Shown piece after piece: positions 1 to 64,000 of a DNA stretch of 64,000 nt. This DNA is from Salaquimonas sp. Its GTDB lineage: Bacteria; Pseudomonadota; Alphaproteobacteria; Rhizobiales; Rhizobiaceae. A program made the translations under genes and the position numbers. The notes beneath the pieces are model-generated. The model searched no databases and was not told the origin of the DNA. It saw only the letters and a list, made by a program, of their open reading frames with translations. Numbering within the stretch: the first letter of the stretch is position 1; each line of letters starts with the position of its first letter. The DNA is taken from NCBI GenBank assembly GCA_028289365.1, contig JANQQM010000011.1:1-64000 (forward strand), in the 5' to 3' direction.

Positions 1-1
1 C

Positions 2-208
2 CAGGCTTTGGGCGACATCCTGTACACGAAGTACATCTTCTTCTTCCAGATAGCGGGAATGATCCTGCTTGTTGCAATGGTCGGCGCAATTGTGCTGACG
101 CTGCGCCACAAGCCGGATGTACGGCGTCAGAATATTGGAGAACAGGTAGCACGTTCGCCTGAAACGGCAATCGAAGTCATTAAAGTGGATTCCGGCAAGG
201 GGATATAG
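2..208 (+). CDS. nuoJ: NADH-quinone oxidoreductase subunit J, C-terminal part (truncated at left edge)
   Basis: Open frame runs in from the left edge; C-terminal TM segment and position directly before nuoK. Confidence 0.85.
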
Positions 209-245
209 GAGCCGGGCGGGACGTCGGGCGGTTAGAGATAGTATT

Positions 246-554
246 ATGGAAATCGGGATTTCACATTATCTGGCGGTCAGCGCCATTTTGTTCACCATCG
301 GGATGCTGGGCATTTTCCTCAACCGGAAAAATGTCATCATCATCCTGATGTCGATAGAACTGATCCTGCTATCCGTAAACCTGAATTTTGTCGCGTTTTC
401 CCAGCATCTGGGCGATCTCATGGGCCAGGTATTTGCCCTGTTTGTCCTGACGGTTGCGGCAGCGGAAGCTGCCATCGGTCTGGCCATTCTGGTCGTGTTC
501 TTCCGTAACCGCGGGTCGATTGCGGTCGAAGACATTAATCTCATGAAGGGTTGA
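246..554 (+). CDS. nuoK: NADH-quinone oxidoreductase subunit K
   Basis: 102 aa; [27 protein letters not shown]...[15 protein letters not shown] typical of NuoK; nuo operon order. Confidence 0.97.
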
Positions 555-564
555 GGGCGGAAAC

Positions 565-2583
565 ATGTATCAGCTGATCGTATTTCTGCCACTTGCAGGC
601 TTTCTGGCAGCAGGACTTTTCCCAAAATCACTTGGCGTCAAGGGATCGGAATATATAACGACCGGTTTCCTGATCATCTCGGCGATCCTTTCCTGGATTG
701 CATTCTTTACCCATGCCTTCAGTGGAGCGGAAGTTCAGCAGATCGATGTACTTCGATGGATAAATTCGGGTTCGCTAGACATAAACTGGTCTTTCAGGAT
801 CGACACCCTGACGGTCGTAATGCTGGTGGTTGTGAACACGGTATCCTCGCTGGTGCACGTCTATTCGATTGGATACATGCATCACGACCCGCATAGACCG
901 CGTTTCTTTGCCTATCTGTCTCTTTTCACCTTTGCCATGCTCATGCTGGTAACTTCCGACAACCTGTTGCAGATGTTCTTCGGATGGGAAGGTGTGGGGT
1001 TGGCCTCCTATCTGTTGATCGGATTTTGGTACAAGAAACCGTCTGCAAATGCGGCTGCGATTAAGGCCTTCATCGTAAACCGGGTAGGGGACTTCGGGTT
1101 TATCCTGGGCATATTCGGCGTCTATGTGCTGTTCAACTCGATTGAATTATCGACGATTTTTGCCAATGCCGCTGATTTCCGGCACGTAGAGGAAGGGGCT
1201 GCTGCGGCAGAAGCGCCTGAAACCGTGCTCAATTTCCTTGGTTATCACCTCGATCGCACCGATGCACTAACCGTCGTCTGTCTGCTCCTGTTCATGGGCG
1301 CCATGGGCAAGTCGGCGCAGTTTCTGCTGCATACCTGGCTGCCGGATGCTATGGAAGGCCCGACGCCGGTTTCGGCTCTAATCCATGCCGCAACCATGGT
1401 AACCGCCGGTGTGTTCCTGGTTGCGCGCATGTCGCCACTGTATGAATACGCGCCGACCGCGCTGGTGATTGTCACCATTTTTGGTGCTGTGACGGCATTC
1501 TTTGCCGCGACGGTCGGTCTGGTCCAGAACGACATCAAACGAGTCATTGCCTATTCAACCTGTTCGCAGCTCGGCTACATGTTTGTTGCATTGGGTGTCG
1601 GGGCCTATGGCGCAGCGATATTCCACCTGTTTACTCATGCGTTCTTCAAGGCCCTGTTGTTCCTTGGAGCCGGAGCGGTGATCCACGCGGTTTCCGATGA
1701 ACAGGACATGCGGCGCATGGGCGGGTTACGGCGTCATATTCCAATCACCTACTGGATGATGATTATCGGTACCGTGGCACTCACCGGATTGGGTATTCCT
1801 GGAACCTATATCGGCACGGCCGGCTTCTTCTCGAAGGATGCCATCATTGAAAGCGCATTTGCTGCAACCAACCCGGCTGCCACTATGGCATTTACAATGC
1901 TCGTGGTTGCGGCGCTGTTTACCAGCTTCTATTCATGGCGGCTGATCTTCATGACATTCCACGGCAAGCCGCGGGCCTCAGCCGAGGTCATGAGCCATGT
2001 CCATGAATCACCGAATGTCATGCTGGTGCCGCTGTATATTCTGGCCGCCGGCGCGCTTGTCGTGGGCGTAATTTTCTACGGTTCCTTCCTGGGCCATGAC
2101 ACGCAGGGGCATCACGAAGGCTGGTACAATGCTTTCTGGCGAACCGCCTTGTTTGCCGGACCAGGCAACGAGATTCTTGACAAGTTCCATTATGTTCCGC
2201 TTTGGGTGAAATGGTCACCTTTCGTAATGATGGCGATCGGATTTTTTACCGCCTATGTTTTTTACATCCGCAATCCACGCCTTCCAAAGCAGTTGGCGGC
2301 GAGTCAGCCTGTCCTTTACGCCTTCCTGCTGAACAAGTGGTACTTCGACGAAATCTACGATTTCCTGTTTGTGCGCCCGACCAAACGGATCGCAAAATTC
2401 CTCTGGATCAGGGGCGATGGCTGGCTGATTGACGGGTTTGGACCGGACGGTGTTTCAGCACGCGTCCTGGACATGACGAACCGGGTCGTGAAGCTGCAAT
2501 CAGGATATATCTATCACTACGCATTTGCCATGTTGATCGGGGTCGCGGCACTGATCACCTGGGCAATGTTTGGGGGAATTTAA
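565..2583 (+). CDS. nuoL: NADH-quinone oxidoreductase subunit L
   Basis: 672 aa; [16 protein letters not shown] and [30 protein letters not shown] antiporter-like motifs. Confidence 0.98.
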
Positions 2584-4110
2584 TTGATGAGTGAATGGCC
2601 GCTCCTCAGTGTTGTAACCTTTGTTCCGGCGTTTGGCGCGCTGATCATCCTGTTCATGTCGGACAGCGATGAAACCTCCCGGCGGAATATCAGGAATGTC
2701 ACACTCTTTGTGACCTTGTTGAACTTTGTTCTCTCACTCGGAATTTGGTGGTCATTCGACAATTCTGTCGCCGGATTCCAGATGGTTGAGAAGGTGCCCT
2801 GGATCGGCAATTTCATGAGTTATCATCTGGGTGTTGACGGCATATCCATGCTGTTCATCATCCTGACGACCTTCCTCATGCCGTTCTGTATCCTGGCAAG
2901 CTGGGATTCAGTGCAGGACAGGGTGCGCGAATATATGGTCGCCTTCCTGATACTGGAAACGACGATGATCGGGGTATTCTGCGCCCTCGACCTGGTGATG
3001 TTCTACATCTTCTTCGAAGCCGGCCTTATTCCGATGTTCCTGATTATCGGTGTTTGGGGCGGAAAGCGCCGGGTTTATGCAAGCTTCAAGTTCTTCCTGT
3101 ACACGCTTCTAGGATCAGTCCTGATGCTGCTGGCGATGATGGCAATGTACTGGCATGCCGGCACGACCGATATTGTAGAATTGTTGAACCATTCCTTCCC
3201 GGCATCCATGCAGACATGGTTGTGGCTCGCCTTCTTTGCGTCCTTCGCAGTCAAGATGCCCATGTGGCCGGTCCATACCTGGTTGCCGGATGCGCACGTG
3301 GAGGCACCAACTGCGGGTTCTGTCGTACTGGCGGCAATCCTGCTGAAGATGGGCGGATACGGTTTCCTCAGATTTTCGCTGCCGATGTTCCCGCTGGCAA
3401 GCGCTGATTTTGCGCCCTTGGTTTTCACCTTGTCGGTGGTTGCCATTATCTACACCTCGTTGGTCGCGCTGGCACAGACCGATATCAAGAAGCTGATCGC
3501 CTATTCCTCTGTTGCCCATATGGGCTTTGTGACCATGGGGATTTTTGCCGCCAATGTATATGGCATTGAAGGCGCGATCTACCAGATGCTGAGCCATGGC
3601 CTCGTGTCAGGCGCGCTCTTCCTTTGCGTCGGGGTAGTTTATGACCGGATGCACACAAGGGAGATTGCGGCCTATGGCGGTCTGGTAAACCGGATGCCGC
3701 ATTATGCCGTGGTGTTCATGGTATTCACCATGGCAAATGTCGGTCTGCCCGGCACTTCCGGTTTTGTCGGCGAGTTCCTGACGCTGCTCGGAATATTCCA
3801 GGTCAATACCTGGGTGGCCTTGTTTGCCGCGACAGGCGTCGTTCTTTCGGCAGCCTATGCGCTTTGGCTCTACCGGCGGGTTATCTTTGGTACGCTCGAC
3901 AAGGAAAGCCTGAAGTCAATCCTGGACCTGAATACAAGGGAAAAGGCTATTCTCTATCCACTGGTGGTCCTGGTGATTTTCTTCGGGGTCTATCCGGCGC
4001 CAATCTTCGATGTCATGTCGGCATCGGTCGATCAACTAATCAACAATTATCAGGCCGCTATTGAAGCCGGCTCTCAAACCGCGGAAGCGGTAATGGAAAA
4101 GCAGGGATAG
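2584..4110 (+). CDS. nuoM: NADH-quinone oxidoreductase subunit M (ATG at 2587 is an alternative start)
   Basis: 508 aa; [30 protein letters not shown] motif; directly follows nuoL. Confidence 0.97.
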
Positions 4111-4113
4111 ATC

Positions 4114-5565
4114 ATGGAACCTGCACTCGAAATCTCGTCCATCCTGCCTGACCTGCATCTGATTATGCCGGAAATCATCATGTCGGTGGGCGCGATGCTG
4201 TTGCTTATGATAGGCGCCTATCGCGGGCAGCGTGCCTATTCGCTCGTTACCGGCCTGTCGATTGCCATCATCATCATTGCCGGCTTCTGGTTGGTGCGGT
4301 ATTCGGGCACCGGGTCTGCCTTCGATGGCGCGTTCATTCTGGATCCGTTCGCGCGTTTCATGAAAATACTGGCGCTGATTGGTTCCGGTGTCGCAATCGT
4401 GATGTCGGTAAATTATGTCCGGCAAGAGCGGTTCGAAACCTTCGAGTTCCCAATCCTTATCGTGTTGGCAACGACTGGCATGATGCTGATGATCTCGGCC
4501 AATAACCTGATTTCTCTATATCTCGGCCTGGAGATGCAGTCGCTTTCTCTTTATGTGATCGCGGCGATCCACCGGGATTCAGTCCGTTCTACTGAGGCAG
4601 GATTGAAATATTTCGTTCTCGGAGCGCTTTCCTCAGGCATGCTGCTTTATGGTATGACACTGGTCTACGGATTTACCGGCCATGTCGGGTTCGAGGGTAT
4701 TGCAAATGCAATGGCCGGTACCGGACGTTCCGTTGGTTTGGTCTTTGGCCTTGTGTTCATTCTGGCGGGCCTGGCTTTCAAGATTTCGGCAGTGCCGTTC
4801 CACATGTGGACGCCGGACGTTTATGAAGGTGCTCCGACGCCGGTCACCGCCTTCTTCGCAGCTGCGCCCAAGATCGCTGCCATGGCACTTCTTGTCCGCG
4901 TGGTCATGGGCGCGTTTGAGCCAATAACAACAGACTGGCAGCAGATCATTGTCTTCATATCGATCGCGTCGATGGCGCTCGGAGCGTTTGCTGCAATCGG
5001 CCAGAAAAACATCAAACGACTAATGGCCTATTCGTCCATTGGTCATATGGGTTTTGCACTTGTGGGCCTGGCCGCCGGAACCAAATCCGGCGTAAACGGC
5101 GTAATTGTCTATATGCTGATCTATATGGTGATGACGGTCGGCACCTTTGCTTGCATCCTCGCAATGCGCCGCAAGGGCGGCATGGTCACAAATATCAACG
5201 ATCTGGCCGGGCTGGGTTCGCGCAATCCGTTGATGGCGCTATTGTTGACAATCCTCATGTTTTCGCTGGCCGGAATACCGCCATTGGCAGGATTTTTTGC
5301 AAAGTACTTTGTGTTTGTCGCGGCCATTGAGGCGAACCTGTTTGCCCTTGCGGTGATTGGCGTTTTGGCAAGTGTCGTCGGCGCATATTATTACCTTCGG
5401 ATCATCAAGATCATGTGGTTCGACGAACCTGCCGAGGACTTCCTGCCAATGACTGGCGAACTCAAGGTGGTACTTGGGATTTCAGGCGTGTTTGTTGCAT
5501 TCTTCTACCTGTTTGCCGGACCCGTACTGGACGCGACCTCAACCGCTGCGGCCTCGTTTTTCTAG
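4114..5565 (+). CDS. nuoN: NADH-quinone oxidoreductase subunit N
   Basis: 483 aa; [25 protein letters not shown] motif; operon order. Confidence 0.97.
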
Positions 5566-5568
5566 CCT

Positions 5569-6339
5569 ATGGAGAAAATCCTGCCTGGCGGAAGCCGATT
5601 GCGCGAGCTGGTAGAGACCGGTTCCACCAATACTGAATGCCTGAATGCAGCAATGGCAGGTGATCCCGGCAGTTTATGGATCCGTGCGCGCATGCAGACC
5701 GAGGCGAGGGGAAGCAGGGGGCGTGGATGGACGTCCTATGAAGGTAACCTGTTTGCATCCTATCTTCTGTTGCCTCAGGCGCCGACAGGTAGTTTGGGGC
5801 AAATTACGTTTGTTGCAGCGTTAGCGGTTTATGATGCATTGGTGCAGCAGATTGCAAAGCACGGAACTGAGCTGCAAATCCAACTCAAATGGCCGAATGA
5901 TGTTCTCCTGGAAGGCAGGAAGGTCTGCGGCATTTTATTGGAAAGCCACGAAATTTCAGGCAATAGAATAGTCATCGTCGGAATTGGTCTGAATTGTTTC
6001 AGCCATCCGCGTGAGACAGCCTTTCCCGCAACAAGTCTGATGGAACACGGCATGAATGCCAGTGCGGGCGAGATGTTGGACAGGATTGTTCCCCTAATGG
6101 ATCATTGGCTTGGCATTTGGGCGCGCGGAGAAGGTTTCCCGGCAGTCCGAGAGGCATGGACAAGCCGGGCAAAGGGCATCGGGCATCCGATTGCCGCGAA
6201 ATTGCAAGATCGTGAGTCTACCGGCATATTCGAGGCAATTGACGATGCCGGTCGACTGGTCTTGCGCAAAAAGGATGGTTCGAAAGAACTGATTTCTGTA
6301 GCCGACGTATTCTACCTTAATTCGGCTAAAACTGGATAA
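5569..6339 (+). CDS. birA: Biotin--[acetyl-CoA-carboxylase] ligase
   Basis: SRGRGWTSYEGNLFASYLL and KWPNDVLLEGRKVCGILLES motifs of the BPL family; conserved position after nuoN. Confidence 0.94.
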   Translation: MEKILPGGSRLRELVETGSTNTECLNAAMAGDPGSLWIRARMQTEARGSRGRGWTSYEGNLFASYLLLPQAPTGSLGQITFVAALAVYDALVQQIAKHGTELQIQLKWPNDVLLEGRKVCGILLESHEISGNRIVIVGIGLNCFSHPRETAFPATSLMEHGMNASAGEMLDRIVPLMDHWLGIWARGEGFPAVREAWTSRAKGIGHPIAAKLQDRESTGIFEAIDDAGRLVLRKKDGSKELISVADVFYLNSAKTG

Positions 6340-6348
6340 AGCTTCTGC

Positions 6349-8013
6349 ATGAGTAAATCAGAATTATTGTTTGTCCCGCTCGGCGGCGTTGGCGAAATCG
6401 GAATGAACCTCGCGCTTTACGGCTTCGGTCCGGAGGAAGACAGATCCTGGATCATGGTGGATTGCGGCGTGACCTTTCCCAATGCAGCCCTGCCGGGAGT
6501 TGATTTGGTTCTGCCCGATATTAGATTTGCCGAAGAACTGGGCGATGACTTGAAGGCGATCATCATTACTCATGCCCATGAAGACCATTATGGGGCGCTC
6601 CTGTCGCTTTGGCCAAAGCTTCAAAAACCGGTCTGGATGACCGCGTTTACTGCTGGCCTCCTCGAGGCGAAGGCAAATTCGGATGCTGGCTCACCGCAAA
6701 TCCCGGTCAATATTTTCAAGGCGGGTGACAAGTTCAATATATCTCCCTTTGAGATTGAATCCATTTATGTGACCCATTCGATCCCCGAGCCAGTCTCCCT
6801 TTCAATCAAGACGCCCGCCGGCAGGGTAATCCACACTGGAGACTGGAAACTGGACAACGAACCGTCGCTCGGACAAGACACCGACAGGGCCGCATTCAAG
6901 CGTCTCGGCGATGAAGGCGTCCTTGCACTGATTTGCGATTCAACCAACGCCATGCGAGAGGGAATATCCCCAACCGAACAATCAGTTTCCGGTAATCTGG
7001 AATTGTTGATTTCGAATGCTCCGGGCAGAGTGGCGGTCACCACTTTCTCCTCGAACATTGGAAGAATTCGCTCGATTGCCCAGGCTGCGGAAAGGGCCGG
7101 CCGCAAGGTCATGCTGATGGGCCGTTCGATCCGCCGAATGACTGACGTTGCAAGAGATTTAGGATATCTTGAAGGACTTGCCGAGTTTCTTGAGGAAGAT
7201 GAATTTTCCTCGATCGACCGGCGCAAGATCGTCATCATCCTGACCGGAAGCCAGGGTGAATCGAGGGCTGCATTGGCAAAACTCGCCCGTGACGAACACC
7301 CCCGCGTCCATCTGACCGCCGGCGACCGGGTGATCTATTCCTCCCGGGCCATTCCCGGCAATGAGAAGGAAATCAACGACACCAAGAACCTGCTCATTGA
7401 ACAGGGTGTCGAGATCATTACCGACGAAACAGAGCTCGTGCATGTATCTGGCCATCCTCGAAGAAACGAGCTCGAGCAAATGTATGCCTGGACCCGACCC
7501 GAGGTCCTGGTGCCGGTGCATGGAGAAGCAATGCACCTGACCGCCCAGGCAAAGTTCGGTGCTGAGAAGGGAATACCGCAGGTGCTTCCGATCCGAAACG
7601 GGGATCTGGTACGGCTGGCGCCCGGAGCTGCGGAGATCGTTGACCAGGTCCCGCATGGCCGTGTTTACAAGGATGGACATCTGGTAGGCGATGCAGAAGC
7701 CGTAGGCGTTACCGGACGCCGCAAACTGTCCTTCGCCGGACTGGTAGCCGTTTCGATTGTCCTAAGCAGGAATGGTCAACTGGCGGATGAAATCGATATG
7801 GAGCTCTTGGGTCTTCCGGAAGCAAATGTTCAGGATGAACCGCTGGATGATATTCTCTTCGACGCTGCCGCAGGAGCGGTCGAAAGCATACCGGCAAAGC
7901 GTCGCAAGGATGCAGATCTGGTTTCCATGGCTGTCGAAAAGGCGGTAAGATCGGCGGCCAGGAATGAATGGGGCAAAAAGCCCAAGGTTATCGTATTCGT
8001 GGCAATGGTCTGA
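6349..8013 (+). CDS. rnj: Ribonuclease J
   Basis: MBL/beta-CASP fold: THAHEDHYGAL, HTGDWKLD, SGHPRRNEL, VPVHGEAMHLTAQA. Confidence 0.94.
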   Translation: MSKSELLFVPLGGVGEIGMNLALYGFGPEEDRSWIMVDCGVTFPNAALPGVDLVLPDIRFAEELGDDLKAIIITHAHEDHYGALLSLWPKLQKPVWMTAFTAGLLEAKANSDAGSPQIPVNIFKAGDKFNISPFEIESIYVTHSIPEPVSLSIKTPAGRVIHTGDWKLDNEPSLGQDTDRAAFKRLGDEGVLALICDSTNAMREGISPTEQSVSGNLELLISNAPGRVAVTTFSSNIGRIRSIAQAAERAGRKVMLMGRSIRRMTDVARDLGYLEGLAEFLEEDEFSSIDRRKIVIILTGSQGESRAALAKLARDEHPRVHLTAGDRVIYSSRAIPGNEKEINDTKNLLIEQGVEIITDETELVHVSGHPRRNELEQMYAWTRPEVLVPVHGEAMHLTAQAKFGAEKGIPQVLPIRNGDLVRLAPGAAEIVDQVPHGRVYKDGHLVGDAEAVGVTGRRKLSFAGLVAVSIVLSRNGQLADEIDMELLGLPEANVQDEPLDDILFDAAAGAVESIPAKRRKDADLVSMAVEKAVRSAARNEWGKKPKVIVFVAMV

Positions 8014-8016
8014 CAA

Positions 8017-8421
8017 ATGATCGGAAAACTAAACCATGTGGCAATCGCTGTGCCTGATCTGAAATCGGGCAGGGCGGTCTATGAGCAAGTTTTGGGTGCA
8101 GAAGTCAGTGATGAACAGGCGCTGCCCGAGCACGGAGTGACCGTGGTTTTCGTGAATTTGCCAAATACCAAGATCGAACTGCTGGAGCCGTTGGGAGAAG
8201 ATTCTCCGATCGCGGCTTTTCTCGAGCGAAATCCCGCCGGCGGAATTCATCACATTTGCTATGAAGTCGAAGACATTCTGTGCGCCCGCGACCAGATGGT
8301 GTCAAATGGCGCGAGAATATTAGGTGACGGTGAACCCAAAACCGGGGCGCATGGCAAGCCGGTATTGTTTTTGCATCCCAAGGATTTCTGCGGGACGCTG
8401 GTCGAGTTGGAACAGGTCTAG
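8017..8421 (+). CDS. mce: Methylmalonyl-CoA epimerase
   Basis: 134 aa VOC-fold protein; LNHVAIAVPDL..., GGIHHICYEVEDI, LFLHPKDFCGTLVELEQ. Confidence 0.93.
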   Translation: MIGKLNHVAIAVPDLKSGRAVYEQVLGAEVSDEQALPEHGVTVVFVNLPNTKIELLEPLGEDSPIAAFLERNPAGGIHHICYEVEDILCARDQMVSNGARILGDGEPKTGAHGKPVLFLHPKDFCGTLVELEQV

Positions 8422-8424
8422 ACA

Positions 8425-8694
8425 ATGACCTTCATGAGCGGATTCGCAATCTATTTCATTATCTGGTGGCTAACACTTTTCATGGTGTTGCCGCACGGCG
8501 TACGCAGTCAGGCAGAAGCAGATGACGTCGTTCCCGGAACCGATCCCGGCGCTCCGGTAAGCGCAAGACTATGGACCAAACTTGCAGTCAACACTTTACT
8601 TTCCGGGGCCATTTTCGGCGCCTGGCTTTTGTTGACGGAAGTTTATGGATATCACTTCAGCGACATACCAAGCTTGTTTCCCGAAGACCTGTAA
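8425..8694 (+). CDS. DUF1467 family small membrane protein
   Basis: 89 aa, two TM segments, FIIWWLTLFMVLPHGVRSQ...VPGTDPGAP; conserved position after mce. Confidence 0.85.
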   Translation: MTFMSGFAIYFIIWWLTLFMVLPHGVRSQAEADDVVPGTDPGAPVSARLWTKLAVNTLLSGAIFGAWLLLTEVYGYHFSDIPSLFPEDL

Positions 8695-8717
8695 GTGACG
8701 CCGAATAATCATTAAGC

Positions 8718-8749
8718 CAAAAAAACAAAAGCAGGGCACGAAGCCCTGC
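8718..8749 (-). terminator. Rho-independent terminator, minus strand
   Basis: Minus-strand reading GCAGGGC-TTCGT-GCCCTGC followed by TTTTGTTTTTTT. Confidence 0.7.
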
Positions 8750-8900
8750 CTTCAAGTTGCGCGTCTTTGGTCGCGTGCTCAATATGGCAAGCCAAGCATT
8801 AGCCCGGATTTTGCTCTTAGTTGAGCCTGGCAGCGGATAATCGCGCCTGGACCTTCATCCTCCCAAGACAAAGACTGCGAAATTCGGTCGGTTTACCAAC
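8750..8900 (-). ncRNA. Candidate structured non-coding RNA (family unassigned)
   Basis: Long-range helix CGC-GTCTTTG (8760-8769) with CAAAGAC-(T)-GCG (8869-8879) closes about 110 nt of non-coding sequence; minus-strand intrinsic terminator immediately downstream; no convincing ORF. Confidence 0.4.
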
Positions 8901-9026
8901 TCTCATTGCCTAATCTAAACCACATAGCGCGCCAAATGTCATCTGTAATCTGCTAAAAATTAGGCGTAACGCACATTAAAGCGGCAAAAATTGAGCATTT
9001 TTGACTAATCGCAGGCCATCTGGGCA

Positions 9027-9485
9027 TCAGCCGCCCATTTGGATTTTACAGCTGGCTTTTAGCGGAACCCATTGGCTCATCACCTTGCCGGAGCCGTCAG
9101 CAACAAGAATCCGGTATTCGGTATCAATCGCTTGATGGATCGGCAGGTTGCGGCTGAAGCTGGCCATTGCGCCATTTGAACTTTCAACAGCGTTCAACTG
9201 GTATGGTCCGGATACTGCACCGCCTTTCTTGGCGATCATGTAGCTCACCGGTCCGGGTTTGTTGGTTGTGATCCAGCCGGCCAACTTTGCCTGGGTAGGG
9301 CACATATTGACCTTCGGAGACCTGATTGCGAGCAACGCACCAATTGCCTTGAAAGGCTCAGCCTTTGGAGCCCTGATTGTCTGGCCGTTTGCAAATGCCG
9401 GAATCGACATAATCGCGGCGACCAATCCGATTCTGATAATCATGCCGGGCATTGGCCTTCGTCTGATTTTAGTGTTCGGTTGCAT
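9027..9485 (-). CDS. Hypothetical secreted protein (signal peptide plus approx. 120 aa domain with two Cys)
   Basis: Start MQPNTKIRRRPMPGMIIRIGLVAAIMSIPAFANG with AAAGGAATG RBS; classical signal peptide; family not recognised. Confidence 0.65.
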   Translation of the reverse strand: MQPNTKIRRRPMPGMIIRIGLVAAIMSIPAFANGQTIRAPKAEPFKAIGALLAIRSPKVNMCPTQAKLAGWITTNKPGPVSYMIAKKGGAVSGPYQLNAVESSNGAMASFSRNLPIHQAIDTEYRILVADGSGKVMSQWVPLKASCKIQMGG

Positions 9486-9677
9486 GGGACATTCCTTTGA
9501 TCTATCGACATACCGTCGATATACGTGCAGTCCCGCAGCGATTACGTGCAATTGGGCACATGGGAGCGGCTTTGAGTGGTTTGCCGTTACGGCTGCCCTT
9601 GTGCGAAATGAAATAAAAAGGTTTATGTTCTTGCGAACGATTCACTGATCAACAACGATCAGAAAATCCCACTGGAA

Positions 9678-11012
9678 TTGAATATGCGCCTGTCCCGATA
9701 CTTTCTTCCGATCCTGAAGGAAACGCCAAAGGAAGCGGAAATCGTTTCTCACCGCCTGATGCTGCGTGCAGGCATGATCAGGCAGCAATCTTCCGGAATC
9801 TATTCCTGGTTGCCATTGGGCAAAAGGGTTCTGGATAAGGTCTGCGAAATTGTTCGCGAAGAACAAGACCGTGCCGGTGCGATCGAAATCCTGATGCCGA
9901 CGATCCAATCAGCCGAACTTTGGCGTGAGAGCAGCCGCTATGATGATTATGGACGGGAGATGCTGCGCATCTCTGACAGGCAGGATCGCGAGATGCTGTT
10001 TGGTCCGACCAATGAGGAAATGGTCACCGACATTTTCAGGGGATACATCCGCTCCTACAAGGAATTGCCGCTAAACCTTTACCATATCCAATGGAAATTT
10101 CGGGACGAGATCAGGCCGCGGTTCGGCACCATGCGTTCACGCGAATTTCTGATGAAGGATGCCTATTCGTTCGACCTTGACGAAGCAGGCGCCCGTGCTT
10201 CCTACAACCGGATGTTCGTTGCCTATTTGCGTACGTTTGATCGACTGGGCCTGAAAGCAATTCCAATGCGGGCAGATACAGGCCCGATCGGTGGCGACCT
10301 AAGCCATGAATTCATCATTCTGGCGGAAACCGGCGAAAGCCAGGTTTTCTGTGACAAGCAGTTTCTTGGCATGGTGGTTCCCGGTGATGACGTAGATTTC
10401 TGGAACGATGCGGCGATGGAAGAAGTTGTATCGAGCTGGACAAAACCCTATGCCGCGACTGACGAAATGCATGAAGAGACTGCCTGGGACAGCCTGGACA
10501 AAAAGGAACGCCTGTCAGCGCGGGGAATTGAGGTTGGCCACATATTCTATTTCGGGACCAAATATTCAAAGCCGATGAACGCAACGGTAACGGGACCGGA
10601 CGGGCGCGAAGCACCCATTCACATGGGTTCCTACGGGATTGGGCCAACACGCCTCGTTCCTGCCTTGATAGAAGCCTTTCATGATGACAACGGAATCATC
10701 TGGCCGAAATCGGTTGCGCCTTTTCAAATTGGGTTGATCAGTATGAAACCTGGCGATCAGGCGGTGGATGCTGCCTGCGAAACCATATATGAGCAATTAC
10801 GAAATGCCGGAATTGATGTACTTTATGACGATACGGATAGTCGTGCAGGCGCAAAATTTGCAACAATGGACTTGATCGGTTTGCCGACACAGATAATCGC
10901 GGGACCGCGTGGGATCGCAAATAACGAGGTTGAACTCAAGGATAGAGCCACCGGTGAACGAATCTCCTTATCGCCGGAAGCGGCAATAAACCGGATAACA
11001 AGTGAAATCTGA
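9678..11012 (+). CDS. proS: Prolyl-tRNA synthetase (short alphaproteobacterial type; ATG at 9684 likely)
   Basis: 444 aa; class II aaRS motifs [43 protein letters not shown]. Confidence 0.96.
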
Positions 11013-12336
11013 GCCCGATATGACAATTACGGCAGCCGATACGTCATCTGGTATTGATGCAGCGCGATCTCCGGCCTTACGCACAACAAGGCCCTTTTCC
11101 GCCTTTGAGCGGATGATCGCGGGTAGATACCTCCGTGCGCGGCGCAAGGAAGCGTTTATATCTGTCATCGCCGGATTTTCTTTCATCGGTATCATGCTCG
11201 GCGTTGCAACGCTGATTATCGTGATGGCGGTCATGAACGGATTTCGCGCCGAATTGCTCGATCGCATTCTCGGCCTCAATGGTCATATGGTTGTCCAACC
11301 AATCGATTTTGACTTGACCGATTACGATGAGGTCTCAAAGCGAATTGGTGCGGTTGATGGCGTCAGCCTCTCAGTGCCGCTGATTGAACAGCCGGCCTTG
11401 GTTTCCGGGGTCGGAGCTGGAACCGGCGCAATTGTCCGCGGTATTCGACATGCCGAGCTGGAGCAGGTCAATTCCATCTCGGACAATGTGCTTGAAGGGA
11501 CGCTGGACAACTTCGATACTGCAGAGGGTGTCGCAATCGGGGACGGGCTCGCCCGCAAGCTTGGCCTGCGTATTGGGGATCAGCTGACGGTTATATCACC
11601 GGATGGCGACATCACCCCCTTTGGCACGACGCCGAGGGTTAAGACGTATCCGCTCAACGCGATCTTCAAGATTGGCATGAGTGAATATGATTCCACCTTT
11701 GTATTCATGCCCTTGAGTGAGGCGCAGCTATTTTTCAATTCGGAAAACAAGGTGGGCGTGATCGAGATTTTCCTCGACGACCCGGACGCCGTTCCTGTGC
11801 TGAAAGACAAGGTGGCAGATGCTACTGCACGACCGCACTTCATCGTGGATTGGCGTCAGCGCAACCAGTCCTTCTTTCTTGCCCTGGAAGTCGAACGCAA
11901 TGTCATGTTCATGATCCTAACGCTGATCATCCTGGTTGCGGCGTTGAACATCATTTCCGGTTTGACAATGCTGGTGAAGGACAAGGGCAGGGATATAGCG
12001 ATCCTGCGGACCATGGGCGCCTCCCGCGGGGCAATCATGCGAATATTCATGATTACCGGTTCGGCAATTGGGGTAACCGGCACTGCTGCGGGCGTCCTGA
12101 TTGGCGTTTTGATTTGCACATATATTACTGAAATTCAGCAATTTATCGATCGAATTACCGGCGGGCAGGTATGGGATCCAACAGTTCGGTTCCTGTCGGA
12201 TATTCCTGCACAGATGGATGTTATGGAGACACTTGCAGTTGTTGTCATGGCACTGGGATTGTCGTTTCTTGCAACCTTGTTCCCGGCATGGCGCGCGGCA
12301 AGACTCGATCCGGTCGAGGCACTGAGATATGAATGA
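11002..12336 (+). CDS. lolC: Lipoprotein-releasing ABC transporter permease LolC/LolE family (ATG at 11020 alternative)
   Basis: [51 protein letters not shown]; FtsX-type C-terminal TM region; precedes lolD. Confidence 0.94.
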
Positions 12337-13027
12337 CGAACCGGATAATGTGATCCTCAAGCTCTCCCATGTGCGCCGGGTCTATAGCGAGGGCGAGCGC
12401 GACCTCGTCGTATTGGAGAGTTGCGATTTCAGTTTGAAGCGCGGCGAGCTTGTTGCCCTGGTGGCGCCATCGGGAACCGGCAAGTCCACGCTCTTGCATC
12501 TGGCCGGCCTGTTGGAGAAACCTGATTCAGGGGAGGTGCATGTAAGTGGCCTGGCCACGAGAGGTATGCCGGACATCAAGCGCACCGCTCTGCGGCGGGA
12601 CGAAATTGGTTTTGTCTATCAGTTTCACCATTTGCTGCCGGAATTCACGGCAACGGAAAATCTCGTCCTGCCGCAAATGATACGTGGCATATCCAAGAGC
12701 GAAGCCAAAAAGCGGGCAGGGGAGCTGCTGGAGTTCATGCGAATTTCCGAGCGCGGCGAACATCGTCCGGCTGAACTCTCCGGCGGGGAACAACAACGCG
12801 TGGCTATTGCGCGGGCGGTAGCAAATGCGCCCAATATACTGCTGGCTGACGAGCCGACAGGAAACCTCGACCCCGACACGTCGTTGCATGTGTTCCATGC
12901 GCTGGAAACGCTTGTACGGTCTGCCGGACTGGCTGCACTGCTGGCGACTCATAACCACGACCTTGCCAGACGGGCGGATCGCTGCGTCACCTTGGATCAT
13001 GGCCGCGTTGTAGCGCTAGACCTTTAG
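12329..13027 (+). CDS. lolD: Lipoprotein-releasing system ATP-binding protein LolD
   Basis: Walker [21 protein letters not shown], signature [14 protein letters not shown], Walker [14 protein letters not shown]. Confidence 0.96.
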
Positions 13028-13052
13028 AAATCATGGATCAGAAGCTGCCGAC

Positions 13053-13081
13053 TTGACAGAATAACAAATAGAACATAAAAA
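13053..13081 (+). promoter_or_regulatory. Predicted housekeeping promoter, -35 TTGACA / -10 TAAAAA (17-nt spacer)
   Basis: TTGACA at 13053-13058, TAAAAA at 13076-13081; about 48 nt upstream of the small ORF. Confidence 0.55.
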
Positions 13082-13096
13082 GAACAAATAAGGAAC
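13071..13096 (+). promoter_or_regulatory. Predicted tandem LexA/SOS operator, GAAC-N7-GAAC-N7-GAAC
   Basis: GAACATAAAAAGAACAAATAAGGAAC: half-sites at 13071, 13082, 13093 (11-bp period) overlapping the predicted -10; matches the alphaproteobacterial LexA direct-repeat motif (GTTC-N7-GTTC / GAAC-N7-GAAC). Confidence 0.75.
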
Positions 13097-13128
13097 AATA
13101 ACTGAATAATTATAGAAAGAGGTGGGAA

Positions 13129-13227
13129 ATGTTCGTTTCATTGCGTGATGTGGCATCCTTGGCAACCATGGGAATTTTTCTGACCAGCCTGTTCATGTGG
13201 GCAGATATTCTTAGAACAATAAGCTAG
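13129..13227 (+). CDS. 32-aa single-TM micro-protein, candidate SOS-induced (SidA-like)
   Basis: MFVSLRDVASLATMGIFLTSLFMWADILRTIS; RBS-like AGAGGTGGG just before ATG; LexA-box promoter upstream; below the ORF-track length cut-off. Confidence 0.65.
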   Translation: MFVSLRDVASLATMGIFLTSLFMWADILRTIS

Positions 13228-13360
13228 TTGGTTCATTGGAAATCCACCAAAAAACGAATTTCTCGTTGAGCAATGATGCGGGTATTTGGGGATAATCCGA
13301 CAAAGGTGTCGAGAACCTATTCTAACGCCGCTTGATAACGTCTCTTGTGATGCGCACAAT

Positions 13361-13398
13361 CAATTCTGATCCAGATTGATTCTGGATCTTGTGAATTG
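13361..13398 (+). promoter_or_regulatory. Hairpin in dnaE leader abutting the ribosome-binding region
   Basis: CAATTC-T-GATCCAGA-TTGAT-TCTGGATC-TTGT-GAATTG, 8-bp inner and 6-bp outer stems, ending 10 nt before the GTG start. Confidence 0.5.
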
Positions 13399-13408
13399 AG
13401 GCGCATCC

Positions 13409-16400
13409 GTGAAAACAAACTCAGACCTTATTGAGAATGATCTGCCGGTTGATGGTTCCGGGCCTGGGTTTGTTCATCTTCATGTTCATTCAGCCTATTC
13501 GCTGCTTGAAGGGGCATTGCCGCTGGCAAGATTGCTGGATCTCGCGGTGGCCGACGATCAGCCCGCTCTGGCAATCACCGATCGCAACAACCTGTTCGGC
13601 GCCCTGGAGTTTTCACAGAAAGCCGCCTCCAAGGGAATTCAACCGATCATGGGTACCAAGCTCGCGATCGATTTTGCCGATGGTGGAGACATCAAATCCC
13701 GTTCCGGTGTGGCGGAGATGGGCTATCTGGTTTTGTTGGCGATGGACGATACCGGTTATTCAAATCTGACCAAGCTGGCCAGTCAAGCTCATCTGGGCCA
13801 TCAGAGATCTGATGAAGAAGCCGGAACCATCTCGGCAAACGGACCACATATAACCGTAGCTGACCTGGCTGAACTCAACCAGGGTCTAATAGTGTTGAGC
13901 GGCGGCGTGGAAGGCCCGATCAACCTACCTGCTGCACTCGGTAACGAAGCTGTAGCGTCCAGCAGGATTGAGGCGCTGGCGAAGATCTTTGGTGATCGGC
14001 TTTACATCGAGATCCAGCGCCATTCGGGGACTGATCCGCAAGCCAGAGCAGAGGATTTTCTGGTATCCTCCGCCTATAATCTTAGTCTCCCCTTGGTTGC
14101 CACCAATCAACCCTACTTTGCCGAGCAGTCCGACTTTGCTGCCCATGATGCCTTGATTGCGATCGCTGAAGGTGTAGTGGTCGAAGCGGATAACCGCAGA
14201 CGCCTGACGGCTGATCACTATTTCAAGACCAGGGCCGAAATGGCGGTATTGTTTGCCGACCTGCCGGAAGCCCTTGAGAATACGGTCGAGATCGCAAGAC
14301 GCTGTCACTTCCGTGCGCTTACCCATGATCCGATCTTGCCACGATTCACCGGGGAAACCGGTGATCCGGATGCAGCTCTTGCTGCCGAGGCGGCTGAACT
14401 TTCACGCCAAGCGAGAGAAGGGCTTACCGAACGACTGAAAGTCTTCGGCATGGCAGCAGGATATGAGGAATCCGATTATGAAGCGAGATTGGAGCTGGAA
14501 CTCTCGATTATTTCCCAGATGGGTTTTCCGGGATATTTCCTGATTGTTGCCGACTTTATCAAATGGGCCAAGGCACGCGACATTCCGGTCGGGCCGGGCA
14601 GGGGATCAGGCGCTGGCTCGCTGGTCGCGTGGTCGTTGACCATTACCGATATCGATCCGATGCTGTTTTCCTTGCTGTTTGAGCGGTTCCTCAATCCCGA
14701 ACGAGTCTCAATGCCGGATTTTGACATCGATTTCTGTCAGGATCGGCGCGATGAGGTCATCCGCTACGTCCAGGAGAAATATGGTCGCGAGCAGGTCGCT
14801 CAGATCATCACTTTCGGAACCTTGCAGGCGCGTGCGGTGCTTCGGGACGTCGGCCGGGTATTGCAGATGCCCTACGGTCAGGTCGACAGGCTGGCCAAGC
14901 AGGTGCCGTCCAACCCCGCCAATCCGGTTACCCTGAAACAGGCAATTGACGACGAACCGCGCCTTCAGGAAGCAGCCCGCGACGAAGACGTTGTCCAGCG
15001 CCTGTTTGACATTTCCACCCGGTTGGAAGGGTTGTACCGGCATGCCTCAACCCATGCTGCCGGAATTGTGATTGGCGACCGGCCGCTACAGCAACTCGTA
15101 CCGCTTTATCGTGACCCCCGTTCGGAAATGCCGGTCACGCAATATTCGATGAAATGGGCTGAAGCCGCAGGCCTGGTAAAGTTTGACTTTCTCGGCCTGA
15201 AAACGCTGACGGTACTTGATAGGGCCGTCAAGTTCGTTGCCGAGCGCAATATCGAGGTAGACCTGGCGACGCTGCCGCTGGACGATGCCGGCACCTATGA
15301 GATGTTGACCCGCGGCGAGACTGTGGGCGTGTTCCAGTTGGAAAGCATGGGCATGCGCAAGGCACTGATCGGCATGAAACCCGATCGCTTTGAAGACATC
15401 ATTGCGCTCGTTGCGCTGTACCGGCCCGGGCCCATGGACAATATTCCAGTCTATAACGCCCGCAAGAATGGTGAGGAGCAGCCGGAATACATCCATGAGA
15501 AGATCCGGCCTGTCCTCGAAGAGACCTATGGGGTCATCATCTACCAGGAACAGGTGATGCAGATTGCGCAGATACTTTCGGGATATTCGCTTGGAGAAGC
15601 CGATCTGTTGCGTCGGGCAATGGGCAAGAAAATTCGCGAGGAAATGGACCAGCAACGCACCCGATTTGTCGATGGTGCGGTAGACCAGGGCCTTTCAAAG
15701 TCGAAAGCAAATGAGATTTTTGATTTGCTGGCGAAATTTGCCGATTACGGGTTCAACAAATCGCATGCGGCTGCCTATGCACTCGTTTCCTACCAGACGG
15801 CTTACGTCAAATCCGAATATCCGGTAGAGTTCCTTGCGGCTTCCATGGAACTGGATATCGGCAATACCGACAAGCTCTCGGTTTTCCGGCTGGAAGCCGA
15901 AAATCTCGGGATTGAGGTCGTGCCACCCTCTGTCCAGACCTCGCAGGTCGGATTCTCGGTTTCGGATGGCAAGATCTACTACGCGCTGGCCGCGATCAAG
16001 GGTGTTGGTGAAGGCGCTGTGCGCCAAATTGTGCAGGACCGGGAGAGCAACGGACCCTATGCCGATTTGACCGATTTCTTCACCCGGATTGATATTCGGC
16101 ATGCCAACAAACGGACACTGGAAAATCTGATTGCGGCCGGTGCCTTGGATTGTTTCGGAGCGCGCCGCGAGCAGTTGATGGCGGGCCTTGATCGTCTTAC
16201 AGGGCATGCAAGCCGTACGGCTCAGGACCGCGATAGTGGACAGAATGACATGTTTTCCGGAAGCGGTTCGGTTCCGGCAATCGTGTTGCCGAATGCCGAA
16301 AGCTGGGCGCCTACAGAACGCTTGAATCGTGAGTTTCAGGCAATCGGATTTTATTTGTCTGCCCATCCGTTGGATGAATATCGCGACGTCATGGAACGCA

Positions 16401-16942
16401 TGCGGGTACAACGCTTTTCGGAGTTTGAAACCTCGGTCAGGGGCGGGGCGACTGCGGGCAGGCTTGCCGGCACTGTAACATCCCGCCAGGAACGGCGGAC
16501 CCGAACCGGCAAGCGCATGGGAATCGTACAATTCTCTGACCCCTCTGGCCAATTCGAAGCCGTCATTTTCGAGGAGGGCCTGGCTCAATTTCGTGATATG
16601 TTGGAAGCCGGAAATTCTGTCGTTGTTCTTGCCGGTGCTGAAATGCGCCCGGAGGGCATTGGCATCCGAATTCAGAGCGTGGATTCGCTGGAAGAACATG
16701 GCAATCGGGAAAGGCGCAATCTGCGCATTTTCCTGCGAGATCAAGAACCCGTTTCGCATCTGACGCCCTTATTGAAACCGGCCCCTTCAAATCGGGATGA
16801 CGGTCGGGTCAGCTTGGTCGTCGTGCAGGATAATGGTGCCCGTGAAATCGAGGTCGAATTGAAGAGCCGGTATGATATCAATTCAAAGATCAAAAGCGCG
16901 ATTAAGGCTGTTCCCGGAATCGTTGATGTCGAATTGGTTTGA
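13409..16942 (+). CDS. dnaE: DNA polymerase III subunit alpha (GTG start)
   Basis: 1177 aa; PHP domain FVHLHVHSAYSLLEG, GPGRGSGAGSLVAW, MPDFDIDFCQDRRDEVI, C-terminal OB domain. Confidence 0.97.
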   Translation: MKTNSDLIENDLPVDGSGPGFVHLHVHSAYSLLEGALPLARLLDLAVADDQPALAITDRNNLFGALEFSQKAASKGIQPIMGTKLAIDFADGGDIKSRSGVAEMGYLVLLAMDDTGYSNLTKLASQAHLGHQRSDEEAGTISANGPHITVADLAELNQGLIVLSGGVEGPINLPAALGNEAVASSRIEALAKIFGDRLYIEIQRHSGTDPQARAEDFLVSSAYNLSLPLVATNQPYFAEQSDFAAHDALIAIAEGVVVEADNRRRLTADHYFKTRAEMAVLFADLPEALENTVEIARRCHFRALTHDPILPRFTGETGDPDAALAAEAAELSRQAREGLTERLKVFGMAAGYEESDYEARLELELSIISQMGFPGYFLIVADFIKWAKARDIPVGPGRGSGAGSLVAWSLTITDIDPMLFSLLFERFLNPERVSMPDFDIDFCQDRRDEVIRYVQEKYGREQVAQIITFGTLQARAVLRDVGRVLQMPYGQVDRLAKQVPSNPANPVTLKQAIDDEPRLQEAARDEDVVQRLFDISTRLEGLYRHASTHAAGIVIGDRPLQQLVPLYRDPRSEMPVTQYSMKWAEAAGLVKFDFLGLKTLTVLDRAVKFVAERNIEVDLATLPLDDAGTYEMLTRGETVGVFQLESMGMRKALIGMKPDRFEDIIALVALYRPGPMDNIPVYNARKNGEEQPEYIHEKIRPVLEETYGVIIYQEQVMQIAQILSGYSLGEADLLRRAMGKKIREEMDQQRTRFVDGAVDQGLSKSKANEIFDLLAKFADYGFNKSHAAAYALVSYQTAYVKSEYPVEFLAASMELDIGNTDKLSVFRLEAENLGIEVVPPSVQTSQVGFSVSDGKIYYALAAIKGVGEGAVRQIVQDRESNGPYADLTDFFTRIDIRHANKRTLENLIAAGALDCFGARREQLMAGLDRLTGHASRTAQDRDSGQNDMFSGSGSVPAIVLPNAESWAPTERLNREFQAIGFYLSAHPLDEYRDVMERMRVQRFSEFETSVRGGATAGRLAGTVTSRQERRTRTGKRMGIVQFSDPSGQFEAVIFEEGLAQFRDMLEAGNSVVVLAGAEMRPEGIGIRIQSVDSLEEHGNRERRNLRIFLRDQEPVSHLTPLLKPAPSNRDDGRVSLVVVQDNGAREIEVELKSRYDINSKIKSAIKAVPGIVDVELV

Positions 16943-16968
16943 CCCGCATTGCTTTCGAAGGCCAAACA

Positions 16969-17424
16969 ATGATTCGGATCTTTGTTGACGCTGATGCCTG
17001 CCCGGTAAAAGACGAGATCATGCAGGTCGCCATTCGACACGGCCTGGAAGTCTTTTTGGTGTCGAATGGTGGCATTCGGCCAAGCCGGTATCCGGAAGCG
17101 AAATCAATCATTGTTTCAGACGGGGCAGATGCCGCCGACAAGTGGATCGCAGACCAGATCGGACCTGCAGACATTTGTGTCACCGGCGACATTCCATTGG
17201 CTGCGAAGTGTCTTGATGCGGGTGCGCAGGCGCTAAGACACAATGGAGATGCTTTCTCTGCGGCCAATATTGGCAATCAACTTGCCATGCGAGATTTGAT
17301 GGCCGATGTGCGTGCGGCCAACCCGCTGGACAATTCCGGCAGCGGCAGATCATTCTCCAAATCAGACCGGTCGCGCTTCCTCAACGAGCTTGAGCGGGTA
17401 ATACGCAAATCAAGCCCAAAATAG
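16969..17424 (+). CDS. YaiI/YqxD (UPF0178) family protein
   Basis: MIRIFVDADACPVKDEI...IVSDGADAADKWIADQIGPADICVTGDIPLA; ATG at 16969 preferred over the listed 16939. Confidence 0.92.
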   Translation: MIRIFVDADACPVKDEIMQVAIRHGLEVFLVSNGGIRPSRYPEAKSIIVSDGADAADKWIADQIGPADICVTGDIPLAAKCLDAGAQALRHNGDAFSAANIGNQLAMRDLMADVRAANPLDNSGSGRSFSKSDRSRFLNELERVIRKSSPK

Positions 17425-17438
17425 CTGTACCGCAGCCC

Positions 17439-17467
17439 TTGCATCCTGCCTGCATATACCTTATATG
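17439..17467 (+). promoter_or_regulatory. Predicted rpsB promoter
   Basis: TTGCAT (17439-17444), 17-nt spacer, TATATG (17462-17467); about 145 nt upstream of rpsB. Confidence 0.4.
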
Positions 17468-17611
17468 CGCGCTCATTCCACACGCGGGATAACGCGACTG
17501 GCCCCAGCCTCCAGGTCAACAGACCCCGGCATTGTCAGGTTAGCGATCCGGTGACTTGCACTTGCAGTTCATTCCCCGCGGAGGTTCAACCGGTAAAGGA
17601 GAAACCCTACC

Positions 17612-18883
17612 ATGGCATTGCCAGACTTTTCCATGCGCCAGCTGCTTGAGGCTGGTTGTCACTTCGGCCACCAGACACATCGGTGGAATCCGAAAATGGC
17701 CAAATACATATTTGGCTCAAGAAACTCCATTCATATTCTCGACCTTGCCCAGACGGTTCCCCTGCTGCATCAGGCCCTGAAAGTCGTTTCAGATACCGTT
17801 GCAGGCGGCGGGCGCGTGCTGTTTGTCGGAACAAAACGTCAGGCTTCCGAGATCATTGCCGACAGCGCCAAGCGCTCGGCCCAGTATTACGTCAACGCCC
17901 GCTGGCTTGGTGGAATGCTGACAAACTGGCAGACGATCTCCAACTCAATCAAGCGCCTGCGCCAGGTAACCGAGATGCTGGAAGGCGGTGAAGCGGAGGC
18001 CTTGACCAAGAAAGAACGCCTCATGCTCGACCGCGAGCGCAACAAGCTTGAGCGCGCACTTGGCGGCATCAAGGATATGGGTGGCACGCCCGACTTGTTG
18101 TTCATCGTCGATACCAACAAGGAATCGATTGCGGTGCAGGAAGCACGCAAATTGAAAATTCCGGTTGTTGCGGTTCTTGATTCAAACTGCGATCCCGATT
18201 CAGTCGATTATCCGATCCCCGGTAATGACGATGCTGCACGTGCGATCTCGCTTTATTGCGAATTGATGGCCAAGGCAGCGATCGACGGCATTGCGCGTCA
18301 GCAGGGCTCCATGGGTGTTGATCTCGGTGCCTCGGAAGATATTCCGATGGCAGAACCAGCACTCGACACCGAAACAGCCGCAGAGACCCCGGAAGCGGTG
18401 GTCGAAGAGGTCGTGGTTGTAGAGACCGAGCCTGTTGAGGAAGCGCCTGCACCAGAACCGGCAGCCGCTGAAGAAGCCGCAGAGGCCGAGCCTGCCGCGG
18501 AAGAACCGAAGGCCGAGCCTGCCGCGAAAGAACCGAAGGCCGAGCCTGCCGCGAAAGAACCGAAGGCCGCCGAAGAGCCCAAGGCTGAAGCAAAAGAGAA
18601 AAAAGAAAAGAAAAAGCCTGCCAAGAAGGAAGAAGCTGCCGAGGATGATGCTCCTTTATTTACAGCACCTGACGGTGAGGCAGACGACCTGAAGAAGATT
18701 ACGGGCGTTGGACCGGTGCTTGAAGAGAAATTGCACAAGCTTGGTATCACGCAATTCAGTCAGATCGCTGCCTTCACGGCGGATGATATTGCGAAGGTCG
18801 ATGAGAAACTTAATTTCAAGGGCCGAATTGAGCGTGATGGCTGGATCGACCAGGCGGCAAGCCTGGCCAAGGAAGCGGCCTAA
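17612..18883 (+). CDS. rpsB: 30S ribosomal protein S2 with C-terminal Ala/Pro/Glu/Lys linker and helix-hairpin-helix-like domain
   Basis: First ~255 aa are canonical S2 ([30 protein letters not shown]); then an acidic/basic repeat linker and [55 protein letters not shown]. Confidence 0.96.
18484..18564 (+). repeat. Three tandem 27-nt repeats inside the rpsB linker
   Basis: GGCCGAGCCTGCCGCG(G/A)AAGAACCGAA x3 at 18484, 18511, 18538; encodes AEPA(A)(E/K)EPK repeats. Confidence 0.9.
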
Positions 18884-18894
18884 CCAATAAGCAT

Positions 18895-18927
18895 TTGAAT
18901 TCCGTGACTAGGCGTCACGGAATTCAA
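18895..18927 (+). other. Perfect 14-bp-arm inverted repeat between rpsB and tsf (terminator/attenuator or processing hairpin)
   Basis: TTGAATTCCGTGAC-TAGGC-GTCACGGAATTCAA; no downstream T-run. Confidence 0.65.
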
Positions 18928-19097
18928 TCCAAACAACATTTGATGCAGCTTTTTCGTATCAGGTAATTTCTTGAAGGCTTTGACCGAGGAGAGCCTGTAA
19001 AGTCTGAGATTTCAGGCGATTGCTGCATAAAACCGTGATGATGAGCGCATATTGAACTCGCAGATTATGCGCTGTCGCTAAAGAAAAGAGGCAAACT

Positions 19098-20024
19098 ATG
19101 ACTATCACAGCCGCCATGGTGAAAGAGCTGCGCGACAAGACTGGCGCCGGCATGATGGACTGCAAAAACGCGCTTAACGAAAACAATGGTGACATGGAAG
19201 CATCGGTAGACTGGTTGCGCGCCAAGGGAATATCGAAGGCTGAAAAGAAATCCGGCCGAGTCGCTAAAGAAGGCCTGGTGGGCATTGCTTCCGATGGCGG
19301 GAACGCTGCCGTCGTTGAGGTAAATTCCGAGACCGATTTCGTTGCCAGAAATGAGCAGTTTCAGGACATCGTAAGACGAATTGCAAAAACCTCGCTTGGA
19401 ACCGATGGTTCCGTCGATACGGTCAGCGCTGCTACCGTCGATGGCGGATCAAAGTCGGTTGCCGATACCTTGACCGATGCCGTCGCGACAATTGGAGAAA
19501 ATATTGGCTTGCGCCGTGCTGCAGTAATGTCAGCCGACAATGGTGTCGTTTCCTCCTACATGCACAACTCCGTGGGCGATGGCCTTGGCAAGATTGGCGT
19601 CTTGGTTGCGCTTGAATCAGATGGCGACAAGGAAGCGCTGAATGCCATTGGTCGCCAGGTTGCGATGCATGTTGCTGCGACAAATCCGCTTGCTGCCTCG
19701 CGCGAAGATGTACCTGCCGAAGTCGCAGAACGCGAAAAGGCGATCTTTATGGAACAGGCTCGTGAATCCGGAAAGCCGGAGGCGATTATCGAAAAGATGG
19801 TCGAGGGACGGATGCGCAAATTCTTCGAGGAAAGCGTGCTGGTCTCGCAGGTATTTGTAATTGATGGTGAAAATACCGTCGAGAATGCGCTTAAAAATGC
19901 TGAAGCCGAAGTCGGTGCACCAATTGCCCTGAAGGGATTTGTACGCATGGCGCTTGGCGAAGGAATCGAAAAGGAAGAAGCCGAAGACTTTGCAGCCGAG
20001 GTAGCGGCAATGGCGAAAGGCTGA
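19098..20024 (+). CDS. tsf: Elongation factor Ts
   Basis: [47 protein letters not shown]; follows rpsB. Confidence 0.98.
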
Positions 20025-20067
20025 TTTCTTCTTGAAATTCGTTTTCAGTATTTACTGGAAAAACCGG

Positions 20068-20099
20068 GGGCGCTTCGTGACAACGAGGCGCCCTTATTG
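20068..20099 (+). terminator. Predicted terminator after tsf
   Basis: GGGCGCTTCGT-GACA-ACGAGGCGCCC followed by TTATTGT. Confidence 0.6.
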
Positions 20100-20144
20100 T
20101 ATCGCATGATCATAATCCGTCATGACATGATTCAGGAACAGAAC

Positions 20145-20879
20145 ATGGATCAGAATTCGCCAAGCGAAGAACCGGTTTACAAGCGGGTACTGTTGAAAGT
20201 CTCTGGCGAGGCGTTGATGGCGGAATCCGGTTTCGGGATCGATCCTACAGTTACTGCCAGAATAGCCCGTGACATTAGGGATGCTGTCGAGATGGGCGTC
20301 ACGGTAGGCGTCGTCATCGGCGGCGGCAATATTTTCAGAGGTGTTTCGCTTGCGGCTAAGGGTGCTGATCGTGTGATTGCCGATCACATGGGCATGCTGG
20401 CAACCGTGATGAATGCATTGGCGATGCGCATGGCGCTTGAAGCGCTTGATGTCCCAAGCGTCGTGTTGAATGCGCTGGACATGCCGCAGCTTACAGAGAC
20501 GTTTTCGCAGAGACGGCTTGAAGAACATCTCGATAATGGAAAAGTGGTTGTGTTTGCGGGCGGAACCGGCAATCCTTATTTTACGACGGATACCGCTGCA
20601 GCGTTGCGGGCCAGCGAAATGCGGTGCGATGCATTGTTGAAAGGTACGCAAGTTGATGGGATTTATGATTCCGATCCGCGAAAGAACCTGAACGCGGTTC
20701 GTTTTGATAAAATTTCCCACAGCGAAGTCCTAGAAAAGGGGCTTGCGGTGATGGATGCAGCGGCGGTAAGTCTTGCGCGGGATGCAGGGATACCGGTAAT
20801 TGTTTTTTCGATTCATAATGAGGGTGAATTTGCTAAAATATTGACAGGTGGCGGACACTGCACAACGGTGAGCGGGTAG
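20145..20879 (+). CDS. pyrH: Uridylate kinase (ORF-track start 20097; MDQN start preferred)
   Basis: YKRVLLKVSGEALM, VVIGGGNIFRG, TQVDGIYDSDPRKN. Confidence 0.97.
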   Translation: MDQNSPSEEPVYKRVLLKVSGEALMAESGFGIDPTVTARIARDIRDAVEMGVTVGVVIGGGNIFRGVSLAAKGADRVIADHMGMLATVMNALAMRMALEALDVPSVVLNALDMPQLTETFSQRRLEEHLDNGKVVVFAGGTGNPYFTTDTAAALRASEMRCDALLKGTQVDGIYDSDPRKNLNAVRFDKISHSEVLEKGLAVMDAAAVSLARDAGIPVIVFSIHNEGEFAKILTGGGHCTTVSG

Positions 20880-20936
20880 ACCGGTAAACAACAGACAAAT
20901 AAGATTGGCGGCTGCAGCACCAGAAGGAAAGAAGCA

Positions 20937-21500
20937 ATGTCGGGTGAAGTAATTGATTTAAAAGACATAAATAAGAGAATGGATGGTGCGATCCAGGCGC
21001 TCAAGCACGAACTGAACGGATTGCGCACTGGCCGAGCTTCGGCCAACCTGCTGGATCCAATCATGGTCGATGCCTATGGCCAGTCAATGCCGATAAATCA
21101 GGTTGGCACGGTAACTGTGCCTGAACCTCGCATGGTTGCGGTTCAGGTTTGGGATAAATCCATGGTCGGCGCGGTGGAAAAAGCCATCAGGGAATCAAAC
21201 TTGGGCCTTAATCCGGTGACAGACGGCACCAATCTGCGTATTCCGTTACCTGAATTAAATGAAGAGCGCCGCAAGGAACTCGTAAAAGTGGCGCATCAAT
21301 ATGCAGAGAATGCCAAGGTCGCCATTCGGCATGTGCGCCGTGACGGTATGGATGTGTTGAAGAAGTCTGAAAAAGATGGCGATTTGGGTCAGGATGAGGC
21401 GAGAGCCCTTTCTGACAAGGTACAGAAACTTACAGACGAATTCATCGGTAACGTAGACAGTACAGTTGCGTCCAAAGAAACTGAGATAATGCAGGTTTAG
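20937..21500 (+). CDS. frr: Ribosome recycling factor
   Basis: 187 aa; [37 protein letters not shown]. Confidence 0.98.
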
Positions 21501-21547
21501 CCGGGGCCAAATCCTCTAGGTGGGTAATCCGGCGATCGGGCGGAGCA

Positions 21548-22300
21548 TTGCAGATGGAAAACAGTGGAAGTGGCAATACGCCACGCCACATAGCCATCAT
21601 AATGGATGGGAATGGACGTTGGGCCCAGCAGCGGGGCCTTTCGCGGACGGCCGGCCATCGCCAGGGCGTGGAAGCCGTTCGTAAAATTACCAGAGCTGCG
21701 CGCGATCGGGGCGTTGAATATCTGACACTTTATTCGTTTTCTACCGAGAACTGGTCCCGTCCGCATGCCGAGATTAATGATCTGTTTTCATTGTTGAGGT
21801 TGTTCATTCGCCGCGATCTCGCTGAACTTCATCAGAACAATGTTCGAATTCTGGTCATTGGGCAAAGACAGGGTGTGCCCGAAGACATATTGGCCTTGCT
21901 GGACGAGGCTTGCAGACTTACAAGACAAAATACTGCCCAGACGCTGGTTATCGCGTTTAACTACGGTGCTCGCACCGAAATTGCCCAGGCTGCCAAAAAA
22001 CTGGCCGAGAAAGCTGTGTCAGGTGAAATTTCCATCTCGGACATCGATGAGCATGCACTGCAGGAAAATTTGCAGACCAGGGGAATTCCCGATCCGGATT
22101 TGATTATCCGTACAAGTGGCGAAAAGCGGATTTCGAACTTTCTCCTTTGGCAGGCTGCATATGCTGAGTTTGTGTTTTTTGAATGCTACTGGCCCGATTT
22201 CGGCGACGCCGAACTTGCCGAGGCGATCAGCGAATATGCAAACCGCAAAAGACGCTTTGGGGGTATTGAAGCGGTAAGCTCGCGGGAAACCGGCTCTTGA
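21548..22300 (+). CDS. uppS: Isoprenyl transferase (undecaprenyl diphosphate synthase)
   Basis: [66 protein letters not shown]. Confidence 0.97.
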
Positions 22301-23166
22301 GCAAAAGTACCAAGCCGGTGAAGACGGCAAAAGCCGAACTGCCCCTGAGGATAATATCGGCACTGGTACTGATCGGAATATCGCTACTGGCGACCACACT
22401 CGGCGGTCCTTATTTTCTCGCGCTCTGCATTGTTGGATTGGCACTGATCTACTTTGAATTCAGTGACATAGTGTCAAACCGGTCGAACCTGCCGCTGACA
22501 ACGATTGGTTACGGCGTCATACTGATCTTTGTGCTGCTTTGGTTGTTTTCATCTCCGGAATTAGCAGCCTCATTTGCCGGCGGGATGATCCCGTTGCTGT
22601 GCGCAATTCAATTCTTTTGGAAACGTCGTCTGTGGGTTGGCCTTGGCCTGGCTTACGCCATCTTCCCATTCATCGCGCTTGTTTGCCTGCGCGGTAGTGA
22701 AACAGATGGCTTGCATGCGATTTTGTTGGTTTTCGGCTGCGTCTGGGGCGCTGACACATTCGCCTATTTTGTTGGTCGCAAAGTTGGTGGCCCGAAGTTT
22801 GCTCCGGCAATCTCGCCGAACAAGACCTGGTCCGGATTTGTCGGCGGGCTTGCAGGGTCAGTGCTGGTCACCGCGATCATATGTTTGTTATTGGGTCATG
22901 GATTTGGAGCAATTTCTGTCTTCCTGGCATTGGTGCTTGGAACCGTATCCAGTATTGGTGATCTGTTTGAATCCTGGATCAAGCGTACCTTTGACCGGAA
23001 AGATTCCGGCTGGATAATTCCCGGGCATGGCGGGCTGCTGGACCGGATCGATGGGCTGATATTCGCTGCCGTTGCCGCCTGGCTTATTGGATGGTTGAAC
23101 GGTGGCGCGCTATTGGAACCCGGCGCTACGGGAACCGGTTTCCTGAACGCCTTCATCCTGCCATGA
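22297..23166 (+). CDS. cdsA: Phosphatidate cytidylyltransferase
   Basis: 289 aa; [46 protein letters not shown] signature. Confidence 0.96.
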
Positions 23167-23282
23167 AATATAAACATAAGGACGCCGGTTTGGCGCTTGC
23201 ATGTGGCGGCTAGTGGTGGCAGACCATAGAAAATTTCAGTCCGGCTGATGCCGGACATTTGCAATTATTCTTCGAGGAACAA

Positions 23283-24428
23283 ATGGATTTTTTGGCACAA
23301 TTGCCTGGCGTTGGATTGTTTGGATACATCATCCCGTTTCTGATCGTATTGACCATCGTGGTGTTTTTTCACGAGCTTGGTCATTTTCTGGTAGCCAGAT
23401 GGAACGGCGTGCGCGTCGAGGCGTTTTCCGTCGGTTTTGGCCCCGAATTGTGGGGCAGGACTGATCGCAAGGGAACCCGCTGGAAAATTTCGGCAATTCC
23501 GCTTGGCGGCTATGTCAAGTTTTTCGGCGATGCCAATGAGGCGTCAGCACCCGACATGGCCAAAGCGGCCGAAATGAGCGAAGCCGAAAAATCGGAGAGT
23601 TTTGTACACAAGAACGTTTGGCAGCGGGCAGCCATTGTTGCAGCAGGGCCAATAGCCAATTTCATCCTGGCGATTGTTATTTTTTCTCTGACCTTCATGT
23701 TTATTGGTCGGGCGGTCACTGACCCGGTGGTTGCTTCGGTTACCGAGAACAGCCCTGCGCAAGCGGCCGGATTTCAGGCAGGCGATGTGGTTGTATCGAT
23801 AAACGGTGAAAAGACAAATTCTTTCAATGATATACCGCGTATAGTTGCACCAAATCCAGGGCGCGAACTGGATGTCGTCGTCCGGCGCGACGGCGTTGAA
23901 AGACAGCTTGTTGTTACACCGCGATACGAAGTTCGCGAAGATCGGTTCGGTAACAAACAGGAAATCGGATTTATCGGGATTGCAAATGATTCTTCCACGG
24001 CCAATTTTAGAATTGTAAAATACGGCCCGGTGGAGGCGGTCGCGGCCGGTGTCGGAGAAACCTGGTTCATCATTGCCCGAACAATGGGGTATTTACGGGA
24101 TATCGTGACAGGTTGGCAGTCGGCGGATCAGCTGGGTGGTCCAATCCGCATTGCAAAGGTTTCGGGAGATGTGGCGACGCTTGGGCCCAGCGCTTTGATA
24201 AATCTGGCCGCCGTATTGTCAGTCAGTATTGGTTTGCTAAATCTGTTCCCGATTCCCATGCTTGATGGCGGGCATCTGGTGTTTTACGCGATCGAGGCCG
24301 TTCGCGGACGGCCATTGAGCGAAAATGCCCAGGAAATCAGCTTCCGAATCGGTTTGGCATTGGTGCTGATGTTGATGGTTTTTGCTACCTGGAATGATCT
24401 TACCCAGCTGGTGTTTAGTTCTGGTTGA
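23283..24428 (+). CDS. rseP: Site-2 RIP metalloprotease RseP (ORF-track start 23259)
   Basis: HELGHFLVARWNGVRVEAFSVGFGPELWG, PDZ domain, NLFPIPMLDGGH. Confidence 0.95.
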   Translation: MDFLAQLPGVGLFGYIIPFLIVLTIVVFFHELGHFLVARWNGVRVEAFSVGFGPELWGRTDRKGTRWKISAIPLGGYVKFFGDANEASAPDMAKAAEMSEAEKSESFVHKNVWQRAAIVAAGPIANFILAIVIFSLTFMFIGRAVTDPVVASVTENSPAQAAGFQAGDVVVSINGEKTNSFNDIPRIVAPNPGRELDVVVRRDGVERQLVVTPRYEVREDRFGNKQEIGFIGIANDSSTANFRIVKYGPVEAVAAGVGETWFIIARTMGYLRDIVTGWQSADQLGGPIRIAKVSGDVATLGPSALINLAAVLSVSIGLLNLFPIPMLDGGHLVFYAIEAVRGRPLSENAQEISFRIGLALVLMLMVFATWNDLTQLVFSSG

Positions 24429-24728
24429 ATTTTCACGAAAAATTTTTGTCTTAAAAGTGCTTGATTCTGGTCTCATGGTCGCCGGAACTTAGGTCATGAT
24501 TAACCATATGGGCCGATAGGCTGGCCATTCTGCAACACGTTGACAAATTTATAAAAATCTTAGTTGAGGAATGGTTGCTTGCCACAAAAAACGTTGTAAA
24601 AGGTTAGTTAACGAAGAGATTCTCAGCTTTGTACTGTAGGGGCGGGTGCGATGGCAGAATGTGGTTCGAGGGATTGAGCGGACAAAAACTACCGGAAAAC
24701 CGGAGAAAAACCGCAAAAAACCGGCAGT

Positions 24729-27152
24729 ATGGGCGAAGAATTAAGAATGGTTCGAATGAATAAATTTGTTAAAGCTGCGATTGTTGCGCTGGCACTGGGT
24801 GTTCAGCCGATTGCGTTTGGCATGCTTATGCTCGGAAGCATGTCTGTCGCAGCAGAAGCTGCCGTTGTGAACCGTATCGACGTGCGCGGAAATTCGCGCA
24901 TGGATGAAATCACTGTCAAAACCTATCTGACGATTTCACCTGGTCAGCAATTCACCAATCAGGACATCGATGATTCGGTAAAGGCGCTCTATGGTACCGG
25001 CCTGTTTACCGACGTTTCGATATACCAGTCGGGTTCGACACTGATTGTAGAAGTCGATGAAAGTGGCATCGTCAATGACGTATTCTTCGAGGGAAATAAG
25101 CGCCTCAAGGATGTCGCTTTGGCGGGCGTTGTTCAGACATCAGCCAGATCCGTTTTTTCGGAGGAGAAAGTTTCCTCTGACGTTTTGAGAATAAGCGAGG
25201 CCTATTCGCGTGTTGGCCGCGAAGATGCGACGGTCAGCTATGAAGTTGTTCCGCTTGCAAATAATCGGGTCAATGTAATTTTCCGGGTGAATGAGGGCGA
25301 CAAGACAAAGATCAGAAGTATCACGTTCATCGGAAACAACTCCTTTGGTCAGCGCCGGCTTCAGGAAGTGATGGAAACCAAGCAGTCAAACTGGTTCAGC
25401 TGGCTGCGAAACGACGACATTTATGATCCCGAGCGGCTTCGGTCCGATGAAGAACGTCTGCGCAGATTTTACTTCAATCGTGGATTTGCCGACTTTCAGG
25501 TGCTGTCCACCGATGTTCAATATGATGATATTGAGAACCAATATCTGATTACAGTTTCGGTGGATGAAGGTCCTCGATATACCTTCGGGAACATATCGAT
25601 CGACAGCACAATTGCAGAAGTCGATACCGATTCGTTGTATCCGCTGCTCGAAACACAGCCCGGTGAATATTACAGCTCGAAAAAGGTCGAAGACACAATA
25701 ATCGCAGTGACCGAAAATTTCGCCGAAAACGGCTTTGCCTTTGTGCAGGTTGTGCCCCGTGGCGATAGGGATTTCAGCACAAACGCTATCGATGTCATCT
25801 ATCAGATTGATGAAGGACCTCGCGTCTATATCGAAAGGATCAACATCGTTGGTAATGATCGTACACGCGATCATGTCATTCGTCGTGAGTTTGATATTTC
25901 GGAAGGCGATCCGCTCAACCAGGTCATGCTGCAGCGCACAAGAAGGCGGCTCGAACGATTGGGCTTTTTCGACTCGGTGAACATTTCCACCCGCCCCGGA
26001 AGTTCACCTGACAAGATGATCGTTACTGTACGTGTTGTTGACAAGGCAACGGGTGAATTCGCTGTCGGCGGCGGCTATTCGACTGCCAATGGCGCTCTTG
26101 GTGAAATCTCATTTTCAGAAAGCAACTTCCTGGGAAGAGGACAGTTTCTCAAGGTTTCTGCTGGGTTCGGAACGGACAACCAGAGGTACCAGTTGAGCTT
26201 TACAGAGCCTTATTTCCTGGGATACCGGGTATCCGGTGGATTTGATTTGTTCTACGAGGAGTCTGACTCCAACAGCAACCGGTCTTACGGTATCGATTCC
26301 TATGGTGGCACACTACGATTTGGTGTTCCGATTACGGAAAATACGAGAAGTCAGTTTTTCTATTCGTACATTGATCAGGAAACCCAATTTGACGGTGACG
26401 AAATTGATTCTGGTCCACCGGATGGAGACGGCATCCAGGGCAATACCTCGGGAGAGCTTTCGGCAGCCTTGGCCAGGAGTCCGAGTTGGACGAAGTCAGG
26501 CGTAGGATTTTCGATTACACACGCTGATCTGGACAATATCCGAGACCCTCGTGAAGGTGTCTATTACAAGATAACCAACACAATCTGGGGTGCTGGTGGA
26601 GATGCACAATATGCCTCGACCACTGGTTCCGCGATAAGATACACTTTGCTTTCAGACGAAGCCGATCTGGTCAGCATGTTGCGCGTTCGCGGCGGCGCCA
26701 ACTGGGTCTGGGGCAGTTCATCTAACTATCGTACACAGGATAATACGTTCCAGGGTTCGCGTGATATTCGCGGATTTGACAGCTATGGATTTGGCCCCCG
26801 CGATCCGGTAACCGGCGATGCGCTTGGTGGTCTGTACTATTGGAATGCTACTGCCGAGGTTACATTCCCAATGCCATTCCTGCCCGAGTCGATCGGTATT
26901 CGTGGTGGATTCTTTGCAGATGCCGGCCAACTGTGGGGGCTGGATTCGGCAACGCGCAAGGCGATCATAGACGCCAATCCGGGGGTCTCTACCGAACAAC
27001 TTGATGATAATACATTGCGTGCTTCGGTCGGCGCTTCCGTGATTTGGGCATCACCGTTCGGCCCATTGAGACTGGACTATGCTTTCCCGATTTCCGAAGC
27101 TCCTTGGGACGATACACGCGAATTCAGTTTTGGTGTAAGCACCTCCTTCTGA
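24729..27152 (+). CDS. bamA: Outer membrane protein assembly factor BamA
   Basis: 807 aa; POTRA repeats, C-terminal barrel ending ...EFSFGVSTSF; follows rseP. Confidence 0.96.
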   Translation: MGEELRMVRMNKFVKAAIVALALGVQPIAFGMLMLGSMSVAAEAAVVNRIDVRGNSRMDEITVKTYLTISPGQQFTNQDIDDSVKALYGTGLFTDVSIYQSGSTLIVEVDESGIVNDVFFEGNKRLKDVALAGVVQTSARSVFSEEKVSSDVLRISEAYSRVGREDATVSYEVVPLANNRVNVIFRVNEGDKTKIRSITFIGNNSFGQRRLQEVMETKQSNWFSWLRNDDIYDPERLRSDEERLRRFYFNRGFADFQVLSTDVQYDDIENQYLITVSVDEGPRYTFGNISIDSTIAEVDTDSLYPLLETQPGEYYSSKKVEDTIIAVTENFAENGFAFVQVVPRGDRDFSTNAIDVIYQIDEGPRVYIERINIVGNDRTRDHVIRREFDISEGDPLNQVMLQRTRRRLERLGFFDSVNISTRPGSSPDKMIVTVRVVDKATGEFAVGGGYSTANGALGEISFSESNFLGRGQFLKVSAGFGTDNQRYQLSFTEPYFLGYRVSGGFDLFYEESDSNSNRSYGIDSYGGTLRFGVPITENTRSQFFYSYIDQETQFDGDEIDSGPPDGDGIQGNTSGELSAALARSPSWTKSGVGFSITHADLDNIRDPREGVYYKITNTIWGAGGDAQYASTTGSAIRYTLLSDEADLVSMLRVRGGANWVWGSSSNYRTQDNTFQGSRDIRGFDSYGFGPRDPVTGDALGGLYYWNATAEVTFPMPFLPESIGIRGGFFADAGQLWGLDSATRKAIIDANPGVSTEQLDDNTLRASVGASVIWASPFGPLRLDYAFPISEAPWDDTREFSFGVSTSF

Positions 27153-27274
27153 CACGCGTGATGTAATACCGTTTCAGGTCTTGTGTTCCACAGACAATTC
27201 GGTTCATAAAGCGAAACCAAATGTAGGTACGGCGAAGCCTGTGCCGGCTTATAATCATGTGATCAGATGACAAG

Positions 27275-28327
27275 ATGAGCGACCCCGTATTTTTCTCTGC
27301 TGTGCCGCAAAGCCTGGGGCAGATAGCCAAAGAAATCGGTGCAGATCTGATAACGGTCGAACTGTCCGATCAGATGATAACATCAGCTTCGCCCATTGAG
27401 GCTGCTTCACAGGGCGCGATCACATTCATTGATAATCCACGCTATTTGAAGCACGCAGAATCGACGCAGGCTGCCGCAGTAATTTGCGCAGAAAAACATT
27501 CGGACAAGATTCCCTCGAAGGTTGGTTTGCTGGTTCATGAGAACCCCTACAATGCCTATGCGCAGGTATTGAAGATGTTGTTTCCATCCGCTGGCAGGCC
27601 GGAACCGGTTACCGGCGAGACAGGCATTTCTGATGCAGCTCACATCAGTGATAGCGCAGAAATTGAGGCTGACGTCATTGTCGAGGCAGGAGCAGTAATT
27701 GGCGAGCAGGCTTCGATAGGCAGCGGTTCGAGAATTTTAGCCGGTGCAGTGATCGGCAAAAATGTTCAAATCGGCCGAAATACCATTGTTGGAATAAATG
27801 CAAGCGTAATCCACGCATTTATCGGCAATGACGTTATCATTCATCCAGGCGTTCGTATTGGCCAGGATGGGTTTGGATTTGCCATGGGCCCCGGCGGCCA
27901 CAAGAAAATCATGCAGATTGGACGGGTAATCGTCCAGGACGGAGTGGAGATCGGTGCAAACTCGACCATCGACCGCGGATCCAATCGGGACACGGTAGTT
28001 GGAGAGGGCACAAAAATCGACAATCTGGTTCAGATTGGCCATAACGTGACGATCGGTCGTCATTGCGTGATAGTCGGATTGGCTGGTGTTGCCGGCAGTG
28101 CGACATTGGGCGACTATGTCGTTGTTGCCGGGCAGGCGGGTATTGTGGGTCATATCCATATTGGTGACGGTGCACAGGTCGGCGGCGGCTCCGGCGTCAA
28201 TTTCAACGTAAAACCAGGTGAAAAGGTAATCGGCTATCCCGCAATGGATGTGCGCAGCTGGATGAAAATGAATATGAAACTGAAATCGATGATCCGAAAG
28301 AAGGATGAAAAGGGGGGGAAAGGATGA
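27275..28327 (+). CDS. lpxD: UDP-3-O-acylglucosamine N-acyltransferase
   Basis: Hexapeptide repeats; GQDGFGFA...[48 protein letters not shown]. Confidence 0.96.
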
Positions 28328-28791
28328 CTGAATTGGATGCACTTGGTCCGATTGAAATCAACGATCTGTTCGTGCTGCTGCCGCATCGTTATCCATTTCT
28401 GCTTATTGATCGCATTATCGATATTGAAAGCGATGATCGGGCAACCGGCATTAAAAATGTAACCGTGAACGAACCGCATTTTAATGGTCATTTTCCCGGA
28501 GCGCCGATCATGCCCGGCGTGTTGGTAATTGAAGCCATGGCCCAAACCTGTGGTGCGATCGTTGCCAACAGGCATTCCAAGGGCAAACGGAAGCTTGTCT
28601 ATTTCATGACGATTGATAACGCCAAATTCCGTAAGCCTGTTGTTCCCGGCGACGTTTTGGAGTTGCATGTAATCAAACTAAAACAGCGCAATACGATTTT
28701 TCGATTTGATTGTAATGCCATGGTCGGCGACGAGAAAGTTGCTCAGGCGATCATTAGCGCAATGATGGTCGATCCTGAGGACGTTGCTTGA
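28324..28791 (+). CDS. fabZ: 3-hydroxyacyl-[ACP] dehydratase FabZ
   Basis: [40 protein letters not shown]. Confidence 0.97.
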
Positions 28792-29594
28792 TGACCAAAG
28801 ATATCCATCCCACCGCAATTATCGAGACTGGTGCCGAAATCGGCGACAATGTTCGAATCGGGCCCTATTGTGTCGTTGGCAAGGATGTCACGATTAACGC
28901 GGGTGTCGAGCTGCTAAGCCATGTTGTTGTTTCGGGGAACACGACATTGGGCGCCAATATCCGAATTTTTCCATTTGCCTCTATCGGCCATGAACCGCAG
29001 GACCTGAAATATCAAGGCGAGCCCAACAGTCTGGTAATTGGAGCGAATTGCACAATTCGGGAATATGTGACGATCAACCCGGGAACAGCCGGCGATCAGG
29101 GAAAGACAATCGTTGGTGACAGATGTGTGTTCCTTGCAAGCTCTCACGTCGCACATGATTGTGTCGTCGGTGACGGGGTCATCCTGTCAAACAATGTGAT
29201 GTTGGCTGGTCACTGCAAAATAGGTAACAATGTAATCTTTGGCGGTGGATCAGCTATTCATCAGTTTAGTCGTGTGGGAGATCATGCATTCATTGGTGGT
29301 CTGGCAGGGGTTGAAAACGACCTTATTCCCTATGGCGTTGCAATCGGAAACCGTGCTTATCTCGGAGGGTTGAATCTGGTTGGCATGAAACGCGCCGGAA
29401 TTCCGCGAGAAAGCATTCATAATGCCCGCAAAGCGTTCAAGGAGCTGTTTTCGGAGAGCTTGCCACTTTCGGATGCTGTCAATACCTTGTCCGATGATGT
29501 TGTTGATGATCCGGTCGTCTCTGAAATTGTCGAATTTGTTCGGGAAGACAGCGGCAGGGCCTTCTGTACGCCACGAAACGGCAAGACAGACTGA
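28788..29594 (+). CDS. lpxA: Acyl-ACP--UDP-N-acetylglucosamine O-acyltransferase
   Basis: [26 protein letters not shown]; hexapeptide repeats; [12 protein letters not shown]. Confidence 0.97.
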
Positions 29595-29621
29595 CCGGCA
29601 AAAATTGGCAGATTGGCATAG

Positions 29622-30521
29622 ATGTCTGGCGACCGAACCGATCACAATACGCAGACAGAGGCAGGGAATTATGATCTCGCGATCATCTGTGGCTATGGCC
29701 AGATGCCGATCGAAATTGCGCAGGGTGCATCAAAAGCTGGCCGTAAACCCTACCTGGTTGGCATTGAGGGTGAGGCGGAACCGAACATTGCCGATTATCC
29801 CCACGAAATCATGGCTTGGGGCCAAATAGGCAAACTTTTCAAACTGTTGAAACAGTATGGGATTAACGAAGTCGTCTTTGCCGGCGGCGTGAGAAAGCGG
29901 CCCGATCTTCTCAAGCTGAAACTTGACCTCGTCGCGATCATGTCATTGCCACAAGTGCTGACTTTCATGCTTGGTGGCGACAACACCGTACTTTCCGGCA
30001 CCATAAAACTATTTGAAAAGCGCGGTATCGAGATAGTCGGCCCGCACCAGATTGCCCCACAATTGCTTGCTCAAAAGGGACCGATCGCCGGCAGAAAACC
30101 AGGCTCGGCTGGTCTCAGGACAATTAGGCTGGGCTTTTCAGCCTGTAAGGCACTCGGTGCATTTGATATCGGGCAAGCTTCGGTTGCGGAAGCAGGCCGG
30201 GTGGTCGCACTGGAAGGTGTTGAAGGAACCGACGCGATGCTGGAGCGCATCGTTTCCATGCGTCAAATCGGGAAGATGCCGATGGAAGGCCAGCATGGTG
30301 TGTTGGTCAAGACGATGAAACCGGGGCAGGACATTCGCGTCGATTTGCCTGCAATCGGACCCAACACAATTGAGGGCGTTATTCGTGCCGGCCTGAAGGG
30401 AATAGCACTCGAAGCTGACCGTTCGATCATTTTGGAGCGTGAAGCAACAATCGAAGCGGCGAGGAAAGCCGGCATATTCATTTACGGACTGGCTTCCGAT
30501 GAAGGCTTGATTGATGGCTGA
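29622..30521 (+). CDS. lpxI: UDP-2,3-diacylglucosamine diphosphatase LpxI (DUF1009)
   Basis: LAIICGYGQMPIEIA, VEGTDAMLERI, KMPMEGQHGVLVKTMKPGQDIRVDLPAIGPNTIE; between lpxA and lpxB. Confidence 0.95.
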   Translation: MSGDRTDHNTQTEAGNYDLAIICGYGQMPIEIAQGASKAGRKPYLVGIEGEAEPNIADYPHEIMAWGQIGKLFKLLKQYGINEVVFAGGVRKRPDLLKLKLDLVAIMSLPQVLTFMLGGDNTVLSGTIKLFEKRGIEIVGPHQIAPQLLAQKGPIAGRKPGSAGLRTIRLGFSACKALGAFDIGQASVAEAGRVVALEGVEGTDAMLERIVSMRQIGKMPMEGQHGVLVKTMKPGQDIRVDLPAIGPNTIEGVIRAGLKGIALEADRSIILEREATIEAARKAGIFIYGLASDEGLIDG

Positions 30522-31668
30522 CAAGAACACGCCAGTTACAAAAGTCTATTTTGTGATCGGTGAGGAATCGGGCGACTCGCTCGGCGCCGATTTGATTGAG
30601 GGAATGAAGAAAATCCGGTTTCAGGCAGAGTTTTCCGGCTTGGCGGGACGCCGTATGCAGGCCCTGGGTGTGGAAAGTCTGTTTAATATCTCTGATATCG
30701 CGGTAATGGGATTTTCAGCGGTTTTCGGGCGCCTGCCGACCATTCTGAAGCGGATAAACCAGACTGTTGAAGACATCATTGAAAAGAAACCTGATGTTCT
30801 GGTTCTGATCGACAGTCCTGACTTCACACATCGGGTTGCGCGGAAAGTACGTAAGAAAAATCCGGACATTCTGATCGTCAAATATGTCTGTCCTAGTGTG
30901 TGGGCTTGGCGTCCGGGCCGCGCCCCGAAAATGAAGTCCTACATCGATCATGTCTTGGCGATATTGCCGTTTGAACCAAAATTGCTGTCTGAGCTTGGCG
31001 GCCCGGAAGCGACCTATGTCGGGCATCCCTTGTCCAGCCGAATTAAACAAACCCGCCCAAAACGAAAGACAGCAAAGAAGGCTGAACCGGTCCTGCTCCT
31101 ATTGCCCGGATCCAGAAGGTCAGAGGTCAAGCTGTTACTACCGGATATCTCGCAAACGCTTGATGTCCTGAAGGAGAGGGGGTACCGCTACCGGGCAATC
31201 ATGCCGGTGGTGCCGCATATGAAGGAAGAGATCTCTGCTACCGTCTCCAAATGGGCCAATCCACCGGAGATCGTGGATACTGAGGAAGAAAAGGTGGCGG
31301 CGTTCAAACAGGCAGATGTGGCACTGGCTGCCTCCGGAACGGTATTGCTCGAACTTGGACTATACCGTGTGCCGATGATCTCCATCTATCGGCTGGACTG
31401 GTTGCTGCATCAATTCCGCTTCTTGATTTTCGGATGGTCTGCGGCCTTGCCGAACTTGATATTGGACGAGCCGCTGATACCTGAGAAGGTCGGCGACATG
31501 ATCAGGCCCGGCTGGCTGGCGCGAGCAATTGAACAGCTGGCGCAGGACGGACCAGAGCGGCAAATTCAATTGGATGGATTTGAACGTTTGATTGCTGCAA
31601 TGTCGCGCGATCGGTCGCCGGGCGTGGAAGCGGCAAAGAAAATCAAGGAACTTCTTGCCGCCAAATAG
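30511..31668 (+). CDS. lpxB: Lipid-A-disaccharide synthase
   Basis: GEESGDSLGADL, VLIDSPDFTHRVA, YVCPSVWAWRPGRA, LLLPGSRRSEV. Confidence 0.96.
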   Translation: MMADKNTPVTKVYFVIGEESGDSLGADLIEGMKKIRFQAEFSGLAGRRMQALGVESLFNISDIAVMGFSAVFGRLPTILKRINQTVEDIIEKKPDVLVLIDSPDFTHRVARKVRKKNPDILIVKYVCPSVWAWRPGRAPKMKSYIDHVLAILPFEPKLLSELGGPEATYVGHPLSSRIKQTRPKRKTAKKAEPVLLLLPGSRRSEVKLLLPDISQTLDVLKERGYRYRAIMPVVPHMKEEISATVSKWANPPEIVDTEEEKVAAFKQADVALAASGTVLLELGLYRVPMISIYRLDWLLHQFRFLIFGWSAALPNLILDEPLIPEKVGDMIRPGWLARAIEQLAQDGPERQIQLDGFERLIAAMSRDRSPGVEAAKKIKELLAAK

Positions 31669-31689
31669 CGCAGGCCGTGGTCTGGGCCC

Positions 31690-32979
31690 TTATCGGTCTT
31701 CCATTTTCTTGTAAGGGCGTTGTTTCATGCCGGTATAAAGCTGGCGCGGGCGGCCAATTCTCTGGTTCGGATCCTCGATCATTTCTTTCCACTGCGCGAT
31801 CCAGCCGACTGTTCTTGCCAATGCAAACAAGACGGTGAACATGGTGGTCGGGAAGCCGAGCGCCTTGAGCGTGATGCCGGAATAGAAGTCGATATTGGGA
31901 TAGAGCTTCTTGTCGACAAAATAATCATCTGTCAGCGCAATTTTCTCGAGCTCCATTGCGACTTCCAACAGGGGATCACCCTCAATCCCAAGTTCACCCA
32001 AAACTTCATGCGTTGTTTTCTGCATGATGCGCGCTCGTGGGTCATAGTTTTTGTAAACCCGGTGGCCAAAGCCCATCAATCTGAAGGGATCGTCCTTGTC
32101 TTTTGCCCGGTCGATGAACTCAGGAATTCGGTCGACTGATCCGATTTCCTGAAGCATGTTCAGTGCCGCTTCGTTTGCGCCACCGTGCGCCGGTCCCCAA
32201 AGACAGGCAATGCCTGCTGCAATGCATGCAAACGGGTTTGCGCCGGAAGAACCGGCAAGCCTCACTGTCGAGGTTGAGGCATTTTGCTCGTGATCGGCAT
32301 GAAGAATGAAGATCCTGTCCATGGCGCGCGCCATGACCGGATTGACGACATACTCTTCGCAGGGAACCGCGAAACACATATGCAGGAAGTTTGAGGCATA
32401 ATCGAGCGTGTTTTTCGGATAAACGAAGGGTTGGCCGATATGATACTTATAGGCCATCGCGGCGATCGTGGGCATCTTGGCGACCATTCTCAATGACGCC
32501 ACCATGCGCTGATGCGGATCGGAAATATCAGTTGAATCGTGGTAAAATGCCGACAAGGCACCAACAACACCACACATAACAGCCATTGGGTGGGCATCAC
32601 GCCGAAATCCCGTAAAGAACCGGTTCATCTGCTCGTGAACCATGGTGTGATAGGTTATGCGGTGATGGAAATCATCGCTTTCCGCCTTGTTGGGCAGCTC
32701 GCCATAAAGCAGCAGGTAACAGGTTTCCAGAAAATCGCCATGTTCGGCTAATTCTTCGATCGGATAGCCGCGATGAAGCAATATGCCTTCATCACCATCG
32801 ATATAGGTGATGTTGGATTCGCAGGCAGCGGTCGAAGTGAATCCCGGATCATAGGTAAACATTCCGGACTCTTTATAAAGCGCACTAATATCAACAACTT
32901 CCGGCCCGATTGTTCCAGGTAGAACGGGAAAATCCCAGTTTTTGTTTCCAACGGTTATCGTGGCTTTCTGATCTGACAT
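31690..32979 (-). CDS. gltA: Citrate synthase (start at [13 protein letters not shown]-track frame extends to 33045)
   Basis: [96 protein letters not shown] before ATG. Confidence 0.97.
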
Positions 32980-33405
32980 CTTTGATCCTTTCATTCCGCT
33001 AATCAGGACCGCCCGTGCTACCCTGGCGAAAACATGAACAAACATTGTTGTGCATATATACCCATTGCCGACGGTGAGATGTCGGCAATTTGCTGCGATG
33101 CAGCGTTGTGCAGATAGCTAGCGCATTATGGCGCTTCTAACAAGGGAAGCAGGGTGTTTGTGGATATACACTTTGTGATAATTCATGGCGAATAATAGCA
33201 GGTGAGAACCGTTTTGCACATTATCAGTTCATGAAAATTTCGTCCGCAGAACAAGGTTCTGAGCGATGCATATCTATCAAACACTGCAATGCCTGAATTT
33301 ACCAAAATTTGCGGTTAAACACTCAATCCCTGTTCAAATGCTTACGTATGCGATATGCCAATATTGATGACATTCCAGTAACCGCTCAACGCCAAGGAGC
33401 AGTAA

Positions 33406-33846
33406 ATGCGTAAATATTCCAAAATGTTGATTGCTGCGCTGATGATGATCGCAGCGGCAGCAACAATTGCGCCGTCAACCACAAATGCCCAGACCGGTCG
33501 AGTCGATCTGCAAATTGTGAAAGTTGGCTTTATCGTTGGCCTGTCCGGTGGACGCGGAACGCTTTACTATGACGGTCTTGCCTATCCCATCCGCGTCGGT
33601 GGCGTCAGCCTTGGGCCATCTTTTGCCGTTTCCTCGATTGATCTGACCGGAACCGCCTACAATCTCAATCGCGTGGAAGATTTTTACGGGACATATACAG
33701 CCGGTTCTGCGGGACTGGCAGTTGTTGGCGGCGGCAAGACCGCTTCCTTGTCAAATGCACGCGGTGTTCGCCTCGAAGTGGCTGGCCGTACAATCGGCGT
33801 CGAGTTTTCACTTGATCTGAGCGGTATCAGCATTCAACCGCGATGA
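33406..33846 (+). CDS. Secreted glycine-rich protein, DUF1134/EipA-like
   Basis: Signal peptide MRKYSKMLIAALMMIAAAATIAPSTTNAQ; GFIVGLSGGRGTLYYDGLAYPIRVGGVSLG... pattern resembles DUF1134 as recalled. Confidence 0.6.
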   Translation: MRKYSKMLIAALMMIAAAATIAPSTTNAQTGRVDLQIVKVGFIVGLSGGRGTLYYDGLAYPIRVGGVSLGPSFAVSSIDLTGTAYNLNRVEDFYGTYTAGSAGLAVVGGGKTASLSNARGVRLEVAGRTIGVEFSLDLSGISIQPR

Positions 33847-33920
33847 CAGTAAACCTACGGAATATTGCCATCAGGCAAGCGGGTTGATTTGATCCCAAAT
33901 ATCTGAACCACGGGGGCAGG

Positions 33921-34832
33921 ATGCCTGACGAAGTTTCCAAAGTAGGTGTTGTCGGCCTGGGTATAATGGGCCGGGCCTATTCACAACACCTGGTAAATGC
34001 AGGTTTTCAAGTCACTGGTTTTGATGTTGATGAAACAGCCATTCAGGCATTTGCCGAGATTGGCGGCCTTCCGGTAGGTTCGGCCGGGGAGGTCATTGCA
34101 AACAGCGAAGTCGCTCTCGTTGCCTTGCCGTCAATGGCGGCGCTTGAGGCTTCGTTGGGCGGCGTACAAGGCATGGTAGCGGCCGCCAGTCCGGATAGCA
34201 TCATCTGTGAGATGAGCACGCTTTCATTGAGCGCAAAGGAACAAGCTCGCGACGAACTTGCATCGAAAGGTGCACACCTGCTGGATTGCCCGGTTAGCGG
34301 TACCGGCGCGCAAGCGGCCGAAGGTGACCTGGTCATCTATGCAAGCGGTGACAGAGCGAGCGTGGACAAGGCACGCCCTGTTCTCGATGCGCTCGGAAGA
34401 AAAACAACTTATGTCGGCGAATTCGGTACCGGAACCAAGCTCAAATTCGTCGCCAATTTGCTTGTTACCATCCACAACATTGCCGCAGGCGAGGCTCTGC
34501 TGCTGGCTGAACGTTCCGGTCTAGATCTGGAAATGGTGTACGAGGCGATTGCGTCAGGGGCGGGAACTTCCCGGATGTTTGAAGTTCGTGGCCCCATGAT
34601 GGTTGCTGACAATTACGAACCTGCCACCATGAAGCAGGATATCTTCATGAAAGATGTTGAGCTCATTCTTCAACATGCGCGGGAAACCAATACGCCAACG
34701 CCACTACTTGCAGCCAGCTTGCCAATCTATCTTGCTTCATTGGCGCAGGGACGGGGCAAGCAGGATACGGCTTCGGTATTTGCAACTCTTCGTAAGCTTT
34801 CGGATAATATTTCTACCGACGAGGAGAAGTAA
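33921..34832 (+). CDS. NAD(P)-dependent beta-hydroxyacid dehydrogenase (3-hydroxyisobutyrate dehydrogenase / tartronate semialdehyde reductase family)
   Basis: GVVGLGIMGRAYSQHLVNAGF Rossmann motif; LLDCPVSGTGAQAAEGDLVIYASGD; TKLKFVANLLVTIHNIAAGEAL. Confidence 0.9.
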   Translation: MPDEVSKVGVVGLGIMGRAYSQHLVNAGFQVTGFDVDETAIQAFAEIGGLPVGSAGEVIANSEVALVALPSMAALEASLGGVQGMVAAASPDSIICEMSTLSLSAKEQARDELASKGAHLLDCPVSGTGAQAAEGDLVIYASGDRASVDKARPVLDALGRKTTYVGEFGTGTKLKFVANLLVTIHNIAAGEALLLAERSGLDLEMVYEAIASGAGTSRMFEVRGPMMVADNYEPATMKQDIFMKDVELILQHARETNTPTPLLAASLPIYLASLAQGRGKQDTASVFATLRKLSDNISTDEEK

Positions 34833-35178
34833 TAAATACAAATTCAATTTCATAATCTGCTAATAATTAGCACGAAAAATACCAATAAGACTGAGTTTTG
34901 ACAGTACATTAAATATTACCAAACATAGTTAATCGTTCTTTAACTGATTCTCTGCTCAATATGCAGGAATTGCTGGGCTTGGGAATATTCTCGCAAAGCA
35001 ATTATTGACTTAACTTCTTGCGTAGTGGCCGGGGGCATCGGTGCAACGCAGGTAATTGGCTGGCTGCGGGCACTGTGGATTTACGATTAACAGAGATAAA
35101 ACATAGCGTTAACGGGAAATCCATCTCCTCAAAGTATTGTGCAGCGGTTAGCGTTCAGCTTTAGAATGGAGCGCATCG

Positions 35179-36390
35179 GTGAGAAAAATAATAATAATGT
35201 CGACGGCGGCGCTAGTTGGATTTGCAGGAAATACGCAGGCAGGGGGCTTTTCGAACGAGTCTTTGAACTCGACCGGGCCGCTATTCAACTACAAGAGATT
35301 TGTTATCCAGGGCAAGGCGGCTTATGTGAAGCCGAACCGGGATTATGAGAATGCGACCGGGACCAATCAGATTGGGACGCCGGTAAACGATTCTTCATCC
35401 AGCAATGCGGTTGCCAATTATAAGGTCGTCGACGGTGAATTGAAATTCGCGATCGACGATCATGTCGATTGCATGCTGCAGGCAAATGAACCCTGGAGAC
35501 TCAGGAATGAAGTTTCTTCCTCATTCAATGGCCGGTTTGAACAGAAGAAATTCTTCATCGATTCACTCGGTCTCAACGCAGTTTGCTCATACAAAACTCC
35601 GGTTTCCGATAGGGGATTGGTGCGCTTCATTGGCGGACTGCGAACGACTGATCTGGAAGCCACACGCGAGAACTCAATCATAGGCGCGGCGGTGCCCGGT
35701 GTTCCTCCTGCACTTGCGGGTTTGGAATTCACCAATAAATATTCGTTTGAAAGCGATACGCGCGCATTGGGGTACCGGTTGGGAGTTTCCTACGAGATTC
35801 CTTCGATCCTGCTTCGGGCGCAATTGATTTATGATTCACCAATCCATTCGGAACTGAGCGGCACGCAGAAGATATTCGGCAACGGCTTGACCATCATGCC
35901 TTCGACACCGGTTACCACCGAGGTTGAGCTTCCGCAAAGCATCACCGCACGCTTCCAGTCCGGGATCAATGACACGACCCTGATCTTTGCCGCAGTGCGC
36001 TGGCAGGAATGGGGAGCCATTCCAGGCTTTGACATCAGGTCTTCGGCAAATCCTGCACTTAACCGCACGCTCGAAACCGGCTGGAGTGACGGCTGGACCG
36101 TCGAAGGCGGGATGCAGAAGAAATTGACGGAAGACCTCGGCCTATCGACTTCGGTTACCTGGAAACAGGGCATCGGTGGAATCTACACCGACAGCTGGAA
36201 ATTCGCCGCGGGTGTTTCTTACGATCTGGATGAAAACTGGCGCATTAGTGTCGGCGGCAGTGCTTCACTTTTGACAGATGATCACGAAGTCTCAAACGGC
36301 GCCGGCGCGGGCCTGTCATCCAGCTCCTATGATCAGGGAGACGATTGGGCTTATGCGTTTGGAATTAGATTGCAGTTTGCGGTCCAATAG
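35179..36390 (+). CDS. OmpP1/FadL-family outer membrane protein (GTG start)
   Basis: Signal peptide, beta-strand periodicity, C-terminal AYAFGIRLQFAVQ; EWGAIPGFDI-like FadL segments. Confidence 0.75.
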   Translation: MRKIIIMSTAALVGFAGNTQAGGFSNESLNSTGPLFNYKRFVIQGKAAYVKPNRDYENATGTNQIGTPVNDSSSSNAVANYKVVDGELKFAIDDHVDCMLQANEPWRLRNEVSSSFNGRFEQKKFFIDSLGLNAVCSYKTPVSDRGLVRFIGGLRTTDLEATRENSIIGAAVPGVPPALAGLEFTNKYSFESDTRALGYRLGVSYEIPSILLRAQLIYDSPIHSELSGTQKIFGNGLTIMPSTPVTTEVELPQSITARFQSGINDTTLIFAAVRWQEWGAIPGFDIRSSANPALNRTLETGWSDGWTVEGGMQKKLTEDLGLSTSVTWKQGIGGIYTDSWKFAAGVSYDLDENWRISVGGSASLLTDDHEVSNGAGAGLSSSSYDQGDDWAYAFGIRLQFAVQ

Positions 36391-36504
36391 GGTCACAGAC
36401 AGGCGACGGCCAGTGTCTGTCGGCTATCCAAAAAATTTACATTTTTCGAAACAAACCCCTCCTTGACACCGACGACCTAATGCCATGAAGATGCCCTTAG
36501 GGGC

Positions 36505-36540
36505 TCCAGGATAAATTCCCTGGATTATTAATTTATTTTT
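36505..36540 (+). terminator. Predicted terminator after the FadL-like gene
   Basis: TCCAGG-ATAAATTC-CCTGGA followed by TTATTAATTTATTTTT. Confidence 0.5.
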
Positions 36541-36575
36541 CAACCAGGTTGGGGCAGGGAACCCGGGGACTTCGA

Positions 36576-37427
36576 ATGTTTAACCCAACATCGGTCGTGG
36601 CAGCTGCATTCGGCGACCATCTTTCCACGACATATCTGCAATATTTTTCCGGACGCAATCCCGAATATGCCGCCTATTTGGGGGGCGCAGCGCGGCTGGT
36701 ACTGGAGCGATTGGGCAATTCCGATGCGCTCTACCACAATGCCGAGCATACCATGATGGTCACACTGGTCGGTCAGCAGATCATGCGGGGGCGGTTGGTT
36801 TCAGAATCGCTTTATCCGGAAGACTGGGTGCATTACACGGTCGCGCTGCTGGTACATGATATCGGATATGCCCGCGGGATATGCAGCGGAGATAATGAAG
36901 ACGAGGTAATAATTAATTCAGAAGGTGAAACCATTCGGCCACCGGCGGGTTCTTCCGACGCCTTCCTGACGCCATACCACGTCGATCGCGGAATGGTATA
37001 TGCGCGCGAACGGTTTTTGAATTCCCCAATTATTGATGAAGACCGGATCGCTGAATGTGTAGATTTCACGCGTTTTCCTGTACCCAACGAAGAGCGTTTT
37101 CAGGAAACCGACAGTGAACCAGCACTCGTGCGCGCTGCCGATCTTATTGGCCAGATGGGTGATCCTTACTACCACCGGAAAATCAATGCGCTATACCAGG
37201 AATTTGTCGAATCCGGCATGGCGCGCCAGCTGGGTTACAACTCTTCTGCAGATCTGATCGAGCGTTATCCGGAATTTTTCTGGTCACAAGTACAGCCATT
37301 GATTGGTCCTGCGATCCGCTATTTGGAACAGACTATCGAGGGTAAGCAGTGGGTCGCCCAGCTCTATAGCCATGTCTTCAAGATTGAACGGCAGGCAAAA
37401 ATGACCCCAAAAACTGTACAGTTCTAA
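36576..37427 (+). CDS. HD-domain (metal-dependent phosphohydrolase) protein (ORF-track start 36549)
   Basis: YHNAEHTMMVTLVGQQI ... ALLVHDIGYARG HD-superfamily metal-binding pattern. Confidence 0.8.
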   Translation: MFNPTSVVAAAFGDHLSTTYLQYFSGRNPEYAAYLGGAARLVLERLGNSDALYHNAEHTMMVTLVGQQIMRGRLVSESLYPEDWVHYTVALLVHDIGYARGICSGDNEDEVIINSEGETIRPPAGSSDAFLTPYHVDRGMVYARERFLNSPIIDEDRIAECVDFTRFPVPNEERFQETDSEPALVRAADLIGQMGDPYYHRKINALYQEFVESGMARQLGYNSSADLIERYPEFFWSQVQPLIGPAIRYLEQTIEGKQWVAQLYSHVFKIERQAKMTPKTVQF

Positions 37428-37572
37428 AATTTGTGCTATTCCAACACCAACAGATGAAATGATTGGTGTCATGGGGGTGCCGGCATGTTCAGTCTGGATG
37501 TTGCCAGGGTCGGTTTCAAATAGCCGAGATCATTACGTTTAACCTTAAATACTTTACTTCCGGAGAAGTTGA

Positions 37573-38391
37573 TTGAGCTCGTCAGTCAAGGACATGGGGA
37601 TTACGGCGAATTCCGTTCGTGAAAAAAAGGGGGGCGTCCCAATCGTCTGCCTGACGGCCTATACGACGCCAATGGCAGAAATTGCCGATGAATATTGCGA
37701 TTTGCTGCTGGTCGGGGACAGTGTCGGCATGGTGCTTCACGGATTACCCTCAACGCTGGGGGTTTCACTGGAAATAATGATCATGCATGCCAAGGCGGTC
37801 CGTAGGGGCACAAAACGCGCCTTGCTTGTCGTTGACATGCCGTTCGGCACCTATGAAGCCAGTCCTCAACAGGCATTTACAAATGCATCCAGAGTTATGT
37901 CCGAAACAGGATGTGATGCCGTAAAGATCGAGGGCGGAAGACGCATGGCTGATACCATCAGCTTCCTTGTCGAGCGCGGTATTCCCGTCATGGCGCATAT
38001 TGGATTGACACCGCAATCCGTAAACACGCTTGGTGGATATGGTGTGCAGGGCAGGGGAGAACAACAGGAAACTGTGATTGAAGATGCTCAGGCGGTCGCC
38101 ACGGCAGGAGCTTTCTGCATTGTAATTGAAAAAGTCCCGCAAACGCTGGCAACCAGAATTACTGAACTTGTAGATGTTCCCACGATCGGCATAGGAGCCT
38201 CCAGTGCCTGTGATGGACAGATACTGGTCATCGACGACATGCTTGGCATGTTTTCATCTTTTAAGCCGAAATTTGTCAAACAATATGCAAGTTTGGCGGC
38301 TACGTCACGAGCTGCCATTGAGAATTACGCGGAAGAAGTACGTAACCGGAGTTTCCCAGGGGCAATTCACGTGTTTGGTGATTTGGCCTAG
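37573..38391 (+). CDS. panB: 3-methyl-2-oxobutanoate hydroxymethyltransferase
   Basis: [64 protein letters not shown]. Confidence 0.96.
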
Positions 38392-38414
38392 TAGATCGAC
38401 AAGGGGGTGGTCTC

Positions 38415-39317
38415 GTGAATACTCAGATTATTCGAAATTTTTCGGAACTTGATACTGTCACCAAGGGTTGGCGGGTTAATCAGGAAACCATTGCAGTTGT
38501 GCCGACTATGGGTGCGCTGCATGAAGGGCATCTTTCGCTGGTGCAAATTGCCAAGCGCTATGCGAGCCGTGTGATTGTCACTATCTTCGTGAATCCAAAG
38601 CAGTTCGACCAGGATTCAGATTTGGTAAGTTATCCAAGATCCGAAGAGAGCGATATCCGGAAACTTGCACCGCTGTCGGTCGACGTAGTCTATGTTCCCG
38701 AATTGGAGGAAATCTATCCGTCTGATTTTGCAACGACCATCTCGGTATCCGGTGTGACGGATTCGTTATGCGGTGCATTCAGAAAAGGCCATTTCGATGG
38801 TGTTGCAACGATTGTCGCTAAGCTCTTTTGTCAGACTAAAGCTGACATAGCGATATTCGGAGAAAAGGACTTTCAACAAATCCATGTCATAAAACGGATG
38901 GTGCAGGACCTCAACTTACCGACCGTCATCAAGAATGCGCCGACGATCCGTGAAACGGACGGATTGGCAATGTCGTCGCGTAATGCCAAATTGACATCGC
39001 AAGAACGGGAAGTTGCACCGCAGCTCTATAATTGCCTTCTTTCCGCGACGAAAAAACTGGAAGATGGGACACCCGTCGCAGAGGTTATCGACCAGACAAA
39101 AGCGGAAATCCTGGAAGCCGGATTCAAATCTGTCGAATATCTAGAACTGCGGACGGAACAGGACTTGAGTCCACTTACCGAACTGACCGCACCGTCCAGA
39201 TTGCTGGTTGCTGCCTGGTTAGGAAAAGCGCGATTGATCGACAATGTTGCGTTAGGACCTGTTAAGATACCGGCCAGGAAAGGCCCCGGAAGACAGCCTA
39301 TCCGCGAGCTTGCTTGA
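38415..39317 (+). CDS. panC: Pantoate--beta-alanine ligase
   Basis: VPTMGALHEGHLSLV, IFVNPKQF, FGEKDFQQIHVIKRMVQDL, DGLAMSSRNAKL. Confidence 0.96.
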   Translation: MNTQIIRNFSELDTVTKGWRVNQETIAVVPTMGALHEGHLSLVQIAKRYASRVIVTIFVNPKQFDQDSDLVSYPRSEESDIRKLAPLSVDVVYVPELEEIYPSDFATTISVSGVTDSLCGAFRKGHFDGVATIVAKLFCQTKADIAIFGEKDFQQIHVIKRMVQDLNLPTVIKNAPTIRETDGLAMSSRNAKLTSQEREVAPQLYNCLLSATKKLEDGTPVAEVIDQTKAEILEAGFKSVEYLELRTEQDLSPLTELTAPSRLLVAAWLGKARLIDNVALGPVKIPARKGPGRQPIRELA

Positions 39318-39849
39318 ACTGAGGCGCTGCTTCGTCGAATTCGGTGCGCAGGTTGACAACGACACGACGGTTCAGTGCCTTGCAGGAAATATCCTTGCAG
39401 TCGCGCACCTGGCGTTCCCTGCCATAACCTTTTGCCCACATGCGCTGTCTGGCAACACCACGTTCTGCCAGATAGTCCATCACCGCATTGGCGCGTTGCG
39501 CGGATAGTTGGATATTCGCGTTATGGCCCTTGGGATCATCTGCATAGCCCTGTAGTTTGATGAGCCATCTTGGGTGGCGTCGCAGCCATTCTGCCTGAAG
39601 TTCAAGGGTCTCTCGTGTCACATCATCGAGTTGCGCCGAGCCGGAAGTGAAATAGACGCGGCGTCCTACGGTCATGATGAAGTCTTCCTCACTGCCTTCC
39701 TTGATATTGGCAAAGCCGGTCGCCGGCTCATCGGTGACTCCAGTCGTCTCAACAGACAAATTTGGCCGGTTTGTCGTACTACAACCGGAAACGATCAATC
39801 CGATCGAAACCAGTGAAATCGTGGTCAGTGATAACAGAACGTTTTTCAT
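39298..39849 (-). CDS. OmpA/Pal-family peptidoglycan-associated lipoprotein
   Basis: Lipobox LIVSGC; YFTSGSAQLDDVTRETLELQAEWLRRHP...LQGYADDPKGHNANIQLSAQRANAVMDYL. Confidence 0.88.
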   Translation of the reverse strand: MKNVLLSLTTISLVSIGLIVSGCSTTNRPNLSVETTGVTDEPATGFANIKEGSEEDFIMTVGRRVYFTSGSAQLDDVTRETLELQAEWLRRHPRWLIKLQGYADDPKGHNANIQLSAQRANAVMDYLAERGVARQRMWAKGYGRERQVRDCKDISCKALNRRVVVNLRTEFDEAAPQFKQARG

Positions 39850-39902
39850 TCAGGTAATCCCCTGTCGATTGCCGACATCAGCCGGCAATCGGACTTTATG
39901 CA

Positions 39903-40544
39903 CTACGCGCGGTCGGCAATATGCTCCAATACCAATACCGCTGTGCCGATGGGACATCTTCGATAGAGATCGATGGCGTCCTCATTGAACATTCTAATAC
40001 ATCCGGAAGAAGCATCCCTGCCGATTGATCCGGGCGCGGTCGTTCCATGCACCCGGTAGCCTGTATCGCCCTCCGCATTATGGAGGTACAAGGCTCTCGG
40101 CCCCAACGGATTATTCGGGCCGCCTTCCATGCGGTCAGGCAGGTTCGGCGAGCGCTTTTTCATCTCTTCGGGTGGAATCCAGGTCGGCCAACGCTTTTTG
40201 CGCGCGACATTTGCGCGTCCAAACCACTGGAACCCTTCCTTACCGACACCTACGCCGTATCGCAAGGCGGTGTTGTTTTCCCAAATCCAGTAGAGGAAAT
40301 GGTTGCGCGTATCGATTACGATCGTACCTTGTGGCTCTGATGAAAAATATTTCACCATCTGACGATGCCAGCGCTTGTCAATTGCCTCAAAATTTGTGCG
40401 CCGAAACTGTACGCCACCATCAACAGACGTTCCCTTGTAATATTTCGAACCCGCCTGCGCCAAAGCATCTGTGCGCCATATGGCTGGTAATGACAGCCCG
40501 ACTACTGCGGTAGCGGCTCCCGCAATAAAATTTCTTCTATCCAT
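39903..40544 (-). CDS. L,D-transpeptidase (YkuD) with Tat-type signal
   Basis: MDRRNFIAGAATAVVGLSLPAIW leader; YRVHGTTAPGSIGRDASSGCIRMFNEDAIDLY catalytic HxxxSxGCIR. Confidence 0.93.
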   Translation of the reverse strand: MDRRNFIAGAATAVVGLSLPAIWRTDALAQAGSKYYKGTSVDGGVQFRRTNFEAIDKRWHRQMVKYFSSEPQGTIVIDTRNHFLYWIWENNTALRYGVGVGKEGFQWFGRANVARKKRWPTWIPPEEMKKRSPNLPDRMEGGPNNPLGPRALYLHNAEGDTGYRVHGTTAPGSIGRDASSGCIRMFNEDAIDLYRRCPIGTAVLVLEHIADRA

Positions 40545-41243
40545 CTGTGCCTCCGGTGGATAACCTGGTCCCAGCTTCCAATTTGGTGCGTCTTTACCAC
40601 AGGTAAAGTCAATTTAAGCCCAAAATATGCAATTTGGTCAACTTTTTAGGGAATACACGCGTCCGAATCGGAACTGTCCTTCCAAATTATGATTTCAACC
40701 GAAACAGGTTGAAAATACAAAAGGCAATTCACGAGTTCCGACAGTCGCTTCAACAACACAAATTTCGTGAAGCAGAGACTTTGAAACAACCTTTGGGCAA
40801 AGGGAGAACTGGAGATCGAAATGTCGACCGGTTTTCTCTGCTCACATTTACAAGCTGCGGACCCAATGGAGCGATTCCCCAAATATGCTTCCATCGTTGA
40901 AGCCGCTGAACCGCCCGTTATTTATAACGACTATTTGAACAATTTGGCGCGGTGACACCAAACCTTTGATAAATCGCTGATTTTATACAAAGAAATACGC
41001 CAAATGATTGGCTGAGCGATCGTTGTTAATGCTTCAATAACCCCAATGATAGATGACTATCTTTCCGCTGATATTGCTGGCATTATGGCCACAATTGATC
41101 GTATTTTGGCTGTAACCGCAAATCGCGCGGATGAAGTTTCAAGGTTTGCCGGCGGGGCAAACCTTTTGAGTATTAGGCAACAGCAAATATTGGGCGCTGA
41201 GATCAAGATGGGAATAGCCGGAATTGGAAAGGGCAGGGGTGCG

Positions 41244-42395
41244 ATGTCTAGGGCATCGGGTCTTTTTGTCGTTGTTCCGATGGCAATTCTGCTCACCGCC
41301 TGCAATCAGCTGTTTCCCGGTCCAAAGGCTGATATCAATAACGAGACCAAGTTTTCCTCCAAGGAATACGGCGTTAAAGGTAGCCCGAGGATCACTGTCG
41401 CCAAGAAAACCCGCAAGGGTGGTGGACGCTATCAGGTCGGTAAGCCCTACAAGATCAAGGGCAAGTGGTACACGCCCAAGGAAGACCCAACCTATGTGGC
41501 TTCCGGCAAGGCATCCTGGTACGGGCCGAATTTTCATGGACGATTGACGGCCAATGGCGAGATCTACGATCAATATGCCTTGTCAGCCGCCCATCCAACA
41601 ATGCCGCTACCGAGTTATGCGCGCGTTACCAATGTAGACAACGGTCGTTCGGTCATCGTCCGGGTCAATGATCGCGGCCCGTTTGCCAAGAACCGGATTA
41701 TTGACCTTTCCTCGCGAGCAGCAGACCTGCTGGAGTACAAGAAGCAGGGTGTCGCCAATGTAATGGTGGAATATGTCGGCAAGGCCAGGATGGATGGTCT
41801 TGATCAGAGATATCTTATGGCCTCCTTCAATGATCCATCTGCGAAGCCGGGATTTTGGCCCGGTCTTGGAACTGCAAACACGCTCGTAGCCAAAGCGAAT
41901 ACAAAGGTTTCGCCGCCAACCGGCCCAACAGTTGAAGAGCAAATCGAAGACTTCCTCCTGGCCAGCAATATTCCGGTTCCCTCACCGCGGCCGGGCAGGG
42001 TGGAGCCCGGAATTGCCATGGACATTTTGGTTGCGGAGATCACAAGCGATCGAGTGGCCTACTTGTCTGCTTACCGTTCCGGAGACAGTCACGGCCAATC
42101 CGGTAGTGAAATATTCGACGTTATAGATCTGAAAACTACCGGCAGCATAGTCCGACAATCTAAGCAGGCCAGCACTGGAAAATCGGAAATTCGCGTCGGT
42201 GGTTTTAATTCCATGGAAGATGCGATGGTCGCGCATGAAGCAGCCTCGCGAATCGGTCCGGCTTTGGTCGAAAAAATCGTCCAGGACGGGCGTGAAACAA
42301 TTTCAGTTTCGTTACACATTGGTTCGGATGTTGCCGAAATGATTCGCCGTCAGGTTATCGCGCAAGGCTATTTGAACGCTGAAATCCTGCGCTAA
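41244..42395 (+). CDS. rlpA: RlpA-family septal ring lytic transglycosylase / lipoprotein (ORF-track start 41046)
   Basis: Lipobox LLTAC; GKASWYGPNFHGRLTANGEIYDQYALSAAHPTMPLPSYARVTNVDNGRSVIVRVNDRGPF double-psi barrel; SPOR-like C-terminus. Confidence 0.9.
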   Translation: MSRASGLFVVVPMAILLTACNQLFPGPKADINNETKFSSKEYGVKGSPRITVAKKTRKGGGRYQVGKPYKIKGKWYTPKEDPTYVASGKASWYGPNFHGRLTANGEIYDQYALSAAHPTMPLPSYARVTNVDNGRSVIVRVNDRGPFAKNRIIDLSSRAADLLEYKKQGVANVMVEYVGKARMDGLDQRYLMASFNDPSAKPGFWPGLGTANTLVAKANTKVSPPTGPTVEEQIEDFLLASNIPVPSPRPGRVEPGIAMDILVAEITSDRVAYLSAYRSGDSHGQSGSEIFDVIDLKTTGSIVRQSKQASTGKSEIRVGGFNSMEDAMVAHEAASRIGPALVEKIVQDGRETISVSLHIGSDVAEMIRRQVIAQGYLNAEILR

Positions 42396-42523
42396 TTAGA
42401 CAGTTCGCCATTATGACATGATGTTGCACATTACCGTTACAGGTAATTGTCTTTCTGTTTCTTGAATAAGACCAAGCCGCCGTTTAGGATAGGCGCGGGC
42501 GGTGACAAATTCGGGGAAATGCA

Positions 42524-43690
42524 ATGCGATTACTAGTTAGCTTGTGTGGTTTGGTAGTATGGGCATGTGTCTCAGCTTACCTGGCTTCACCGTCTCACGC
42601 CCAAGGTTTCAATACATCAGCCGAACAGGCCATTCTTGTCGATGCCGATACCGGAACGGTACTATATTCGAAGGATGGTGATCACAAGTTCCCGCCGGCG
42701 TCACTTGCAAAGCTGATGACCATGGAAGTGGTATTCAATGCGCTGACAACCGGCCAGTTGAAACTATCCGACACATTCTATGTCAGCGAAAATGCATGGC
42801 GAACCGGAGGGGCCAATTCCGGCGGTTCCACCATGTTCGCCGAGCTCAAGTCGGAAATCGCGCTTGAGGACCTGATCAGGGGGGTGATCGTTCAATCCGC
42901 CAATGATGGGTGCATAATCATTGCCGAAGGAATGGCAGGGTCAGAACTGGGATTTGCCGGTCTGATGAATGAACGGGCAAAAAAAATCGGCCTGAAGAAC
43001 TCCCACTTCACCAACTCGACCGGACTACCTGACGAATTGCAATATGTGACGGCCAACGATCTTGCAATACTGGCAAGACACATGATCAAGACCTATCCCG
43101 AATTCTACAATTACTATTCCGAAACGGAGTTTACCTGGAACAACATCAACCAGAGAAACCGGAACCCGCTACTGGCAATGGGCATTGGTGCAGATGGCAT
43201 GAAGACGGGATATACCGAAGCTTCCGGCTACGCGATCGTTGGTTCCGTTAAGCGGCGCGACCAGCGCTTGATTGCAGTGCTTAGCGGGATGGATTCAATG
43301 CGGGTCCGTGCGGAGGAAGCTCGCAAAATACTGGATTGGGGAAGCCGCGCCTTTGAAAAGGTAAAATTATTCGATGCCGGTGAGGTTGTTGGCGAAGCAA
43401 GTGTCTATGGCGGCGAGAAATCCGGTGTCGGTCTGGTCGGCGATGGACCGGTAGAAATCTACCAGCAAATTGGATTCCGCGACAAGATGAAGGCCCGCAT
43501 CTATTATACCGGTCCTCTAATTCCGCCCGTTGAGGAAGGCCAGGAAGTGGCGACATTGAAGGTCTGGATGGGCGACAGGCTCACCCAGGAGACACCCTTA
43601 TATGCTGTTGAGACTGTCGAACAGGGTGGCATTCCCCGGCGATCTTTTGATGCTTTGAAGGAGCTCTTATTGGGGTGGATACCGTTCTAG
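42524..43690 (+). CDS. D-alanyl-D-alanine carboxypeptidase (PBP5/6 type)
   Basis: PPASLAKLMTMEVVF (SxxK), SANDGCIIIAE (SxN), DGMKTGYTEASGY (KTG). Confidence 0.95.
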   Translation: MRLLVSLCGLVVWACVSAYLASPSHAQGFNTSAEQAILVDADTGTVLYSKDGDHKFPPASLAKLMTMEVVFNALTTGQLKLSDTFYVSENAWRTGGANSGGSTMFAELKSEIALEDLIRGVIVQSANDGCIIIAEGMAGSELGFAGLMNERAKKIGLKNSHFTNSTGLPDELQYVTANDLAILARHMIKTYPEFYNYYSETEFTWNNINQRNRNPLLAMGIGADGMKTGYTEASGYAIVGSVKRRDQRLIAVLSGMDSMRVRAEEARKILDWGSRAFEKVKLFDAGEVVGEASVYGGEKSGVGLVGDGPVEIYQQIGFRDKMKARIYYTGPLIPPVEEGQEVATLKVWMGDRLTQETPLYAVETVEQGGIPRRSFDALKELLLGWIPF

Positions 43691-43837
43691 TTCGAATTGT
43701 AGAACTTCATCTGGCTTGTTGTTGCTTCTCAGCCTAAAACCAAAACAACTTTTGCTCCGGCGATCCTTCAGATTGCTTCCTTCGAATATAATGCCATAAG
43801 ATTACGGGCCTCCATTTTGACGTAACTTTCACGTTGA

Positions 43838-44605
43838 ATGTCGGCGAATTGCCAAACGTTTGAAAGGGATCACTGCTTGGCCCGCAACAAAGCTGCAAAG
43901 AAATCTGAACGAGGCTGGTTCATCACGTTCGAGGGCGGCGAGGGATCCGGCAAGTCAACACAAATCCGGCATCTCAAGAAGACGCTTGAGAAAAAGGGTT
44001 TTGACGTGCTGATAACGCGCGAGCCTGGCGGCTCGGCGGGCGGCGAGGCGGTCCGGCACGTGCTCCTGACCGGTGCGGCGGAGCCATTTGGTTCGGAGAT
44101 GGAAGCGATCTTGTTTTCGGCTGCCCGCTCAGACCATGTCGAAACAATCATAAAGCCGGCGCTGGAAGCCGGCACTGTTGTCTTGTGCGACCGATTTCTG
44201 GATTCTACTCGCGTTTACCAAGGCGTCACTGGTGATGTTGATATGGAGTTCTTGAAGAAACTTGAGGAAATAGCATGCGAAGACTGCTGGCCGGACCTTA
44301 CCCTGGTCTTGGACATTGATCCGTCAGAAGGGTTGAAACGAGCGAAAGAGCGGCGTGCCGAAGGCGAGGCGGCAGACCGCTTTGAAAGGGAGCCGATAAA
44401 ACTGCAGCGAAGGCGACGCAAGGCATTTCTCGATATTGCAAAGCAGGAACCGGAACGCTGCGTCGTGATCGACGCAAGCGGTACAGAGAAATCCGTGCGC
44501 ACGGCAATAAACTCTGCCGTGAAGAAACACATGCGCTCTGCATCACCCGGCCACATGAATTTGCGCCATGACAGTCAGGCGGTCGCGAAAGCAGGCGCAT
44601 CATGA
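43838..44605 (+). CDS. tmk: Thymidylate kinase (possible TTG start at 43877)
   Basis: [48 protein letters not shown]. Confidence 0.96.
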
Positions 44606-45684
44606 CGGATGACGTTTCAAACCTCGCTGCATGGGACAGGATCGACGGAATACCTGATCCACTGGAAACACGAAGCGTAGTCGGCCACGAATGCACTCTG
44701 GACCAACTTTGCGAACGATATGCCAGCGGAAAAATGCACCATGCTTGGCTCTTGAGTGGGCCGAAGGGAATAGGAAAGGCGACCCTCGCGGCCCGTTTCG
44801 CCGGTCAGGTACTGCGCAATCCGGAGCCGGAGAAAGCTCCAAAGAATTATATTCAGCCACCGGAAACCGACGCTATCGAAGGCCGGATCATTCGCGGAGC
44901 GCACCCAAATTTGCTCCTTATGCGGCGGCCCTGGAACGAACGCGACAAGAAATGGCGAAGCGACCTTACAGTCGATGAAATCAGGCGGACAATCTCCTTT
45001 TTTGGCACATCATCGGCTGAGAGTGGCTGGCGTGTGGCGATTGTAGATACTGCCGATGATTTAAATGCTTCTTCTGCCAATGCGCTTCTGAAAATCCTGG
45101 AAGAACCGCCAGCCAATACAATTCTGCTGATCTTGGCGAATTTGCCTGGCAGGTCTTTGTCTACAATTCGCTCCCGTTGTCAGAGACTCGCTTTGAAGGC
45201 ACTTGATGAAGACCAAATTGTCGAAGCGCTAAGAGCTATCCCCATGTTTTCCGACAGTGATGAAAATGAACTCAGGCAAGCGGCGAAACTTTCGGGCGGT
45301 TCGGTTCGACGGACAATCCTGATCCATACTGAAAATGGCGTGGAATTGGATGAGCGGTTAAGAACGCTTGCAGAAAAGAACGGTCAGCCGGACTGGTCTG
45401 CGATCCACAAGCTCGCCGGCGAGCTAAGTCCCGCCAATCGCAATGAGCGATATCGGCTATTTCTGGATCTGACACATGATTATCTGTCACAAAAAATCCG
45501 GCTTAATGCGAGGTCGGATTCCGATCAATCTCACGTGGAGTTTTCGACCGATATTTCGGAGCTTGCCGGATGGACCGATGTGTGGGAAAAGACGCGCCAT
45601 TCAGCCGAGCAGACCGATGCCTATAATCTTGACCGGAAACAAGTGATCCTCAACCTGTTTTCTGCAATCCATGAATTGGCCTGA
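44602..45684 (+). CDS. holB: DNA polymerase III subunit delta'
   Basis: [60 protein letters not shown]; follows tmk. Confidence 0.94.
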
Positions 45685-45729
45685 CGACTAGGAAAGACCG
45701 AAATTTATTCAGCAGGAACGTCAGCCGTC

Positions 45730-47280
45730 ATGAGTAATGACAAGCAATATTATCTGACAACAGCAATATCTTATCCCAATGGTGTTCCCCATATTGGGCA
45801 TGCCTATGAACTGATCGCGACCGACGCCCTGGCACGCTTCAAGCGTCTGGATGGCTATGAGGTATTTTTCGTGACCGGCACCGACGAACACGGCCAGAAA
45901 ATGCTGCAGACCGCGCGCGGTGAAGATTTGGAACCGCGCGTATTGGCTGATCGAAATTCGGAACTGTTCCGGGAAATGGCAAAGGCGCTGAATGCCTCGC
46001 AGGATGACTTCATCCGCACGACGGAAGAGCGCCACTACGAAGCCTGTCAGGAATTGTGGCGTCGCATGGACGCAAATGGCGATATCTACAAGGACAGCTA
46101 TGCCGGCTGGTACTCTGTGCGGGACGAGGCCTATTACGACGAGAAGGAAACGGAACTGCGTGACGATGGCGTGCGCTATGGTCCGCAGGGTTCACCGGTC
46201 GAATGGGTCGAGGAGGAAAGCTATTTTTTTCGCCTGTCCGACTATCAGGACAGATTGCTTGAACATTACGCAAGCAATCCGGAATTCATCGGGCCGGACA
46301 CCCGCCGCAACGAAGTTGTCAGTTTCGTAAAGTCCGGATTGCATGATCTTTCGATTTCGCGAACGACCTTCGACTGGGGCATTCCCGTGCCTGGCGACGA
46401 AAAGCACGTCATGTATGTGTGGGTTGATGCCCTCACCAACTATGTCACCGCCACCGGCTGGCCGGGGGAGGGCCCCAACACCCATTTTTGGCCGGCAGAC
46501 CTGCATGTCATCGGCAAGGACATTGTCCGTTTTCACGCGATTTATTGGCCGGCATTCCTGATGTCTGCCGGATTGGAATTGCCGAAACGTGTCTATGGAC
46601 ACGGATTTCTGTTCAACCGCGGAGAGAAGATGTCTAAATCCGTGGGTAACGTTGTCGATCCATTTTCGATGGCCGAGACCTATGGCGTGGATCAGATGCG
46701 TTTCTTTTTTCTGCGCGAAGTCCCGTTCGGCAATGATGGCAATTACAGCCATGAAGCCATTGTGGCACGCATTAATGCCGACCTTGCCAATGACATCGGC
46801 AATTTGGCCCAACGCTCATTGTCCATGATTGCGAAGAATTGCGAGGGCAAGGTACCCACGCCTGGTGATTTTTCGCCGGAAGATCAGGCGATACTGGGCG
46901 CTGCCTACGGGCTGGTGGAAGAAATTCGGCCGGATATTGACCAACAACAAATTCACAAGGCGCTTGACGCGATCTGGAGGGTTGTCGCTGACGCCAACCG
47001 GTATTTCGCCGCCCAGGAACCATGGGCATTGAAAAAAACAGATCCCGAGCGGATGAACACCGTCTTGTATGTGACTGCTGAAACGATCCGGGTGCTGGGT
47101 ATTCTTTCACAATTCGTGATGCCGGAAAGCGGGGCGAAATTACTTGATCTACTCTCCGTCCCTCCAGACGCCAGGAGTTTTGCGCAGATTGATGCGGAGC
47201 ATGCGTTGAGTGCTGGAACGGAACTTCCCAAACCGAGCGGCGTGTTTCCGCGCTGGGTAGAACCTGCAGACGCGGACTGA
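45730..47280 (+). CDS. metG: Methionyl-tRNA synthetase
   Basis: [27 protein letters not shown] (HIGH), [14 protein letters not shown] (KMSKS). Confidence 0.97.
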
Positions 47281-47284
47281 TCCC

Positions 47285-48085
47285 ATGCTGGTAGATTCCC
47301 ACTGCCATCTGGATTTTCCTGATTTTGGCGACGAGCTGGATCTGATCGTCCAGCGCGCCAGTGACGCTGGCGTTGCAGGCATGGTCACGATTTGCACGCG
47401 GGTGAAGAACTTTTCGCGCGTGCTGAAGATCGCTGAAGCCTATCCCAACATCTATTGTTCGGTGGGAACCCATCCCCACAATGCGGCTGAAGAACTGGAC
47501 GTCACCGCAGAGCAATTGGTGGAACTTGCAGAACATGAAAAAGTTGCCGCAATCGGCGAAGCAGGCCTGGATTACTATTACGACAAATCACCAAGAACCG
47601 CCCAGTCACAGGGCTTTCGTACCCATATCGCAGCGGCCAGGATAACCGGATTGCCGCTGGTCATTCATGCGCGCGACGCAGACAACGACATGATCGAAAT
47701 CCTGACCGATGAAACAGGAAAGGGGGCCTTTCCCTTTATTCTGCATTGTTTTTCATCCGGTCGGGAGCTTGCGCAAGTCGGGATCAAGCTGGGAGGCTAC
47801 GTTTCGTTCTCTGGCATCTTGACGTTCAAGAACAGCGAGGAGATCCGCTCGATCGCCAGGGAATTGCCAATCGACAGGCTGCTGGTTGAAACCGATGCCC
47901 CATATCTTGCTCCGCCTCCCTTTCGAGGAAAACGCAATGAGCCGAGCTATGTAACCAATACCGCTCGTGTCCTGGCCGAGACCAAAAACGTCAATGAAGA
48001 CGAAATAGCCGAGAAGACTACCGAGAATTTCTTCAAAATTTTCAAGAAGATACCAGAAGCGGCATTCGGGGATATCGCCCATTGA
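47285..48085 (+). CDS. tatD: TatD-family deoxyribonuclease
   Basis: LVDSHCHLDFPDF, AIGEAGLDYYYDKS, LVIHARDADNDM, LLVETDAPYLAPPPFRGKRNEP. Confidence 0.95.
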   Translation: MLVDSHCHLDFPDFGDELDLIVQRASDAGVAGMVTICTRVKNFSRVLKIAEAYPNIYCSVGTHPHNAAEELDVTAEQLVELAEHEKVAAIGEAGLDYYYDKSPRTAQSQGFRTHIAAARITGLPLVIHARDADNDMIEILTDETGKGAFPFILHCFSSGRELAQVGIKLGGYVSFSGILTFKNSEEIRSIARELPIDRLLVETDAPYLAPPPFRGKRNEPSYVTNTARVLAETKNVNEDEIAEKTTENFFKIFKKIPEAAFGDIAH

Positions 48086-48909
48086 CCTTGCGATTCACGA
48101 TTCTGGGCTGCGGGTCTTCGCCTGGCGTTCCGCGCGTCCATGGCGAATGGGGTGCTTGCGATCCCAATAATCCCAAGAACTATCGTCTGCGTTGTTCATT
48201 GTTGATTGAGCGCCTGGGTCCAAATGGCAAGACAACTGTCGTGGTCGATACGACACCGGATTTTCGCCAGCAGATGTTGAGTGCCGACGTCAAGCATATT
48301 GATGGTGTTGTCTATACCCATGCGCATGCCGACCATGTCCATGGCATCGACGATTTACGTGGTTATGCTCAGATACAGAAGGAACGAATTCGGACCTATA
48401 GTGATCAGCCGACTTTCGAGCGGCTAATGCAGGGTTTCGGTTATTGCTATGAAAGTCCGAACGGCAGTATCTATCCGCCAATACTGGAAAACCGGAAAAT
48501 ACGCGCTGGCGAAGCTTTTGAAATCGAAGGGGAGGGCGGCAACATAAGACTCCTTCCGATTCTGCAAATACACGCCAACATTACCTCCCTGGGGTTCAGG
48601 ATCGGTGGCGATCTGGACAGACTGGAAGGGGGCTTGTGCTATTCATCGGATATTTCTGCCATTCCCGATGAGAGTGTTTCCCAGTTTGAAAATCTCGACA
48701 TCTGGATTGTCGATGCGCTTCAATATCGAGAACATGTCAGTCATTTTTCGCTTGGTCAGGCTCTGGCATGGATCGAAAAACTGAAGCCAAAAAGAAGCGT
48801 TCTCACCCACATGCATATCCCGCTCGATTATGAGGCGGTTATGCGTGAGACACCTGACAATGTTAAGCCTGCATTCGACGGCATGGTGTTAGAGCTGGGC
48901 TCAGACTAG
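48082..48909 (+). CDS. MBL-fold hydrolase (PhnP-like)
   Basis: GCGSSPGVPRVHGEWGACDPNNPKNYRLRCS, YTHAHADHVHGIDDLR, LTHMHIPLDYE. Confidence 0.92.
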   Translation: MTLRFTILGCGSSPGVPRVHGEWGACDPNNPKNYRLRCSLLIERLGPNGKTTVVVDTTPDFRQQMLSADVKHIDGVVYTHAHADHVHGIDDLRGYAQIQKERIRTYSDQPTFERLMQGFGYCYESPNGSIYPPILENRKIRAGEAFEIEGEGGNIRLLPILQIHANITSLGFRIGGDLDRLEGGLCYSSDISAIPDESVSQFENLDIWIVDALQYREHVSHFSLGQALAWIEKLKPKRSVLTHMHIPLDYEAVMRETPDNVKPAFDGMVLELGSD

Positions 48910-48940
48910 CCCAGCAGCGTTCACGACACGTATTCTCGAA

Positions 48941-50452
48941 TTAACGAGTATACCGGAATCCGTTGAACAACGGAATCATGTTGAAGCGCGGACGCTGGTA
49001 ACGTGGCCGTTGATAGCGGATCCGGCTGGTACGGTAATACCGGCGTTCTCCTCTGGAAGCATGACGTACCGTCCGGGCTTTACGCCTGATCTTTCTCTTC
49101 GGCGGAGCAACAGCGGCAACGTAGTTGCGGTCAATTCGCGTATTAACGGCGAAATCGGTTTTCCAGCCGGTATAGCGTTCTGTTCCATTATCGGTAATCG
49201 TAATCGAGGTTCCCGGTGTCAGCATCGGGGCCAGACGGTCACGCAGCTTGTCGGCAATATGAATGCGGTCGAGTGTATCAGACAGCAGAACGTCGGCACT
49301 AGCCGTATCGTCGATACCCAGAAGCGCGCGGCTATTGTCGCCAATCTTGTTTTCAAGCGTAAAGGCATTCCACCCGGTATTGCCGGATTTGCGGTCGAAT
49401 TGTGCAGCAACCAACAGATGCGTACCAATCGGTTCCTCGGGGTTGTCGAGCCTGATTGGTGCTTCGAAGACCGGCTCGAAATTCTGACGAACTGACAGAA
49501 TTGCATTTGGCGGGCTGTCCTTGCCGGCTGCCTTGTAGATCGCATTGACGACTTCGGGTGTCGGCGATCCCGTTACCGGCATTTCGTTTGCTTCCTGGAA
49601 ACGGCGGATGGCAGCGCGCGTGTCACGGCCAACCAGGCCGTCAACATCTCCAGCATTAAACCCCTGGTCATTAAGGATCGCCTGCATCTCGCGTGCCATG
49701 TCCGGATGGGCTTTGCGGGTAATCAATATGCGAAGAGGTTTTTCATTTTCCGGCGCCTTATGGATAATTGCTCGATAAACCGGGAGGAGGGCGCCCGCCT
49801 CCGAAATCAGATCCGTGCTTTCGCGGTCAAAAACCGTGTCTGATGCAAAACTGATATGCCACGGCTCATCCGCAGCATCGGTCGTTGCGAAAGCCTCCTG
49901 CTTGGGCTTGAGAAGCGGCTCCGGTTTGTATTCCCAAGGCATTGACGGCTGCAGGAGCACGTCGTGCAATACCGGCTGCGGCTGCACCATGTCACCATTG
50001 ATAATGACATGGGCACCGGAATTCGTCATCGCGAACAGTTCCTCGTCGAACCCGTCTGGCAGCCTTATGCATCCATGGCTTGCCGGATAGTTCGGCACAC
50101 TGTCAGAGCCGTGAAGCGCTATGCCGGTCCACGTCAGTCGTTGCATGAACGGCATCGGTGCATTGGAATAGATATTGGATCGATGAAACCGTTTCTTGTG
50201 AAGGATGGAAAAAATCCCGGTGGGTGTCGAATGTCCGGGCTTGCCGGAAGAAATTTTCGATTCACTGATCGTCTGGTTTCCACGGAAAACCTGGAGCCTT
50301 TGTTCATTCAAGGAGATGACGATTTGGAGCTGATCTTCTGACACGCTGTCTGGCGCGAATGCTGTTGCCGATGTTGTTCCGTGCAATAAAAGAAACAACG
50401 CGGAAATAATTCCTGAGGTCGCACGCATCACTTTCCCTCTAACTCTAAACAA
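48941..50452 (-). CDS. L,D-transpeptidase with peptidoglycan-binding domain and Arg/Tyr-rich C-terminal tail
   Basis: ALHGSDSVPNYPASHGCIRLPDGFDEELFAM; PG-binding repeat LNDQGFNAGDVDGLVGRDTRAAIRRFQ; tail RRYYRTSRIRYQRPRYQRPRF. Confidence 0.9.
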   Translation of the reverse strand: MFRVRGKVMRATSGIISALFLLLHGTTSATAFAPDSVSEDQLQIVISLNEQRLQVFRGNQTISESKISSGKPGHSTPTGIFSILHKKRFHRSNIYSNAPMPFMQRLTWTGIALHGSDSVPNYPASHGCIRLPDGFDEELFAMTNSGAHVIINGDMVQPQPVLHDVLLQPSMPWEYKPEPLLKPKQEAFATTDAADEPWHISFASDTVFDRESTDLISEAGALLPVYRAIIHKAPENEKPLRILITRKAHPDMAREMQAILNDQGFNAGDVDGLVGRDTRAAIRRFQEANEMPVTGSPTPEVVNAIYKAAGKDSPPNAILSVRQNFEPVFEAPIRLDNPEEPIGTHLLVAAQFDRKSGNTGWNAFTLENKIGDNSRALLGIDDTASADVLLSDTLDRIHIADKLRDRLAPMLTPGTSITITDNGTERYTGWKTDFAVNTRIDRNYVAAVAPPKRKIRRKARTVRHASRGERRYYRTSRIRYQRPRYQRPRFNMIPLFNGFRYTR

Positions 50453-50782
50453 GGCCCCATGGGCCGACAGTAATTGCCAAAGGCCCTTGTGGCAATCGTC
50501 TGCATTTTCAATTCATTGTCAGTAACGGCTTCCCAGCTCGATTGTCAGGCAAGATAAAGGAGGAATATTAATGTAGGACGAAGGCCGTCCGAAGTTTTCA
50601 GCTTGTGGCTTTACGGATTGTCCTCACTGCTAATCAGTAGGGCGTTAGAGCAGGAATTTCGATGTCAGGTCAAAAAAACCAATAAATTCAATAAATAAGC
50701 GGCAGCGCTTATTATCAGGCGGTATAACAAAATAGTTCCATAATATATCTTATGCAATTTATATTATTGTGGAGGCCGACAG

Positions 50783-50823
50783 ATCGTTAAGGTGTTGCGG
50801 TATTTGCGCAACGCCTTAACGAT
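50783..50823. other. 17-bp-arm inverted repeat
   Basis: ATCGTTAAGGTGTTGCG-GTATTTG-CGCAACGCCTTAACGAT (one T/C variation in the arms); no T-tract. Confidence 0.85.
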
Positions 50824-50838
50824 AAATCCAAATGGTCC

Positions 50839-51270
50839 CTACCCGTGTACATGTTCGGCAATAAGTTCAGCGACTGACGGCCCCGGCCCCACCAGCTCCA
50901 GGACATTCCGGTCAGGATCGCGGATAAAGATTGTGCTGGTCCCGCGGAACTCCCGCCGGCCGGTAATCTTAATCCCGTTGTCGGTTACAAATTTTTCAGT
51001 TGCCTCGGCGTCCTTCATCTTGAGAGCCAGATGGGTAATGCCCGGATATTTCTTTTTCTCGTCCATCAGCACGTTCTCCCCGGCTCTCGCAGTTGCCGGA
51101 CCGAGTAGATTGATGTTGATGCCGGATGGATGCAGCATCACCAGTGGATGGCCCTGCTCATAACCGCCGTCAGCTAGAAGTTTGAAGCCGAGTAATTCAT
51201 AAAATTTTACAGATTTTTCCCGGTCGCTGATGCGAATGCCAATATGATCAAAATTAGCAATATCGAGCAT
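50839..51270 (-). CDS. VOC (glyoxalase-fold) family protein
   Basis: FDHIGIRISDREKSVKFYELLGFKLL...FIRDPDRNVLELVGP. Confidence 0.9.
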   Translation of the reverse strand: MLDIANFDHIGIRISDREKSVKFYELLGFKLLADGGYEQGHPLVMLHPSGININLLGPATARAGENVLMDEKKKYPGITHLALKMKDAEATEKFVTDNGIKITGRREFRGTSTIFIRDPDRNVLELVGPGPSVAELIAEHVHG

Positions 51271-51463
51271 GTGTCGAATCCTTCAATTTGAATTTTCATC
51301 CGAATTTAGTCATCGACAAGAAAGTCAACAATATAGGATTCGGAATGATATTGTTTCCAAATTAACTATAATAGTATGAGCATTGGCAGGGCGTCCGATC
51401 GCGCAAGCAAATGCATCAGACAGCACGGTATGCAGAAGCGTGAGAGTCTGTTATCCGGTGTGG

Positions 51464-52303
51464 ATGACACCATCACGAGACATTACCCGATTGCTTGAAA
51501 TCATGGCTGCCCTGCGGACGCCGGTAACAGGTTGCCCCTGGGACGTGGAACAGGATTTCAAGTCCATTGCGCCCTACACGATCGAAGAAGCCTACGAAGT
51601 TGCTGATGCGATTGATCGTGACGATATGCAGGACCTGAAGCTCGAATTGGGCGACCTGTTGTTGCAGGTCGTCTATCACGCGCAAATGGCCGATGAAGAA
51701 AAATCATTCAATTTTGGTGACGTCGTCGAGGCGGTAACAAAAAAAATGATTCGCCGGCACCCGCATGTCTTTGGTGATGAAAAAGCCAGATCTGCCGGAA
51801 TGGCCAAGGGCACATGGGAGCGGATCAAGGCGCAAGAGAAAATAGATCTTGCAGAAGAAAAGCGTCTGGCCGGCACTGCCGATCCGGAAAAGTCCGGACT
51901 TCTGGATGACGTGCCAGGCGCCCTGCCCGGTTTGATGACAGCCGTAAAATTGCAGGCAAAGGCCGGAAGAGTCGGTTTCGATTGGAATGATCCTCATGCA
52001 GTGGTGGCGAAAATTCGGGAAGAAGTTGCCGAGGTGGAAACCGAAATAGAAGACGGCAATGAAGCACAGCACTTCGAGGAGATTGGAGATTTGCTGTTCG
52101 CCGTCGCCAACCTTGCCCGGCACCTGGATGTTGAACCTGAAAGCGCGTTACGAGCTGCCAATCAAAAATTCAGAAGACGCTTCGCTTATATCGAGGCCAA
52201 TATCGACAAGACCGGTGAGACGCTCCAAAGCGCAGATCTTGATACGATGGAAACCCTGTGGGTCGAGGCCAAGAAATCCGAAAAACCAGAAAATGCCACA
52301 TAG
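51464..52303 (+). CDS. mazG: Nucleoside triphosphate pyrophosphohydrolase MazG (ORF-track start 51383)
   Basis: LLEIMAALRTPVTGCPWDVEQDFKSIAPYTIEEAYEVADAI; second MazG domain in the C-terminal half. Confidence 0.95.
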   Translation: MTPSRDITRLLEIMAALRTPVTGCPWDVEQDFKSIAPYTIEEAYEVADAIDRDDMQDLKLELGDLLLQVVYHAQMADEEKSFNFGDVVEAVTKKMIRRHPHVFGDEKARSAGMAKGTWERIKAQEKIDLAEEKRLAGTADPEKSGLLDDVPGALPGLMTAVKLQAKAGRVGFDWNDPHAVVAKIREEVAEVETEIEDGNEAQHFEEIGDLLFAVANLARHLDVEPESALRAANQKFRRRFAYIEANIDKTGETLQSADLDTMETLWVEAKKSEKPENAT

Positions 52304-52338
52304 ATCTAAAAACAGAACGTGTGACAAGCGCTATGCTG

Positions 52339-53718
52339 TCACGCTGCAAACTTGGCGAATGCCTCCCGCCTGCCCCGCTTGACCCTGATTGTCATCGAAA
52401 TGGTTCCGTCTTCATTATCTTGGCGGTTCAGAACCTTTGCATTCTCATAGACCCAGGACAAATCTTTCAGATCCTTGAGACCCAACCGGATATCGAGAAC
52501 CCTGTCTTCATCACCGATTTTCCGGGCGATCACATCCAACAGTTCATCAGTCCCCTGCCCCGTAATCGCTGACACCATTACTGGAGCGTTTTCTGCAGAA
52601 CGCGTTGCCTGAATCAATCTGGCTGCTTCCGGTGAGAGCAAATCCATCTTGTTCCAGACTTCGACAATCCTGGACTTGTTGTCCGGGCCAATTCCAATTT
52701 TCTCAAGCACTGCATATACGTCTTGTGACTGGACTGCATTCTCGGGGTCGGAGATATCGCGGACATGAAGGATCAAATCTGCTTCCACCACTTCTTCCAG
52801 TGTCGCCCGGAATGCTGCTACCAGCGTCGTCGGCAGATCGGATACAAATCCGACCGTGTCTGACAAGATCACATCTGATCCGTCGGGCAATGAAAGCTCA
52901 CGTAATGTCGGGTCCAGCGTCGCAAACAGCAGGTCCTTTGCAAGCACATCCGCATTCGTCAGTTGATTGAATAGTGTAGATTTACCGGCATTTGTATAGC
53001 CTACCAGGGCGACAATCGGCGTGGGAACACGCTTGCGTTTTGATCGATGCAGAAGGCGGGTCCGCTTAACTTTTTCAAGGTCCTTTTCCAACCGCAATAT
53101 TCTTCTTTGCAATTGCCGGCGGTCTGCCTCGATCTGCGTTTCGCCGGGTCCCCCGGTCTTTCCAAGCCCGCCGCGCTGCCGCTCCAGGTGGGTCCATTGT
53201 CGTACCAATCTGCCCTTCTGGTAGTTCAATTGCGCAAGTTCGACCTGAAGACGACCTTCCTTTGTCCGGGCCCGTTCTCCAAAAATTTCCAGGATCAATC
53301 CGGTTCTGTCCAGCACCTTGCAATGCCAGGCTTTCTCCAGATTATGTTGCTGAACCGGGCTTAGCGGATGATCAACGATTGCCAGACCGACATTCTCGGC
53401 CTTCACGATCCCTGCAATCTCCTCAGTCTTGCCTTTGCCGAAAAGGGTCGATGCTCTCCTGCTTCTAAGCGAGATCACGCCATTTTCGACGACGTCCAGA
53501 TTTATCGCATGTGCGAGACCGATCGCCTCCTGAAGTCTTGCATCAGCAGATCGCGCAATCGCTGTGCCAGAGGCATTTGCTACACTGGAACCTGTGTTGC
53601 CAGCACCTGACCTTACCGAGCTGAATTCAGGCACAAGCACCAGCGCGCGCTCCGGAGCGCCAGCATCTTCTGCATTCCACTGAAAACCGCTTTTCTTGTC
53701 AGGATCGTGTTCTGTCAA
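52339..53718 (-). CDS. hflX: GTPase HflX
   Basis: [56 protein letters not shown]. Confidence 0.96.
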
Positions 53719-53963
53719 CCAGAAGCCTCGCTGCCCCCGGAATCGCCCATGTTAACAGGTGCTGATGGCATGATGGTTGATATTGCATGCTTGTAGACAA
53801 GCTGCGCAATACCATCACGTTTCAACAATACACAAAAATTATCAAACCAGGTAACGACACCGTTCAGCTTGACACCATTGACCAGGAATATTGTCAGGGG
53901 AATTTTCTGTTTCCGTACCTGATTTAGAAACGCATCCTGCAAATTTTGAGACTTCTCACCCAT
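53715..53963 (-). CDS. hfq: RNA chaperone Hfq
   Basis: 82 aa; [57 protein letters not shown]. Confidence 0.98.
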
Positions 53964-54167
53964 CTTTTCTTATTGTCTCCGCTACGTGCCGCAGCCCCCG
54001 AAATCAGCTGGGCGTAAATTTTACTTTTTTGTCGTTTGATTATTGTGGTGATCTAATTTGCACAAACCTAGCGACCATTTTCTTGGGATTATTTCAGTAT
54101 TAAGAGAATCAAATTAAAACACAACTGCTAGTGTCATATTCTTTCATCCATGACATTTTCAAATTGA

Positions 54168-55544
54168 CTAGAAAAATTCAAGGCTTACCCGGAACATCTG
54201 CTCTACCTGCCTGACCCGTTCGTTAAGTGCGAGTATTACAATACGGTCTTTTTGTTTGATTATACAATCCCCCGTCGGCTGGATAACGGTATCGCCTTGG
54301 TAAATTGCGCCAATTCGTACCCCATCCGGCAATTCCAGTTCGCGCAACGGTATTCCGACCAGGGGGGAGGTATCAAGCGCCTCAGCTTCAATTATTTCTG
54401 CCGCACCGTTTTGCAGTGAATAAACGCCACGGATTCTGCCACGGCGCACATGCTGCAGAACTCTCGAGATCGTAACGGTGCGTGGATTGATATAATCATC
54501 AATACCCAGTGACTTGGTAAAGCTGTGATAGCCGGAATTGTTTAGCAATGTCAGATTGCTTTGGCAGCCCAATTTCTTTGCCAGTACCGCTGACAAGATA
54601 TTAACCTGGTCATCATTGGTAATTGCCACCATCAGATCGGCGTTTCCGGCGCCAGCTTCGATAAGCAATTGCTCGTCAAGCGCGCTGCCATGCAAGACGA
54701 CAGTCCGCTTTAACTGGTCGGCCATTTCAATGGCAGATTCCCGCGACTGCTCGATAACCTTTACTTTCGCATTCTGCATCCGTTCTTCGATGCTGTGAGC
54801 CAGGTAGCGCCCGATATTGCCGCCGCCGCCAATCACAATTCGGGACGCCTGCGGTTTCTCCTTGCCAAAAATTGAAAGCGTGCGATTAATTTGGCCTGTT
54901 GCAGCAATTACGTAAGCCAAATCACCGTTCAAGATTCGGTCGCTGGAACGCGGGGCGATCATCTTGTTGTCCCGCCAAATGCCGGTGACCGTAGCCTCAA
55001 GATCGGGGAATAGCTGCGAAAGCTGCGAAAGCGGTGTGTCTACCACGGGGCATTCGTCGTCACATTCGATGGCGACCATGGCGATCTTGTCGTCGGCAAA
55101 CATGACAACGTCATGTGCACCCGGCAATGCAATGCGGCGCATGATTACCTCGCCTACCTCAACCTCCGGCGAAATAATAACGTCGATCGGCATGTGATCG
55201 CGCGAGAAAAGATTCTGCCAATGCGGCTGGCGATAGCTTTGAGCCCGCACCCGGGCGATTTTTGTCGGCACATTGAACAGTGAGTGTGCGACCTGACAGG
55301 CAACCATGTTGACTTCGTCATACAGGGTAACAGCGATAATCATGTCGGCCTGATCAGCCCCTGCCCTCATCAGCGTATCTGGATGAGCGCCATGGCCAAC
55401 ATGTCCGCGAACGTCGAGCTTGTCCTGAATGTTTTGTACCAGGCTTGGCGAGTTATCAATGACCGACACGTCATTGTTTTCCGCTGCCAATCGTTCGGCA
55501 ATTCCGTAGCCGACTTGCCCTGCCCCGCAAATTACAATTTTCAT
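54168..55544 (-). CDS. trkA: Trk system potassium transporter TrkA
   Basis: Two RCK/TrkA-N domains: MKIVICGAGQVGYGIAERLAAENNDVSVID, RIVIGGGGNIGRYLA. Confidence 0.95.
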   Translation of the reverse strand: MKIVICGAGQVGYGIAERLAAENNDVSVIDNSPSLVQNIQDKLDVRGHVGHGAHPDTLMRAGADQADMIIAVTLYDEVNMVACQVAHSLFNVPTKIARVRAQSYRQPHWQNLFSRDHMPIDVIISPEVEVGEVIMRRIALPGAHDVVMFADDKIAMVAIECDDECPVVDTPLSQLSQLFPDLEATVTGIWRDNKMIAPRSSDRILNGDLAYVIAATGQINRTLSIFGKEKPQASRIVIGGGGNIGRYLAHSIEERMQNAKVKVIEQSRESAIEMADQLKRTVVLHGSALDEQLLIEAGAGNADLMVAITNDDQVNILSAVLAKKLGCQSNLTLLNNSGYHSFTKSLGIDDYINPRTVTISRVLQHVRRGRIRGVYSLQNGAAEIIEAEALDTSPLVGIPLRELELPDGVRIGAIYQGDTVIQPTGDCIIKQKDRIVILALNERVRQVEQMFRVSLEFF

Positions 55545-55591
55545 TCAAGGCCCTTTCAGGCGATTTGCATTACGTGGACTGACTAATACGA

Positions 55592-56995
55592 CTATACAGC
55601 TGGTTTTGCACCTTCGGATTTCTGTTTCTTTTCAAACAGGCCAAGCATTTTCAGCTTACGGTGAAGCGCGGAACGTTCCATACCAACGAATTCCGCAGTA
55701 CGCGAGATGTTTCCGTCAAAACGACCAACCTGAGCGGTGAGATAATCCCGTTCGAAAGCTTCCCTGGCGTCCTTCAGCGGAAGTGAAAGAATATGTTCCC
55801 CACCCTCGCCATCGACACTGGGGAGCATTTCCCCAATCTCGGCGGGCAGCATGTCAGCAGTAATGACGCTACCGTCCTCTACGCGGGACAGGATCAACAG
55901 CCGCTCGATATTGTTGCGCAATTGCCGGATATTGCCTGGCCAGCTATGCGCTTGGATAACCGCCATCGCGTCCTCGCTGATGCTGCAGCCCTTGATACCA
56001 GTCTGACGTCCGATCTGTTCCACAAACGCATTGATCAGCAGTGGAATATCTTCGCGTCTTTCAGAGAGCGGCGGAACCCTGAGCGGCACAACCGCCAACC
56101 GGTGTAACAAATCCTCGCGGAACTCACCGGTTTCGATTTTTTCTTCAAGGTTGTGGGCAGTCGAGGACAGAATACGGACATCCACCTTTACCCGGTTCCC
56201 TCCCCCGACGCGTTCGAATTTTTGCTCGACCAGGACGCGAAGGATTTTCCCCTGCGTATCCTTAGGCATGTCCGCGACTTCCTCAATATAAAGCGTGCCG
56301 CCATGGGCCTCCTCAAGCGCGCCAACCTTTCGCCCGGAGCCATTTACTGCCTCGGTTCCGAACAATTCGATTTCCATACGCTCGGGCGTTATCGTCGCAG
56401 CATTCAGCGCCACGAATGGCCCATCCTTGCGTGTAGACAATTTATGGATTGTCCGTGCAACAAGCTCTTTACCCACGCCTGATGCCCCGATGATCATTAT
56501 CCGACTGTTTGTTGGTGCAATACGTTCCAGGGTTTGGCGCAACTGGTTCATGGCAACCGAGTTACCGATCAAGTCCGGCATGTCAGTGCTTTTTTCCTGG
56601 AGTTCCTGCACCTGCTTGCGCAGTTCGGAAGCCTCAAGTGCTCTTGCCGCGATCAACAAGAGCCGGTCAGATTTAAACGGCTTCTCAATATAGTCATAGG
56701 CCCCGGACTTGATGGCCGATACCGCTGTCTCGATGTTACCGTGCCCTGATATCATCACGACTGGCAGTTCGGGGTGCTGGGCTTTGATCTCTGCCAGCAA
56801 TTCGAGCCCATCCAGGCGTGAGCCCTGAAGCCAGATATCCAGGAACACCAATCTGGGGCGCCGCTCATTGATCGCCTCAAGGGCGCTATCAGCGTCGCCG
56901 GCAGTTCGGGTTTCATGACCCTCATCTTCCAAAATACCCGCAACCAACTCCCGAATATCAATTTCATCGTCGACGACCAAAATGTCCGATGCCAT
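55592..56995 (-). CDS. ntrX: Sigma-54-type response regulator NtrX
   Basis: DILVVDDEIDIRELVAGILEDEGHETRTA receiver, AAA+ GASGVGKELVARTIH, Fis-type HTH; paired with ntrY. Confidence 0.95.
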   Translation of the reverse strand: MASDILVVDDEIDIRELVAGILEDEGHETRTAGDADSALEAINERRPRLVFLDIWLQGSRLDGLELLAEIKAQHPELPVVMISGHGNIETAVSAIKSGAYDYIEKPFKSDRLLLIAARALEASELRKQVQELQEKSTDMPDLIGNSVAMNQLRQTLERIAPTNSRIMIIGASGVGKELVARTIHKLSTRKDGPFVALNAATITPERMEIELFGTEAVNGSGRKVGALEEAHGGTLYIEEVADMPKDTQGKILRVLVEQKFERVGGGNRVKVDVRILSSTAHNLEEKIETGEFREDLLHRLAVVPLRVPPLSERREDIPLLINAFVEQIGRQTGIKGCSISEDAMAVIQAHSWPGNIRQLRNNIERLLILSRVEDGSVITADMLPAEIGEMLPSVDGEGGEHILSLPLKDAREAFERDYLTAQVGRFDGNISRTAEFVGMERSALHRKLKMLGLFEKKQKSEGAKPAV

Positions 56996-57000
56996 TTAGC

Positions 57001-59325
57001 TTAACTCCCGACCCCTTCGATTTCCGTTTTTGCCCCGGATTTTTCATTATCAACCGCCACATCGCCCTTCTTGTCTGTGTCGGCAATTTCTGTCGCTGCT
57101 GGAAGGTAAACCCGCACCATTGCGCCCTGTCCGCCTTTTGCTACCTGTGGTGCGTCTCTCAATTCAATGCGCCCGCCATGGTCCTCGAAAATCTTACGGA
57201 CAATTGCAAGCCCAAGTCCGGTCCCCTTCTCCCTTGTTGTCATGTAGGGTTCCAGCAGCCGTTGTCTATTCTCGACCGGCAAGCCTTTACCGTTATCGAT
57301 AAAATCTATCACAAATTGCCGGTCGCGGCGCTTTGCGCGGATTTTGATGAATCCCCTTTCATCGTCATTATATTCTTTAGCTTCAATAGCTTCCGCCGCG
57401 TTCTTAATTAGGTTTATGAAGGCTTGGGACATCAGTCTCTTGTCAAACGAACCCACCAGTGGTTTCGGCGGAAACTCCTGAACAAACTCAATGTCCGGCC
57501 AGGCGACTTTCTGTAGGAAAATAGATTCATTCAACGTTTCCAGAATGTCAGTTTCTTCCATTGCCGGCTTGGGCATGCGGGCAAAGGAGGAGAATTCGTC
57601 TACCATTCTGCCAATATCGCCGACCTGCCGGATGATCGTGTTCGTACACTGCTCAAACACTTCTTGATCTTCGGTGATGAATTTGCCAAATCTGCGGCGA
57701 ATTCGCTCGGCAGACAACTGAATCGGCGTCAACGGGTTTTTTATTTCATGGGCGATACGACGGGCTACGTCCGACCAGGCAGAACTGCGCTGTGCCGAGA
57801 CAAGATCGGTAATGTCATCGATCGTAATGACGTAGGAGTGCTGCGTATCTGTATCCGTCTCACGCTCCAGGGTTACCTGAACGTTCAAGACACGTTCCTG
57901 ACCTTTCCGCCATAGCGAAACCTGATCGCGATATTCGTTGTCCTCCGAATCTCTTGCCTTCTCGAAAATGCTTCCAAGTTCGGGAACAAGATCACCAATT
58001 TGTTGGCCGGAGAAGTTGGAATTATCCAACATGTTTTCAGCAGCCTTGTTGAATATCGTGATCAGCCCGTCACCGTCTACACCAATGACGGTAGCGCTGA
58101 CGCCGGACAATACCGCTTCGGTAAAGCGCGCCCGTTGATCGATGTCATCTTTTGCCTGAAGAATTTCATCGCGTTGATCACGAAGCTCGATGATCATCTT
58201 GTTGAATGTATCGCTCAAGCTCTTGAGATCGCCCTCGGTATGTTGAGTGCCGACCTGCGCAGCCAGATTGCCTTTCCTGACTTCATCTGATGCGGTAATC
58301 AACCTCCTGATGGGTGAGACAATTCTGTCGGCAACGCTGATCCCCATCCATATCGCAGACAAAAGAACAATCAGGCAGACGCCGATATACAGAACTGCGA
58401 ATGCCAGCTGGAACGAAAGGCGATTGCTTTCCAAGCCCCGATATTCTGCGGTATTCGCCTCCATCAACCGCAATGCCTGGGTGACCTCCGGACGGAGCGC
58501 CATTATCGTATAAAGGTAAGCGTTCTGGATTTCCTGAAGCTTGAACATCGCGCCAATGAAATTTGTTTTGCCGGGTGGGATGCTGACCGGATCTCCGGAA
58601 TCTGCTGCAACAAAAAATTCCTCTACGGCTCCGGGTAGCTGCAAATCTGTTTCGATATCAGCGGCAACAATCTGTGTACCATCCCGGCGTAGCAGTTTCG
58701 CTCCCAGAAAGCCCCTGCCCTTCGCCTGAATTGTGATCAGGTTTTTAAATCCATTGGGATCGAGCCTGTATAGCTGAAGCGCACGATCCAGTTCATAGGC
58801 AAGCGATATGGTGTTTCCCGTCAGGACGCGACGACTCTCATCCATATAAGCCCCGGCAATATCGATTGAACTGCCGACAATCTGACGCGTGCGTTGTTCA
58901 AACCACCGGTCCAGACCCAAATCCAGTGTAATGCTGGCGACCACCGCAACCAGAACGGCTGGCACTGCCGCAACTAGCGCAAACAATCCGACAATCCGAA
59001 TATGTAATCTTGCTGCCGCGCGGCCTTTTCGCCGAGCATTCAACAGCATGGCAACCTCGCGGATAATCAAGGTAACCAGGATCAGCGCCAATACGCTGTT
59101 TATGGCGAGCGCAGTTACAACGACTTCATTGGTCGGTGCCAGCGGGGTTAACCCAATCAGGACAAGAAATGTCGCGGCGCCGGTGATCAACAACGCGATC
59201 ACTGCCCCAAAACCCAACATGCGGGAAAAGTTTCTTCTTTCCTTCAACGAGGCAGAACCATCATCCTGCCTTTGAGGAGCCTTGTCAGACGCAACTGGGC
59301 CGATTTGTGATTCTGTTAGGCTCAT
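57001..59325 (-). CDS. ntrY: Sensor histidine kinase NtrY
   Basis: 774 aa; N-terminal TMs, [46 protein letters not shown]. Confidence 0.95.
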   Translation of the reverse strand: MSLTESQIGPVASDKAPQRQDDGSASLKERRNFSRMLGFGAVIALLITGAATFLVLIGLTPLAPTNEVVVTALAINSVLALILVTLIIREVAMLLNARRKGRAAARLHIRIVGLFALVAAVPAVLVAVVASITLDLGLDRWFEQRTRQIVGSSIDIAGAYMDESRRVLTGNTISLAYELDRALQLYRLDPNGFKNLITIQAKGRGFLGAKLLRRDGTQIVAADIETDLQLPGAVEEFFVAADSGDPVSIPPGKTNFIGAMFKLQEIQNAYLYTIMALRPEVTQALRLMEANTAEYRGLESNRLSFQLAFAVLYIGVCLIVLLSAIWMGISVADRIVSPIRRLITASDEVRKGNLAAQVGTQHTEGDLKSLSDTFNKMIIELRDQRDEILQAKDDIDQRARFTEAVLSGVSATVIGVDGDGLITIFNKAAENMLDNSNFSGQQIGDLVPELGSIFEKARDSEDNEYRDQVSLWRKGQERVLNVQVTLERETDTDTQHSYVITIDDITDLVSAQRSSAWSDVARRIAHEIKNPLTPIQLSAERIRRRFGKFITEDQEVFEQCTNTIIRQVGDIGRMVDEFSSFARMPKPAMEETDILETLNESIFLQKVAWPDIEFVQEFPPKPLVGSFDKRLMSQAFINLIKNAAEAIEAKEYNDDERGFIKIRAKRRDRQFVIDFIDNGKGLPVENRQRLLEPYMTTREKGTGLGLAIVRKIFEDHGGRIELRDAPQVAKGGQGAMVRVYLPAATEIADTDKKGDVAVDNEKSGAKTEIEGVGS

Positions 59326-59473
59326 CGCCTGTTACAGCTCCAGGTCTGGTGGGTACAGGAAAGTGGAATTAAACGCGCATTGCTGTGTCTTCGGTGCAAC
59401 ATTGCGCCCTGAATGTGGCATAAATGAAACAGTTATTCAATCAACCACATTAATTTGTCACTGATCTTTCAGC

Positions 59474-60925
59474 TCACCGCATTGTCCGGATTATCTGGAT
59501 ATCTAGCTCTCGGATTTTCTTGCGCAAGGTGTTGCGGTTCAAGCCAAGCAGCTCTGCAGCTTTTATCTGATTTCCGCGGGTTGCCGCCAGAGCAGAAGTA
59601 ATCAGCGGCTGTTCAAGCTTTCGCAATATCCGGTGATACAGGCCCGGCGGCGGCATGCTGTCTCCGTATTCGGCAAAATATCCGGCCAGCCAGGTTTCGG
59701 TTGCGGCAGAAATATCGACAGGTGCCGCATCGATTGTATTGGCTGCGTCGTCGCCAAATGGTTCTGCACCTTGTAGTTCGTTGTCAACGATCTCTGCAGT
59801 AATCGTGTCCTGGGGATAAAGTGCGGTTAATCGGCGAATTAAGTTTTCCAGTTCACGAACATTTCCAGGCCAACGATAGCGTTTGAGTATGTCGGTGGCA
59901 TCCTGCTCGAGGCGCTTTGCCGAGAGGCCGTCCTTTTCTGCCTGGGCAAGGAAATGCTGCACAAGATAGGGAATATCCTCTGATCGTTCTCGAAGTGGTG
60001 GCAGGCGCAGGGGAACGACATTCAATCGGTAATAAAGATCTTCTCGAAACAGTCCCTGGTTGATCAGTATTCTCAGATCCTTGTTGGTGGCGGCGACAAT
60101 ACGCACATCCGTCCGGATCGGGGTTCGTCCACCAACCGTCGTATACTCCCCTTGCTGCAACACTCGCAGCAGCCGGGTTTGCGCATCCATTGGCATGTCG
60201 CCAATTTCATCAAGGAATAATGTTCCTCCTTCTGCCTGCTCGAACCGTCCCGACGATCTGTGTTGCGCGCCGGTGAAGGCACCTTTCTCATGTCCGAAGA
60301 GTTCGGTTTCGATCAGGTCCTTCGGGATTGCAGCCATGTTGATGGCAACAAACGGTCCATTGCTGCGCTTGCCATAATCGTGCAAGGCACGCGCCACCAG
60401 CTCTTTGCCGGTGCCCGATTCACCGGTGATCATCAAGGTCAGGTCGGTTTGCATCAGCCTTGCCAGGACACGGTAGATTTCTTGCATGGCCGGCGACCGA
60501 CCGACAAGCGGCATGCGGTCAGCATCCTCGTCCAAATCACCAGCATCAGCGACACGCTTTGGTTCAGACAAGGCCCGGCCGGCAATCGCGATCAGTTCCT
60601 GCAGATCGAACGGTTTGGGCAGATATTCGTAGGCCCCCTTCTCCGACGCCTTGATTGCCGTCATGAAGGTGTTTTGCGCGCTCATAACGACAATCGGCAA
60701 ATCCGGGCGTAATCGCTTGATCCGAGGCAGCAAGTCGAAAGCGTTACCATCGGGCATGATGATATCGGTGATAACAAGATCGCCATCGCCTGATGACACC
60801 CAACGCCAAAGTGTGGCGATATTTGACGTGACGCGTACCTCATACCCTGCCCTAGACAGCGCCTGATTTAACACAGTGCGGATTGCGGTGTCATCGTCAG
60901 CGACAAGTACGAGCCCTTTGCTCAT
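59474..60925 (-). CDS. ntrC: Nitrogen regulation response regulator NtrC
   Basis: [79 protein letters not shown]. Confidence 0.96.
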
Positions 60926-62058
60926 TCGACTTCATCCTGATGTTCAGTTTCAGTTTCGCCACGCCACGCCGGCAACAATATGCGGAAGATCGTTTTCCTG
61001 GGTTCAGACTCGCATTCGACGACACCACCGTGATCACCGACAATTTTGGCGACCAATGCCAGGCCGAGACCTGAGCCGTTGGGTTTGGACGTCACAAACG
61101 GATCGAACAGATGCGGTCGAATATCCTCATTGACACCGGATCCATTGTCACGCACGCAGAATTCCAAAGGCAGGGAAACGCGTTCTGCGGACCCAGGAAC
61201 CGACAAGTGAATTCCCGGTCTGAAAGCCGTCGTTAAATGAATTTCGCCATCTGCACGTTTGGTGAGCGCTTCGGACGCATTCTTCACCAGGTTCAGAAAT
61301 ACCTGAATGAGCTGATCCCGGTTTCCGTAGACTGGTGGAAGCGAGGGATCATACTCCTCGGTGATCCGAATATTCCGGGCAAATCCGGATTTGGCCAGCG
61401 TTTTGACATGTTCGAGGACCGCGTGAATGTTGACCGGATCACGCTCGATTGGCCGCTGGTCGGAAAACACTTCCATGCGGTCAACAAGTTTTACGATTCG
61501 ATCTGCCTCGTCGGTAATCAGGCGCGTCAGTTGCCGGTCTTGTTCATTTGCCGCCATTTCCAGAAGCTGTGCGGCGCCGCGAATGCCCGATAGCGGGTTT
61601 TTGATTTCATGCGCTAGCATCGCCGCCAACCCGGTAACCGTTCGTGCCGCACCTCGATGGGTCAGTTGTCGGTCAATCTTGTCGGCCATGCTACGCTGTT
61701 GAAACATCAACACCACGCAATCCTGCTGTTCCAGAAGCGGTGAGGCATAGGCGTCAACCACCTGTTCACGGCCGATGCGCGGAGAGGAAATGTCGACCTT
61801 GTATTCATTGATAGCTGTTCCGGAAGCTCGAACCTGATCGATCAGGCTGAGCACAGGGCTGCCAAACGGAATGAAATAATCAAGCATGTGCCGGGACATG
61901 AACGCGGCAGAGGATCCAAAAAACGCTTCTGCCGCCAAATTGGCATGGGCGACCCGACCCTCCCCGTCAACAACCAGGACAGGTTGCGGCAAGGAGTCCA
62001 GAACGGGATATTTGCCCTTGTCGGAATTTCTTCGCGTATTTTGCATCATCTGCGTCAT
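60922..62058 (-). CDS. ntrB: Nitrogen regulation histidine kinase NtrB
   Basis: [43 protein letters not shown]; operon with ntrC and dusB. Confidence 0.95.
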
Positions 62059-63053
62059 GCTGCTTCCGAGATTTCATCAACCAGGCAACCAGCCAAGCGA
62101 AATGCTGAAATGACGCGGTCTGGTTCAATCGATGTCATGATTTCTTTACGCAGGCTGTCATTTGCCGGAGATGCGATACGCTCAAAATACCAGGAAAGAT
62201 GTTTACGAGCCTGTTTGACACCAACTTCCTTGCCGTAGAAGGAGAGCATCATCTCGTAATGTTCGATCGCCACATCAGCGATATATTCGGGATCATCTAT
62301 TCGGGCATCGGCTGGCAGGAAACCCGAGATCTTGCCGGGCAACCAGGGAGCACCATAGGCAGCTCGACCAATCATCACCCCATCAGCAGCGCATGCCTTG
62401 ACCGCCGACGTTGCGGCGGCTCTGCCATCAATATCGCCATTTACGATGAGCGGAATTGATATTGCCTCACGAACCGCTTTGATGGCATCCCAATTCGCCC
62501 TGCCCTTGTAGAACTGACATCTTGTGCGGCCATGAACGGTTACCATGGCTATGCCCAGCCTTTCAGCCCGGTAAGCAAGTTCCGGTGCGTTGATAGACTG
62601 ATCATCCCAACCCAAGCGCATTTTCAGCGTCACCGGGACATTGACTTCGCTGACTACGGCTTCAATCAGGCGCGTTGCGTGATCAAGGTCGCGCATCAGC
62701 GCCGAACCGGAATATCCCGACGTAACCCGTTTTGCCGGGCATCCCATATTGATGTCGATGATGTCCGCGCCGTTGCTGACGGCCATATTTGCCGCCAGCC
62801 TCATCCACTTCTCTTCACGTCCAGCCAATTGAACAATGTGATCAGCAGAACCGGACTTGCAAATCTTCATTTCCATCTCGGTCTGGCCACAGACCAGAGC
62901 TTCACTGGCGACCATTTCGCTGACCACTGCACCGGCACCAAATCGCCATGCCAGATTTCGAAACGGCACGTCGGTTACGCCGGACATGGGAGCAAGAAAC
63001 GTTTTGTTGCGAATCTGCCGTGTTCCGATATTCAGAGGTTCGCTAAATTCCAT
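62055..63053 (-). CDS. dusB: tRNA-dihydrouridine synthase DusB (NifR3)
   Basis: [64 protein letters not shown]. Confidence 0.96.
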
Positions 63054-63200
63054 TGGCCTTCAATTACTGCGAATTTGGCACTTTGATCAAAAAATAGGCA
63101 ATTTTGCCTATTGCCTGTAAACTAACCATTATTTGCTGCGATGCACAAGTGGCAATTTGTGGTCAAATCTGCGAATTTCAATCGTTTCAAGGAGTGCAGC

Positions 63201-64000
63201 TTGCAAAAATGTGTTGCCATAATTGTCGCAGCAGGTCGCGGTCATCGAATGGGCTCATCTGACGAAGGACCAAAGCAATATCGAAAACTCGGTTCGCAGG
63301 CAGTTTTGAATCGTACCATCTCGCAATTCATCAACCACAAGGACGTTGACCTCGTCTTGCCGGTGATTCACGCAGATGACCTGGAATTGTTCAACAGTTC
63401 TGTTCTACCGCACAAGAAGCTTATGGACCCGGTCATTGGCGCCGCAACACGGCAGGCAAGCGGGTTCTGTGGCCTGAAGGCTCTGGAAAAATTGGCACCA
63501 GGTATTGTGCTGATACATGACGGGGTTCGCCCTTTTGTTGCCGCCGAGACAATAAGCGACGTTATCAATTCGACTGAACCGGGCATCTGCACGTTACCTG
63601 CGCACCCGGTTTCCGACACTTTGAAACATGTCGACGAACAAGGATTTATCGACGGCACCGTCAGCCGCGACTCCTTGTTCAGTGCCCAAACACCGCAGGG
63701 TTTTGTTTACGAAGAGATCCTTGCTGCCCATCGTCAGGCTGATGGCGATGAAGATACAGAATATACCGATGACGCCCAGATCGCTGAAGCTGTCGGTTTA
63801 AAGGTTCGTATCGTACCGTCGCCGGCGACCAACACAAAGATTACCACACAGGAAGATCTGGAGGCAGCGAGTTTGCGATATCAGGCAGCAGATACACGCA
63901 CCGGCATCGGCTATGACGTGCATCGTCTTGTCAACGGAAACTCTGTTACGCTTTGCGGCGTGGAGATCCCGCATACTCATTCACTTGACGGGCATTCTGA
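63201..64000 (+). CDS. ispDF: Bifunctional IspD/IspF (MEP cytidylyltransferase / MECDP synthase), truncated at right edge
   Basis: TTG start after GGAG; VAIIVAAGRGHRMGSSDEGPKQYRKLG (IspD), IHDGVRPFV, DTRTGIGYDVHRLVNGNSVTLCGVEIP (IspF start); not in the ORF track because there is no in-window stop. Confidence 0.93.
   Translation, partial: MQKCVAIIVAAGRGHRMGSSDEGPKQYRKLGSQAVLNRTISQFINHKDVDLVLPVIHADDLELFNSSVLPHKKLMDPVIGAATRQASGFCGLKALEKLAPGIVLIHDGVRPFVAAETISDVINSTEPGICTLPAHPVSDTLKHVDEQGFIDGTVSRDSLFSAQTPQGFVYEEILAAHRQADGDEDTEYTDDAQIAEAVGLKVRIVPSPATNTKITTQEDLEAASLRYQAADTRTGIGYDVHRLVNGNSVTLCGVEIPHTHSLDGHS

Follow-up and report, generated by a model that had tools for sequence, protein, structure and literature searches.

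A SidA-like micropeptide gene behind a tandem LexA-type operator upstream of dnaE in Salaquimonas and its relatives

Among the small membrane proteins that stop division after DNA damage, the closest described relative of the gene considered here is SidA of Caulobacter crescentus (Modell et al. 2011, 2014). SidA is an inner-membrane protein of 29 aa (PMC4211646) with the locus tag CCNA_02004 (PMC11034885). Caulobacter also has DidA, which is likewise a small, DNA-damage-induced division inhibitor with a single transmembrane (TM) helix and acts on FtsW/FtsI/FtsN, but which is 71 aa long, is induced independently of SOS (through DriD), and binds FtsN (PMC4211646); no link to it in sequence or position was noticed. 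The resemblance to YneA of Bacillus, SosA of Staphylococcus, and ChiZ of Mycobacterium is one of function only, as these are SOS- or damage-induced membrane division inhibitors, of which YneA binds FtsW (PMC13396833). All three are longer, have extracytoplasmic parts, and belong to other phyla. A different kind of likeness is offered by TisB and DinQ of E. coli. TisB is a LexA-controlled single-TM micropeptide, as is DinQ, but both act on membrane potential and are controlled by antisense RNA, and scans of Pfam and NCBIfam revealed no homology between such peptides and the gene described below.

The stretch of Salaquimonas sp. DNA analyzed here, a 64-kb window, carries the gene order lolC/E-lolD-gap-dnaE, all on the forward strand, with the LolC/E permease and DnaE confirmed by NCBIfam. 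The first-pass annotation had placed in the gap between lolD and dnaE an unlisted 32-codon ATG ORF with a ribosome-binding sequence, under a promoter whose TTGACA -35 hexamer is followed by GAAC-N7-GAAC-N7-GAAC lying over the -10. Both the ORF and this promoter arrangement are present as described (Table 1). The ORF is intact and translates as MFVSLRDVASLATMGIFLTSLFMWADILRTIS, and its leader reads GAAAGAGGTGGGAA-ATG. A weak sigma-70-like site, TTGATA-17-CACAAT, lies between the micro-ORF and dnaE at 13332-13360 and is possibly dnaE's own promoter; chance alone would produce one site of this kind.

Table 1. Features of the lolD-dnaE interval and its flanking genes, in window coordinates.
Feature	Coordinates	Strand	Basis
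lolD, upstream neighbor, usual but not invariable partner	12329..13027	+	NCBIfam best hit, below model cut-off
-35 hexamer TTGACA	13053..13058	+	Sequence; TTGAC or near match at same spot before most homologues' boxes
Two overlapping LexA-type operators of the alphaproteobacterial kind, from three GAAC half-sites at N7 spacing	13071..13096	+	Motif; boxes kept before homologues
Proposed -10 hexamer TAAAAA, 4/6, inside operator	13076..13081	+	Sequence and inference from 17-nt spacing
Ribosome-binding sequence AGAGGTGGG	13118..13126	+	Sequence; GGAG-type sequence precedes most homologues
Micropeptide gene, SidA-like, 32 aa, single TM; coordinates include the stop codon	13129..13227	+	Sequence, homologues, pN/pS, profiles, AlphaFold2
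dnaE, DNA polymerase III alpha, downstream neighbor, usual but not invariable partner	13409..16942	+	NCBIfam

Comparison with related genomes indicates that the micro-ORF is a real gene whose peptide is under purifying selection. Homologues with intact frames and without stops occur in five other genomes belonging to the genus or family (56-75% identity), and a further genome has a homologue at 53-55%. In the window's group pN/pS is 0.33, with 212/112/389 differences at the first, second, and third codon positions, and across the seven groups tested it ranges from 0.08 to 0.41. Furthermore, when the near homologues are left out of the profile, the window ORF comes first among 825 small ORFs in the window (E = 1.4e-7; second-ranked match, 0.35). 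The first-pass annotation had made its reading depend on conservation of the frame and of the LexA boxes in relatives; the frame is thus kept, and LexA-type boxes are likewise conserved before the homologues. Neither Pfam nor NCBIfam recognizes the micro-ORF at their cut-offs. AlphaFold2 models the peptide as a single helix spanning residues 2-31 (pLDDT 94), as is expected for any sequence of this kind. One match (L009), which has no box and lies outside the lolD/dnaE place, was discarded as a chance match. One genome holds a second family match (G034:C1065, L031; L245) on a 429-base contig, which is either a paralogue or an assembly duplicate.

The three half-sites begin at 13071, 13082, and 13093, and so form two overlapping GAAC-N7-GAAC operators. 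A single GAAC-N7-GAAC pair is unremarkable in the window (four found, 2.3 expected) and was discarded as stand-alone evidence. The triple, in contrast, occurs once in the entire 4.75-Mb genome, and not at all on the other strand. The -10 hexamer is weak (TAAAAA), and the promoter is absent from the list of a simple sigma-70 scan. In the same genome the GAAC-N7-GAAC motif is also found about 125 nt before the start of lexA and upstream of recA, where the offset is inexact because the flank of the recA locus is shorter than assumed. The lexA gene itself (G000:C20:92455) lies outside the window but on its contig, about 79 kb away from the micro-ORF; Caulobacter lexA (CC1902) and dnaE (CC1926) are likewise near each other (PMC1839093). 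Tandem operators of three half-sites also precede the homologues at seven other loci (L017, L326, L331, L342, L357, L365, and L374). Judged from the motif, this recurrence suggests a tighter or cooperative control of the micro-ORF promoter by LexA.

A possible relationship to SidA had been raised from the outset, without a claim of homology, and comparison with C. crescentus SidA and its neighborhood now lends it support. A 29-31-aa ORF adjoins dnaE in the named Caulobacteraceae genomes. A homologous 29-aa ORF is present in all 41 Caulobacter-genus genomes searched and lies upstream of dnaE (CC1926 in Caulobacter; PMC1839093) wherever this was checked. The NCBIfam SidA model, NF033228, scores the Caulobacter ORF at 72.7 bits (cut-off 35) and the Brevundimonas ORF at 20.5 bits. 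On the other side of the ORF, the Caulobacter genomes that were read have a divergent gene that we read as a nucleoside hydrolase (DTDTAGDD start), and CCNA_02005, which adjoins sidA, is a nucleoside hydrolase (PMC3667746). Since NF033228 recognizes the Caulobacter ORF, its length is 29 aa, and its neighbor is a nucleoside hydrolase, the dnaE-upstream ORF of Caulobacter is identified as sidA itself; the identification was made through NF033228 and the neighbor CCNA_02005.

Profiles link the window's group to this gene in both directions. A profile of 60 micro-ORFs, all from the window's order and none from Caulobacterales, with five loci (L225, L243, L248, L254, and L259) left out by eye as not family-like, was run against 2131 small ORFs. 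Its top 15 matches are all dnaE-upstream, comprising Caulobacteraceae ORFs and three ORFs of distant families (L061, L062, and L083), with E values from 3e-5 to 0.13 and the next match at 1.3. The reverse profile, built from Caulobacteraceae, places 17-18 family members in the top 20 of 1586 ORFs; it is weaker (E 0.01 to 0.4) and does not list the window ORF itself. Alignment of the two groups by hhalign gives 94%, with a score of 30.3, whereas none of 200 column shuffles exceeds 18.5, and both groups share the core R-[DE]-x-x-A-[LF]-x-S-x-x-x-F. Directly aligned, the window ORF and SidA are 17% identical, which is too low to argue from alone, and NF033228 gives no hit to the window ORF at E<=10, so that the curated cut-off of 35 bits is not reached. 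Homology to SidA is shown through the family profile and position, not through direct comparison. Under the NCBI naming rule the window ORF is not 'SidA', and its sequence places it as a divergent member of a homologous family.

The likenesses and differences can be set out in full. The window ORF shares with SidA the features of the broad family: profile homology, LexA-type boxes in front (recognized by motif only), a place directly upstream of dnaE, a length of about 30 aa, one predicted TM helix, and the common core. It differs from SidA in being 32 rather than 29 aa long, in falling below detection by the SidA equivalog model, and in having lolD as its neighbor in place of the nucleoside hydrolase. 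It differs also in its C-terminal half, which reads W24-[AS]-[DE]-IL in the window's group (W24-A-D-IL in the window ORF itself) against WMM-x-x-VA in SidA. Taken on this evidence, the window ORF is supported as a positional, regulatory, and sequence counterpart of SidA.

The same unit is found widely in the window's order. In the 720 nt ahead of dnaE in 70 genomes of the order, an exact GAAC-N7-GAAC box occurs in 48; the corresponding figures are 8 for the reverse strand and 0.78 (mean) for dinucleotide shuffles. A box followed by a TM micro-ORF occurs in 46 (reverse strand, 1; mean in shuffles, 0.07), a count that includes a few ORFs not family-like by eye and depends on author-chosen and hence rough cut-offs (24-60 aa, hydropathy > 1.3, start <= 170 nt from the box). 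By the same strict test, box and TM micro-ORF are found in 41/69 genomes of the window's family (reverse strand, 0), and several more are one mismatch short. The layout recurs with little change as TTGAC - GAACAAAA-x-x-x-GAACAT - GGAG - ATG. Its partners do vary. In one genome (G036) the box-ORF unit remains behind lolD with dnaE on a different contig and no box before dnaE. In another (G035) the gene downstream of the micro-ORF is not dnaE, and at two further loci (L003 and L005) dnaE is downstream but the upstream gene is not lolD and reads, by our own inspection of the sequence, as CBS-domain-like. Because the partners vary in these four cases, the box-ORF unit is not merely a promoter of dnaE or lolD.

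Four small genomes of 1.5-2.0 Mb (G010, G585, G661, and G697; L346, L364, L368, and L254) have no box with a family-like micro-ORF before dnaE, and the gene may have been lost with genome reduction. Beyond the order the distribution is patchier, as among the class-level genomes sampled a box and micro-ORF before dnaE were found only in a few distant families (L061, L062, L083, and L272). A class-wide profile search with a small first alignment returned mostly chance matches to TM helices of long proteins; synteny at dnaE worked better for finding family members.

It is highly likely, in our judgment, that the window gene is the SidA of this lineage, a LexA-controlled membrane peptide that holds the septal FtsW complex inactive. 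In the undamaged cell, LexA would occupy the operator of three GAAC half-sites, covering the -10 and start region, and keep the gene off. Upon DNA damage, RecA-stimulated cleavage of LexA would free the promoter, and the short leader with its good ribosome-binding sequence would yield the 32-aa peptide, which would insert into the inner membrane as one helix. There it would bind the septal peptidoglycan synthase complex, most likely at FtsW, so that FtsW/FtsI/FtsN are held inactive and division waits until repair is complete. For the window's lineage we infer LexA binding, SOS induction, and membrane insertion, while the FtsW target and the division arrest would carry over by analogy from Caulobacter SidA (PMC4211646). 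The ftsW changes that suppress SidA in Caulobacter are A31K, F145L, and A246T (PMC4211646), and a low-confidence prediction in a 2026 paper places SidA against TM7 of FtsW (PMC13396833). All three residues (A31, F145, and A246) are retained in FtsW of the window's genome. This retention fits FtsW as the target, but weakly, because FtsW is broadly conserved anyway.

As the C-terminal half differs from that of SidA, the contact with FtsW could differ as well. A peptide of the same ancestry might even have changed its target, for example to another protein of the divisome or to one of polar growth (elongation), given that many Hyphomicrobiales grow from the pole and that the window's group, the Caulobacteraceae, and the 28-aa forms in the window's family differ from one another in the C-terminal half. 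We regard such a change as unlikely, though it is the strongest of the alternatives, since both the R-[DE] core and the FtsW positions important for SidA are kept.

The SidA-like reading must also be weighed against a TisB/DinQ-like alternative, in which SOS induction yields a membrane-active peptide that would lower the membrane potential and slow growth with no contact to the divisome. Its size, single TM helix, and LexA control would fit equally well (DinQ: PMC3567139). The window ORF is, however, homologous to SidA by profile and position, and its residues 6-7 are a conserved polar R-[DE], as in SidA. Moreover, the leaders of TisB/DinQ toxins are long and antisense-regulated, whereas the leader here measures no more than about 40 nt and leaves the ribosome-binding sequence open. 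Pfam and NCBIfam give no match of the window ORF to a type I toxin family of this kind, and in Rfam the region yielded nothing beyond a chance match to a snoRNA (19.5 bits; gathering score, 60), although antisense transcripts may nonetheless exist. Taken together, these points make a TisB/DinQ-like peptide very improbable. Hardly credible is that the boxes serve to induce dnaE with the ORF as a leader peptide or by-product, for although dnaE follows some 180 nt further along the same strand and is nearby in most genomes, the unit persists in G036 and G035 apart from dnaE, the peptide sequence itself is under purifying selection, and a separate, if weak, promoter-like site stands nearer dnaE. 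Read-through induction of dnaE may still occur as a side effect of SOS expression from the SidA-like promoter.

The kind of gene is already known; what is new is the breadth of its distribution and the synteny rule that finds it. Our literature search, conducted largely outside subscription journals, found no report of SidA beyond the Caulobacteraceae, and the discovery paper may list homologues; nor did the literature searched name an SOS division inhibitor in alphaproteobacteria other than Caulobacter. The SidA model NF033228 reaches no further than Caulobacter and its closest kin, and current annotation probably understates by far how widespread the SidA-type checkpoint is. On balance, we lean toward SidA as an ancestral alphaproteobacterial checkpoint, in which an SOS micropeptide became fixed beside dnaE before the Caulobacterales, the Hyphomicrobiales, and some other lineages parted. 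It would have been kept in most rhizobial-type bacteria; several small genomes lack it at dnaE, and the divergence of its C-terminal half may reflect lineage-specific contacts with the divisome. For annotators, a LexA box and a TM micro-ORF before dnaE provide a synteny rule for a class of gene that standard pipelines miss, and the more than 100 natural variants form an alignment for mapping the FtsW contact. Ultimately, an unannotated short gene that most genomes in the order of the window (Hyphomicrobiales/Rhizobiales) carry at the same position makes an SOS division stop in these bacteria testable gene by gene.
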